From: Rhizobacter sp. Root1221
Lineage (GTDB): Bacteria > Pseudomonadota > Gammaproteobacteria > Burkholderiales > Burkholderiaceae_C
Assembly: GCF_001425785.1 (NCBI RefSeq)
Contig: NZ_LMDI01000037.1
Coordinates: forward strand, 1-48,235
Reading direction: 5' to 3'
DNA: 48,235 bases
Shown here: positions 1 to 48,235 of the stretch, piece after piece
Layout: every line of letters starts with the position of its first letter
How positions within the stretch are numbered: the stretch's first letter is position 1
The notes under the pieces: generated by a model
The model's database searches: none
What the model saw: only the letters and a program-made list of their open reading frames with translations
What the model was told of the DNA's origin: nothing
Position numbers and translations under genes: made by a program

Positions 1-70
1 TTGAGTTGGCGCTCTGGGATTTATCCCAAACAGCGAGTGCTCGCAACAACTTACGTGACCTCGGTCCAAT

Positions 71-106
71 TTATTCCGGACAGTAGTGGGCTTTCGCCGG
101 GATGAC
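71..106 (+). repeat. Dispersed ~36-bp repeat, copy A
   Basis: The 20 bases TTATTCCGGACAGTAGTGGG recur on the opposite strand at 48125-48160. Over 36 bases the two copies differ at only three positions. The distal half contains a CGCCGGGAT core typical of REP-like palindromes. A degenerate third copy, with CCGGACAG and CCGG blocks in the same order, follows at about 115-152. It could be a REP-type element or an insertion-sequence terminus; no transposase is adjacent. Confidence 0.6.
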
Positions 107-114
107 CCGAGATT

Positions 115-152
115 TTCCCCGGACAGCGATGACCGCTTTTCCCGGCAGCGTC
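115..152 (+). repeat. Degenerate tandem copy of the dispersed repeat
   Basis: The blocks CCGGACAG, GCTTT and CCGG occur in the same order and at nearly the same spacing as in the copy at 71-106. It abuts the stop codon of the minus-strand gene at 151-1677, so it may also shape the 3' end of that transcript. The similarity is partial and was judged by eye. Confidence 0.35.
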
Positions 153-1677
153 AACGCCGCAGCGAGTTGGTGATCGCGCTCTGCACTGATTGCTGCAGGT
201 TCAACGACCGGAGGATGCCGGCGCTGTTCACCGTCGCGTTGACGGTGGTGACGCTCTGGATCTTCTGGTTGTCCAGGGTGTTCTGGATCACCGTGCCCAC
301 CGCCGACCCGATCACCGCACCGGGCAGCACGGTGTTGCCCGCCCCGCTCTGCACCACCGCGAGCGCCCCGCCGTTGAGGGTGGTCACGGCGGCCTGGCCG
401 GCCGAGAGCTTGCTCAGGTCCGCCACGTTCAGGCTCGTCATGGTCACGAGCGTGCCATTGATGTACACCGCGCGCTCGATGCCGAACGACAGCGTGAGGC
501 CGGTGTCGGTCATGAACCCGCCACGCACACCGTCCAGTTGCGACGAGTTCATCGCCACGGTCTCGCCTTGCCACGGCGCACGCGCCGGTTCGGCCTCCTC
601 GGCCTCGAGCACACTCCTCAGGGCAGCCAGGTCGTTCAGCACATGCTCGATCGGCGATACCGCGGCAGGCCGGCTGGCATCGGCCACCGACACCACGGGT
701 TCGGGTTCGGGCACGGCAGCAACCACGGGCTGCTCGGGCGGGGTCTCCTCCACCTCCGGCACACCTCTCAGCGCTGCCAGCGCACTCAACACGCGGTCGG
801 TGGGCGTGGCACCCACGGCGTCGCCAGCGCCGTCGATCCGCGCCTGCACGTAGTCGGCCCGCGGCGTGGCGCGGGCCGGCGCATCCCCATCCGCAACGTC
901 CGCCGGCACGACCAGGTCGATCACGGGCGTGGCGGAAACCTCCCCGCCCACACGCACACCGGCCAGGCTCGCCAACACACGGTCCGCGTGCACGGGCTCG
1001 TCCAGCACGGGCGCCTGCGCCACCTGCACCACGTCCTGGGCCGCGTCGATCGGCACATTCGCCAGAAGCAGGTGGTCCGGGTCCAAGGTGCCGGCCCGGT
1101 CGTCCACCAGCACCGCCACGGTGTCACCCTCGGCAGGTGCAGCCGGTGAGCCAGGAGGGGGCAACCAGTCGAGCGTCCAGGGCGCTGCGTGCAACGGGTC
1201 ATGGTCATCGGGTTCGTCGGCGGGGCGGCTCACCAGGCCCACGAGCACAGGAGCCTCTGTCGGCACATCCGGCGCCGCCGGTTCCGCGGGGTTTTCGGAC
1301 TCGCCCGCGAGCGCGACCAGTGTCACTTCGGTGCGGCCGAATCCCTCGGCCACGGCGGGCGCCTCGGGCACCACGTCGGCAGCCGTATCGACGGCCACCT
1401 CCAACGGCGCGGTGGTCTCGGGCCGGATGAGCTGCAACAACGCGCGGCGCTCCTCGGCCTGCACCGGGCGCGCCACAGACCGGCGCGGAGGTTTCGCGAC
1501 GACTTGCGGGCAGGCCTCGGGCGCAGGCGCCATCGGGGCATCGATTCCGAGCACGCGCATGACACGCGACACGTCGTCGTGCGTGGGGTCGTCTTCGGCC
1601 GAGGCCTGCGTGCCCGCCGACAGGCCAAGGGCCATCAGCGAGAACAGCAGGGCCGGCCGGGAGGGATGGAGTGTCAT
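151..1677 (-). CDS. Exported protein with internal double-glycine-like motif (508 aa)
   Basis: I do not recognise a named family. The protein has a Sec-type signal peptide (about residues 1-26, ending QASA). A long Pro/Ala/Glu/Val-rich, probably disordered region follows. It holds three imperfect repeats of the form DRVLxxLAALRxV at about 231-242, 293-308 and 343-360. At 376-387 it carries MNSSQLDGVRGG, which fits the double-glycine leader pattern (hydrophobic at -12, L at -7, V at -4, GG at -2/-1). The remaining 121 residues are Asn/Gln/Ser/Thr/Val-rich, like beta-rich fibre proteins. It contains a VIQN-x-N-x-IQ-x-T-x-VN stretch shared with the small protein at 2372-2779, and SAGIL shared with the glycine-rich protein at 2870-4603. 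It starts 15 bases after the C39 peptidase stop, so co-transcription is likely. Cleavage by that peptidase is inference. Confidence 0.75.
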   Translation of the reverse strand: MTLHPSRPALLFSLMALGLSAGTQASAEDDPTHDDVSRVMRVLGIDAPMAPAPEACPQVVAKPPRRSVARPVQAEERRALLQLIRPETTAPLEVAVDTAADVVPEAPAVAEGFGRTEVTLVALAGESENPAEPAAPDVPTEAPVLVGLVSRPADEPDDHDPLHAAPWTLDWLPPPGSPAAPAEGDTVAVLVDDRAGTLDPDHLLLANVPIDAAQDVVQVAQAPVLDEPVHADRVLASLAGVRVGGEVSATPVIDLVVPADVADGDAPARATPRADYVQARIDGAGDAVGATPTDRVLSALAALRGVPEVEETPPEQPVVAAVPEPEPVVSVADASRPAAVSPIEHVLNDLAALRSVLEAEEAEPARAPWQGETVAMNSSQLDGVRGGFMTDTGLTLSFGIERAVYINGTLVTMTSLNVADLSKLSAGQAAVTTLNGGALAVVQSGAGNTVLPGAVIGSAVGTVIQNTLDNQKIQSVTTVNATVNSAGILRSLNLQQSVQSAITNSLRR

Positions 1678-1692
1678 GGCGTGAGGTCCCGC

Positions 1693-2367
1693 TCAGAAAT
1701 CCGATGGGCCGAGCTTGGGGATCGTGATGCCGTTCAGCCCTTCGCGAAGGATCCCGTTGCTTGTCGGTGCGCGCGGGACGGTGCGCCAATCGGCGGCCAG
1801 GTTGAAACCCGCGAGCTCCTGCTTGTTCGTGATCACGAACACGATCTGGTTCACCCACCTCGCCTCGAAGGCAGCCCGCGCAAGCGCGCGAGTGCCGCCC
1901 GCCGGGTCGCCGATCAGCACGCGGCCATCGCGCACGCCCTTGATCACGACGAAATGGTTGTAGCCGCTCTCATTGATGAGCGCGATCGCCGGGATGCGCG
2001 CGCTCTCGAGTTTGTCGAGTGGCGCCTCGAACCCGTCGGCCTGGTAGCCGTGGGATTCCAGGAACCGCTTCATGTCCAGCAGCGAGAAGCCCTCGCGCTG
2101 GATCTTCGCTTGATCGCCGTGGCGGTACATCGCCTCGAAGACCGCCTGCTCGTTCACCCGATGCCCGTAGTGGTGGGTGAGCAAGGTTGAAAGCGCGGCG
2201 GAGCCGCAGCTGAAATCGAACTGCTGCCGCTCCGTCGCGAGGTAACGCCCTTCCTTCAGGCTCACCGCGGGCACCGAATAGATGCCGCCCACGTCGACCG
2301 AGCCGGCATGGACCGGACCACCCCACAGGGTCGCCAGCACGAGGAACAGGAAGGTGGGGGACTTCAT
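1693..2367 (-). CDS. Stand-alone periplasmic C39-family cysteine peptidase
   Basis: This 224-residue protein has an N-terminal signal peptide (residues 1-21, ending PVHA). A peptidase C39 core follows: the nucleophile in QQFDFSCGSAAL (C54), the histidine in NHFVVIKG (H138) and the aspartate in GDPAGG (D154), with the usual spacing. C39 domains normally sit at the N-terminus of bacteriocin ABC exporters and cut after double glycine. Here there is no transporter, and the signal peptide points to the periplasm, as in FapD of the Pseudomonas functional-amyloid operon. It lies 4 bases after a gene, and 15 bases before another, whose products both carry double-glycine-like motifs; these are the obvious candidate substrates. 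Family assignment is firm; substrate assignment is inference. Confidence 0.88.
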   Translation of the reverse strand: MKSPTFLFLVLATLWGGPVHAGSVDVGGIYSVPAVSLKEGRYLATERQQFDFSCGSAALSTLLTHHYGHRVNEQAVFEAMYRHGDQAKIQREGFSLLDMKRFLESHGYQADGFEAPLDKLESARIPAIALINESGYNHFVVIKGVRDGRVLIGDPAGGTRALARAAFEARWVNQIVFVITNKQELAGFNLAADWRTVPRAPTSNGILREGLNGITIPKLGPSDF

Positions 2368-2371
2368 GGTG

Positions 2372-2779
2372 TCACTTCAACTGCACGTTGACGATGGTGG
2401 CGTTCTGGATCAGCACGTTGTTGCCGCTGTTCTGGATCACCGTGGGCAGCCCGGCCGAGCCCGCGAGGGCCCCGTCGCTGATCACGTTGCCACCGGTCAC
2501 GACGTTGGTGGCCGAGTTGTCGGCCACGACGCCCTTGAGCTTCATGTCGTTGATCGTCACCGAACCACCGCGCTTGGCCGCCAAGGAGCGGCTGTCGAGC
2601 GGTTTGATCCCGAGGGGATTGGGCGCGACGGCTGGCGTGGCCGCAGCGGGCGCCGCGGCTTCGGCGGGAGGTGGCGTGGATACCGCCACGACCTCGTCGG
2701 CCGCGTGCACCGCCGCGCTCCACGTCAGCGACACGAGTGACGCTGCACCGAGCACGAGTGTGTGCGTTAGGGTCTTCAT
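2372..2779 (-). CDS. Small exported protein with double-glycine-like motif (135 aa)
   Basis: The family is unrecognised. A signal peptide (residues 1-27, ending AVHA-A) is followed by an Ala/Pro/Val linker. LDSRSLAAKRGG follows at 61-72: L at -12, L at -7 and GG at -2/-1, but K rather than a hydrophobic residue at -4. The 63 residues after the motif are rich in Asn, Val, Thr and Gly. They end in a TVIQN...NVLIQNATIVNVQ segment that aligns by eye with the segment after the GG motif of the 508-residue protein. The next gene, the C39 peptidase, starts after 4 bases. A plausible reading is a precursor with a periplasmic propeptide that matures to a roughly 63-residue subunit or nucleator. Function is inferred from context only. 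Confidence 0.75.
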   Translation of the reverse strand: MKTLTHTLVLGAASLVSLTWSAAVHAADEVVAVSTPPPAEAAAPAAATPAVAPNPLGIKPLDSRSLAAKRGGSVTINDMKLKGVVADNSATNVVTGGNVISDGALAGSAGLPTVIQNSGNNVLIQNATIVNVQLK

Positions 2780-2825
2780 GATGCCTCCTGTGCATTCCGC
2801 TGGGGCAATGAACTGTTCGCCGAAA

Positions 2826-2853
2826 CACCGGGGGGCCCGGAGGTCCCCCGGTG
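2826..2853 (-). terminator. Hairpin between the glycine-rich gene and the downstream operon
   Basis: CACCGGGGG at 2826-2834 pairs perfectly with CCCCCGGTG at 2845-2853, a 9-bp GC-rich stem. On the minus strand a short TTT follows. It sits just after the stop of the glycine-rich gene and could terminate most transcripts while letting some read into the smaller genes, giving unequal subunit levels. Confidence 0.6.
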
Positions 2854-2869
2854 GATCAGCTTGCTTGCA

Positions 2870-4603
2870 TCACCTGCCGAGGCTCAGGTTGGCCTGCACA
2901 TTGACGCTCTGCTGCACCAGTGCGCCGATGCCGGTGTTCTGGCTGAGAACCAGAATGCCTGCCGCCGATTGCGCCGTGCCCGTCATGGAGTTGGACATGT
3001 TGAACGTGCCGGCACTGACGGCGTTGGAACCGCCCGCACCACCTGCACCGCCCGCGGCACCCGAGCCTGAGCCGCCGCTGCCGGCGCCACCCGTGCCCGA
3101 AGCACCTGCCCCACCACCACCACCGGCTGCGCCAGCGCCGCCGGCCGCACCGTTGCCTGCCGTCGCGCTGCCATTGGTGGCGCTGGTGGACGCATCGCCG
3201 TTCGAGGCGCTGCCCCCGCCCCCGCCGCCACCGGCCACATTGCTGGCGGTTCCGCCAGCGCCGGCGTTGCTCGTCGTTGCGCCACCGGTTCCGGTCGCCG
3301 CACCGCCGGACGACGTCGCCGTGCCGGTGTTGGAGCCGCTGGACGCCGTGGCTGCACCGCTGGTACCGGCGCCACCGGTGCCTGTGGCCGAGCCCGTGGC
3401 CGCACCACCCGTGCCGGACGAAGAGCCGGTGGCCGCGCCGCCGGTGTTCGCCGCCGTGTTGGTCGAGCCGCTGCTTGCCGTGCCCGTGCCGGTGCCGGCA
3501 CCACCCGTGCCCGTGACGGCACCGCCCGAGCCGGCCCCGCCACCGCTGCTGCCGCCGGCGCCGCCGCCTGCGCCAGGATCCCCTCCACCGGCACCACCGT
3601 TGGAGTTGCCGGCACTGCCACCCACGCCGAGGCTGCCACCGAGTGTGCCGCCCCCTGCGCCCAGGCCACCGCCCAGGGCGCCACTGCCCGACCGCTGGCC
3701 GGACGCGGACAAACCACCAAGCGAGGCATTGGCCGACAGGGCCGATCCACCGGTGTTGCCATCGGTGGCGCTGCCATCGCCGCCACTCGCCGCCGAGCCT
3801 GCAGCCGCGCCGCCGGTCCGCTGTGCGTTGCCTGCGAGGGCTGCCCCGCCCGCGGTGCGGGTGGTGCCGCCAGTCGCGGTGGCATCACCGCCGTTGGCAC
3901 CCCTGGCACCCCGGGCGTCACCGCCGGCGCCGCCGGCGCCGCCCGTGGCGCTGTTCGAGGCGTCGCCAGCGTTCGCGCTGCCGACGCGGGCATTGCCGCC
4001 GTCACCGCCCGAACCGCCGGCGCCGCCACGGCCACCGGCGCCGCCATTGCCGCCACGGCCGTCGCCGCCGACGCCAATGCCGCCATAACCGTCACCGCCC
4101 GCGCCGCCCCGGCCACCATTGGCATTGCCGCTGTTGTTGGCGACATTGCCGAGGCCGGAAACCTGGACGCCGCTGACCGTGCCTGTCAGCTTGCTGATGG
4201 CGATGGCCTTGCTGGAGTTGAACGAGTTCGTGAAGTTCGCGGTGGACGTGCTGCCGTTGTTGGCCGCCGCGGTGCCCCAGCCGGACGCTGCTGCCCGGCC
4301 GCTGTTGTCACGGTTGTCGCCCGTGCTCTTGTTGTTCTTCTGGTCGGAGTTGTTGCTGTTGTCGGTTGGCGTGATCGTGGTGGTGCGGCTGTTCGTCCTG
4401 GTCGACGTCTTCGTCGCGGTGAGCGTGTTGGTCTGCGTGGCCGTCGAGTTCTCATTCGCCGCAGGCCCGAAGCTGCTGGAGGCAGATGCATTCGCCAACT
4501 GATTCACCTTGCTGGAGTCGCTGGTGTTCGTGTTGGTGGGGTTGGCCCAGGCGGAGGCCCCGAAGGCCAGGGCGAGCGCCGACGCCAATAAGGTTCTTGT
4601 CAT
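2870..4603 (-). CDS. Secreted Gly/Ala/Ser/Thr/Asn-rich low-complexity protein (577 aa)
   Basis: The start is set at the ATG at 4603, with GAGGAG upstream and a clean signal peptide (MTRTLLASALALAFGASAWA). An in-frame upstream start at 4774 would bury the signal. The mature protein has three parts. The first is an Asn/Ser/Thr-rich segment (about 21-110). The second is a longer spacer leading into hundreds of residues of Gly/Ala/Ser/Thr/Asn low complexity with GG and GA repeats. The third is a C-terminal segment (about 530-577) rich in Asn, Gln, Ser and Val with SAAGILVLSQNTGIGALVQQ. The composition suits a surface fibre, matrix or amyloid-like protein. The gene lies downstream of a VpsR-like activator and upstream of the C39 peptidase. 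I cannot assign a named family; the structural role is inference. Confidence 0.8.
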   Translation of the reverse strand: MTRTLLASALALAFGASAWANPTNTNTSDSSKVNQLANASASSSFGPAANENSTATQTNTLTATKTSTRTNSRTTTITPTDNSNNSDQKNNKSTGDNRDNSGRAAASGWGTAAANNGSTSTANFTNSFNSSKAIAISKLTGTVSGVQVSGLGNVANNSGNANGGRGGAGGDGYGGIGVGGDGRGGNGGAGGRGGAGGSGGDGGNARVGSANAGDASNSATGGAGGAGGDARGARGANGGDATATGGTTRTAGGAALAGNAQRTGGAAAGSAASGGDGSATDGNTGGSALSANASLGGLSASGQRSGSGALGGGLGAGGGTLGGSLGVGGSAGNSNGGAGGGDPGAGGGAGGSSGGGAGSGGAVTGTGGAGTGTGTASSGSTNTAANTGGAATGSSSGTGGAATGSATGTGGAGTSGAATASSGSNTGTATSSGGAATGTGGATTSNAGAGGTASNVAGGGGGGGSASNGDASTSATNGSATAGNGAAGGAGAAGGGGGAGASGTGGAGSGGSGSGAAGGAGGAGGSNAVSAGTFNMSNSMTGTAQSAAGILVLSQNTGIGALVQQSVNVQANLSLGR

Positions 4604-4677
4604 GGAATTTCTCCTCGATAGGGTTGATATACCGGACATCAGGGATTTGGCATGGCACGCCAATCCGCAGGGTTCTT

Positions 4678-4693
4678 TGCAGGAACAGGACCA
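4678..4693 (-). promoter_or_regulatory. Candidate sigma-54 promoter, proximal
   Basis: The minus strand reads TGGTCCTGTTCCTGCA. It has the essential GG and GC elements at the correct 10-base separation and a good CTGCA -12 box; the -24 box is weak. It would give a leader of about 65 bases before the ATG at 4603. A sigma-54 activator gene lies immediately upstream. Confidence 0.35.
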
Positions 4694-4698
4694 CTGCA

Positions 4699-4714
4699 TG
4701 CCAGGCCCTCGCCA
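4699..4714 (-). promoter_or_regulatory. Candidate sigma-54 promoter, distal
   Basis: The minus strand reads TGGCGAGGGCCTGGCA. It has a complete TGGC at -24 and GC at -12 at the canonical spacing, with two mismatches in flanking positions. It is an alternative to the site at 4678-4693; the sequence alone does not decide between them. Confidence 0.35.
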
Positions 4715-5038
4715 AGTGCTTGATTCACAAGGGAAACTCCAGCATGGGCACGGGAGCACCAGGCCATCGCCCACGTCCGGATGAGGTCCTGTTGTCTCAG
4801 GGCTGTGACACCCCCGTCGCGCCCGCCGCGCCGAACGCGCGCCACGGCCTTTTTTCCCTTGCTGATCAACGGCCTGCGCGCGCGGCTCCGGGCAAACCCG
4901 GCCGAAACGGCGGCGTCACATCCTTGTGACATCCATCTGGAGGAGGCCCGCACAAGCTCGCGCGACGGGGGACGAATTCATCCCCCGCCTGAGGTTGCAA
5001 ACGGATTGAGCGCGTATAGCGAGCACCGCGCGAGCGTG

Positions 5039-6376
5039 TCAGTTCGTGATGCTGTGCTTGGCCATCAGCCGGTACAGGGTCATGCGCGACACCCCGAGCT
5101 GGCGCGCCGCCTGGGTCACGTTGCGGCCGGCGCTTTGCAGGCTGCAGGAGATCGCGCTGCGTTCCGCCTCGGTCCGGGCGTCGTCCAGGGCCTCGTGCTG
5201 CGGCGCGTCCACGCGTTCCTCGAGCCCGAGGTCGAAGGGCGTGATCAGGCGCCCTTCGCTCATCACCATCGCGCGGCGCACGCGGTTGATGAGCTCGCGC
5301 ACGTTGCCCGGCCAGTCGTGCACTTCCATCGCAGCCACCGCGCGGCGGCTGAACCCCCTGAGTCGGGGGCTCTTGTCGTGGATGAACTTCGTGAAGCAGT
5401 GCTGTGCCAGCAATGCGACATCCGTCTTGCGTTCACGCAGCGGCGGCACACGAAGGGGCAGCACATTGAGGCGATAGAACAGGTCTTCGCGGAACCCGCC
5501 GGCCGACACCGCCTTGTCGAGGTCGACGTTGGTGGCCGCGATCACCCTCACGTCCACCTGGATGCTGCGCGTGGACCCCACGCGGTTGATGGTCATCTCC
5601 TGCAGGAAGCGCAGCAGGTTGACCTGGAGGTCAAGTGACAGGTCGCCGATCTCGTCGAGGAACACCGTGCCGCCGCTGGCGGCTTCGATCAGCCCGCGTT
5701 CGTCGCGCGACGCCCCGGTGAACGAACCCTTCGTGTGGCCGAAGAGTTCCGACTGGATCAGCGACGGGTGGATGGCCCCGCAATTGACGGCCACGAAGGG
5801 CCCGCGGGCGCGTGCAGACTGCTGGTGGATCGCCTGCGCCGCCAGTTCCTTGCCGCTGCCGCTTTCGCCCCGGATCAGCACCGGCGCATCCACCTTCGCG
5901 ACCCGCTTGACTTGCCACAGCAAGTTCTTGATGGGCGCGCTTTCACCGACGATCGGCCCGTCGCCCACCACACCGGACGGCTTGCCCTCGGGCGCCGGCC
6001 TGAGCGCCGCGTGCCCGTACGCGTGCCCCAGCGTCTGCACCAGGTGTTGCGGCTCGACGGGCTGCGTATGGTGATCAAAGAAGTGATCGAGGATCAGCTC
6101 ACGGCAAGCCGGCAACGCCAGGGCCGGCAGGTCGAACACACCGACCCACTCGAGGCTGTCGTGTTGTGCGAGGAACTCATGGAGTTCCTCGCACCCGGCC
6201 TCGTGGACCTCGTGTGTCATCAGCAGGCCCACGCGGAAGTGGTGCTGGTGGAGCAACCGGTGCGCGGACTTCAAGTCCATCGCGGTGTGCACCTCCCAGG
6301 AGGCTGCACGCAGGTACTCGCACAGCCCGGCGTCGGCATGCCTCGGCACGACGCACAGAATCTTTCTTTCGCCCAT
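5039..6376 (-). CDS. VpsR-like sigma-54-dependent transcriptional activator
   Basis: This 445-residue enhancer-binding protein has three regions. The N-terminal receiver-like domain (about 1-125) lacks the usual phosphoacceptor motif. The AAA+ domain carries Walker A GESGSGKE (170-177), the sigma-54 contact loop GSFTGA (217-222) and Walker B GGTVFLDE (235-242). The Fis-type helix-turn-helix is at about 415-445 (QAARQLGVSRMTLYRL). The N-terminal pattern and the C-terminal helix resemble VpsR of Vibrio and BerB-type proteins of Burkholderia, which respond to cyclic di-GMP and switch on biofilm-matrix genes. The loop reads GSFTGA instead of GAFTGA, a tolerated change. The start is supported by GGGGA upstream. 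The gene lies upstream of and co-oriented with the glycine-rich gene, its likely target. The cyclic-di-GMP link is inferred from family resemblance. Confidence 0.88.
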   Translation of the reverse strand: MGERKILCVVPRHADAGLCEYLRAASWEVHTAMDLKSAHRLLHQHHFRVGLLMTHEVHEAGCEELHEFLAQHDSLEWVGVFDLPALALPACRELILDHFFDHHTQPVEPQHLVQTLGHAYGHAALRPAPEGKPSGVVGDGPIVGESAPIKNLLWQVKRVAKVDAPVLIRGESGSGKELAAQAIHQQSARARGPFVAVNCGAIHPSLIQSELFGHTKGSFTGASRDERGLIEAASGGTVFLDEIGDLSLDLQVNLLRFLQEMTINRVGSTRSIQVDVRVIAATNVDLDKAVSAGGFREDLFYRLNVLPLRVPPLRERKTDVALLAQHCFTKFIHDKSPRLRGFSRRAVAAMEVHDWPGNVRELINRVRRAMVMSEGRLITPFDLGLEERVDAPQHEALDDARTEAERSAISCSLQSAGRNVTQAARQLGVSRMTLYRLMAKHSITN

Positions 6377-6804
6377 AAAGCGTTCCCCACGAGCGGATTG
6401 CCGGGCCCGCCCGGCAGCAGCCGGCCCGCAAACTTCGCCTTGTCAAATCTGGTCTCCTCACCCCGAGCACGCACACGCGGTCCTGTAGCAGGACACGCGG
6501 CGAGCCGCGGCTTTCTTGCTTCTTGTGACGCGACGGTTCCGGTCGTCGGCTGGTGAGCCGTCCCCCCCGGTTCCCCTGACGCCGGAGGTGGATGACCCGC
6601 GGCGTGGAGGTGTTCCGCAAGGGCGAAACACCCTGGCAGGAACGACGACCCGCGTGGCCGACTTTCGGATTCTGCGAGTGCATCAGGGCCCTGCGTCCCC
6701 CGCAAACGGGGGTGTGACCAAATGCATCCATCCCCCCAAACGCGTGTTCCGCGAAGGGTCATCGGATCGCAGAATTCGTCCACACGCACCACGGAGATTC
6801 ACAC
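6377..6804. other. Intergenic region with several hairpins, no convincing gene
   Basis: This region lies between the divergently transcribed activator and the small gene at 6805. It contains hairpins at 6400-6415 (GCCGGGC/GCCCGGC) and 6697-6712 (CCCCCG-CAAA-CGGGGG, followed by TGTGACC). Open frames here on both strands lack recognisable content and look like GC-driven chance frames. Confidence 0.4.
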
Positions 6805-7002
6805 ATGGATGCCCTCTACCTGCCCGCCTTCGACCAAGCCATGCAATTCCTGTTCGAACGCCATGGCAATTCGATCAGCGAAGACCTGGTCGAAGCGTAC
6901 TGCGCTTGTGGCTACCTCAAGGACATTGACGGCGTGCTCACGCTGACCGACACCGGTCGAGCGGAACTGCGCCGCCGCCGTCGCAGCGTCGCCACGAACT
7001 GA
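6805..7002 (+). CDS. Small hypothetical protein (65 aa)
   Basis: The family is unrecognised. A GGAG lies upstream of the ATG. The sequence is acidic and helical at the start (FDQAMQFLFERHGNSISEDL), contains a Cys pair (AYCACGY) and ends in an Arg-rich basic tail. It resembles the small uncharacterised ORFs common in Burkholderiales. It lies in the same orientation as the next two small genes, but a gap of about 120 bases leaves co-transcription unclear. Confidence 0.55.
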   Translation: MDALYLPAFDQAMQFLFERHGNSISEDLVEAYCACGYLKDIDGVLTLTDTGRAELRRRRRSVATN

Positions 7003-7122
7003 ACGCGCGTTTGCCGGTGTCGGACACCACCGACACCACACCGCGCACTGTCCCTACCCCTCTCGCGCCCTCGGCGTCAGAGACTGGTCTCCGTGAAGTT
7101 CCGCTCTTACAGGGAGCCGACA

Positions 7123-7326
7123 ATGACCGAACGCACCCAATGGCACGAGTCCACCATCCCCATGGATGGCCAGCAGATCCTCATCCGCACGCGTCACCTG
7201 CCCAATGGGTGGGACTGGCAAGTGCGCATGGGTGAGGAAGACCTCGACAACCCGGCCGGCCTGGCCGACACCCAGGAACGCGCCATCTCCGCGGCCCTGC
7301 ACGAAGCGGCAGGCCGCGCGATCTGA
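7123..7326 (+). CDS. Small hypothetical protein (67 aa)
   Basis: The start is set at the ATG at 7123 because AGGGAG precedes it at good spacing; the in-frame ATG at 7093 lacks one. The protein is soluble and acidic, with PMDGQQILIRTRHLPNGWDWQV giving a short beta-rich look and a helical AISAALHEAAGRA end. There are no cysteines or membrane segments. The function is unknown. It is followed after 17 bases by another tiny gene, so the two may form an operon. Confidence 0.6.
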   Translation: MTERTQWHESTIPMDGQQILIRTRHLPNGWDWQVRMGEEDLDNPAGLADTQERAISAALHEAAGRAI

Positions 7327-7343
7327 CCAAAGTGGAGGCCGCC

Positions 7344-7481
7344 ATGAGCCGCCGTCACGACCCCGCCCCGCCCGGCAAGCCCGAACCCGGTGAATTGCCG
7401 GTGGAGCCCGACCAGGGGGCCTTTCCGCCCCCTGGCAGCAGCGAAGAGGAAGACGAGGCCGACCTGCCGGCCCCGACCTGA
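7344..7481 (+). CDS. Very small acidic Pro-rich protein (45 aa)
   Basis: This 46-codon frame opens with ATG preceded by GTGGAGG at proper spacing. The product has a basic start (MSRRHDPAPPGKP), a Pro/Gly-rich middle and a Glu/Asp cluster (SSEEEDEAD). It is probably disordered. It ends 12 bases before the convergent zipA stop. The good ribosome site and the close spacing to the gene at 7123-7326 are the only support, and no function is suggested. Confidence 0.45.
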   Translation: MSRRHDPAPPGKPEPGELPVEPDQGAFPPPGSSEEEDEADLPAPT

Positions 7482-7493
7482 GAGGCTGATTCG

Positions 7494-8558
7494 TCAGCTG
7501 AACAGGCGCCGCGCGGCGGGGGAACCCGCCGCGAGGTCGCGTGCCGCCAGGGCCTCGTACAGGCGGCGCAGTTCGCCGCCGATCGATGCGAAGCCGGGCA
7601 CGCTGAGCGGGTGGCCGTTGTCGTCCACCACGGCCGCATCCATGCCCAGCGACAGCGCCTGCGCGCTGGCCTGCCAGGCCGCGAACGGTTCGGACGACGC
7701 CTCGGTCTGCGGCACGTCGAAGCTCAGCATCACGTCGCGCACGGCCGACTGGTTGGGGTCGTCCGCCAACGCGGCCTGCGCGTCGTAGCTCAACACCAGC
7801 ACCGGCGGCGCCCCGTCCTCCGCACCCGGCAGCACCATGCGTCCCGGCACGTTGCCGGCCACGAACCCATGGCGTGCCGCATGTTGCTGGATGTAGCCCA
7901 CGCTCCAGGCCGTCAGCCGCGCGTGCAGGTGCACGGCGAGCTGGGCGTCGTGCTGGCTCGCGAAGGCGTCGAGTTCGCGGGCTCGGCCCACCACGTCGAG
8001 CATGTCGGGGAAGTCCACCAGCGCGCCCAGCAGCTCGGCGAACCCCTGCACCTTCTGCACGAACTCGGAGTACTCGATTTCGTTCAGGCCACCGGTGCGG
8101 TTGGCCAGTTGCACCCCGGCCTGGAACTCGCTGTAGCGGCGTCCCGGCAGCGGCATTTCCCACTCACCGTTTTCGGTGTTCAGCCCTTCGATCAGGAAGG
8201 GTTTCGTACCCGCCCGCCGCGTGGGCGGCAGGTGCGACAGCGCCATGTCACCACTCACCGGCGCTTCCACCGTGATCGATGCGATGCCGTCGATCAGCGC
8301 ATCGATGCGCGCGCTGGGACGGCGCGGGAACAACATCGGTTCCGCGCGGTCGGCGAGCCCGCCGCCGGTGGGGGTGTCGCCACCCGCCGCGCCCTGCGGG
8401 CCACCGTCGAGCACGGGTTCACGCGGCTCGGCCGGCGGGGCCACGGGCGGCGACGGGCGCAGGGGCCCGGCCTTGCGGGCCTGCCAGGCGCCGTGGGCGA
8501 CCACGCCCGCCAGCACCACCCCACCCACACACGCCAGCGCAATCGTCAGGTTGTCCAT
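7494..8558 (-). CDS. zipA: Cell division protein ZipA
   Basis: This is the inner-membrane anchor that binds the C-terminal tail of FtsZ and stabilises the Z ring. The start is placed at the ATG at 8558 (MDNLTIALACVGGVVLAG), giving 354 residues. There is a single N-terminal membrane helix (about 4-21), a Pro/Gly-rich linker (about 30-90) and a C-terminal ZipA FtsZ-binding domain (about 215-340). The gene starts 13 bases after the smc stop, the usual smc-zipA arrangement. In many Burkholderiales ligA follows; here three tiny genes on the opposite strand occupy that place, so ligA must lie elsewhere. Confidence 0.87.
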   Translation of the reverse strand: MDNLTIALACVGGVVLAGVVAHGAWQARKAGPLRPSPPVAPPAEPREPVLDGGPQGAAGGDTPTGGGLADRAEPMLFPRRPSARIDALIDGIASITVEAPVSGDMALSHLPPTRRAGTKPFLIEGLNTENGEWEMPLPGRRYSEFQAGVQLANRTGGLNEIEYSEFVQKVQGFAELLGALVDFPDMLDVVGRARELDAFASQHDAQLAVHLHARLTAWSVGYIQQHAARHGFVAGNVPGRMVLPGAEDGAPPVLVLSYDAQAALADDPNQSAVRDVMLSFDVPQTEASSEPFAAWQASAQALSLGMDAAVVDDNGHPLSVPGFASIGGELRRLYEALAARDLAAGSPAARRLFS

Positions 8559-8571
8559 CTCGTCGAGTTCC

Positions 8572-11500
8572 TCAGGCCGCCTGCACCATGCCGACAGCCG
8601 CTTCCATGTCCACCGCGACGATGCGCGAGACACCTTGTTCCTGCATGGTCACGCCGATCAGCTGCTCGGCCATCTCCATCGCGATCTTGTTGTGGCTGAT
8701 GAACAGGAACTGCGTGCCGGCCGACATCGTCTTCACGAGCTTCGCGTAGCGTTCCGTGTTGGCGTCGTCGAGCGGCGCGTCCACTTCGTCCAGCAGGCAG
8801 AACGGCGCCGGGTTCAGCTGGAAGATCGCGAACACGAGCGCGATGGCCGTGAGCGCCTTTTCACCGCCCGACAGCAGGTGGATGGTGCTGTTCTTCTTGC
8901 CCGGGGGCTGCGCCATCACCTGCACGCCGGCGTCGAGGATCTCGTCGCCCGTCATGATGAGCCTCGCGTTGCCACCGCCGAAGAGGCTCGGGAACATGCG
9001 CCCGAAGCCGTCGTTGACCTGGTTGAACGTGGCCATGAGCAGGTCGCGGGTTTCCAGGTCGATCTTGTGGATCGCGTTTTCGAGCGTGTTGATGGCCTCG
9101 TTCAGGTCGGCGTTCTGCGCGTCGAGGAAGGTCTTGCGCTCGCGCGACGACGTGAGCTCGTCCAGCGCCGCCAGGTTCACGGCCCCCAGGGCGTTGATCT
9201 CGCGGCCGATGCGGTCGATCTCGCCCTGCAGGCCGTACAGCTTCACGCCGTTGTCGGTGATGTTGCGTTCGAGCGCTTCCAGGTCCACACCCGCCGCGGT
9301 GAGCTGCTCCATGAACTGCGCGCCGCCGAGCTGGGCGGCCTGCTCCTCGAGCTGCAGCTTCGTGATGCGGTCGCGCAGCGGCTGCAGGCTCTGCTCGTGG
9401 GCGAGGCGTTGTTCGTCGAGGCGGCGCAGGCGCAGCGTCAGGTCGTCGTACTCGCTGCGCTTGGCGGCGAGTGCCGATTCGCGGTCGAGGCGCAGCGCCA
9501 GCGCCGCTTCCAGCCCCACCTGCGCGGAGGCGTCGGTGAGCCGGCCCAGCTCCTCGCGCAGCTGCGCCTCGGACTGCGCGTTGCCCTGCACCTGCTGCGC
9601 CGCCGTCTCGATGCTGCGCTGCAGTTCGCCACGCCGTGCAGCCAGCGAGCGCGACGAGAACGTCGCCTCCTGGGCCTGCCGCTCGAGCGACCGCAGCTGT
9701 TCGCGCGCATCGGCCAGCCGGCGTTCGGCGGCGATCACCGCTTCGTCGAGCTCGGCGTGGCGCTCCTGCGTGGTAGCGAGCTGCATGTCGAGTTCCTCGA
9801 ACCGCGCCTCGCCGGTGGCGCGGCGTTCGTTGAGTTCCTCGAGCTGGGCATCGATCTCGTGCAGTTCGTCGTCGAGCTGGCCGCGCCGGGCGCTGGTCTG
9901 CTCGGCAAGCTGCGACAGGCGCAGCAGCTCCACCTGCAGCTGGTGCGCGCGGGTTTGCGTTTCGGCAGCGTCACGGCGGGCCGTCACGAGGCGCTGCGAG
10001 GCCTCGGTGTACGCGGCCTCGGCACGCACCAGCCCACCGCGCGCCTCCTCGGCGATCAGTGTCTGGGCACGCAGCTGGTGCTCGAGGCTCTCGATCTCCT
10101 GCGCACGGGCCAGCATGCCGGCCTGTTCGGAGTCGGGGGCGTAGAACGCCACCGAGAACTGGCTCACGGCATGGCCCTCGCGGGTCATGATGACCTCGCC
10201 GTGGGTGAGCTTGTCGCGTGCGGCCAGCGCCTCGTCGATGTTCGGCGCGGTGTACACGCCTTCGAGCCAGTCGTTCAGCAGGGCCTTCAGGCCCGCCTCG
10301 GTCAGGCGCAGCAGGTCGGACAGCCGCGGCAGCGTGTGATGGGTGTTGGCGATGGCCGCATGCGGCGGGCTGTAGAACGCGAGCTTGGCCGGCGGCGCGT
10401 CGAGCGCGAAGGCCCGCACCGTCTCCAGGCGGCCCACCTCCAGCGCGCTCAGGCGCTCGCGCAGCGACGACTCCAGCGCGGTTTCCCAACCGGTTTCGAT
10501 GTGGATGCGTTTCCACAGGCCCTGCATGTTCTCGAGGCCGTGCTTGGCCAGCCACGGCTTGAGCTTGCCCTCGGTCTGCACCTTCTCCTGCAGCGCACGC
10601 AGCGCTTCCAGGCGCGCGCTCAGGTCGGCCTGCCGGGCCGAATCGGTGTTGACCTGTTCCTGCTTCATGCGGCGGTCGTCGTCGAGCGCGGGCACCTGCT
10701 CGGTGAGCTCGTGCAACCGCTCGTCGGCCACCGCACGCGCGTCCTCGGCGACGCCGAACTGGGCCTTCAGGTCGCCCAGGCGGTCCATGTCGGGCACGGC
10801 CAGCTGGCGGCGTTCCGCGTCGAGCCGGTCGCGGCGCTGCTGGAACTGCCGGCCCTGGTCGTCGAGGCTGCGGCTCTCGGCCGCCAGCACCTGGATCTGC
10901 TGCTGCACGCCCGACACGGCCGTGCGCTGCTCGTTGCTGCGGTTCTGCGCCGTGCGCACCGCGTCTTCCACGTTGGGCAGGTTGCCCGCCTGTTCCTCGG
11001 CCTGGGCGGCGAGCACCTCGCTGCGTTCGTCGGCCGCAGCGATCTGTTCGGCGATGGTCTCGAGTTCGTCCTGCGCCTGGGCCTGGCGGTCGGCCCAGGT
11101 CTCGTTCTGCGTCTTCAGCTCGACCAGGCGCTGCTCGACACGCTGGCGGCCTTCCACCACGTAGCGGATGCGTTCCTCGAGGCGGCTCACCTCGAGTGCC
11201 GCCTCGGCCAACGACCCTTGCGCGGTGTGCAGCTCGTCGCTCGCGGCGTAGTGGGCCTGACGCACGGTTTCCAGTTCGGCCTCCCCGTGGCGCAGCTCCG
11301 CCGTGCGGGCCTCGAGCGCGTTGGTGGCCTCCAGCACTTCCTTGCGCACCCGCTCCTGCTCGCCGGCCGCATCGCGGTGCTTGAGGAACCACAACTGGTG
11401 CAGCTTGAGGGTGCCGGCTTCCTGGAGCCCGCGGTACTTCGTGGCCACCTCGGCCTGCTTCTCGAGCTTCTCGAGGTTGCTGTTGAGCTCGCGGAGGATG

Positions 11501-12087
11501 TCCTCGACGCGGGTCAGGTTCTCGCGCGTGTCCTTCAGCCGGTTCTCGGTTTCGCGGCGGCGTTCCTTGTACTTCGACACCCCAGCGGCTTCCTCGAGGA
11601 ACAGGCGCAGTTCTTCCGGCTTGCTCTCGATGATGCGGCTGATGGTGCCCTGGCCGATGATGGCGTAGGCGCGGGGCCCGAGGCCGGTGCCGAGGAACAC
11701 GTCCTGCACGTCGCGGCGGCGCACGGGCTGGTTGTTGATGAAGTAGCTGCTGGTGCCGTCGCGCGTGAGCACGCGGCGCACGGCGATTTCGGTGAACTGG
11801 TTCCACTGGCCGCCGGCGCGGGCGTCCTCGTTGCTGAACACGAGTTCCACGCTGGCGCGGCTCGCACCCTTGCGGTTGCCCGAGCCGCTGAAGATCACGT
11901 CCTGCATGGACTCGCCACGCAGTTCGCTGGCCTTCGATTCACCGAGCACCCAGCGCACCGCATCCATGATGTTGGACTTGCCGCACCCGTTCGGGCCGAC
12001 GACCCCCACCAACTGACCCGGCAACTGGAAATGCGTGGGATCGGCAAACGACTTGAAGCCCGAGAGTTTGATGGAGTTCAGACGCAT
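8572..12087 (-). CDS. smc: Chromosome segregation protein SMC
   Basis: The product is a condensin ATPase that compacts and helps segregate the chromosome. The start is set at 12087 (MRLNSIKLSGFKSF), the conserved N-terminus of the family, giving 1171 residues; an in-frame ATG 39 bases upstream is less likely. Features in order are Walker A GPNGCGKSN (31-39), two long coiled coils around a hinge near the middle, the ABC signature LSGGEK (1072-1077) and Walker B LLDEVD (1098-1103). Length and architecture are normal. The gene is divergent from queF and followed directly by zipA. Confidence 0.95.
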   Translation of the reverse strand: MRLNSIKLSGFKSFADPTHFQLPGQLVGVVGPNGCGKSNIMDAVRWVLGESKASELRGESMQDVIFSGSGNRKGASRASVELVFSNEDARAGGQWNQFTEIAVRRVLTRDGTSSYFINNQPVRRRDVQDVFLGTGLGPRAYAIIGQGTISRIIESKPEELRLFLEEAAGVSKYKERRRETENRLKDTRENLTRVEDILRELNSNLEKLEKQAEVATKYRGLQEAGTLKLHQLWFLKHRDAAGEQERVRKEVLEATNALEARTAELRHGEAELETVRQAHYAASDELHTAQGSLAEAALEVSRLEERIRYVVEGRQRVEQRLVELKTQNETWADRQAQAQDELETIAEQIAAADERSEVLAAQAEEQAGNLPNVEDAVRTAQNRSNEQRTAVSGVQQQIQVLAAESRSLDDQGRQFQQRRDRLDAERRQLAVPDMDRLGDLKAQFGVAEDARAVADERLHELTEQVPALDDDRRMKQEQVNTDSARQADLSARLEALRALQEKVQTEGKLKPWLAKHGLENMQGLWKRIHIETGWETALESSLRERLSALEVGRLETVRAFALDAPPAKLAFYSPPHAAIANTHHTLPRLSDLLRLTEAGLKALLNDWLEGVYTAPNIDEALAARDKLTHGEVIMTREGHAVSQFSVAFYAPDSEQAGMLARAQEIESLEHQLRAQTLIAEEARGGLVRAEAAYTEASQRLVTARRDAAETQTRAHQLQVELLRLSQLAEQTSARRGQLDDELHEIDAQLEELNERRATGEARFEELDMQLATTQERHAELDEAVIAAERRLADAREQLRSLERQAQEATFSSRSLAARRGELQRSIETAAQQVQGNAQSEAQLREELGRLTDASAQVGLEAALALRLDRESALAAKRSEYDDLTLRLRRLDEQRLAHEQSLQPLRDRITKLQLEEQAAQLGGAQFMEQLTAAGVDLEALERNITDNGVKLYGLQGEIDRIGREINALGAVNLAALDELTSSRERKTFLDAQNADLNEAINTLENAIHKIDLETRDLLMATFNQVNDGFGRMFPSLFGGGNARLIMTGDEILDAGVQVMAQPPGKKNSTIHLLSGGEKALTAIALVFAIFQLNPAPFCLLDEVDAPLDDANTERYAKLVKTMSAGTQFLFISHNKIAMEMAEQLIGVTMQEQGVSRIVAVDMEAAVGMVQAA

Positions 12088-12265
12088 GGCGTGGAAACGG
12101 GCCCTGACAGGCAACCCCCGGCGCACCTCACCGGGGCATCCAGGACCGCCTAAGTACTTGATTTATTTGGCGAATCTCGTGCAACGACGAGCCTCCGGCG
12201 AGGCGCGATGATACCATCGGGCCCCTCGCGGCATTCCCGCAAAACCCTCTCCGAACCCGTCTGCC

Positions 12266-12763
12266 ATGGCCAAGATGTCCACCAAAGTCGCCCTGCCCAA
12301 AACCAAGCCCGCCACGGCCGTGGGCCAGCGCGAAAAACCGGCCAAGCCGCCCAGCGTGCCCAGCAAGCAGATCGACGTGTTCCCGAACCCCACCCCGAAG
12401 CGCGACTACGCGATCCAGTTCCAGGTGCCCGAGTTCACCTGCCACTGCCCGCTCACCGGCCAGCCCGACTTCGCCCATTTCACGATCGACATGATCGCGG
12501 ACAAGCTGTGCGTCGAGCTCAAGAGCCTGAAGATGTACATGTGGAGCTACCGCCACGAAGGCGCGTTCCACGAGAAGGTCACGAACGACATCCTCGACGA
12601 CATCGTGCGTGCCACCGACCCGCGGTTCATCCGCATCACCGCGAAGTGGTACGTGCGCGGCGGCATCTACACGAACGTGGTGGCCGAGCACCGCAAGAAG
12701 GGCTGGAAGCCGCAGCCCGTGGTGGTCATGCCCGCCCACGCACCGGCCACCGGCCTGGCTTGA
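12266..12763 (+). CDS. queF: NADPH-dependent 7-cyano-7-deazaguanine reductase QueF
   Basis: QueF reduces preQ0 to preQ1 in queuosine synthesis. The 165-residue length matches the short unimodular type. The catalytic cysteine is C61 in CPLTGQPDF, with the partner D68 seven residues on, as in the Bacillus enzyme. The QueF signature follows as ELKSLKMYMWSYR (84-96). The basic, Pro-rich first 40 residues look like an extension, and the start could be a few codons later. The gene is divergent from smc. I looked for a preQ1 riboswitch in the 180-base gap and saw none. Confidence 0.93.
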   Translation: MAKMSTKVALPKTKPATAVGQREKPAKPPSVPSKQIDVFPNPTPKRDYAIQFQVPEFTCHCPLTGQPDFAHFTIDMIADKLCVELKSLKMYMWSYRHEGAFHEKVTNDILDDIVRATDPRFIRITAKWYVRGGIYTNVVAEHRKKGWKPQPVVVMPAHAPATGLA

Positions 12764-12856
12764 CCGGCTGACGCACAAAGACCCGGTGCTTGGCAGGGTG
12801 CCGGGCCTTGCTCCACGATGGCGGTCCCGAAGCCCCTGCCCTGAAGGATCCCGTCC

Positions 12857-13414
12857 ATGGCCACCACCCGCAACGTCGCCGTCTTTGTCGGCAGCCTCCG
12901 CAAGGCCTCGCTGAACCGCAAGGTCGCCCTGGCCCTCGCGGCCCTGGCGCCCCCCACGCTCAAGCTGTCCATCGTGGAGATCGGCGACCTGCCCCTCTTC
13001 AACGAGGACTGGGAAGCCAACCCGCCCAAGAACGTGGTGGACCTGAAGGCCACCATCCAGGCGGCCGACGCGGTGCTGTTCGTCACGCCGGAGTACAACC
13101 GCTCGGTGCCGGGGGTGCTGAAGAACGCCATCGACGTGGCATCGCGCCCGTACGGCAAGAGCGCATGGAACGGCAAGCCCGGGGCGGTGGTGAGCGCGTC
13201 GCCCGGCGCCATCGGCGGCTTTGGCGCCAACAACCACCTGCGCCAGTCGTTCGTGTTCCTGAACGTGCCGATGCTGCCCCACGAGGCCTACCTCGGCAAC
13301 GCCCACACGCTGTTCGACGACGCGGGCAAGCTCACCAACGAATCCACGAAGGAATTCCTGACGAAGTTCCTGGCGCGGTTCGCCACCTGGATCGAAAGCA
13401 ACATTGCAACCTGA
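12857..13414 (+). CDS. NAD(P)H-dependent FMN reductase family protein
   Basis: This 185-residue flavodoxin-like protein belongs to the ChrR/YieF/ArsH-related group that reduces quinones, chromate or azo dyes through bound FMN. The FMN phosphate loop GSLRKASLNRK is at about 12-22. PEYNRSVPGVLKNAIDVASRP, the family signature that binds the flavin and the partner subunit, is near 75-95. The SPGAIGGFGA loop binds flavin as well. The 3' end overlaps the proposed start of the SET-domain gene, suggesting translational coupling. The substrate cannot be told from sequence. Confidence 0.87.
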   Translation: MATTRNVAVFVGSLRKASLNRKVALALAALAPPTLKLSIVEIGDLPLFNEDWEANPPKNVVDLKATIQAADAVLFVTPEYNRSVPGVLKNAIDVASRPYGKSAWNGKPGAVVSASPGAIGGFGANNHLRQSFVFLNVPMLPHEAYLGNAHTLFDDAGKLTNESTKEFLTKFLARFATWIESNIAT

Positions 13415-13844
13415 CCTCCTGGCCCTTCCGGCCCGCCCCGCCTACCAGAAGTACGCCGTCGATGTGCGCCCGAGCCCCATCGACGGCCAGGGCGTGTTCG
13501 CGCTCGAACCCATTCCGCGCTGGCGCAAGATCGGCGAGATCCGAGGTGAATCCATCAGCGTGATCGAGGCCCGCATCCGGGCCACGCGCCACGAGCGTGT
13601 GATGATCGTCGAGATCTCCGAGGACAAGGCCATCGACTTCCACAAGTCGGCCGACCCCATGCGCTACACGAACCACTCGTGCCAGCACAACGCCCGGCTG
13701 TCCATCCAGCAGGGGCGTGTCGAGTTCTACTCCCTTCGTGCCATCTCGCCGGGCGAAGAGATCACCGTGAGCTATGGCGAGACCCACCATGAAGGCCGGC
13801 TCGCCTGCCGGTGCGGTGCGCCGGGGTGTGCCCGGCGGCTGTAG
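13404..13844 (+). CDS. SET-domain protein (putative protein-lysine methyltransferase)
   Basis: This compact 146-residue protein has a full SET core: SPIDGQGVFAL at the start, RYTNHSCQHNA (the NHSC motif that binds S-adenosylmethionine), GEEITVSYGE with the catalytic-site tyrosine, and a post-SET-like cysteine cluster CRCGAPGCARRL. SET proteins are mainly eukaryotic but occur sporadically in bacteria, often as single-domain forms. The proposed TTG start (13404) lies inside the upstream reductase gene and has only a weak ribosome site; a GTG 19 codons in is an alternative. The target protein is unknown. Confidence 0.87.
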   Translation: MQPDLLALPARPAYQKYAVDVRPSPIDGQGVFALEPIPRWRKIGEIRGESISVIEARIRATRHERVMIVEISEDKAIDFHKSADPMRYTNHSCQHNARLSIQQGRVEFYSLRAISPGEEITVSYGETHHEGRLACRCGAPGCARRL

Positions 13845-13922
13845 CCGCCAGGCCATCCGGCGTCACAACCCCGTCACCCAGGGCGCGTACGGTCTGCCAC
13901 TTCCCCACAGGAGAACCGACCC

Positions 13923-15125
13923 ATGCGCTCTTTCCTCTTCGGCCTGGCCGTTGCCTGCGCCGCCGCCGTCGCCGCCCCGGCCGCGATGGCCCATGACCAC
14001 CGCAGCCGCACCGAATCGCCCCTCGTGATCGGCCACCGCGGCGCCAGCGGCTACCTGCCCGAGCACACGCTGGAGAGCTACGCCCTCGCGATCGAACTCG
14101 GCGCCGACTACATCGAGCCCGACGTGGTGGCCACCCGTGACGGCCACCTGATCGCCCGCCACGAGCCCAACATCACCAACACCACCGACGTGGCGAGCCA
14201 CCCCGAGTTCGCCTCCCGCCGCCGCACCGCGGTGGTGGACGGGGCCACCGAGGAAGGCTTCTTCGCATCCGACTTCACGCTCGCCGAGATCCGCACGCTG
14301 CGCGCGAAGCAGGCCTTCGCCGACCGCCCGCAGCAGTTCAACGGCCAGTTCGGCATCGCCACGCTCGACGAGGTGATCGCGCTGGCCAAGCGCAAGGGCC
14401 GCGAAGCCAACCGCACGGTGGGCGTGTACATCGAAACGAAACACCCCACCTACCACCAGAAGCTCGGCCTGCCGCTCGAGCAGCGCGTGCTGAACGCCCT
14501 CACCCGCGCCGGCTGGAACTACCGCGAGGCGCCGGTGTTCATCCAGTCGTTCGAGCAGGCCAACCTGAAGCAGCTCAACAAGCTCACCCGCGTGAAGCTC
14601 GTGCAGCTGATCGATGCGAACGACGTGAACGCGGACGGCTCGCTCGACTTCACCGCCCCGTACGACCGCCCCTACGACTGGACGGCCTCGGGTGACCCGG
14701 CGCTGCTGGCCCGCACCTTCGCCTACCTGACCACCGACGCCGGCCTGCGCGAGGTGCGCACGTACGCCGACGGCATCGGCCCGTGGAAGCGCTACATCGT
14801 CAGCACCGCCGCGAACCCCAACGGCACCGGCCCGGGCGAGGCCAAGCTCAAGCTGCTGCCCCCCACCGACCTGATCGCCCGCGCCCACCAGGCCGGCCTG
14901 GTCGTGCACGCCTACACCTTCCGCAACGAACAGTCGCGCCTGCCGGCCGACTACGCCGGCAACCCGGTCAACGAGTACCTGCAGTACTTCGCCCTCGGCA
15001 TCGACGGCCTGTTCTCGGACTTCGCCGACACGGCCGTGGCCGCGCGGGTGTTGCACAAGCTGAAGACCGATCCGAAGTTCGGGGACTGCTTCACCGGCGA
15101 GGCGCGTTCTTGGCAATGTGACTGA
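13923..15125 (+). CDS. glpQ: Periplasmic glycerophosphodiester phosphodiesterase
   Basis: The enzyme hydrolyses glycerophosphodiesters to glycerol-3-phosphate and an alcohol in the periplasm. There are 400 residues with a signal peptide (about 1-23, ending AMA). The family site is intact: GHRGASGYLPEHT with H38 and R39, metal ligands in YIEPDVV (E65, D67) and RHEPNI with H80. An insertion after that (TDVASHPEF and following) is typical of the GlpQ type rather than the shorter cytosolic UgpQ type. A clear GGAG precedes the start. It stands alone, with no glpT nearby. Confidence 0.92.
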   Translation: MRSFLFGLAVACAAAVAAPAAMAHDHRSRTESPLVIGHRGASGYLPEHTLESYALAIELGADYIEPDVVATRDGHLIARHEPNITNTTDVASHPEFASRRRTAVVDGATEEGFFASDFTLAEIRTLRAKQAFADRPQQFNGQFGIATLDEVIALAKRKGREANRTVGVYIETKHPTYHQKLGLPLEQRVLNALTRAGWNYREAPVFIQSFEQANLKQLNKLTRVKLVQLIDANDVNADGSLDFTAPYDRPYDWTASGDPALLARTFAYLTTDAGLREVRTYADGIGPWKRYIVSTAANPNGTGPGEAKLKLLPPTDLIARAHQAGLVVHAYTFRNEQSRLPADYAGNPVNEYLQYFALGIDGLFSDFADTAVAARVLHKLKTDPKFGDCFTGEARSWQCD

Positions 15126-15163
15126 TCGCCCGGGTCACCCCCGGTGAACGCCGGAGGCGCCTC

Positions 15164-17593
15164 TCACCGCCCCGCGCGGGGGTACAAGTGCGAAACCACC
15201 ACGTGCCCCTCCGGCCCGAAATCCAGCGAATAGCTGCTTTGCGTGAGCGGGGTCGGGCGCCCGGTGCGGTCGGGCGCGTTGCTGAAGCCGCGGCCCACCG
15301 GACGGCCGTGCTCGAAAACAGCGTCGGTGATACCCACGCCGCCCGGCAACGCATTGATCGCGCGGTCGAACTCGGCGCGAGTGCGCGCCGACAGCACGCC
15401 CTGCAGCTCGGATCGATGCGATACATGGGCGTTGATCTCGGCCACCGCGAGAGCCATGTCGGCATGCGAGCCATAGACCCCCGCGTAGCCGGTCTCCCGT
15501 GCGCGCGCGCGCAGCGCCGCGTCGTCGAGCAGCAAGTGGCGTTCCACGGCGCGATCCCAGGCGCGCTCGCTGACCAGCCCGGTGCTGGTGGAGTGGCTTC
15601 GCAGCTTAGTGCGGGTGTCCTGGATGTCCTGGTCCAGCGGCCGCATCCTGCCACGCAGGCTGGCGAGTTGCTCGCCCAGGGCGTCGAATTGACGCCGCCC
15701 CCCCGCCGCGTTGCGCGCATGGTCGGCGGCTGCGGTCTCGAGTTGGTCTTCGCAGCGCCGCAGCGCGGCCTTCGCCTGCCTGATCCTGTCGTCCGTGCCG
15801 GCAATCTGCTGCTTCGCCTCGTCGGCAGCTTCCTGGTGCCCTTGAATGTCCCCACGCAGCTTCATGCCGCGCGCCTCGGGGTCCGGCGTCGACGACGTGC
15901 TGGCCGTCTCGATTTGTGGAACGGCCTCCGACCGGAACTTGGCATCCTTGTTCGCCTCGGGGGCGTCGAGCCGGCGGCGCTCACTGGCGAACTGGTTGAC
16001 CTGCTGGCGGACGGCATTGAACTCTTGCGCCGCAGCGACCCCCTGCGCAACGACAAGCCGGAGCGCCTTCTGAGCCTCATCGAGGGTACCCTGGGCCTGC
16101 GCCACCTCGGCCATGGCATCCGCATAGTCTTCGGCAAGCATGCTCATGATGGCGGCGGCTTGGGTCACGGCCCCCTTCAGGATCGCCTCGCGGTGCCCGG
16201 GCACTTCCTGCAGTTGCCACAGCGTTTCGTTGCGCACCGCGGTGACCACCACGTCCCTGGTCGGCACCGTCCCGCCACCGCTCAACCTCGCGCGCCGAGG
16301 CCCGGCCCCCCCGTGCCGGACGTTGATGGAAGCCAGCCGTGCCGCGTCGAACATGCAGCTGTCGAAGCCCGACCGGACCTGCCTGGCCACCGCGGCTTTC
16401 AGGGCGTCTTCGCCAGCACCACTGCGCAAAGCGGCCGTGATGGGTTCCATCTGCCTGCGCAGCAGATCGCCGCTGTTGCCGTGCTGCACGTCATCCATGT
16501 GGCCTTGCAGCACGCGCCAGAGCAGGCTGTTGACGTACACGTTCGGCGTCATCGAGCCGTAGAGCGCGGAGGCCGCGGAAAAAGCCGCGTTGTCGGCCAC
16601 CAGATACGCCGCCTTGAAGCGCCGGGCACCGGCGCCTGCCTCGGTGAAATATTCGAGATAGCGCTCATGACGGTTGTCCGGACGTCCGCTCCGGGGCACA
16701 TCCATGGGCGGCAGGTCATGCTCATCCAAATAGCTGTTGAGATTGCCGGGGACGGACGATTCGATCCTTTCCATGTAGGACGTCGGCTCCAGGATCTCTT
16801 CCGCCTCGGCCCTCAGGCGCTGGACCTCGGCGCGCGCCGGGGCGAGCACCGATCTGGCGAGGCGGTCCTGCTCGAGCTTCAAGGCTTCGCGCTGCCGCTC
16901 CAGTTGCTGCAGGTGCCGGCGCGCAGCCGCCTCCTCGGCACTGACGGGAGCCGGCCCCGCGGGTTCCGCGGCCCGGCCCGACGGGGCGGACGCGGAGGGA
17001 GGCGTGGGCGTCCCGGTGGCAACTGCCGACGCCAGCGACAGCCCCGCCAGCGAGCGCTCGCAAGACGCCAGCTGGCGGTCGGAGCGATCCAGCCGGTCGG
17101 CCTGCGCGTCGCGGCGGGCCAGCAACTGCTGCAGTTCGTCGCGGGCGTGGTCCACGCGGTCTTGCAGGTGGTTGATCTCGTTGCGGCTTCTGGCACCACG
17201 CGCACCGCGCGCGGCAGCCCAGCGGGCCTCCTCGACCTCGCCGAGGCTCGCCTGCAGCTGTGAACGCTGCTGCTCCAGCGTGCCGAGTTGCCGCGCCAGC
17301 GCCGTGAGCTGAGCCGACGAGGCCACGATGGGGGCGGCACGGACGCCCGACGACGATGCGCCGGCCGGGTTCGCAGGGGTCGAGCGTGCCGGCGCCGGCA
17401 GCCTTGTGCGCCTGCGCGTGGCGGCCGACGAGCTTTCGCCTGACGCACTCGCGGGCGGGGGCGGTGCCCGTCCCAGCTCGGGGGGGTCTCCGATCACCCG
17501 GGACGGGCCGCTGCCGGGATCCGGCAGCACCGGCGGCGCGGCTGGTGGCATGGCGGTCGGGCGAGTTGCGGGCGGGCGGATGGGGTGCGGCAT
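15164..17593 (-). CDS. Large orphan coiled-coil protein, effector-like (809 aa)
   Basis: No family is recognised. The first 90 residues are Pro/Ala/Ser/Arg-rich and probably disordered. Coiled coil is predicted by eye at about 95-175 and 230-270, and again at about 520-690. A more ordered helical segment (about 275-450) includes YLEYFTEAGAGARRFKAAYL. The C-terminus (about 700-809) looks folded, with AEINAHVSHRSELQGVL and a beta-rich SLDFGPEGHVVVSHLY end. There is no signal peptide or membrane segment. The make-up (disordered start, coiled coils, orphan locus between glpQ and the dap operon) recalls large secreted effectors of plant-associated bacteria. No hrp/PIP-type box was found upstream and no secretion gene is near. 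Confidence 0.72.
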   Translation of the reverse strand: MPHPIRPPATRPTAMPPAAPPVLPDPGSGPSRVIGDPPELGRAPPPPASASGESSSAATRRRTRLPAPARSTPANPAGASSSGVRAAPIVASSAQLTALARQLGTLEQQRSQLQASLGEVEEARWAAARGARGARSRNEINHLQDRVDHARDELQQLLARRDAQADRLDRSDRQLASCERSLAGLSLASAVATGTPTPPSASAPSGRAAEPAGPAPVSAEEAAARRHLQQLERQREALKLEQDRLARSVLAPARAEVQRLRAEAEEILEPTSYMERIESSVPGNLNSYLDEHDLPPMDVPRSGRPDNRHERYLEYFTEAGAGARRFKAAYLVADNAAFSAASALYGSMTPNVYVNSLLWRVLQGHMDDVQHGNSGDLLRRQMEPITAALRSGAGEDALKAAVARQVRSGFDSCMFDAARLASINVRHGGAGPRRARLSGGGTVPTRDVVVTAVRNETLWQLQEVPGHREAILKGAVTQAAAIMSMLAEDYADAMAEVAQAQGTLDEAQKALRLVVAQGVAAAQEFNAVRQQVNQFASERRRLDAPEANKDAKFRSEAVPQIETASTSSTPDPEARGMKLRGDIQGHQEAADEAKQQIAGTDDRIRQAKAALRRCEDQLETAAADHARNAAGGRRQFDALGEQLASLRGRMRPLDQDIQDTRTKLRSHSTSTGLVSERAWDRAVERHLLLDDAALRARARETGYAGVYGSHADMALAVAEINAHVSHRSELQGVLSARTRAEFDRAINALPGGVGITDAVFEHGRPVGRGFSNAPDRTGRPTPLTQSSYSLDFGPEGHVVVSHLYPRAGR

Positions 17594-17832
17594 TGAAAAA
17601 CGGGCTCCGTGCTACGGCGCAGCGCCTCGGCGCGAACGCGATGTGACATGCGTGGCGGCACACGGTAGCCACGGTTCGCAATGCAGCCGGGCGCGCGGGC
17701 GAACCCGCCTGCGGAACAGCGAAGCGCCCCCCGCGACTCCCCATGCCCGTCGCAGGCCGTGCGTACGGTTTGTCACCCCGGCGAACACCACGGCCCCCCG
17801 CCGGAGGGTCGGGCGTGCCCGATAATCCGCGG

Positions 17833-19020
17833 ATGAACCCTTTGCTTGCCCGCCTGCATCCCTACCCGTTCGAACGCCTGCGCGCGCTGACCCGCGACAT
17901 CACGCCGAACCCGGCGTACAAGCCCATCAGCCTGGGCATCGGCGAACCCAAGCACGCCACGCCGCAACTGATCAAGGACGCCCTCGTGGCGGGCCTGGGG
18001 GGCTTGGCGGCCTACCCGGCCACCGCCGGCGAACCCGCGCTGCGCAACGCGATGACCGGCTGGCTGCAACGCCGCTACGGCATCGCGGTGGACCCCGCCA
18101 CACAGGTGTTGCCGGTGAACGGGTCGCGCGAGGCACTGTTCGCCCTGGCACAGACCGTGATCGACCCCACGAAGGCGGGCGCCACCGTGGTGTGCCCCAA
18201 CCCGTTCTACCAGATCTACGAGGGGGCGGCGCTGCTGGCCGGCGCGCAGGCGCACTACGTCAACAGCGACCCGGCACGCAACTTCGCGTCCGACTGGGGT
18301 TCGGTGCCCGACGAGGTGTGGGCCCGCACCCAGCTGCTGTACGTGTGCTCGCCGGGCAACCCCACCGGCGCGGTGATGCCGCTGGAAGAATGGCAGAAGC
18401 TCTTCGCCCTCAGCGACCGCTTCGGGTTCGTCATCGCGTCCGACGAGTGCTACTCCGAGATCTACTTCCGCGACGAACCGCCCCTCGGTTCGCTCGAAGC
18501 GGCCGTGAAACTCGGCCGGCCCGACTTCCGCAACCTCATCGCGTTCACGAGCCTGTCCAAGCGGTCCAACGTGCCGGGCCTGCGTTCGGGCTTTGTCGCG
18601 GGTGACGCCGCCCTGATCAAGCAGTTCCTGCTGTACCGCACGTACCACGGCAGTGCCATGAGCCCCACCGTGCAACACGCGAGCATCGCCGCCTGGGACG
18701 ACGAGACTCACGTGGTCGAGAACCGCGACAAATACCGCCGCAAGTTCGCCCAGGTCACGCCGGTGCTGGCCGAGGTGCTCGACGTGGCGCTGCCCGATGC
18801 GAGCTTCTACCTGTGGGCCGGTGTGCCGGGCAATGACGTGGAATTCGCCCAACGGTTGCTGGCTCAATACAATGTGACCGTGTTGCCGGGCAGCCTGCTT
18901 GCCCGGGAGGCCCACGGCACCAACCCTGGTGCCGGGCGCATCCGCCTGGCGCTGGTCGCCGAAGTCGACGAATGCCTGGAAGCCGCCCACCGCCTGGCCG
19001 CCTTTGCCCGATCCCTCTGA
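17833..19020 (+). CDS. dapC: Succinyldiaminopimelate transaminase DapC
   Basis: This class I/II pyridoxal-phosphate aminotransferase makes N-succinyl-L,L-diaminopimelate in the lysine and peptidoglycan pathway. The start is set at the ATG at 17833 ([16 protein letters not shown]), giving 395 residues; upstream in-frame codons lack family similarity. The phosphate-binding [12 protein letters not shown], the [10 protein letters not shown] loop and the Schiff-base lysine in [14 protein letters not shown] are present. It is followed after 13 bases by dapD and then by pilU-like, dapE and prmB on the same strand. Confidence 0.93.
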
Positions 19021-19033
19021 ACACCGTCCCATC

Positions 19034-19855
19034 ATGACCCAACAGCTCCAATCCACCATCGAACTCGCCTGGGAAGCCCGCGCTTCCATCACCGCCGACA
19101 ACAGCCCCGAGGTCCGCGAGGCTGTCGACACCGTGATCGCCGACCTGAACGCCGGCCGCGTGCGCGTGGCCGAACGCCAGGGCGTTGGCCAGTGGACCGT
19201 CAACCAGTGGGTCAAGAAGGCCGTGCTGCTGTCGTTCCGCCTGAACGACAACAAGCTGATCGAGGCCGGGGGCCTGAGCTTCTTCGACAAGGTGAAACCG
19301 AAGTTCGCCGACCTCGACGAAGCCGAGATCCGTGCCACCGGCGTGCGCATCGTGCCGCCGGCCGTGGCCCGCCATGGCGCCTACCTGGCCAAGAACGTGG
19401 TGCTGATGCCGTCGTACGTGAACATCGGCGCCTACGTCGACGAAGGCACCATGGTGGACACCTGGGCCACCGTGGGCTCGTGCGCCCAGATCGGCAAGAA
19501 CGTGCACCTGTCGGGCGGCGTGGGCATCGGCGGCGTGCTGGAGCCGCTGCAGGCCAACCCCACCATCATCGAGGACAACTGCTTCATCGGCGCCCGCTCC
19601 GAAGTGGTGGAAGGCGTGATCGTCGAGGAAAACTCGGTGATCTCGATGGGGGTGTTCATCGGCCAGAGCACGAAGATCTATGACCGCGCCACGGGCGAAG
19701 TCACCTACGGCCGCGTGCCCGCCGGCTCGGTGGTGGTGAGCGGCAGCCTGCCGAGCGCCGACGGCAAGTACAGCCTGTACTGCGCCGTGATCGTCAAGCG
19801 CGTCGACGCACAAACCCGTTCCAAGACCAGCATCAACGACCTGCTGCGCAGCTGA
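19034..19855 (+). CDS. dapD: Tetrahydrodipicolinate N-succinyltransferase DapD
   Basis: DapD transfers succinyl from succinyl-CoA to tetrahydrodipicolinate, the step before DapC. There are 273 residues, the family's normal length, starting [16 protein letters not shown] at 19034. The C-terminal two thirds is a left-handed beta-helix of hexapeptide repeats (from about [18 protein letters not shown] to [16 protein letters not shown]). It trimerises in the cytoplasm. The short spacing to dapC supports an operon. Confidence 0.95.
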
Positions 19856-19952
19856 TGCCCCGTGGCGCCGGCCTGGGGAGACGGCGCCACTCGATCCCCA
19901 CGTTCCGGGCCCCGCGCCCGGAACCCCGACCAGCCTGGAAAAGAGGACTTTG

Positions 19953-21149
19953 ATGGCAGCGACCAATGGCGGCAACATGGAGCGGGTGCTCCGGCTGATG
20001 GCAGACAAACACGCGTCCGACGTGTATCTCTCGGCCAACACCCCCATCCTGATCAAGATCAACGGGCAGATCCTGCAGTTGAGCGACCAGCCGCTGAGCC
20101 CGTCCCAGCCCCGCCAGTTGCTTGCCGAACTGCTCACCCCCACCCAGCTCGAAGACCTCGAGGACACCGGTGAACTGAACGTCGGCATCGGCATCGCCGG
20201 CGTCGGCAGCTTCCGGCTCAGCGCGTTCCGCCAGCGCGGGTCCATCGCCGCGGTGTTCCGGCACATCCCGCACGACATCCCGGCCCTCGGCAGCCTGAAC
20301 CTGCCCCCGGTGCTCAACACCCTCGTGCTCGAAAAGCGCGGCCTGATCCTGCTGGTGGGTGCCACCGGCACCGGCAAGAGCACCACGCTCGCGGCCATGC
20401 TCGAGCAGCGCAACCAGCAGCTCGCCGGCCACATCCTCACCATCGAGGACCCCATCGAGTTCATGTTCACCAACAAGCGCTCCATGGTGAACCAGCGCGA
20501 GGTGGGCCGCGACACGCAGTCGCTCCAGGTGGCGTTGAAAAACGCGCTGCGCCAGGCCCCCGATTGCATCTACATCGGCGAAATCCGCGACCGCGAAACC
20601 ATGACGGCCGCCATCTCGTACGCGCTGTCGGGCCACCTGGTGGTGTCCACGCTGCACGCGAACAACAGCTACCACGCACTCGGCCGGATCCTCTCCTTCT
20701 ACAGCCCCGAGTCGCGCCCCGCGTTGCTCGCCGACCTGGCCGCGGGCCTGCGCGCCATCGTGTCGCAGCGGCTCATCCGCGCCACGGCCGGCGGCCGCAT
20801 GCCGGCGGTGGAAGTCATGCTCAACACCAAGCTCGTGTCCGAGTTCATCGAAAAGGGCGACTTCACCGGCGTCAAGGAATCGATGGAAAAGTCGCTGGCC
20901 GAAGGTTCGCAGACCTTCGAGGCCGAACTGGCCCGCATGATCAACGACGGTTTCATCACCCGCGACGAAGGCCTCGCCTACGCCGATTCGCCCACCAACC
21001 TGATGTGGCGCCTCGCGAACGACATGGACCCCGTCTCCCGGCTCACCCCCAAGAAGGATGAGCCCGACACGGACCAGCCCACGTTCACCGAAATCCAGCT
21101 GGACGTGCCGGCCGACGACGGCCGATCCAGCGGCTTTGCCCGCATCTGA
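19953..21149 (+). CDS. pilU: PilT/PilU-family type IV pilus retraction ATPase, probably PilU
   Basis: This cytoplasmic hexameric ATPase powers pilus retraction for twitching and DNA uptake. There are 398 residues from the ATG at 19953 (AAGAGGA upstream), with a TTG one codon earlier as an alternative. Walker A GATGTGKST is at about 136-144. The Asp box ILTIEDPIEF, Walker B YIGEIRD and the His box HLVVSTLHANN are all intact. The C-terminal tail (FEAELARMINDGFITRDEGL) and an acidic extension favour PilU over PilT. No other pilus gene is nearby; the gene is embedded between dapD and dapE. Confidence 0.88.
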   Translation: MAATNGGNMERVLRLMADKHASDVYLSANTPILIKINGQILQLSDQPLSPSQPRQLLAELLTPTQLEDLEDTGELNVGIGIAGVGSFRLSAFRQRGSIAAVFRHIPHDIPALGSLNLPPVLNTLVLEKRGLILLVGATGTGKSTTLAAMLEQRNQQLAGHILTIEDPIEFMFTNKRSMVNQREVGRDTQSLQVALKNALRQAPDCIYIGEIRDRETMTAAISYALSGHLVVSTLHANNSYHALGRILSFYSPESRPALLADLAAGLRAIVSQRLIRATAGGRMPAVEVMLNTKLVSEFIEKGDFTGVKESMEKSLAEGSQTFEAELARMINDGFITRDEGLAYADSPTNLMWRLANDMDPVSRLTPKKDEPDTDQPTFTEIQLDVPADDGRSSGFARI

Positions 21150-23191
<2,042 letters not shown>

Positions 23192-23216
23192 CAACATCGC
23201 CGCCCCGCCGTCCCTT

Positions 23217-23229
23217 GGGGCTCTGCCCC
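23217..23229 (+). terminator. Weak hairpin after prmB
   Basis: GGGGC-TCT-GCCCC lies 26 bases past the prmB stop, with no T-run. It may end the dap operon, but the stem is short. Confidence 0.25.
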
Positions 23230-23323
23230 TGGCAGCACAGGAAGACGAACGAGGCTCCCCAGACGGCGCCAAGCACCGGCAACCTTCCAGTCTGTATCGC
23301 ATCGGGGATGCGTCCTCCGTCGC

Positions 23324-24130
23324 TCAGGCGATGTTGGTGAGGCCCGGTCGCGCCCGCCCGGCTTGCACTTCGCGGATGAAGCCGGCCACGTAGTCGACAG
23401 GTGCGGTGATGTCGTTCGGGTGCTTCTCGATCTCGAGACTGAACAGGCTGCCGATGATGACACCGTGAGCCCCCGCCTTCCACAGTTCCCGGACTTGAGA
23501 CACCTTGCTGACACCGAACCCCACGACCACGGGCCCCTCCGCGTCGGCGGCAAGGCGTTGCACGCGCGCCAGCGCACCCGCCTCGAGGTGCTCGTTCGCG
23601 CCTGTGGTGCCGATGACGCAGGTGAACGCGGATGACTTCCTGATCAACTGGCGGCAGCGTTCATCGGGCGTGTACGGCGCTGCCATCTGGATGCTTCCCA
23701 GCCCGGCATCGCACAGCTTGGCCACGTGATCGGCACTCCCGTGGATGGGTAGATCAGGGCAGACCACCGCATCCACCCCGATGTCGGCAAGCTCACGGTA
23801 CGCGGAATCCCCGCGCGTGAAGAGCAGGTTGTAGCAAAGCAGGAGACCGATGGGAATGCCCGGGTGGGCCTTCCGGATGGCGCGGACCATCTCGACGCAG
23901 CTTTCGTAGGTCACGCCCGCCCGGAGTGCGCGCTGCTTGGATCTCTGGTTCACGGGCCCATCGGTGATCGGGTCCGGGAAAGGAAACTCCAGTTCGACAG
24001 CGTCGGCCCCTGCATCGATCGCAGCCGTGATCAGCCGCAGGCTGGCCTCGGGCGTTGGATCGCCCAACGTGAAATATGGGATGACAGCCCGGCATTCAGG
24101 GCTGCGAAAGAGTCGGTTGAAGCGGTTCAT
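23324..24130 (-). CDS. Orphan tryptophan synthase alpha-like protein
   Basis: This 268-residue TIM barrel of the TrpA family has its start at 24130 (MNRFNRLFRSPECRAVIPYF), preceded by AAGGA. The catalytic pair of TrpA is kept: E46 in VELEFPF and D57 in DPITDGP, 11 residues apart as in E. coli E49/D60. The segment matching the phosphate-loop region reads GTTGANEH and is shortened relative to SGVTGAEN. The subunit-contact loop differs as well (PFPDPITDGPVNQRSKQR). No trpB, trpF or other tryptophan gene is near. It may release free indole like stand-alone indole-glycerol-phosphate lyases, or act on a related compound. It is too diverged and isolated to call trpA. Confidence 0.8.
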   Translation of the reverse strand: MNRFNRLFRSPECRAVIPYFTLGDPTPEASLRLITAAIDAGADAVELEFPFPDPITDGPVNQRSKQRALRAGVTYESCVEMVRAIRKAHPGIPIGLLLCYNLLFTRGDSAYRELADIGVDAVVCPDLPIHGSADHVAKLCDAGLGSIQMAAPYTPDERCRQLIRKSSAFTCVIGTTGANEHLEAGALARVQRLAADAEGPVVVGFGVSKVSQVRELWKAGAHGVIIGSLFSLEIEKHPNDITAPVDYVAGFIREVQAGRARPGLTNIA

Positions 24131-24215
24131 TTGCGCAGTCCTTTCAGCTTCCCGTCCTGACCGAGGCCCTGGTCGCAGCGGCCGGAAATGCATCTTCCCT
24201 CTTCAAATAGATACT

Positions 24216-24320
24216 TCACCCACGACGCCCGGAAATTCTCCTGGCGAAAGTCATCGGGGTTTCTCGGCCCGCGAAAGTTTCGTCGAAGTTCAATGTCGGT
24301 AAACAAGAATTATTCCTCAT
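24216..24320 (-). CDS. Possible small peptide gene upstream of the trpA-like gene (34 aa)
   Basis: The ATG at 24320 has GGGAGG upstream at good spacing. The frame runs MRNNSCLPTLNFDETFAG... and ends in a basic RRISGRRG tail. The base composition is lower in GC than the backbone. It lies 85 bases before the trpA-like start on the same strand. It contains no tryptophan, so it is not a classical trp attenuator leader. It could be a peptide precursor or a chance frame. Confidence 0.35.
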   Translation of the reverse strand: MRNNSCLPTLNFDETFAGRETPMTFARRISGRRG

Positions 24321-24869
24321 AGAGCCTCCCGGCGGCGGTTTCTTCAGCGCTATTGCATAGATTCGCAACCGGGCAAGCGGGCATTTGGACTCTGTTCCTG
24401 ATTTCTCGCCATCCCTAAGGATGGTCCGCATAAGCCCCGGGAAGGCGCCGTGGTCGGAACTGGTCGCGTTGATCGGTCCGTACTGACCCAGGCCAAGCGC
24501 GGCTGCATGGAGAGGAGGCCGAAGCCCCTTGGCGATGCGGGCTGCCAGGGCGCGGACACCGGGAGTCGAGTCGCCTGATCGATGAGTTGGAGCGCCTGAA
24601 GGCGAGCATCCGGGCCAAGGACGGCTTGACGCATGCGTGGCTTGAGCTCGGGGGACCGAGCGCGGCAACGCTGGACACGCAAACATCCGTCTTCGGTAAG
24701 TGTCTGGAAAGACGCCCCGCCATACATTGGCTGTCCCCACCAGATTCCGGACGAGACACCTGCCTCTATTGAGGGAATGCCCATCCGTGTTGCCGAGAAA
24801 GCACTCATCGCCCACGGCAATGCTGAGCAGCTGCGGGGCCCGTGGTTCGACTCCTAAAAAGGAAAATTC
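24321..24869. other. Gap with no confident gene, likely decayed sequence
   Basis: Frames on both strands overlap each other and none has a good ribosome site or recognisable domain. One plus-strand stretch near 24575-24625 reads RLIDELERLKASIRAKDG, faintly like the C-terminal part of IS5-type transposases. The region probably contains degraded mobile DNA and the divergent promoters of the flanking genes. Confidence 0.4.
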
Positions 24870-26168
24870 ATGTCAAAAGTATCCAAGCTGCTGTTATCGT
24901 TTTCTCTTGCTCTGGCGATCACAGGTTGCGCGAGCATCCAGAGAAGTGAAATGCCGGAATCCCGGTTCTCCTCGCTGGATTGCCAGGCTATTGCGGGCCA
25001 GCTGGATCAAGCGCAAGCTACGCGCAAGCAGGCCGCCCAGGCGAAGCGTAGCTCCTGGAAAGTCATCATTCCCATCGCCATTGGTGTTCGCTACTTCAAT
25101 GCATCACACGTGGAAAATGAGGCTGAAAAAAGAGAAGCCCACCTGTTGCAGGAGCAACAGGCGAAAGGCTGCACCCAGATTCCTGGTGCAGCCAAGAGCG
25201 CCCAGTCCATCGACCCCAAGAAAATGACACCCATATCGGTCATCTCGTTTCCATCGCCCCATGATTGGCCGATCTGGGTCGCGCAGGAGCGGGGCTATTT
25301 CGATCGCAACGGAACAACTGTTTCACTGATCCCAACGGCTGATTCGAAGTTTCAGCTGGCCGGATTGATTGATGGGAAGTTCGACATCGCGATGACCGGC
25401 ATCGACAATGTCGTCGCCTACATGGAGGGGCAAGGCGAAGCGCCGACCCAGGCGGCACCGGATATATTCGCCTTCATGGGCGCCAGCAATCAAGGCTTCC
25501 TGCGGTTGGTAACCTTGCCGGAGGTGAAGACCTTCACCGACCTGAAAGGCAAGCAACTCTCGGTCGATGCACTGACAACCGGCTACGCATTCGTGCTGCG
25601 CAAAGTGCTGGAGGAAGGCGGCCTGAAATCCTCTGATGTCGAGTTTGTCAGTGTCGGTGGGCTGCGGCAGCGCTTCGACGCGCTGATGGAAAAGAAGCAA
25701 GCTGGTACGCTCCTTATCTCGCCCTTGCATGCGGCCGCCCAACAAAAGGGTTTCAACATTCTGGCCAACGCAGAAGATGTACTCGGTCATTATCAGGCTT
25801 CAGTCGGCGCCGCGCGGCGAGACTGGGCAAAAAACAATGAGGCCGCGTTGGCCGGCTACATCCGCGCATACATGGACGCCATCGCATGGCTCCGCAATCC
25901 TGCCAACGAGGCGGAGGCCGTCGCGATCCTGAGCAAGAAAATGCCGAACATGACGGAGCCGATGGCTGCACAAGCATATGAAGTTCTGTTGAACGCGGAC
26001 AACGGACTTGATCCTCGCGCACAACTTGACATCAAGGGAATAGAGACGGTGCTGGCACTGCGCAGCGCGTATGGCCAGCCGCGAAAACATTTGACCGAAG
26101 CCGGGAAATACTACGATCTGCAATATCACGCAGAAGCAATCGGCCTGGAAAAGCAGCCGGGGATCTGA
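24870..26168 (+). CDS. Lipoprotein fused to an NMT1/SsuA-type substrate-binding domain
   Basis: There are 432 residues. The lipobox LAITGC places the lipid at C20. Residues about 21-105 resemble small uncharacterised lipoproteins (a charged helix, a WKVIIPIAIGVRYFNA segment and a closing KGC). Residues about 115-430 are a periplasmic-binding fold of the THI5/NMT1/SsuA type: FPSPHDWPIWVAQERGYFDRNGTTV, GKFDIAMTGIDNVVAY, LKGKQLSVDALTTGYAFVLRKVLEE. Such domains feed sulfonate, thiamine-precursor or nitrate ABC importers, but no permease or ATPase gene is adjacent. GC content is visibly lower than in the neighbours, suggesting transfer. AAGGA precedes the start. The ligand is unknown. Confidence 0.82.
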   Translation: MSKVSKLLLSFSLALAITGCASIQRSEMPESRFSSLDCQAIAGQLDQAQATRKQAAQAKRSSWKVIIPIAIGVRYFNASHVENEAEKREAHLLQEQQAKGCTQIPGAAKSAQSIDPKKMTPISVISFPSPHDWPIWVAQERGYFDRNGTTVSLIPTADSKFQLAGLIDGKFDIAMTGIDNVVAYMEGQGEAPTQAAPDIFAFMGASNQGFLRLVTLPEVKTFTDLKGKQLSVDALTTGYAFVLRKVLEEGGLKSSDVEFVSVGGLRQRFDALMEKKQAGTLLISPLHAAAQQKGFNILANAEDVLGHYQASVGAARRDWAKNNEAALAGYIRAYMDAIAWLRNPANEAEAVAILSKKMPNMTEPMAAQAYEVLLNADNGLDPRAQLDIKGIETVLALRSAYGQPRKHLTEAGKYYDLQYHAEAIGLEKQPGI

Positions 26169-26184
26169 GGCGAGGTCAAATCGG

Positions 26185-26255
26185 GAATCTCAAGGCCCGC
26201 GTCCCGTTCCGGGGTCATCCGGCAGCAGTTCGGCTACGCGAAGGTGCGAGCGCCA
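26185..26255 (+). pseudogene. IS5-family transposase remnant
   Basis: Two neighbouring frames give NLKARVPFRG and then GVIRQQFGYAKVRA. Together they match the conserved IS5-family C-terminal pattern KARVEHPFRVIKRQFGYxKVRYRG, with a frameshift and a small deletion between them. The frame dies on both sides. It marks a former insertion beside the low-GC lipoprotein gene. Confidence 0.5.
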
Positions 26256-26325
26256 ATCCAGCCTGGAGCCTGGGCCGGCGGCGCGTCGAGGCACACCGCC
26301 GGCAACCGGAGCCATCAGTTCAGTA

Positions 26326-27408
26326 TCAGTAGCGCGGCTCGCCGTTGTCGTTGACGGTCACCGTGTCCCCCGGCGGCGACGTGGTCTGCATGTGGTGCTC
26401 GACACCGCGGAAGCGGTAGGTCACGTCCCAGAACTCGGGGCGGTCGTTGGTGGGCACGTTCTCGCAACGCTGCACATCACGGTTGGCGACGGTGCCCCGG
26501 CCCGACTGCGAGCCGATGGCCGCGCCGGCCACCGCACCACCCACGGTGGCGAGGTCGCGGCCGGAACCGCCGCCCACCTGGTGCCCGAGGATGCCGCCGA
26601 TGATGCCGCCCACGACGGCGCCACCCACGTTCGGCCCGCCACGCTGTTCGCGCGGCAGTTGCTCGCGCTCCACCCAGCAGCGCTGCTGCGTGGCGGCGTA
26701 CACGGCCCGCACGTCGACCACACGGGCCTCATGCAGGCGTTCGCGCGGGCGGCGGCGCCAGTCGTAGGCCGGCTGTGCCGGCGGGGCGTAGCGGTCGTCG
26801 TCGTAGCGAGCACCCCGCTGCACGGGGCGCGCCGACGACAGCTGGTTGTCGAGGCCCATGGAGCGCAGGTCCGGGTAGCGGCCCGGGCGCAGGATGGCGC
26901 AACGGCCTTCGAAGTTCACGTGTTCGCAGACTTCCCAGCGCTCGCCGAAGACCACTGCGGAGGAGGCCTGGTCGTTGAACCCGCGGCGGACAAAATCGCG
27001 CGCGGTGTCGTCCACCTCGAACTGACGGCCCTGGAAGCCGTCGCGCTCGAAGAAGGTGATCTGGCCCTGCCCATCGCCAGGGCGCTCGGGCCCCCGGCGA
27101 ACCGGCCGGGCCGACGACAGCTGGTCGTTCATGCCCATCTCGTTCAGCGAGCGGTAGCGGCCCGGCCGCAACACGGTGCAGCGGCCTTCGAACCGGACGT
27201 CCTCGCACACCTCCCACGCCCCACCGTCGATGACGATGGAGGATGCGCGGTCGTTGAACCCGCGGCGCGTGAAGTCATCGACGGCGCGGTCGGACGACAG
27301 CGATCGGCCGTCGAAATTATCGTGTTCATAGAACGTGATCTGCGCAGACGCATGCGCGGCCACCACCATGGCCGCGGCGGCCAGCAGTGACTTCAGAATC
27401 GCCTTCAT
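26326..27408 (-). CDS. Secreted beta/gamma-crystallin-like protein with glycine-zipper domain
   Basis: There are 360 residues from the ATG at 27408 (AGGAG upstream). A signal peptide (1-22, ending ASA) precedes two tandem beta/gamma-crystallin-like units: ITFYEHDNFDGRSL...SSARPV (about 23-105) and ITFFERDGFQGRQF...SSARPV (about 117-200). Each has a Cys pair in WEVCE and FEGRC. An Arg/Pro/Tyr-rich linker leads to a glycine-zipper segment (about 265-310: GGAVVGGIIGGILGHQVGGG...GGAVAGAAIGSQSG) and a C-terminal domain with paired cysteines. The location is envelope or outer membrane. Crystallin units often bind calcium; glycine zippers of this type occur in outer-membrane lipoprotein-like proteins. 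The function is unknown. Confidence 0.82.
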   Translation of the reverse strand: MKAILKSLLAAAAMVVAAHASAQITFYEHDNFDGRSLSSDRAVDDFTRRGFNDRASSIVIDGGAWEVCEDVRFEGRCTVLRPGRYRSLNEMGMNDQLSSARPVRRGPERPGDGQGQITFFERDGFQGRQFEVDDTARDFVRRGFNDQASSAVVFGERWEVCEHVNFEGRCAILRPGRYPDLRSMGLDNQLSSARPVQRGARYDDDRYAPPAQPAYDWRRRPRERLHEARVVDVRAVYAATQQRCWVEREQLPREQRGGPNVGGAVVGGIIGGILGHQVGGGSGRDLATVGGAVAGAAIGSQSGRGTVANRDVQRCENVPTNDRPEFWDVTYRFRGVEHHMQTTSPPGDTVTVNDNGEPRY

Positions 27409-27736
27409 GGGACGCTCTCCTCGTGGGTCTTGTTCGGCCTCATCGGAATGACCGGCCTTGGATACACAACGCCGCAGCCCGCGCGCCGGCTGACAGGTGC
27501 TGTCAGCCGGCGCGCGGGCGAACAGATCTCCACGAGCGTGCCTGCCGGGCTCCGGAAGCACGCCCCCCAGCCCCCACGGCCATGAGGCGCAATCGGGTCG
27601 GGAACGGCGGCGGCCATCATAGGTGACGATCCCGTTCGCGCCGGAACCCGGCGCCCCCTCCGTGCGGTGACGCACTGACAATGCGCCCCTCGGCGAAGAG
27701 ACTGGGCGGACCGCTTCGCCGCGCAGGAGCCTCCAC

Positions 27737-29911
27737 TTGCCCATGGCCTACCTCACACCTGCCTACGACCCCTGGATGGTGACAGCCTCCCTGCTGATCG
27801 CCTGCTTCGCGTCCTACGTCGCACTCGATCTGGCCAAGCGAGTCGCCACCTCGGACCGCGGAGTGGCATTGTGTTGGTGGATCGGGGGCGCCATTGCCAT
27901 GGGCTCCGGCATCTGGTCGATGCACTTTGTCGGCATGCTCGCGTTTTCGCTGCCAATCGCTCTGGGCTACACGACGCTGTTGACCCTGGCCTCCTGGATC
28001 GCGGCCGTCGCAGCGTCCATGATCTGGTTGTGGATGGCCAGCCGTGAGGTGCTGACACTGCCGAGGCTTGCGGGCGGATCGCTGTCGATGGGGGCGGGCA
28101 TCTGCGGCATGCACTACACCGGCATGGCATCGATGGACATGTCGCCCGGCATCGTCTGGGACTTGCCCATGTTGCTCACCTCGGCCGTGATCGCGGTGGG
28201 AGCGTCCGGGGCGGCCCTGCAGCTCTTCTTCTGGCTGCGCGACGTCGGCATGTGGCGTGGCATGCTTTACCGGGCGGCCGCCGCGACCGTGATGGGGTTG
28301 GCCATCGGCGGCATGCACTACACCGGCATGGCCGCGGCACAGTTTCCCGACGGCACGGTGTGCCTCAGCGCCAACGGGCTGTCCGGGTCGAACCTCGGCA
28401 TGCTGGTGATGCTGGCATCGGCGACCCTGCTGGCCTTGACGCTTTTCACCTCCACGATCGACGCCCGCCTGCAGGGCCGGTGGACGCAGCTCGCCAGTTC
28501 GCTGCGGGTCGCCAACCGGGCGTTGCAAACTGCCAACGAGGAGCTGCAGAAGCGTGTCTTCGTGGACCCGCTGACCGGCCTGCCCAACAGCATGCTGTTC
28601 GAGGATCGGTTGAAGCATGCCGTGGCCCACATCGACCGGTCCGCGAGGGCCATGACGCCGCGCCACCCGAAAAAGCTCGCGGTGCTCTTCATCGACCTGG
28701 ACGGTTTCAAGCCCGTCAACGACTCCTTCGGTCATGCGGTGGGTGACGTCGTGCTGCAGGAGGCCGCCCTCAGGCTTCGCGGCGAAGCACGCGCGATCGA
28801 CACCGTCGCGCGCGTGGGCGGAGACGATTTCCTGCTGTTGATGGAGGACGTCGACGGCGTGTCGGGCAGCATGACGCTCGCGCAACGGCTGATCGATGCG
28901 CTGGCGCGGCCGTTCGACATGGCGGGCCGACAGGTGCAGATTTCCTGCTCCATCGGCGTGGCCTTGTACCCGGACCATGGGCCGCGCGACATGCTCGTCC
29001 GTCACGCGGATTCGGCGATGGATGTGGCCAAGCGCGCCGGAGGCGGCTGCTGCGCCGTGTTCGAAGCGCACATGGACCTCGGCGCGCTCGACCGCCTCGA
29101 CCTGCACAACGATCTGCGCCACGCCGTCGCGCTCGGCCAGCTCGAACTGCACTACCAGCCCAAGGTCGACGGTGCCCGGGCGATGATCAGCGGGGCCGAG
29201 GCCCTCCTGCGCTGGCACCACCCGCTTCGCGGGCCGATCAGCCCCGCCGTGTTCATCCCGATCGCCGAGCGCTTCGGCCTGATCAACGAGCTGGGCAACT
29301 GGGTCATCGACGAGGCCTGCCGGCAAATGCGCGCCTGGGCCGACCTCGGGCTCCGCCTGCCCTTGGCCATCAACGTCTCGGTGCACCAGCTGCGCAACGA
29401 CAGCGTGGTAGCCCGCATCGAGGCGGCGCTGCGCCGACACCAGATCGACGCCTCGATGCTGCTGTGCGAAGTGACCGAATCGATCGCGATGGAGGGCGTC
29501 CGGAGCACCCAGGGCGCGATCCAGGGGCTCGAACGCATCGGGGTCTACCTGTCGATCGACGACTTCGGCACCGGCTACTCGAGCCTGAGCTACCTGCGCC
29601 AGCTGCCCGCGCGCCAACTGAAGATCGATCGGAGTTTCATCCACGACATCGCCGTCAGCGCGGACGCGCACGCCATCGTGGACGCCGTGATCCGCCTCGC
29701 ACATGCGCTTGGATTGAAGGTGGTCGCGGAAGGGGTGGAGACGTCCATCCAGCGGGACATCCTGCTGCGGCTGGGTTGCGACGAACTGCAGGGCTACCTC
29801 TTCGCCAAGCCGATGACCGCTGCCGCGTTGCTGGCATGGGCGCACGGCGGCAAACCCGAAGGTGCCACCGACTTCTCGCCGTCGGTCCTGGGTGGCCTCG
29901 CGACACCTTGA
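27737..29911 (+). CDS. MHYT-GGDEF-EAL cyclic-di-GMP signalling protein
   Basis: There are 724 residues from a TTG at 27737, favoured because CAGGAG lies 7 bases upstream; an ATG two codons later is the alternative. An MHYT sensor (about 1-250, seven membrane helices with MHFVGM and two MHYTGM motifs) is thought to bind copper and sense O2, CO or NO. A GGDEF domain (about 275-435) has GGDDF at the active site, a Glu-to-Asp change. The EAL domain (about 450-705) has EALLRW, NVSVHQL, EVTES, DDFGTGYSSL, KIDRSFI and VAEGVET all present. It is most likely a phosphodiesterase, with the GGDDF domain regulatory or weak. It converges with a diguanylate cyclase. Confidence 0.92.
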   Translation: MPMAYLTPAYDPWMVTASLLIACFASYVALDLAKRVATSDRGVALCWWIGGAIAMGSGIWSMHFVGMLAFSLPIALGYTTLLTLASWIAAVAASMIWLWMASREVLTLPRLAGGSLSMGAGICGMHYTGMASMDMSPGIVWDLPMLLTSAVIAVGASGAALQLFFWLRDVGMWRGMLYRAAAATVMGLAIGGMHYTGMAAAQFPDGTVCLSANGLSGSNLGMLVMLASATLLALTLFTSTIDARLQGRWTQLASSLRVANRALQTANEELQKRVFVDPLTGLPNSMLFEDRLKHAVAHIDRSARAMTPRHPKKLAVLFIDLDGFKPVNDSFGHAVGDVVLQEAALRLRGEARAIDTVARVGGDDFLLLMEDVDGVSGSMTLAQRLIDALARPFDMAGRQVQISCSIGVALYPDHGPRDMLVRHADSAMDVAKRAGGGCCAVFEAHMDLGALDRLDLHNDLRHAVALGQLELHYQPKVDGARAMISGAEALLRWHHPLRGPISPAVFIPIAERFGLINELGNWVIDEACRQMRAWADLGLRLPLAINVSVHQLRNDSVVARIEAALRRHQIDASMLLCEVTESIAMEGVRSTQGAIQGLERIGVYLSIDDFGTGYSSLSYLRQLPARQLKIDRSFIHDIAVSADAHAIVDAVIRLAHALGLKVVAEGVETSIQRDILLRLGCDELQGYLFAKPMTAAALLAWAHGGKPEGATDFSPSVLGGLATP

Positions 29912-29951
29912 AGTGCGGCCCGGGTGCCGCAACCACCCGGGGTCGGAAACT

Positions 29952-31382
29952 TCAACGGGCCCAGATCACGCGATTTCGCCCCTGGTGCTTCGCGTCGTAC
30001 AGGCGCCTGTCCGCCGCGCGCAGGATCACGTCGGTGGTATCGCCGTCGAGGCCCGACTGCGATACGCCGATGCTCACGGTGACGGCGACCGGGTACTGCA
30101 TGCCGCTCTGGAACGGGTTGGCCTCGACGGCGGCCCGCAGGCGTTCGGCAATGACCCTCGCCGCGTCCAGCGCCGCCTTGGGCAACAGCACCATGAACTC
30201 CTCCCCACCCACCCGTGCCACCCCGTCGTACGGCCGGATGGCGCTCAGGCACGTCTGGACGAACGCCTTCAGGATGCTGTCGCCCACTTGGTGGCCGTGG
30301 TGATCATTGACGTCTTTGAAGTTGTCCAGGTCGAGCGCCAGCACGGAGAACGGGGGGCCGCCGCGCTTGACTCGTTCCATCTCGATCTCGACGCGCTCGG
30401 TGAAACGCCGGCGGTTGTCAGCACCCGTCAGCGAATCGGTCGCCGCCAGGCGCTCGAGCGTCTGGTTGGTGCGCCGAAGATCTCCCAGCGCATTTTCCGT
30501 GCGGGCCATCGCTTCGGCGATGCGCACCATCAGTTGCTCGTGGCTGTAGATCATCGAGAACGACCGTGTGGTGTGAAACGCCTGCACCACGCCATAGCTC
30601 AACAGGAAGAAGGCACCGGCAAAGATCACATGGGCCAGCCACCACATGTGGTTCCACGGACGCCCGAGAAGGAACGCGAGGGACGACAGCGCGAACATCG
30701 TGACCGCCATGGCGAAGACCACCATCAGCGGCGAACGGATTCGGCGCGCCAGGAGGACCGCCACGTTCGCCACGGACATCACCAGCGCCCCGCCTTCCAT
30801 CGACAGCCGCACCGCGGGGTGACCGGCGATGGATGATCCCGCAACCAGTGCCACCGCGACGTTCACAAGCATGAACAGCGTCACCCACCTCGACCAGCGC
30901 CCGGGCTTCCCCCGCTGGTCCCGTGCATCGGGCGGACGGTGGTAATTGAGCAGACCGGCCAGCAGCAGCGCCGCCATGGCAAACCGGGAGACCGGCCCGT
31001 ACAGCAGGAACAGCCAGATGTTGTCGTGCGCGTAGCCGGTGAACGCACCGTGCAGCACATAGATGACCGTGAACCCGAGGAAGCCGAGTGTCATCCAGCG
31101 AAGCAGCGGTTCACCGGACTCCCGGTAGCAGCGCCAGCTCACGTACGTGACGAAACCACCTTCCAGCGTGGCGATCGCGATCGCAACGATGTGGAACGCG
31201 TGGTGCTCGAACTTGAGGGCCGGGTCCTGGAGGAAGTACAGGTAGGCGATCAGGCCGGCCGGCATCAGCGCGAAACCGACGAGCAACAGCCGGACATACG
31301 CCTCGGTGATCCAACGGATGGTCCCGGTGGGGTCGCTCGCGAGCCCGTCCGGCACCACCACCGGCACAGCGACGGCGCTCAT
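29952..31382 (-). CDS. Membrane-bound diguanylate cyclase
   Basis: There are 476 residues. About eight N-terminal membrane helices (roughly 28-285) form an uncharacterised sensor. A short helical linker (to about 320) leads into a GGDEF domain (about 325-476) with an intact GGEEF active site. An RPYD sits five residues before it, matching the RxxD inhibitory site. It should make cyclic di-GMP from two GTP and be product-inhibited. It converges with the EAL protein; the 40-base gap leaves no room for other genes. Its start overlaps the stop of a tiny upstream frame by ATGA. Confidence 0.92.
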   Translation of the reverse strand: MSAVAVPVVVPDGLASDPTGTIRWITEAYVRLLLVGFALMPAGLIAYLYFLQDPALKFEHHAFHIVAIAIATLEGGFVTYVSWRCYRESGEPLLRWMTLGFLGFTVIYVLHGAFTGYAHDNIWLFLLYGPVSRFAMAALLLAGLLNYHRPPDARDQRGKPGRWSRWVTLFMLVNVAVALVAGSSIAGHPAVRLSMEGGALVMSVANVAVLLARRIRSPLMVVFAMAVTMFALSSLAFLLGRPWNHMWWLAHVIFAGAFFLLSYGVVQAFHTTRSFSMIYSHEQLMVRIAEAMARTENALGDLRRTNQTLERLAATDSLTGADNRRRFTERVEIEMERVKRGGPPFSVLALDLDNFKDVNDHHGHQVGDSILKAFVQTCLSAIRPYDGVARVGGEEFMVLLPKAALDAARVIAERLRAAVEANPFQSGMQYPVAVTVSIGVSQSGLDGDTTDVILRAADRRLYDAKHQGRNRVIWAR

Positions 31383-31447
31383 GGAACCTCCTGGCGGTGG
31401 AGGTGCTTTGCCGCCAGCCTGGCGGCGTTCAATAGGTGGTCATGCAT
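31379..31447 (-). CDS. Possible upstream peptide overlapping the diguanylate cyclase start (22 aa)
   Basis: This 23-codon frame starts at 31447 with AAGGA upstream and ends in a TGA that shares ATGA with the cyclase start. The product would be a short basic helix rich in His, Leu and Ala (MHDHLLNAARLAAKHL...). It could couple translation of the cyclase to ribosome traffic. A second strong ribosome site (CCAGGAGG) inside the frame serves the cyclase directly, so the coupling may be weak. Confidence 0.3.
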   Translation of the reverse strand: MHDHLLNAARLAAKHLHRQEVP

Positions 31448-31551
31448 GGGGTTTCCTTGAAAGGGACAACATGCAGGCCAGCCTAGGCCCATCGGACGCA
31501 CCGGTCAGTGCGCTGGCAAACACAGGGCCGTTTGCGGACAGCCCCCTGCCC

Positions 31552-32790
31552 TCACGCCGCAGCCGCCAAGGCCCCCGCGAAATCGGCCTGCAGGTCGGCG
31601 TAGTCCTCGATGCCGATGGACAACCGGATGAGCGATTCGGCGATGCCCATCGACTCGCGCCGCGCGCGCCCCATCTCGAAGAAGATGGTGTGGGCCACGG
31701 GGATGGCGAGCGTGCGGTTGTCACCGAGGTGGCTCGACTTGATCACCACCTTGAGGGCGTCGAGGAAAACGAACAGGTCGCGGCGATCGTCGAGCTCGAA
31801 GCTCATCAGCGCGCCGAACTGGCGGAAGAGCAGTTTCGCCCGGACGTGCTGCGGGTGGTCTTCGAGGCCGGGGTAGTGCACCTTCGACACACCGGGCTGG
31901 CCCTTCAGCCATGTGGCCAGGCGCAGCGCGTTGTCGCATGCGCGGTCCATGCGCAACGCCAGGGTTTCGGCGCCGGTGGCGATGCGGTGGGCATTTTCAC
32001 CGCTCAGCGTGCCCCCCATGTCGCGCAGGCCCTTCTTGCGCACCTGCAGCAGGCCCCAGCCGGCCGCCGGCCCCTTCTTGTAGGCGTCGAGGATGTTGGG
32101 AAACTTGGCCCAGTCGAACCGGCCCGTGTCGGTGACGGCGCCGCCCAGCGCGTTGCCGTGGCCGCTGATGGACTTGGTCAGCGAGTTGACGGACAGCCCG
32201 GCGCCCACGGTGGACGGGTGGAACAGGTAGGGCGTGGTCATGGTGTTGTCGACGACGAACAGCACGCCACGCTCGGCGCAGGCCCGGCCGATGCCGGCGA
32301 GGTCGGCCACCTGGGTGCGCGGGTTGGCGATGGTTTCGGTGAACACGAGGCGCGTTTCGGGCCGGATGGCGGCGGCCACGGCCGCGGCATCGGTGGCGTC
32401 CACGAGGGTGACCGGGCAACCGAGGCCGTCGAGCGTCTGCATCAGGCTGTTGGAGTTGCCGAACAGGAACTGGCTGGAGACCACGTGGTCACCGCTGCGC
32501 AGCAGCGACAGCAGCACCGCCGAGATGGCGGCCATGCCACTGGAGAACGACACCGTGCCGGTGCCGTCTTCCAGCAGCGTGATCTTGCGTTCGAGCGCAC
32601 CGAGCGTGGGGCTGCCCTGGCGGCCGTACACGTGGCCACCGCGCTGGCCCTGGAAAACGGCCACCAGGTCGGCCGCGGCGTCGTACCCGAAGGCCACGGC
32701 GGTATGGGTCGGCTCATGGGCGGCACCATGCTCCACCCCCTTGAAATGGTCGGCGTGCAACAGGCGGGTGGTGAGTCCGAGGGTCATCAA
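31552..32790 (-). CDS. Cystathionine gamma-synthase/lyase-family PLP enzyme
   Basis: There are 412 residues of the Cys/Met-metabolism pyridoxal-phosphate family, which handles gamma-replacement or elimination on homoserine esters, cystathionine or methionine. Visible motifs are VYGRQGSPTLGALE, SFSSGMAAISAVLLSL, VVDNTMTTPYLF and the Schiff-base lysine in NSLTKSISGHGNALGG, with RLSIGIEDYADL near the end. The in-frame second codon is also ATG. Sequence alone does not separate cystathionine gamma-synthase, O-acetylhomoserine sulfhydrylase and methionine gamma-lyase. It is divergent from the ABC-F gene with a 56-base gap. Confidence 0.88.
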   Translation of the reverse strand: MMTLGLTTRLLHADHFKGVEHGAAHEPTHTAVAFGYDAAADLVAVFQGQRGGHVYGRQGSPTLGALERKITLLEDGTGTVSFSSGMAAISAVLLSLLRSGDHVVSSQFLFGNSNSLMQTLDGLGCPVTLVDATDAAAVAAAIRPETRLVFTETIANPRTQVADLAGIGRACAERGVLFVVDNTMTTPYLFHPSTVGAGLSVNSLTKSISGHGNALGGAVTDTGRFDWAKFPNILDAYKKGPAAGWGLLQVRKKGLRDMGGTLSGENAHRIATGAETLALRMDRACDNALRLATWLKGQPGVSKVHYPGLEDHPQHVRAKLLFRQFGALMSFELDDRRDLFVFLDALKVVIKSSHLGDNRTLAIPVAHTIFFEMGRARRESMGIAESLIRLSIGIEDYADLQADFAGALAAAA

Positions 32791-32846
32791 AAGCTCCTGG
32801 AAGGCGGTCGTCGGCGAGAATCACGGTCTGTCGATTCGATTTCACC

Positions 32847-34781
32847 ATGATTGTCCTCAAGAACATCACGCTGCGCCGCGGTACGAAAGTCGTGCTGCAA
32901 GACACCAGCGTCACGCTGCAACCCGGCGAAAAGATCGGCCTCGTGGGCCGCAACGGCGCCGGCAAGTCGTCACTCTTTTCGCTGCTGACCAACCGCCTCC
33001 AGTCTGACGGCGGAGACCTGGCGTTCCCGCCACGCTGGCGGGTCTCCGAGGTGGCGCAGTCGATGCCCGAGACCGACCAGCCGGCCACCGACTTCGTGCT
33101 GGAAGGTGACACGCGCCTGATGGAGGCCAACGCGGCCCTCGTGGCGGCAGAAGAGGCCGACGACGGCAACGCCATGGCCGAGGCCCACCAGGCCATCGCC
33201 GAGGCGGGCGGGTTCGAAGCGCGCCCGAAGGCCCAGGCCTTGCTGATGGGCCTCGGCTTCCGCATCGACCAGGTGGACGACCCGGTCGACAGCTTCTCGG
33301 GCGGCTGGCGCATGCGGCTGCAGCTGGCCCGCGCGCTGATGTGCCCGGCCGACCTGATGCTGCTCGACGAACCCACCAACCACTTGGACCTCGACGCCCT
33401 CGTCTGGCTCGAAGCGTGGCTGCAACGGTACGAAGGCACGATGATCGTCATCAGCCACGACCGCGAGTTCCTCGACGCCATCACGAGGGTGACGGTGCAC
33501 CTCGACGAAACGAAGCTCACCCGCTACACCGGCAACTACACGGCGTTCGAAGAGATGCGCGCCGAGCGCATGCTGCAGGCCCAGGCCAACTTCGCCAAGC
33601 AGCAGGAGCGCATGGCGCACCTGCAGAAGTTCATCGACCGCTTCAAGGCCAAGGCCAGCAAGGCCAAGCAGGCGCAAAGCCGCGTGAAGGCCCTCGCCCG
33701 CATGGAGAAGCTCGGGCCGGTGCTCACCAGCAGCGACTTCCAGTTCGAGTTCCGCGAGCCGCAGAGCCTGCCGAACCCGATGCTCGCGTTCTCGATGATG
33801 AACTGCGGCTATGGTGGCGTGCCCATCGTGCGCGACATCAACCGCTCGGTGCTCGCCGGCCAGCGCATCGGCATCCTGGGCGCCAATGGCCAGGGCAAGT
33901 CCACGCTCGTGAAGACCATCGCGAAGGACATCCCGCTGATCTCCGGCGAGGTCACCGAAGGCAAGGGCCTGTCCATCGGCTACTTCGCGCAGCAGGAACT
34001 CGACGTGCTGCAGCTCGACGATGGCCCGCTGATGCACATGGTGCGCCTCGCCCGCGACGTGGGCCCGCCCGGACGCGAGCAGGAACTGCGCGACTTCCTC
34101 GGTTCGTTCCGTTTCGTGGGCGAGATGGTGACGCAGTCCGTCGGCTCGCTGAGCGGCGGCGAGAAAGCCCGCCTCGTGCTCGCGATGCTGGTGTGGCAGC
34201 GCCCCAACCTGCTGCTGATGGACGAGCCGACCAACCACCTGGACCTCACCACCCGCGAGGCGCTCAGCATGGCGCTCAACGAGTTCGAGGGCACCGTGAT
34301 GCTCGTGAGCCACGACCGCGCGCTGCTGCGCGAGGTGTGCGACGAGTTCTGGTTGGTGAGCGGCGGCAAGGTGGAACCGTTCGATGGCGACCTGGACGAC
34401 TACCAGAAGTGGTTGCTCGAGACGTCGAAGGAAATGGCCAAGGCCGCAAAGGAGGCCGGTTCGGCCAAGGTCAAGGCCCAGAGGGCCGCTGCCGCGGCGC
34501 CTGCGGTCAAGGAAGACCGCAAGTCCGGCGCCCAGCAGCGCCAGAAGCTCGCCGAGCAGGCCAAGCCGCTGAAGACGGAGCTGGCGACCGTGGAACGGCG
34601 CATCGAGACGCTGTCGCAGGAAAAGGCCAACATCGAGTCGGCGGCGGCCGGCGCCGGCGTGAGCCCCGCGCAGCGCGTGGAACAGGGCAAGCGCCTGAAA
34701 CAGATCGAGACCGACACCTCGGCCGCGGAAGCGCGCTGGCTCGAGCTGACCGAAGCGCTCGACGCGCTCGCGGCCGGCTGA
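32847..34781 (+). CDS. ABC-F family ATPase (YheS-like)
   Basis: There are 644 residues with two nucleotide-binding domains and no membrane segments. The first Walker A is GRNGAGKSS (about 34-42), with SFSGGWRMRL and LLLDEPTNHLDL. The second is GANGQGKST, with SLSGGEKARL and LLMDEPTNHLDL. Between them is the ABC-F linker, a charged helix (about 240-285: RMAHLQKFIDRFKAKASKAKQAQSR). The C-terminus (about 530-644) is a charged coiled coil. ABC-F proteins act on the ribosomal exit site. The overall form resembles E. coli YheS more than Uup or EttA. Confidence 0.9.
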   Translation: MIVLKNITLRRGTKVVLQDTSVTLQPGEKIGLVGRNGAGKSSLFSLLTNRLQSDGGDLAFPPRWRVSEVAQSMPETDQPATDFVLEGDTRLMEANAALVAAEEADDGNAMAEAHQAIAEAGGFEARPKAQALLMGLGFRIDQVDDPVDSFSGGWRMRLQLARALMCPADLMLLDEPTNHLDLDALVWLEAWLQRYEGTMIVISHDREFLDAITRVTVHLDETKLTRYTGNYTAFEEMRAERMLQAQANFAKQQERMAHLQKFIDRFKAKASKAKQAQSRVKALARMEKLGPVLTSSDFQFEFREPQSLPNPMLAFSMMNCGYGGVPIVRDINRSVLAGQRIGILGANGQGKSTLVKTIAKDIPLISGEVTEGKGLSIGYFAQQELDVLQLDDGPLMHMVRLARDVGPPGREQELRDFLGSFRFVGEMVTQSVGSLSGGEKARLVLAMLVWQRPNLLLMDEPTNHLDLTTREALSMALNEFEGTVMLVSHDRALLREVCDEFWLVSGGKVEPFDGDLDDYQKWLLETSKEMAKAAKEAGSAKVKAQRAAAAAPAVKEDRKSGAQQRQKLAEQAKPLKTELATVERRIETLSQEKANIESAAAGAGVSPAQRVEQGKRLKQIETDTSAAEARWLELTEALDALAAG

Positions 34782-34839
34782 CACGCCTCCGCCCGGGCGC
34801 TGCACGACACCCCCTGCCCGACACCCCCGGCCGCTGCTG

Positions 34840-34865
34840 GAGATCCCGGCTTGCGCCGGGATCTC
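34840..34865 (+). terminator. Perfect 11-bp hairpin after the ABC-F gene
   Basis: GAGATCCCGGC-TTGC-GCCGGGATCTC, 59 bases past the stop, without a T-run. Its core (ATCCCGGC...GCCGGGAT) resembles the palindromic half of the repeat at 71-106, so it may be a REP-like element that also protects or ends the transcript. Confidence 0.5.
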
Positions 34866-34912
34866 TCAGCGTGGCGCCAATCACCGCACTCGGCAAAGGG
34901 TTTTAAATCGCC

Positions 34913-34927
34913 TGCAATTACATTGCA
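34913..34927 (+). promoter_or_regulatory. Probable OhrR operator
   Basis: The perfect palindrome TGCAAT-TAC-ATTGCA lies 25 bases before the ohrR start. A second AT-rich partial palindrome (CAATTCAATTAGAGTTG) follows at once. MarR/OhrR dimers bind such AT-rich inverted repeats over their own promoter. No other AT-rich stretch occurs nearby. Confidence 0.6.
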
Positions 34928-34951
34928 CGCAATTCAATTAGAGTTGCGTCC

Positions 34952-35440
34952 ATGCCGAACGCTTTCGCCGCCACCGCCGATACACCCGACCACTGGCTGG
35001 CCCTCGACCGCCAGCTGTGTTTCGCGCTGTACTCCACGTCGCTGGCGATGACCCGGCGCTACAAGCCGCTGCTCGCGCCGCTCGGTGTCACCTACCCGCA
35101 GTACCTGGTGCTGCTCGCGTTGTGGGAGCACGAGGAACTGGGCGTTGCCGAACTGGGCGAACGCCTGTTCCTCGACTTCGGCACCCTGAGCCCGCTGCTC
35201 AAGCGCATGGAAGCCTCGGGCTGGCTCACCCGCACCCGCGACCCCGAGGACGAGCGCCGCGTCCGGGTCACCCTCACCGATGGCGGCCGCGCCCTGCGCG
35301 ACACCGCCCGAGCCGTTCCCCACCAGCTGGCCGATGCCACCCGCTGCCAGCTCGATGAACTCCTCTCGTTGACCGACCGTCTCCAGCGCCTGCGGGCCCA
35401 GTTGCTGGACGATTCCGAAACTGCCGCGCCCACGCATTGA
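34952..35440 (+). CDS. ohrR: Organic hydroperoxide-sensing repressor OhrR (MarR family)
   Basis: There are 162 residues. The winged-helix core contains [40 protein letters not shown] and the wing [13 protein letters not shown]. The N-terminal [13 protein letters not shown] carries the peroxide-reactive cysteine of the family (C23). On oxidation OhrR leaves DNA and derepresses ohr, which starts 37 bases after its stop. The start codon lacks a clear ribosome site, so the message may be nearly leaderless. Confidence 0.92.
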
Positions 35441-35477
35441 TTTCCCTCCGCTCCACCCCCCACCCAAGGAACACACC

Positions 35478-35903
35478 ATGAGCCTCGAAAAAGTCCTCTA
35501 CACCGCCACCGCCACCTCCACCGGCGGCCGCGAAGGCACCTCCAAGTCGTCGGACGGCGTGCTGGACGTCAAGCTGACCACCCCGAAGGAACTCGGTGGC
35601 AACGGCGCCGTGGGCACGAACCCGGAGCAGCTGTTCGCTGCCGGCTACTCGGCCTGTTTCATCGGTGCGATGAAGGTGGTCGCGGGCAAGATGAAGGTTG
35701 CGCTGCCGGCCGACACGTCCATCACCGCGAGCGTCGGCATCGGCCCCATCCCGGCCGGCTTCAGCATCCAGGCCGACCTGAAGATCTCGATCCCCGGCGT
35801 CGAACGTGCCGTGGCCGAGCAGATCGTGGAAGCCGCCCACCAGGTGTGCCCGTACTCGAACGCCACGCGCGGCAACATCGACGTGACGCTGACGGTGGTC
35901 TGA
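35478..35903 (+). CDS. ohr: Organic hydroperoxide resistance protein Ohr
   Basis: This cytoplasmic thiol peroxidase reduces fatty-acid and other organic hydroperoxides using lipoylated partners. There are 141 residues, normal length. The two active cysteines are present: C60 in [10 protein letters not shown] and C124 in [13 protein letters not shown]. The N-terminal TGGREG loop holds the conserved arginine. AAGGA precedes the start. It pairs with ohrR directly upstream. Confidence 0.95.
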
Positions 35904-35918
35904 CCACCACGGCCGGCC

Positions 35919-36851
35919 TCAAGCGCCCCGCATCAGCTCCAGCAGGAGCGCGATGCGGGCCTTGGCCGGCGTCAGGTCGCCGGCGGCCGGGAAATCATCC
36001 CCCGGCTTGTCGGCCACCGCCCCGTTGGCGCAGCGGCTGCTGCGCCACACGGTGACCCCCGCCGCACGAGCCTCGTGCAGCGCGCGGTCCAGGGCCTCGT
36101 GCACCGTGCCGTTGCCGGTGCCCACCACCACGATCCCCCGCGTGCCCAGCGCACACAGCGCCTGCACCAGCGCGCCGTCGGCGCCGGCGTGGCTCGTCAC
36201 CAGGTCCACCCGGGGCCAGGCCCCCTCGGGCCAGCGCCAACCGGCCAGCGGCGTATCCCGCGGCGGATCGCGCCGCCACACGGCGGCCCCCGCCTCCAGC
36301 ACACCCAGCGGCCCGGCATCCCCCGCCTCGAAGGCATCGAGCCGTGACGTGTGGGCCTTGCGCACGTCACGAGCGGCGAACACCGATCCCGCCATGACCG
36401 CCAGCACGCCCGTCGCCTTCGGGTCGAGCGCCACCGTCACCGCGTCCCGCAGGTTGCGCGGGCCGTCGGGCAATGCCGCGGTGGCCGGGCGCATGGCCGC
36501 GGTGAGCACCACCGGCTTCACCGGCGCCAGCACCCGCTGCAGGAAGTAGGCGGTTTCCTCGAGGGTGTCGGTGCCGTGGGTGACCACCACCCCCGCCACC
36601 GCGGGCGACGCGAGGTGGAACGCGATGCGTTCGGCCAACCGGTGCCACACGCCGTGCGACATGTCCTTGCTGTCCACCTGCACCACCTGCTCGCACACCA
36701 GGCCGGGCGGCAGGCCCGGCACGGCACGCAGCAGGTCGTCCACGCCCAGCTGCGCGGCGCGGTACACCCGCTCGTCACCGCCCGGCGCCGACGTGCCGGC
36801 GATCGTTCCGCCGGTGCCCAGCACCACCACTACCGCATTCGTCTTTTGCAT
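35919..36851 (-). CDS. Type I/II L-asparaginase family protein
   Basis: There are 310 residues from the ATG at 36851 ([20 protein letters not shown]). An in-frame ATG at 36893 would run through a LexA box and is unlikely. Catalytic motifs are present: GTGGTIAG with the nucleophilic threonine (T16), and [16 protein letters not shown] with the second threonine-aspartate pair. No signal peptide is seen, suggesting a cytoplasmic enzyme. The N-terminal GGD and DSKDM segments fit the substrate site. The gene is divergent from lexA, and its start lies 12 bases from the nearer SOS box, so LexA could repress it. Confidence 0.88.
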
Positions 36852-36862
36852 TTTTTGCCAAG

Positions 36863-36878
36863 CTGGATAAAAATACAG
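36863..36878 (+). promoter_or_regulatory. LexA box 1 (SOS box)
   Basis: CTGGATAAAAATACAG matches CTG-N10-CAG with the AT-rich centre typical of strong LexA sites. It lies 65 bases before the lexA start and 12 bases before the asparaginase start, so it may serve both. Confidence 0.85.
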
Positions 36879-36881
36879 CCA

Positions 36882-36897
36882 CTGGATGTCCATTCAG
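36882..36897 (+). promoter_or_regulatory. LexA box 2 (SOS box)
   Basis: CTGGATGTCCATTCAG is also CTG-N10-CAG, with its centre 19 bp from box 1. Tandem boxes before lexA are known in E. coli. The centre is less AT-rich, so this is probably the weaker site. Confidence 0.7.
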
Positions 36898-36943
36898 CTG
36901 CGCCGCGACCCAGGGCGCCCGAGACCGCCCAAGAAGGAACCTC

Positions 36944-37621
36944 ATGCAAGATGTCCCGAAGCTCACCGACCGCCAGCAGCAGATCCTCGATCTGGTGCAA
37001 AGCGCCATCGAACGCACCGGCGCGCCGCCCACCCGGGCCGAGATCGCCGCCGAGCTGGGCTTCCGTTCCGCCAACGCGGCCGAAGAGCACCTGCAGGCGC
37101 TCGCCCGCAAGGGGGTCATCGAACTGGTTGGCGGCACCTCGCGGGGCATCCGCCTGAAGTCTGACACACTGCGCGCGCTCAACGAGACCCGTGGCAAGCA
37201 GTTCAGCCTGCCGCTGCCCAGCTTGTCCCAACTCTCGCTGCCGCTCGTGGGGCGGGTGGCCGCGGGCAGCCCCATCCTGGCCCAGGAACACGTCGAGCAG
37301 ACCTACCTCATGGAAGCCAGCATGTTCTCCCGCCGCCCCGACTACCTGCTGAAGGTGCGCGGCATGAGCATGCGCGACGCCGGCATCATGGACGGCGACC
37401 TGCTCGCCGTGCAGAAAACCAAGGAAGCGAAGAACGGGCAGATCGTCGTGGCCCGCATCGGCGACGAAGTCACCGTGAAGCGCCTCAAGCGCACCCGCAC
37501 CACCATCGAGCTGCTGCCCGAAAACCCCGACTTCGAACCCATCGTCATCCCGTTCGGTGACGTCGATTTCGAGTTGGAAGGCCTCGCCGTGGGGCTCATC
37601 CGCAGCAACCTGCAGATGTGA
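36944..37621 (+). CDS. lexA: LexA repressor
   Basis: LexA represses the SOS regulon and cleaves itself when stimulated by RecA. There are 225 residues. The winged helix (about 1-72) includes [19 protein letters not shown]. The cleavage site Ala107-Gly108 is in VGRVAAGSP. The catalytic Ser142 is in [10 protein letters not shown] and Lys179 in EVTVKRLK. The spacings of 35 and 37 residues equal those in E. coli LexA. AAGGA precedes the start, and two SOS boxes upstream indicate autoregulation. Confidence 0.96.
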
Positions 37622-37625
37622 CACC

Positions 37626-37928
37626 ATGGCGGCCATCAAGGCTCCGAAGGCCCGCAGCGCCGACCACTGCGAACGCCTCGAACAACTGCCCAACATCGGT
37701 CCGTCGCTCGCCGCCAACCTTCGGCTGATCGGCATCCACCACCCGCACGACCTGCGCGGCCAGGATGCCTACACGCTCTACCGCCGCCTGGGCACCGCCA
37801 CCGGCCAGCGCCAGGACCCGTGTGTGCTCGACACCTTCATGGCCGCCATCGACTTCATGTGCGGTGCCGAACCCGCGCCGTGGTGGGCCTACACCGCCCA
37901 ACGCAAGCTCACGTTCGGCACGCTCTGA
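37626..37928 (+). CDS. Helix-hairpin-helix protein of the Cdd1/McrB-like group
   Basis: There are 100 residues. LEQLPNIGPSLAANLRLIGIHHPHDLRGQDAY is a helix-hairpin-helix segment like those that bind DNA non-specifically. The rest (LYRRLGTATGQRQDPCVLDTFMAAIDFMCG) matches small proteins annotated as pathogenicity-locus Cdd1 or mitomycin-resistance-like. It starts 4 bases after the lexA stop, so it is almost surely in the lexA operon and DNA-damage-inducible. The molecular role is unknown. Confidence 0.8.
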   Translation: MAAIKAPKARSADHCERLEQLPNIGPSLAANLRLIGIHHPHDLRGQDAYTLYRRLGTATGQRQDPCVLDTFMAAIDFMCGAEPAPWWAYTAQRKLTFGTL

Positions 37929-38254
37929 CATCCGCCCTCGACCACGCACAGGGCCGCATGCGCTGACGAAGCGGCGCGCGGCGCACCGCGCCGGTGCAAA
38001 CGCTGTGGCGGCCGCCGGGTTGTCTCCGTCGAACCTGCCTGCCAGCCCCCCCTTTATGAGCGGCCCATGGATGCCGCAATGACCTCGAGCCGCGCGAGAA
38101 TCACGGCGTCCCGCCGTCGAGCCCGCCCTGTCCACCACCGCCTTCGCCTCCCGTCAATCATGCTGAACCCGGCAGGAGATCGCGGCCAGCCAAAGCACGC
38201 TTGTCCAGGGTCTGCTACCTTTCGCCCCCGTTCAAACAAAACCAGGAGACCTGC
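37929..38254. other. Gap before gshA, no gene seen
   Basis: These are 326 bases of uneven GC content. The longest frame (from about 38067) has Arg/Ser-rich, frame-shadow composition and no ribosome site. The gshA promoter must lie here, but no confident -35/-10 pair was recognised. Confidence 0.4.
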
Positions 38255-39784
38255 GTGAGCAGTTTGCAAGAGGGCCTGCACGCACTGGCCCCTGGGGCCC
38301 TCACCGCGATGCGACGCGGTGTCGAGAAAGAAAGCCTGCGGGCGTTGCCGCAAGGCGGGCTCGCGCTCACGCCTCACCCGGCCGTGCTCGGTTCGGCTTT
38401 GACCAATCCGAACATCACCACCGATTTCAGCGAATCGCAGATCGAACTCGTCACCGGCGTGCACGGCAGCGTGGACGACTGCGTCGACGAACTCACCCGC
38501 ATCCACCAGTTCGTCTACAGCGCCATCGGCGACGAGATGCTCTGGGTCAGCAGCATGCCCTGCGGCCTGCCTGTGGACGAAACCATCCCGCTCGGCCGCT
38601 ACGGGTCGTCGAACGTGGGGCGCTCGAAAAGCGTGTATCGCATGGGCCTCGGGCACCGGTACGGCCGGCGCATGCAGACCATCTCGGGCATCCACTACAA
38701 CTGGTCCTTGCCGGGCATCACGAACGACGGCTATTTTTCGCTGATCCGCAACTTCCGCCGCCACTCGTTCCTGCTGCTGTACCTCTTCGGCGCGTCACCC
38801 GCGGTGTGCTCCAGCTTCGTCGCCGGACGCGAACACGAACTCCAGGACCTGGGCAGCTCGCTCTACATGCCCCACGGCACGTCGCTGCGCATGGGCCGCC
38901 TCGGTTACCAGAGTGACGCCCAGTCGTCGCTGGCCGTCAGCTACAACGGCCTCGAAGGGTATGCGGCCTCGCTGCAGGACGCCCTCACCCGGCCGTACCC
39001 GGCCTACGAGGCCATCGGCGTGCGCAACCCGGCGGGTGAATACAACCAGCTCGCCACCAGCCTGCTGCAGATCGAAAACGAGTTCTACGGCACCATCCGC
39101 CCGAAACGCGTGATTTTCTCCGGCGAGCGCCCGCTGCATGCGCTGCGCGAGCGTGGTGTCGAGTACGTCGAGGTGCGCTGCATGGACCTCGACCCGTTCC
39201 AACCGGTCGGCATCTCCGCGCAGACCATGCGTTTCCTCGACGTCTTCCTGCTGCATTGCCTGCTGAGCGGCAGCCCGGCCGACTCCCCCGCCGAGATCGC
39301 CGCCCTCGCCCGCAACCAGCACCGCACCGCAGCCCGTGGTCGTGAGCCCGGCCTTCGGCTGGAACGCCATGGTGCCGAGGTCACGCTGGTGGAGTGGGCC
39401 GAGGAACTGCTCGACGGCTGCACACCGCTCGCCGCCGCGCTCGACCAGGCCCTGGGCACCACCGGCCATTCGGAAGCCGTGGCCGCCGCACGCACGTCAC
39501 TCGCGAACCCGCACACACTGCCGTCGGCGCGGGTGCTCGACGCCATGACGTCGCAGCACGGCGGCTCGTTCATCGAGTTCGCCCGGGCGCAGTCGGCCCA
39601 GACCAAGGCGCTGCTCACGTCGCAGCCGTTCTCCGAAGTCCAGGCGCTGCATTTCGCCGGTGTGGCCCGAGCCTCGGTGGCCGAGCAGGCCGCCATCGAG
39701 ACGGCCGACACCATGCCGTTCGAGGTGTACCGGCAAGAGTACCTGGCCATCGCCCGGCTGGGCGGCCCCCGCACCACGCGCTGA
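38255..39784 (+). CDS. gshA: Glutamate-cysteine ligase GshA
   Basis: GshA makes gamma-glutamylcysteine, the first step of glutathione synthesis. The GTG at 38255 is chosen because CCAGGAG lies 7 bases upstream; this gives 509 residues, normal for the E. coli-type (class I) enzyme. Conserved stretches include RRGVEKESLRALPQG, TTDFSESQIELVTG, GRYGSSNVGRSKSVYRMGL, ISGIHYNWSLP and the active-site region YVEVRCMDLDPFQPVGI. No gshB is adjacent. Confidence 0.93.
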   Translation: MSSLQEGLHALAPGALTAMRRGVEKESLRALPQGGLALTPHPAVLGSALTNPNITTDFSESQIELVTGVHGSVDDCVDELTRIHQFVYSAIGDEMLWVSSMPCGLPVDETIPLGRYGSSNVGRSKSVYRMGLGHRYGRRMQTISGIHYNWSLPGITNDGYFSLIRNFRRHSFLLLYLFGASPAVCSSFVAGREHELQDLGSSLYMPHGTSLRMGRLGYQSDAQSSLAVSYNGLEGYAASLQDALTRPYPAYEAIGVRNPAGEYNQLATSLLQIENEFYGTIRPKRVIFSGERPLHALRERGVEYVEVRCMDLDPFQPVGISAQTMRFLDVFLLHCLLSGSPADSPAEIAALARNQHRTAARGREPGLRLERHGAEVTLVEWAEELLDGCTPLAAALDQALGTTGHSEAVAAARTSLANPHTLPSARVLDAMTSQHGGSFIEFARAQSAQTKALLTSQPFSEVQALHFAGVARASVAEQAAIETADTMPFEVYRQEYLAIARLGGPRTTR

Positions 39785-39811
39785 AAACGCCGGCAACCGC
39801 TACCGGCTGCC

Positions 39812-39830
39812 TGGCAAGAACTTCCTGCCA
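39812..39830 (+). promoter_or_regulatory. Inverted repeat, candidate activator site upstream of the PEP-CTERM gene
   Basis: TGGCAAGAA-C-TTCCTGCCA is a 19-bp palindrome with one mismatch. It ends 25 bases before the sigma-54-like promoter at 39856. PEP-CTERM genes in many species are controlled by a sigma-54 activator (PrsR), for which this would be a plausible, close-in site. Confidence 0.45.
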
Positions 39831-39855
39831 AGCGGCCCAGGAACCGGTTTCCCGC

Positions 39856-39871
39856 TGGCACGTTCCTTGAT
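39856..39871 (+). promoter_or_regulatory. Sigma-54-like promoter of the PEP-CTERM gene
   Basis: TGGCACGTTCCTTGAT matches the full -24 box TGGCACG and TTG of the -12 box at exact spacing. The one deviation is A for C in the -12 GC pair. It lies 52 bases before the proposed start codon. Confidence 0.55.
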
Positions 39872-39922
39872 AACGCTCCCCCTCGCGCCCGCCCGGGCGC
39901 GATAACAACTCGGAGGGAAATC

Positions 39923-40696
39923 TTGTCACCGAAACAACTCTGCGCGGCCGCCTTGGCCGCCGCTTGCATGGGCCCCGCGATGGCCGTGCCGTTTGCCAAC
40001 GCCTCGATCGACCTCACGTCGCTGCGCTTCTCGCTGCAAGACACCGATGCCAACGACGGCATCAACGCCAGTTTCTCTGAACAGCTGCAGAGCACCTTCG
40101 CGGACGTGTGCGTCGAAGCCGACGCGCAGGGCAGCTGCTGGATCTTCTCAGGCACCCCCTCGACTGGGCATACCAACGATCCGGCAGAAACAGTGAACGC
40201 CTGGGCCGCCAGCAGGCAGAACCAGGGGATGAGCACCGCAGGCCCCGAGTGGCTGGGATCGTCACTCCAAGGCGTGGGCGCCACGGGCCCGAACGGCGGC
40301 GCCAATGCCACGACCCAGCGCGAGCTCAAGTTCAGCGGCGCGGGCCGGTTCACCGCCGAGGTGAACTACGCCGTCTCGGCCGGCCTCGGCGGCGCGGCCA
40401 CCTGGCGCGAGGTGCTGGCCTGGGTGGGCATCGTCATGTTCCCATCGGTCGGTCAGCACTTCCAGACCGAGGCCCTCGTGGTGACGCCGCAAGATCAGGG
40501 TGTCTCGTCCAGCGCCGGCCGGCTGAGCCTGTCGTTCGACGTGCTCGACGGCCAGACCTACCTCGCGGCACTGCGCACCCACACGCACTCGCTCGCTGCC
40601 CCCATCGCCGCCCCCGTGCCGGAGCCCGCCACCTGGGCCCTGATGCTCGCCGGCCTGGTGGGCGTGACCCAAGTCGTACGCCGCCGCGTCCGGTAA
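39923..40696 (+). CDS. PEP-CTERM sorting-domain exported protein
   Basis: There are 257 residues from a TTG start at 39923, supported by GGAGGGA upstream. A signal peptide (about 1-21, ending AMA) is followed by a folded domain of unknown family with one Cys pair (VCVEADAQGSCW). The C-terminal sorting signal is VPEPATWALMLAGLVG plus a basic RRRVR tail. Such proteins are cut and sorted by an exosortase (EpsH/XrtA), often for exopolysaccharide or floc formation. No exosortase gene is in the window. Confidence 0.88.
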   Translation: MSPKQLCAAALAAACMGPAMAVPFANASIDLTSLRFSLQDTDANDGINASFSEQLQSTFADVCVEADAQGSCWIFSGTPSTGHTNDPAETVNAWAASRQNQGMSTAGPEWLGSSLQGVGATGPNGGANATTQRELKFSGAGRFTAEVNYAVSAGLGGAATWREVLAWVGIVMFPSVGQHFQTEALVVTPQDQGVSSSAGRLSLSFDVLDGQTYLAALRTHTHSLAAPIAAPVPEPATWALMLAGLVGVTQVVRRRVR

Positions 40697-40709
40697 GCGC
40701 TCGCCGTTC

Positions 40710-40737
40710 CCCCGGCTTGTTGCCTGGCAAGCCGGGG
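40710..40737 (+). terminator. Terminator-like hairpin after the PEP-CTERM gene
   Basis: CCCCGGCTTG (40710-40719) pairs perfectly with CAAGCCGGGG (40728-40737) across an 8-base loop, 13 bases after the stop. There is no long T-run, as is common at this GC content. Confidence 0.6.
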
Positions 40738-40775
40738 CGTATGCTGGCCGTCGAATCACCTCGACGCCGCCGCTG

Positions 40776-41174
40776 ATGCTGCCCACCGCTCCGCTACGCC
40801 CCGCCTGGCAACGTCACCTGTGGATGGCCGGCGGCCTGCTGTCGGTGCTGCTCGGGTTCATCGGCATCTTCCTGCCGCTGCTGCCCACCACGCCGTTCAT
40901 CCTGCTGGCCGCGTTCTGTTTCTCGAACGGCAGCCCGCGGTGCGAACGCTGGCTGCTCGAACATCCCCGCTTTGGTCCCATGACCCGCGAATGGCGCGCG
41001 CACCGCGCCGTGCCGCTGCGTGCCAAGCAGATCGCCACCGCGATGATGGCCGTCAGCTCCATCGCATGCTGGTGGTTCCTCGCGCATCCCTGGCGCTGGG
41101 TGCCAGGGGCCTGCTGCCTGGCGGTGGCGGTGTGGCTGTGGCGGTTGCCGACGGCGGCGCGTGTGGCCGGCTGA
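40776..41174 (+). CDS. YbaN-like DUF454 inner-membrane protein
   Basis: There are 132 residues. The first membrane segment contains the family motif GFIGIFLPLLPTTPFILLAAFCFSNGSPRCERWLLEHPRFGP (about 27-68), which is diagnostic of DUF454/YbaN. Two further helices follow at about 88-105 and 108-125. The function is unknown; it is an integral inner-membrane protein. It sits alone, with hairpin structure before it and a gene-poor 250 bases after it. Confidence 0.88.
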   Translation: MLPTAPLRPAWQRHLWMAGGLLSVLLGFIGIFLPLLPTTPFILLAAFCFSNGSPRCERWLLEHPRFGPMTREWRAHRAVPLRAKQIATAMMAVSSIACWWFLAHPWRWVPGACCLAVAVWLWRLPTAARVAG

Positions 41175-41424
41175 ACCGGGGCGCAGTCAAGACCGCCCGC
41201 GCACTCGCGTTCGCTGAGCACGTTGCACAGCGCCTCGATGGCGGCCCCGATGGGGCCACAACACCCGCCGAAGAGCTTTCGGTCGGTTGAGAGGGTCGAC
41301 AGAAACGAGGAGCGAACCATCGAATATTTCGCGCCTGCATTTCTTCCCGCGTCTTACCAAAGAACGGAGCCGCCGGAGGCCATCTACGCATGAGGATGCA
41401 CCCGAGGGATCGCATCGATCTTGA

Positions 41425-42186
41425 TCACCGCACCGTGCTGCTCGCCACCTCGTAGGCCGCGTGCAAGCGCCGCACCAGCGGGCGGTTGAGTTCCTGGGTG
41501 TGGCGGTTCCAGCGTTGCATGGCCGACTGGATCTCGACCTGCAGCTTGCCGGCGAGGTCGATCTCGCCAGAGATGATGGCCCAGATGGCGAACTCGACAC
41601 GCACCTCGAAGCTGCCGAAACGCGCGAGCGCGTCCTCGAACTCGACCCGCGCCTCGGCACGGCGGCCGGCGCCGGCCAACGTGCGGGCCCACAGCAACGA
41701 GACAGTTTCGGCGCGGAAGTCCGGGTTGGTCTGGCGGATGAACGCCAGGTGCTCGAGCGCCATCGCCCAGTGTTCCCCGGCAAACCCGGCACGTGCCGCA
41801 CCGAGGCGGATCTCCAGGTCGCCAGCGAACGGGCCCTTCAGGCACGCTTCGTAGTGCGTGGCGGCCTCGTCGAAGGCGCCGGCCTCCAGCAGCGCCGCCG
41901 CAAGGCACATCTGCGTCTGGGCGGTAGGCGCGTAGGCGTGGGCCGACTGGGCCTCGCGCAACGCACGGCGCGGGTCGAGGGAATGGGCCGCGGCATTCAC
42001 CGCCTGCCGGGCGCTGCGCTCCAGCCGGGACGATGGCAGGAACACCGCGACGAAGTACACGAGGCTGCCGAGCCCCGGGAAGGCGAACAGCACCATCAGC
42101 CAGTACATGTCGTGGCGGTTGCGGATGGCATGGATGGCAAAGTACAACGCGATGAGGACGTGCAGTCCCAATCCGATGAACGGCAT
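41425..42186 (-). CDS. Membrane-anchored PLD-N/tetratricopeptide protein
   Basis: There are 253 residues. The N-terminus (about 1-50) has two membrane helices in the pattern of the PLDc_N / cardiolipin-synthase N-terminal domain (RNRHDMYWLMVLFAFPGLGSLVYFV). The rest (about 55-253) is helical with TPR-like repeats (TQMCLAAALLEAGAFDEAATHYEACL, AETVSLLWARTLAGAGRRAEARVEFEDAL). There is no phospholipase HKD motif, so it is a scaffold, not an enzyme. It is followed upstream by apbE on the same strand with a 40-base gap. Confidence 0.75.
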   Translation of the reverse strand: MPFIGLGLHVLIALYFAIHAIRNRHDMYWLMVLFAFPGLGSLVYFVAVFLPSSRLERSARQAVNAAAHSLDPRRALREAQSAHAYAPTAQTQMCLAAALLEAGAFDEAATHYEACLKGPFAGDLEIRLGAARAGFAGEHWAMALEHLAFIRQTNPDFRAETVSLLWARTLAGAGRRAEARVEFEDALARFGSFEVRVEFAIWAIISGEIDLAGKLQVEIQSAMQRWNRHTQELNRPLVRRLHAAYEVASSTVR

Positions 42187-42226
42187 GATGGGCTCTTCTT
42201 TCTATTCCGGGCGAGCGTGGAAGGGG

Positions 42227-43144
42227 TCAGGGGGCGGAGAGGTCGACGGCGGGCATTTCCCGGTGCAGCCGGCCGTCGGCGTCGATGGTCAGGAAGGCAA
42301 CGCCTTGCTCGCGCAGGAAGGCGTGGGCGTCGTCACCCATCAGCATCGCGATGGTGGTGAGCGCGCCCGAGGCCAGGCAGGCAGGCCCGACGACACTGAC
42401 GGACTGCCAGTGCGTGACCGGCCAGCCCGTGCGCGGGTCGAGGATGTGGCAGTAGCGGTGGCCGTCCACCTCGAAGCTGCGTTCGTAGTCGCCGCTGGTG
42501 GCCAGCGCGCCGTGGGCCAGATCGATGCTGGCGACGACCTCGCCGGTGCGGCGCGGGTGGGCGATGCCGATCTTCCACGGCACGCCGGTGGGGTGCGGCC
42601 CCACGAGGCTCACGTCGCCGCCGAGGTTCACGGTGCCACCAGCGATGCCCGCGGCATGCAGCGTGGCCGCGGCACGGTCGGCGGCGTACTCCTTGGCAAA
42701 GCCGCCAAAGTCGAGTTCCATCCCGGGACGCTGCAGTGCCAGCGTTTCACCGTCCCAGTCGGCCAGCGGCCAGCCCACGTCGGGCAGCAGCGCGGCCACC
42801 GCCTCGGCGCTGGGAACGCGGGCGGCCTTGAAGTCCCACACCCGGCGCAGGATGCCGGACGTGATGTCGAAACGGCCCTCGCTCGCCTCGTGGAGGTTGT
42901 CGGCAAAACCGAGCAGGCCGGCGGTTTCGGGGTCGACCGCGATGCGCTCGCCAGAGCCTGCGGACGCATTGATGCGTGACACGATGCTGTCGGGGCGGTA
43001 GCGCGAGTACTTGGCCTCCAGGCGGCGCACTTCATCGATGGCCAGTTGTGCCGAGGCCGCGGCCTCGGCTTCGCCGGGCGCGCACAGGCGCAGGTGGCAC
43101 ACCGTGCCCATGGCCTGGAACTCGAAGCCGAAATCGGGAATCAT
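42227..43144 (-). CDS. apbE: FAD:protein FMN transferase (ApbE family)
   Basis: ApbE attaches FMN covalently to threonine of target flavoproteins in the periplasm, using FAD and Mg2+. There are 305 residues. Motifs are DFGGFAKEYAAD, NLGGDVSLVG, TSGDYER and CHILDPRTGWPV. The usual GGIAKGYA reads GGFAKEYA, seen in one ApbE subgroup. No signal peptide is obvious, though the first residues are hydrophobic. It overlaps the DUF4266-like gene by ATGA. A flavinylated substrate is not apparent nearby. Confidence 0.9.
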   Translation of the reverse strand: MIPDFGFEFQAMGTVCHLRLCAPGEAEAAASAQLAIDEVRRLEAKYSRYRPDSIVSRINASAGSGERIAVDPETAGLLGFADNLHEASEGRFDITSGILRRVWDFKAARVPSAEAVAALLPDVGWPLADWDGETLALQRPGMELDFGGFAKEYAADRAAATLHAAGIAGGTVNLGGDVSLVGPHPTGVPWKIGIAHPRRTGEVVASIDLAHGALATSGDYERSFEVDGHRYCHILDPRTGWPVTHWQSVSVVGPACLASGALTTIAMLMGDDAHAFLREQGVAFLTIDADGRLHREMPAVDLSAP

Positions 43145-43386
43145 CGGCCGGCGGTGCGCATCGGCGCGATGCGGCCCTTCTCGGGCGCGGGCGCGGCGAT
43201 CACGCCGGGCAGGTTCATTGCCACGGCCGCGTGGACGTGCATGGCATTGCGCTGTTCGAGGGCGTCGCCACCCGTCGACATCCCGGGTTTGGCGAGTGCG
43301 CCTGTCTCCCAGGCCTGCGGCGGCACAAGGGCCGAGCAGCCCGCCAGCACCAGCACCACCAGCGCGGAGAACCCAATGTATTTCAT
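43141..43386 (-). CDS. DUF4266-like small lipoprotein
   Basis: There are 81 residues. A lipoprotein signal (MKYIGFSALVVLVLAGCSAL, Cys at 17) is followed by the pattern WETGALAKPGM...LEQRNAMHVHAA seen in DUF4266 proteins (a Trp, G-x-LA-x-P-x-M, then a histidine pair). Such proteins usually occur with a DUF3570 protein, a thioredoxin-like protein and ApbE; here only apbE follows. It overlaps apbE at its 3' end and the 31-residue frame at its 5' end. Confidence 0.75.
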   Translation of the reverse strand: MKYIGFSALVVLVLAGCSALVPPQAWETGALAKPGMSTGGDALEQRNAMHVHAAVAMNLPGVIAAPAPEKGRIAPMRTAGR

Positions 43387-43478
43387 GGTTGTGTCCCCGG
43401 CGCCTGGATCACCTCTTTCGCAGCCATGGCAGCAGCCACCACGGCGACCGCAAGCCCTTCCCTGATCTTGTTCGTCAA
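43383..43478 (-). CDS. Possible small hydrophobic peptide coupled to the DUF4266-like gene (31 aa)
   Basis: A TTG start at 43478 with GGGAG upstream opens a 32-codon frame whose TGA overlaps the next ATG (ATGA). It has a basic start, then LAVAVVAAAMAA as a short hydrophobic helix, then a polar end. It could be a tiny membrane peptide, or a trimmed relic of a longer gene of the DUF4266 neighbourhood. Confidence 0.4.
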   Translation of the reverse strand: MTNKIREGLAVAVVAAAMAAKEVIQAPGTQP

Positions 43479-43691
43479 GATACGCTCCCTTACGTATGCC
43501 GGGCGTCGAGGCCCGATGCGCAGGGAATAGCAGGACGCTTGCCAGGGTGGCGTCCACGGGCAAGCCCTCGGCGAACGGGCGCAAATCGTCACCCGGGCAT
43601 GCCGGGATTTGTCAAAGGCGGACGGCGAACAGGAGACTGGGCGGCAGAGAAGGACCCACGTTCTCTCTGCCGTCCACGCCCCCGGGCACTT

Positions 43692-44972
43692 TCAGCCGGT
43701 CTTGTCGTCGAGGGCGACCGCACCCAGCCCGTGGAACACCACGCGCTGCGGGCCGGGAAATTCCACCTTTTCCATGTTGAGGGCGTCGAGGATGGCCAGG
43801 TTGACCTCGGACTTGACGCGGTCCTGCTCGTTGTTCGGGTCGGTGAGCCAGTACTTGATGGTCAGCTCCATGCCGTTGGCGATGAAGTTGGTGAGCTGCA
43901 CCACGGGCGCGGGCTTGGTCAGCACCCGCACGTTGCCGGCGAGCGCCGCCTCGAGCTTGGGCTGCAGCGAGCGCACGTCGGTGCCATACGCCACCTGCAC
44001 CACCACGCTGATCAGCACCTGCGACTCGGCCGTCACGAGGGACGCGTTTTCGACGCGCTGCGTGATGAGCAGCTCGTTCGGCACGATGGCCTCGCGCCCG
44101 TTGGTGGCGCGGATCACGGTGTAGCGGGTGCGGATGTCGGAGATGCGGCCCTCGAAGTTGTCGACCTTGACCGTGTCGCCGATGCGCAGGCTGCGTTCGG
44201 CGAGGATCACGAAACCGCTCACGTAGTTGGCCGCGATCTTCTGCATGCCGAAGCCGATGCCCACGCCGGCCGCGCCACCCAGCACGCTCAGGGCCGTCAG
44301 GTTGATGCCCACGGCCGACATCGCAAAGATGAGCCCGAGGAACAGCAGCACCACCCGCACGAGGTTGGCCGCCACCTTGCGCAGCGACAGGTCGTTGCCC
44401 GTGCCCTTGACCACCTTCTTCTCGATGGCCGCCGACAGCCACAACGCCAGCACCATCACGACGGCCGCGGTCAGCGACCCTTCGAGCATGGTGCGCACCG
44501 ACACGTTGGCACCACCGATCTTCAGGCGGATGTCGTCCAGTTCCTCGAGCACGGCCGGCAGGATGCCGGTGATCCAGAGCACCGCGCCGATCCATGCGAG
44601 CCAGGAGACCGTGCGCTCGAACGACCGGGCCCACTGCGACGTGGGGAAGGCGTAAGACAGCACCCGCACCGACAGCCGGATGGCCAGCAGCGAACTGAGG
44701 ATGGGGATGGCCACCTTGAACACGGCCACGCTCATCACCCCGGTGAACAGGAACCGGGTGAGCAATGCGAACAGCAGCGCCAGCACCGGGAACAGCACCC
44801 CGTCGATGGTGCGGCGGCCAAACAGCACCGCGCCCTCGATCTTCAACATGCGCCGCAGCAGCGAGCAGACCAGCCAGGAGGCCAGCAGGCTGCCGGCAAG
44901 CACACCGGCCCCGGTGAGGGCTGACGCGGTGGTGAATTCGGCGACGAGTTTGTTCAGTTCGTCAAATTGCAT
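43692..44972 (-). CDS. MscS-family mechanosensitive channel
   Basis: There are 426 residues. Five to six membrane helices span about 15-240. The pore-lining helix and its follow-on are the MscS hallmark: LGGAAGVGIGFGMQKIAANYVSGFVILAERSLRIGD (about 233-268). The cytoplasmic beta and vestibule domains (about 270-420) complete the fold. It opens under membrane tension to release solutes. It is longer than E. coli MscS (286 residues) because of extra N-terminal helices. It stands alone. Confidence 0.92.
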   Translation of the reverse strand: MQFDELNKLVAEFTTASALTGAGVLAGSLLASWLVCSLLRRMLKIEGAVLFGRRTIDGVLFPVLALLFALLTRFLFTGVMSVAVFKVAIPILSSLLAIRLSVRVLSYAFPTSQWARSFERTVSWLAWIGAVLWITGILPAVLEELDDIRLKIGGANVSVRTMLEGSLTAAVVMVLALWLSAAIEKKVVKGTGNDLSLRKVAANLVRVVLLFLGLIFAMSAVGINLTALSVLGGAAGVGIGFGMQKIAANYVSGFVILAERSLRIGDTVKVDNFEGRISDIRTRYTVIRATNGREAIVPNELLITQRVENASLVTAESQVLISVVVQVAYGTDVRSLQPKLEAALAGNVRVLTKPAPVVQLTNFIANGMELTIKYWLTDPNNEQDRVKSEVNLAILDALNMEKVEFPGPQRVVFHGLGAVALDDKTG

Positions 44973-45026
44973 CGGAGGGAGGTCCTTCGGGATTCGGGAA
45001 AACGGGCGGCCGGGCCGCCCACGGGG

Positions 45027-45962
45027 TCACAGGTCGGCCAGCACCCGGAGGTGGGTGGCGACACTGCGGGCCAGCGCGCCAAGCGCGTAGCCCCCTTCGA
45101 GGCACGAGACGATGCGCCCCTGGGCGTGCCGGTCGGCCACTTGCTTGATGCGCCGGGTGATCCATTCGTAGTCGGCCTCGACCAGGCCCAACTGGCCGAG
45201 GTCGTCTTCGCGGTGGGCGTCGAAGCCGGCCGAGATGAAGATCATCTGCGGCTTGAACGCGTCCAGGCGCGGGATCCACATCTGCTCGATCACCTCGCGG
45301 ATCTCGTCGCCGCGCGTGTACGGCGCGATGGGCACGTTGAGCATGTTCGGGCCCAGCGGTACCCCACCGCTGCCGGGGTACAGCGGGTGCTGGAAGAAGC
45401 TCACCATCAGGATGCGCTCGTCACCGGCCACGATGTCTTCGGTGCCGTTGCCATGGTGCACGTCGAAGTCGACGATGGCCACGCGCTGGAGCCCGCGCCG
45501 GTCGAGCGCGTGGCGCGCGGCCACGGCCACGTTGTTGAAGAAGCAGAACCCCATGGTCTCGTGGCGGGTGGCGTGGTGGCCGGGTGGGCGCACGGCGCAG
45601 AACGCGTTGTCCACCTCGCCGTCGATCACCGCGTCGGTGGCGGCCACGGCCGCACCGGCCGCACGCTGCACGGCGCGCCAGGTGCCGGGGGCAGCCACGG
45701 TGTCGGGGTCGATCGCGCGGGACTGGCCGGCGGCCTCCACCTGCCCGAGCACGTCGCGCAACTCGGTGACGTAACGCTGGTCGTGCGCGAGGGCCACGTC
45801 GGCCAGGTCCACGAGGGGGGCGTCGCGGCGGTCGAGGGCCACGTCCAGCCCGCTCGCCAGCAGGAAGTCGTTGATGGCGCCGAGCCGTTCGGGGCACTCC
45901 GGATGGCCCCGGCCCATGTCGTGACCAGCACATTCGGGGTGGCTGTAATACGCGGTTGCCAT
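45027..45962 (-). CDS. Histone-deacetylase-like amidohydrolase
   Basis: There are 311 residues from the ATG at 45962 (MATAYYSHPECAGHDMG). Motifs of the class II-type arginase/deacetylase fold are present: GHPECPERL, RPPGHHATRHETMGFCFFNN with the catalytic histidine pair, DFDVHHGNGT with zinc ligands, and SAGFDAH with the third ligand. It probably removes acetyl groups from polyamines, proteins or acetylated small molecules. Divergent from the moxR gene. Confidence 0.9.
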   Translation of the reverse strand: MATAYYSHPECAGHDMGRGHPECPERLGAINDFLLASGLDVALDRRDAPLVDLADVALAHDQRYVTELRDVLGQVEAAGQSRAIDPDTVAAPGTWRAVQRAAGAAVAATDAVIDGEVDNAFCAVRPPGHHATRHETMGFCFFNNVAVAARHALDRRGLQRVAIVDFDVHHGNGTEDIVAGDERILMVSFFQHPLYPGSGGVPLGPNMLNVPIAPYTRGDEIREVIEQMWIPRLDAFKPQMIFISAGFDAHREDDLGQLGLVEADYEWITRRIKQVADRHAQGRIVSCLEGGYALGALARSVATHLRVLADL

Positions 45963-46052
45963 GCGGTCTCGGATTCCGGTTTCGGGTATGGTGCGCGACA
46001 TGACACACCGACAAGCCTTTTGTTTTGCACTTCGCCGGCAGGGAGCCGGCAC

Positions 46053-46982
46053 GTGGTGAGCCAGGATCTCGCACCCCGGCTGACCCGGCTCATCGACCAG
46101 ATTAGCACGATCATCGTGGGCAAACGCCCGCACATCCGCGATTGCGTCGCCTGCCTGCTGGCCGGTGGCCACCTGCTGATCGAGGACGTTCCCGGTGTCG
46201 GCAAGACCACCCTCGCCCACGCGCTCTCCGTGTCGCTCGGCCTGCGCTTTTCGCGCACCCAGTTCACAGCCGACCTGATGCCCTCCGACCTCATCGGCGT
46301 CAGCGTCTACGAGCGCAGCAAGGAGGCCTTCGTGTTCCACCCGGGGCCGGTGTTCGCCCAGGTGCTGCTGTCCGACGAAATCAACCGGGCCGGCCCGAAG
46401 ACCCAGAGCGCGCTCCTCGAGGCGATGGAGGAGCACCAGGTCACGGTCGAGGGCGAAACCCGCGCGCTGCCGGTGCCGTTTTTCGTGATCGCCACGCAAA
46501 ACCCCACCGACCAGCTGGGCACCTACCCGCTGCCCGAATCGCAGCTCGACCGGTTCCTGATGTGCCTGACCCTCGGCTACCCGGACGCGGCCAGCGAACG
46601 CGCGCTGCTCGCCGGCACCGACCGGCGCGAGGCCATCCACGCACTCGCCCCGGTGATGACCCCGGAGCAGTTGGTCGAGGCCCAGCAGGCCGTGCAGAAA
46701 GTGCATGCGTCTGACGCCCTGCTCGACTACCTGCAGGCGGTGATCGCCGCCACCCGCAGCGGCAAGTGGTTCGTCGATGGCCTGAGCCCCCGGGCGGGCA
46801 TCGCCATCCTGCGCGCCGCCAAGGCCATCGCGCTGCTCGACGAACGCGACTACGTGGCCCCTGACGACGTGCAGGCCATCCTCCCGCAGACCGTGGCACA
46901 CCGCCTCGTGCCCGTGGCCGGTGCCGGACGCGGCGCGCGCGAACAAGTTCGCGCCATGGTCGAAACCATCCCGGTGCCCTGA
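46053..46982 (+). CDS. MoxR-family AAA+ ATPase
   Basis: There are 309 residues from a GTG at 46053 (GGGAG 7 bases upstream); the next codon is also GTG. Walker A EDVPGVGKTT, Walker B LLSDEINRA, sensor FFVIATQNPTDQLGTYPLPESQLDRF and the C-terminal lid LSPRAGIAILRAAKA are all typical. MoxR proteins are chaperones for cofactor insertion or complex assembly. A DUF58 or von Willebrand-type partner normally follows; here the next gene is rdgC. Confidence 0.9.
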   Translation: MVSQDLAPRLTRLIDQISTIIVGKRPHIRDCVACLLAGGHLLIEDVPGVGKTTLAHALSVSLGLRFSRTQFTADLMPSDLIGVSVYERSKEAFVFHPGPVFAQVLLSDEINRAGPKTQSALLEAMEEHQVTVEGETRALPVPFFVIATQNPTDQLGTYPLPESQLDRFLMCLTLGYPDAASERALLAGTDRREAIHALAPVMTPEQLVEAQQAVQKVHASDALLDYLQAVIAATRSGKWFVDGLSPRAGIAILRAAKAIALLDERDYVAPDDVQAILPQTVAHRLVPVAGAGRGAREQVRAMVETIPVP

Positions 46983-47035
46983 CGCCTCCTCACCCGGCGC
47001 GGCCTACAATCCGCGCCCTGCTCTGAAGTTCCTCC

Positions 47036-48007
47036 ATGTTCAAGAACGTCCTCCTCTACCGCATCTCCCAATGGGACACCTCGTCCCTCGACACGATCGA
47101 AGAGCGCCTGGCCACAGGCCGGTTCGTCTCCTGTGGGGCCACGCAGCCCGAATCCGCCGGCTGGGTCGAGCCGCGCGGCGGCAAGCACACCTCGCTGATG
47201 GAAAGTGTCGGCGGCCAGCTGATCCTGCGCCTCGCCGTCGAACGCAAGGCCGTGCCCGGTTCGGCGGTGAAAAGCCGGCTCGAGGAGCGCCTCGACAAGA
47301 TCGAACAGGAAACCGGCCGCCGCCCGAAGGGCAAGCAGGCCAAGGAACTGAAGGAAGAGGTGATGCAGGAGCTGCTGCCCCGCGCCTTCCCGAAACATTC
47401 CGCCAACCTCGTCTGGATCGACCCGCAGGCCGGGTTCGTGGTGGTCAACGCCGGCAGCGTGAAGGCCTCCGACCGCATCGTCACCCTGCTCGTCGAAACC
47501 CTCGGCGGTGGCATCGTGCTGCGCCTCGTGCAGACGCAGGTGGCCCCGGCCACCGCCATGGCCGAGTGGCTGCAGGCGAAGGAAGCCCCGGGCGGCTTCA
47601 CGATCGACCGCGAGTGCGAACTCAAGCAACCCGACAGCGAAAAGGCGGCCGTGCGCTACGCCCGCCACACGCTCGACATCGACGAGGTCGGTGAACACAT
47701 CAAGCAGGGCAAGTTCCCCACCCAGCTCGCGATGACCTGGAACGGCCGTGTGTCGTTCGTGCTGACCGAAGGCATGTCGGTCAAGAAGATCAAGATGCTC
47801 GACGTGGTGCTCGAAGGCAACACCACCGGCAAAGCGAGCAAGGATGACGACGGCGGCTTCGACGCTGACGTGGCCATCAGCACCGGCGAACTGCGCCAGC
47901 TGATCCCCGACCTCATCGCCGTGCTCGGCGGCGAGCAGGAAAGCGCCCTGGGCGCGCCCACCAGCACCGCCACGCCGCGCACCGATCCGGACCGGCTGGC
48001 GGCCTGA
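47036..48007 (+). CDS. rdgC: Recombination-associated protein RdgC
   Basis: RdgC is a ring-forming DNA-binding protein that restrains RecA. There are 323 residues, slightly longer than the E. coli form because of a short C-terminal Ser/Thr/Pro-rich tail. MFKNVLLYRISQWD, WVEPRGGKH, RLEERLDKIEQETGRRPKGKQAKELKEEV and WIDPQAGFVVVNAGS are family landmarks. It follows moxR after 53 bases. Confidence 0.95.
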   Translation: MFKNVLLYRISQWDTSSLDTIEERLATGRFVSCGATQPESAGWVEPRGGKHTSLMESVGGQLILRLAVERKAVPGSAVKSRLEERLDKIEQETGRRPKGKQAKELKEEVMQELLPRAFPKHSANLVWIDPQAGFVVVNAGSVKASDRIVTLLVETLGGGIVLRLVQTQVAPATAMAEWLQAKEAPGGFTIDRECELKQPDSEKAAVRYARHTLDIDEVGEHIKQGKFPTQLAMTWNGRVSFVLTEGMSVKKIKMLDVVLEGNTTGKASKDDDGGFDADVAISTGELRQLIPDLIAVLGGEQESALGAPTSTATPRTDPDRLAA

Positions 48008-48021
48008 GGGGCCCTCAGGCC
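48001..48021 (+). terminator. Palindrome spanning the rdgC stop
   Basis: GGCCTGAGGGGCCCTCAGGCC is an almost perfect palindrome containing the TGA stop. A second hairpin, AAACGC-CAAT-GCGTTT, lies at 48095-48110. Either may end the rdgC message; neither has a T-run. Confidence 0.45.
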
Positions 48022-48124
48022 GGTCCCGCCGTGTCGTCCTGCCGCATGCCGGGATCTTCGGCAGTGGCCGGGAAAGCCGCTGCCCACTCTGCGCAAACGC
48101 CAATGCGTTTCCCCACACAACCCC

Positions 48125-48160
48125 GTCGTCCCGGCGCAGGCCCACTACTGTCCGGAATAA
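48125..48160 (-). repeat. Dispersed ~36-bp repeat, copy B (inverted)
   Basis: This is the reverse complement of the element at 71-106, with 33 of 36 bases identical. It sits between rdgC and the end of a likely minus-strand gene. Confidence 0.6.
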
Positions 48161-48168
48161 TTTCCCCC

Positions 48169-48235
48169 TCAGTTGAACAGGGGCGGTTGGGCGGCGGCGA
48201 AGGCTTGCGCGGCTTGCCTTCGTCGTCGATACAAC
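48169..48235 (-). CDS. Partial 3' end of a minus-strand gene (possible)
   Basis: A frame open from the window edge ends in AAQAFAAAQPPLFN and TGA at 48169. This Ala/Gln/Pro-rich tail is plausible for a real protein, and the position just before a dispersed repeat fits a gene end. Only about 21 residues are visible and the family cannot be judged. Confidence 0.3.
   Translation of the reverse strand, partial: LYRRRRQAAQAFAAAQPPLFN

Follow-up and report, generated by a model that had tools for sequence, protein, structure and literature searches.

The gene that follows a standalone C39 peptidase in the Rhizobacter sp. Root1221 stretch analysed here encodes a 508-aa secreted protein with a double-glycine-type motif, and this motif is real and conserved, a variant of the type found in the Fap and Fil systems that is undescribed in the literature searched. 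In our interpretation, to which we give a probability of about 0.68, it marks a maturation step of the double-glycine type that takes place in the periplasm, depends on Sec and belongs to a sister fibre system of Fap. A sequence-only reading of the same DNA had pointed to a standalone C39 peptidase of the Sec type, with neighbouring proteins that would present a double-glycine-type motif in the periplasm, and this arrangement was supported; likewise, the motif sequences and residue numbers that it gave for the 508-aa and 135-aa proteins were correct when re-derived. While its span (1693-2779) does cover the genes for the peptidase and the 135-aa protein, it omits the 508-aa gene, which has the stronger motif. 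Its core idea is partly supported: the 508-aa protein bears it out, while the case for GG in the 135-aa protein is weak.

Sampling of homologous loci

Among 300 genomes of the order, 46 contain relatives of the peptidase at an E-value of 1e-10 or better, with 59 places listed; after the window's own, the 40 next-best were taken and the 18 weakest left out. Of 398 genomes of the phylum, 39 had matches to the FapD model, at 48 places altogether, and 38 stretches were fetched from these, with G665 and G391 left out and six places already in the sample. Together with the window itself and four loci from named genomes, this gave a total of 83 loci, which a redundancy filter (more than 80% peptidase identity) reduced by 16 to 67. 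The clade lists used for script counts were taken from the peptidase tree. Motif strings for the tree and the triplets of the 135-aa family were read by eye, and the 36/36 and 20/20 values given below were counted by script. A leading GTG or TTG was treated as a start codon, and hence some alignment rows start with M. Signal peptides of the cluster proteins were assigned by eye.

Gene cluster and C39 peptidase

The window, by which we mean the whole stretch of 48,235 nucleotides, is one entire contig (C37) of a 6.9-Mb genome, and the cluster reaches its first bases (Table 1). On the minus strand, the order of transcription is sigma-54 activator, 577-aa protein, 135-aa protein, C39 peptidase and 508-aa protein. 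Near the window's start lies TTTCGCCGGGATGAC (window 92-106), of which the genome has 15 copies (the reversed control has 0), among them copies at most 110 bases from where contigs C26, C37 and C43 begin and one near the end of C40; it is a dispersed repeat, and it probably broke the assembly.

Table 1. Features of the fibre gene cluster, with positions in the window.
Feature	Position	Strand	Basis or remark
508-aa secreted protein in the FapE position: signal peptide, long linker, motif, 121-residue C-terminal domain	151..1677	-	Motif-bearing downstream gene in 36/36 non-redundant clade loci
Double-glycine-type motif MNSSQLDGVRGG, residues 376-387, then F388	517..552	-	In the 508-aa protein
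Degenerate motif-helix copy VLASLAGVR, residues 234-242, 508-aa linker	952..978	-	
Degenerate motif-helix copy VLSALAALR, residues 296-304, 508-aa linker	766..792	-	
Degenerate motif-helix copy VLNDLAALR, residues 346-354, 508-aa linker	616..642	-	
Standalone C39 peptidase, 224 aa, signal peptide, FapD/FilB-like	1693..2367	-	PF03412, NCBIfam models, tree, fold search
Codon of catalytic Cys54, C39 peptidase	2206..2208	-	
Codon of catalytic His138, C39 peptidase	1954..1956	-	
Codon of catalytic Asp154, C39 peptidase	1906..1908	-	
135-aa secreted protein that has one VIQNSGNNVLIQNATIVNV-type stretch; resembles FapB in position and look only	2372..2779	-	
Motif LDSRSLAAKRGG in the 135-aa protein, residues 61-72; the family does not conserve GG	2564..2599	-	
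577-aa glycine-rich secreted protein, probable fibre subunit, without motif	2870..4603	-	
Sigma-54 activator with VpsR-type N-terminal domain, probable cluster regulator	5039..6376	-	PF00158 and PF20161

The peptidase matches PF03412 with 80.2 bits (gathering score 22), and Q48, C54, H138 and D154 are all present. Among 52 aligned rows that include the window, the commonest residue has a share of 0.98, 0.98, 1.0 and 1.0 in the catalytic Gln, Cys, His and Asp columns, respectively. The nearest NCBIfam models are FapD (NF058616, 130 bits) and FilB (NF050078, 126 bits), and since the equivalog cut-offs of these (330 and 475) are not reached, a curated Fap or Fil member was rejected as an identity. 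The genome has seven C39 matches, with that of the window alone in a short open frame (227 aa) and the other six in frames of 729-1102 aa. No ABC domain was found in the five cluster proteins scanned, and the 224-aa peptidase is without fused membrane or ATPase domains; a component of an ABC exporter (PCAT/AMS) was accordingly rejected as well, given that there is no transporter part. An AlphaFold model of the peptidase, made with five sequences, is weak (mean pLDDT 56, about 70 in the core), and although the first match in a Foldseek search with it is a papain-like toxin and not a C39 domain, PCAT1, ComA and the LahT-leader complex (6mpz) were found at an E-value of about 1e-5.

Motif of the 508-aa protein

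With a motif profile made from 25 relatives (window excluded), the motif of the 508-aa protein scores 12.7 and that of the 135-aa protein 9.8, against a best score of 1.6 for the 577-aa protein, in which the sequence-only reading had seen no such motif at the N-terminus. Shuffling within each protein reached the motif score in 3 of 2000 (508-aa) and 1 of 2000 (135-aa) trials. The six frames of the window contain 14 stretches with a score of at least 9, both motifs included, and one spurious stretch reaches 14.2. Motif-like stretches are thus not rare in one genome, and so it is the homologues that must decide.

In the peptidase tree, the window falls in a clade of 36 loci (support 94/94), which we call the GG clade, and this stands beside a Fap clade of 20 loci (97/96), a Fil clade of seven and a group of two, one being L079. 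A gene downstream of the peptidase with a hydrophobic residue at -12, Leu or Met at -7 and Gly-Gly at the end is found in 36 of 36 non-redundant loci of the GG clade, and the motif is likewise present downstream in 20 of 20 non-redundant loci of the Fap clade, where -1 is Arg in 12 and Lys in eight; the script for these counts left -1 free, and in the five loci with multiple matches it took the first. The same regular expression matched 54 of 1235 control ORFs (at least 140 aa, more than 4.5 kb away, any frame), 10 of these with GG and 11 with GR or GK. A first group of 28 loci (the window and L038-L064) has throughout a gene of the 508-aa family after the peptidase, together with the motif, whose last three residues are RGG in 27 and QGG in one.

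The check suggested earlier, whether aligned homologues keep Leu(-7), Val or Ile(-4) and GG amid variable flanks, came out in favour of the motif for the 508-aa family. Of 34 anchored rows from the GG group, 33 have Leu and one has Met at -7, 33 have Arg at -3 and 30 have Phe at +1, and the choice of rows in the first group had fixed L(-7), R/Q(-3), GG and the class of +1; at -12 and -4, which were left free, residues are hydrophobic in 34 of 34 (Ala and Cys counted) and 30 of 34 rows. The preceding flank is variable (positions -30 to -14, entropies of about 2.9-3.9 bits), and +6, +12 and +20 are moderately conserved. The Fap rows, 18 in number, have Asp at -10 in 16 and Glu at -13 in 12. Relatives of the 508-aa protein are often much shorter (e.g. 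172 aa in L038), and the linker in the window's protein is very long; its three degenerate copies of the motif helix (Table 1) are possible extra docking helices. An AlphaFold model of the C-terminal domain (four sequences) had a mean pLDDT of 45 and was set aside.

A profile from 26 first-group motifs, applied to the 39 other loci, found a match scoring at least 10 in 20 of 135 neighbours with a signal peptide. Among 187 distant signal-peptide ORFs there was no such match, and among shuffles the rate was 0.04%. Ten of the 39 loci were without a match of at least 6 (L074, L079, L124, L131, L139, L141, L142, L146, L147 and L148), and some matches with scores of 6-8 in the others look spurious. 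A relaxed search placed the motif in L074, L124 and L131, and in the upstream neighbour for L147, while L079, L141, L142 and L146 have, as judged by eye, a TAG or TGQ form. In L139 and L148, the motif is absent from plausible neighbours; L072 is also without it, and L067 is cut by the contig start.

Linkage extends to the distribution among genomes. The 508-aa family (17 aligned rows, 16 from fetched loci) is present in 25 of the 300 genomes of the order, these being all 24 that have a GG-clade peptidase and G118, where a contig end interrupts the substrate gene. All of the other 22 peptidase-positive genomes in this sample lack the family. Moreover, six genomes (G134, G235, G265, G268, G329 and G383) hold both systems, with Gly at -1 next to the GG-clade peptidase and Arg or Lys next to the Fap-clade one.

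Some individual loci have further features. L128 (G433:C11) has a tandem pair of equal-scoring peptidases, each followed by a substrate with an identical motif. In L073 (G255), which belongs to the Fap clade, there is an extra protein with LDDQVLSRQRGG at -3380 to -2886 from the C39 match. L079 represents a separate C39 lineage, in which several secreted neighbours have motifs of the QMDxVTAG type (PVQLSAAQMDNVTAGG and similar).

Other proteins of the cluster and the pore

In the 135-aa family, L(-7) is kept and G(-2) occurs in 23 of 25 non-redundant members, but only 12 of the 25 keep GG, as the rest have GR, GK, GQ, GA, AG or AR. The claim that this is a conserved GG site was rejected on these counts, and the motif fails by the rule that the sequence-only reading had set for itself, namely conservation of GG among homologues. 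The 577-aa and 135-aa proteins gave no family match, and their repeats resemble those of FapC and FapB by eye only.

A FapF-like pore gene lies inside the fetched stretch in 78 of the 83 loci. Two GG-clade pores scored 151 and 136 bits with the FapF model NF058560, under its cut-off of 700. The sole pore homologue found in the window's genome at an E-value limit of 0.001 is located at G000:C40:37449-38531, near the end of contig C40, and its frame (L156) seems to be without the N-terminal coiled coil of its relatives. Between the contig ends, no overlap of at least 15 bases was found, and the dispersed repeat is near both the start of C37 and the end of C40; a place for the pore gene immediately next to the 508-aa gene was thus not borne out. 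As a separate observation, the pore frames of L038, L044, L046, L047, L049, L126 and L131 have an L-x-x-x-R-G stretch at residues 84-140, which in L131 reads IGTEVLATKRGGQ; this stretch may be a further site for the peptidase.

Comparison with Fap, Fil and leader peptidases of ABC exporters

Like Fap, the window's cluster has a standalone C39 peptidase of the Sec type and, encoded downstream, a secreted protein with the motif in the same position; a FapF-like pore is shared by way of the related loci, 78 of 83 of which have one within the fetched stretch. The cluster differs in having GG at the end of the motif, whereas Fap has Gly followed by Arg or Lys, in having a glycine-rich fibre protein in place of FapC, and in that its peptidase forms part of a separate clade. 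The FapD cut-off is exceeded in eight genomes of the phylum sample, and in the four such loci inspected, the gene after fapD has motifs like LKDQELATLRGR before Tyr, shortly past the signal peptide. The one downstream protein scanned (L112) matches FapE (NF058559) with 302 bits, above the cut-off of 250. With the same model, the 508-aa protein gave no match at an E-value of 0.1, and the L038 relative matched 0 families. An hhalign comparison of FapE with the GG-type proteins covers the motif and about 20 residues only (31 columns, probability 75.8), and since the alignment is confined to this region, it is the motif that these two families have in common. FapA proteins of L112, L114, L117 and L118 also have a look-alike motif, such as ELSDSDFAGVTSG.

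Published work on Fap, taken here from open main-text passages, gives these findings a context. According to such passages of PMC5557850 (Rouse et al., 2017), whole-cell mass spectrometry found N-terminal processing to be complete for FapE and for no other Fap protein, and FapE peptides are missing for about 70 residues, which is more than the motif position explains; FapA peptides are detected throughout, and the FapF linker is called potentially processed. The same passages report that secretion of FapC is abolished by the C38A change in FapD, and describe the target of FapD as unclear and the Fap proteins as being without canonical C39 sequences. A December 2025 review (PMC12822426), in the passages available, names FapE and FapF, the latter in its periplasmic region, as the proteins that FapD is 'thought to process'. 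The motif is unnamed in the open main-text passages of PMC5557850, PMC6173800, PMC3684753, PMC12822426, PMC11787515 and PMC9268375, and no claim to it appears in the titles and opening abstract lines of the literature matches listed.

With Fil, the cluster and its relatives have in common a standalone C39 peptidase, a pore and secreted neighbours with a motif, there of the form hydrophobic-x4-L-x-x-x-T-G-Q. The differences are that Fil has Gln at -1, that its peptidases make up a separate clade, and that the window's peptidase is at 126 bits, below the 475 for FilB. L-x-x-V-T-G-Q stretches are found in FilA-like (DUF6160) neighbours of FilB-type C39 peptidases, and DUF6160, the FilA N-terminus, occurs in 10 of the 398 genomes, eight of which are also FapD-model matches with a FilB-like place. 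The sequence-only reading had offered an uncleaved L-x-x-V-x-G filament pattern as an alternative; such a pattern does occur in these FilA-like proteins, but, as it is the same type of motif, it is not a separate explanation.

The likeness to LahT, PCAT1 and ComA lies in the fold class, the catalytic residues and a leader code at -12, -7, -4, -2 and -1. In LahT147, as described in the part of PMC6363468 available, leader positions -12, -7 and -4 occupy hydrophobic pockets and the GG end a narrow one. In contrast to these enzymes, the window's peptidase is without an ABC transporter part, its partner's motif sits behind a signal peptide and a linker, and the GG clade has Arg at -3 and a mostly aromatic +1. 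As the substrate has a Sec signal peptide, it would already be across the inner membrane.

Proposed maturation step and its alternatives

What was observed are the motif with its conservation, linkage and co-occurrence, and the catalytic residues and fold class of the peptidase; binding, cleavage, the precise bond and any effect on secretion are inferred. On the grounds of the catalytic residues and the fold matches of the peptidase model, we propose Sec export, binding in the groove and cleavage after G387. Here, the peptidase and its partner proteins would be exported by Sec, after which the periplasmic C39 groove would bind the leader-type helix of the 508-aa protein through its hydrophobic residues at -12, -7 and -4. 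A cut after Gly-Gly, at 387/388, would discard the long linker and free a 121-residue domain with Phe at its start, and this in turn may license export of the fibre subunit through the FapF-like outer-membrane pore, by analogy with FapD and the secretion of FapC. In Fap, the same step would involve FapE, with the corresponding motif L-x-x-L/M-R-G-R/K before Tyr or Phe; because FapE carries the motif, it is the predicted substrate of FapD.

For a reading based on cleavage, Arg or Lys at -1 in the Fap clade is a real difficulty. Also against this reading are the weak peptidase model with its papain-like first match, the short profile alignment with FapE, the data in PMC5557850 on FapE and FapA peptides and on the FapF linker, and the search for the 508-aa family, which started from a stretch that includes the motif. 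Residues other than Gly at -1 (20 of 20 in the Fap clade and 12 of 25 in the 135-aa family) misfit the narrow pocket of LahT as it is described in the available part of PMC6363468, and while many columns separate the peptidases of the G and R/K clades, none is tied to a pocket. The cut may fall one residue before the expected bond, or the motif may serve for docking alone. In the latter case, which we hold to be unlikely overall, the C39 protein or the pore would grip the secreted partner at this helix, and the peptidase would have another target, for example the FapF-like pore in its periplasmic part. The strongest case for docking, or for a lax -1 site, comes from the variation of -1 among the partners of one peptidase, as in the 135-aa family (G, R, K, Q or A), and this variation, like the Arg or Lys throughout the Fap clade, suits binding over cutting. 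Consistent with docking are also the seven pore frames whose L-x-x-x-R-G stretch lies where the linker ahead of the barrel does, and the presumption in the cited 2025 review passages (PMC12822426) that FapD acts on both FapE and periplasmic FapF. However, most of the pore frames inspected have no such stretch, the catalytic Cys, His and Asp are conserved in the peptidase, and GG is invariant in all 36 proteins of the GG clade; moreover, the passages of PMC5557850 on the C38A change and on the missing N-terminal peptides of FapE favour processing.

Two further explanations appear weaker. The motif might have a role in how proteins of the FapE-like family fold or assemble and be connected to the peptidase by a shared operon only, and its place at the start of a conserved domain, with a conserved stretch after it, would fit this. 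We regard it as quite improbable, however, considering that similar patterns are found in other neighbours of such peptidases (the 135-aa family, FilA/DUF6160 proteins with L-x-x-V-T-G-Q and the QMDxVTAG proteins), and that the motif agrees position by position with the leader code in the part of PMC6363468 available. Coincidence in a GC-rich genome is scarcely credible: while the window's 14 stretches at or above 9, the two motifs among them, and the distant ORFs that match the loose expression do speak for it, the match in 56 of 56 downstream genes, as against 54 of 1235 control ORFs, does not. For the motif of the 508-aa protein, chance is refuted by its conservation in homologues; the GG of the 135-aa protein, as such, could conceivably have a chance origin. 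Our preferred reading is a periplasmic double-glycine maturation step in the GG clade.

Implications for fibre systems

A broader generalization, for which we see about even odds, is that all standalone C39 peptidases which fibre systems export by Sec, in Fap and Fil as in the GG clade, constitute one class of periplasmic leader-processing enzymes. In such a class, the code of the ABC exporters would have moved behind a signal peptide and be read after Sec export, with -1 changed by lineage (G, R/K or Q) and with several secreted substrates per genome, and FapE would be the FapD substrate at L-x-x-L/M-R-G-R/K. It is the textbook double-glycine motif at the matching place in the GG clade that makes the diverged motif of FapE recognisable. 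FapD is essential for secretion of the Fap amyloid. For FapE and for the GG clade, the analysis offers a residue-level prediction of the cut site, which may extend to FilA-type proteins. If true, this would mean that double-glycine recognition operates after Sec export, outside any ABC transporter.
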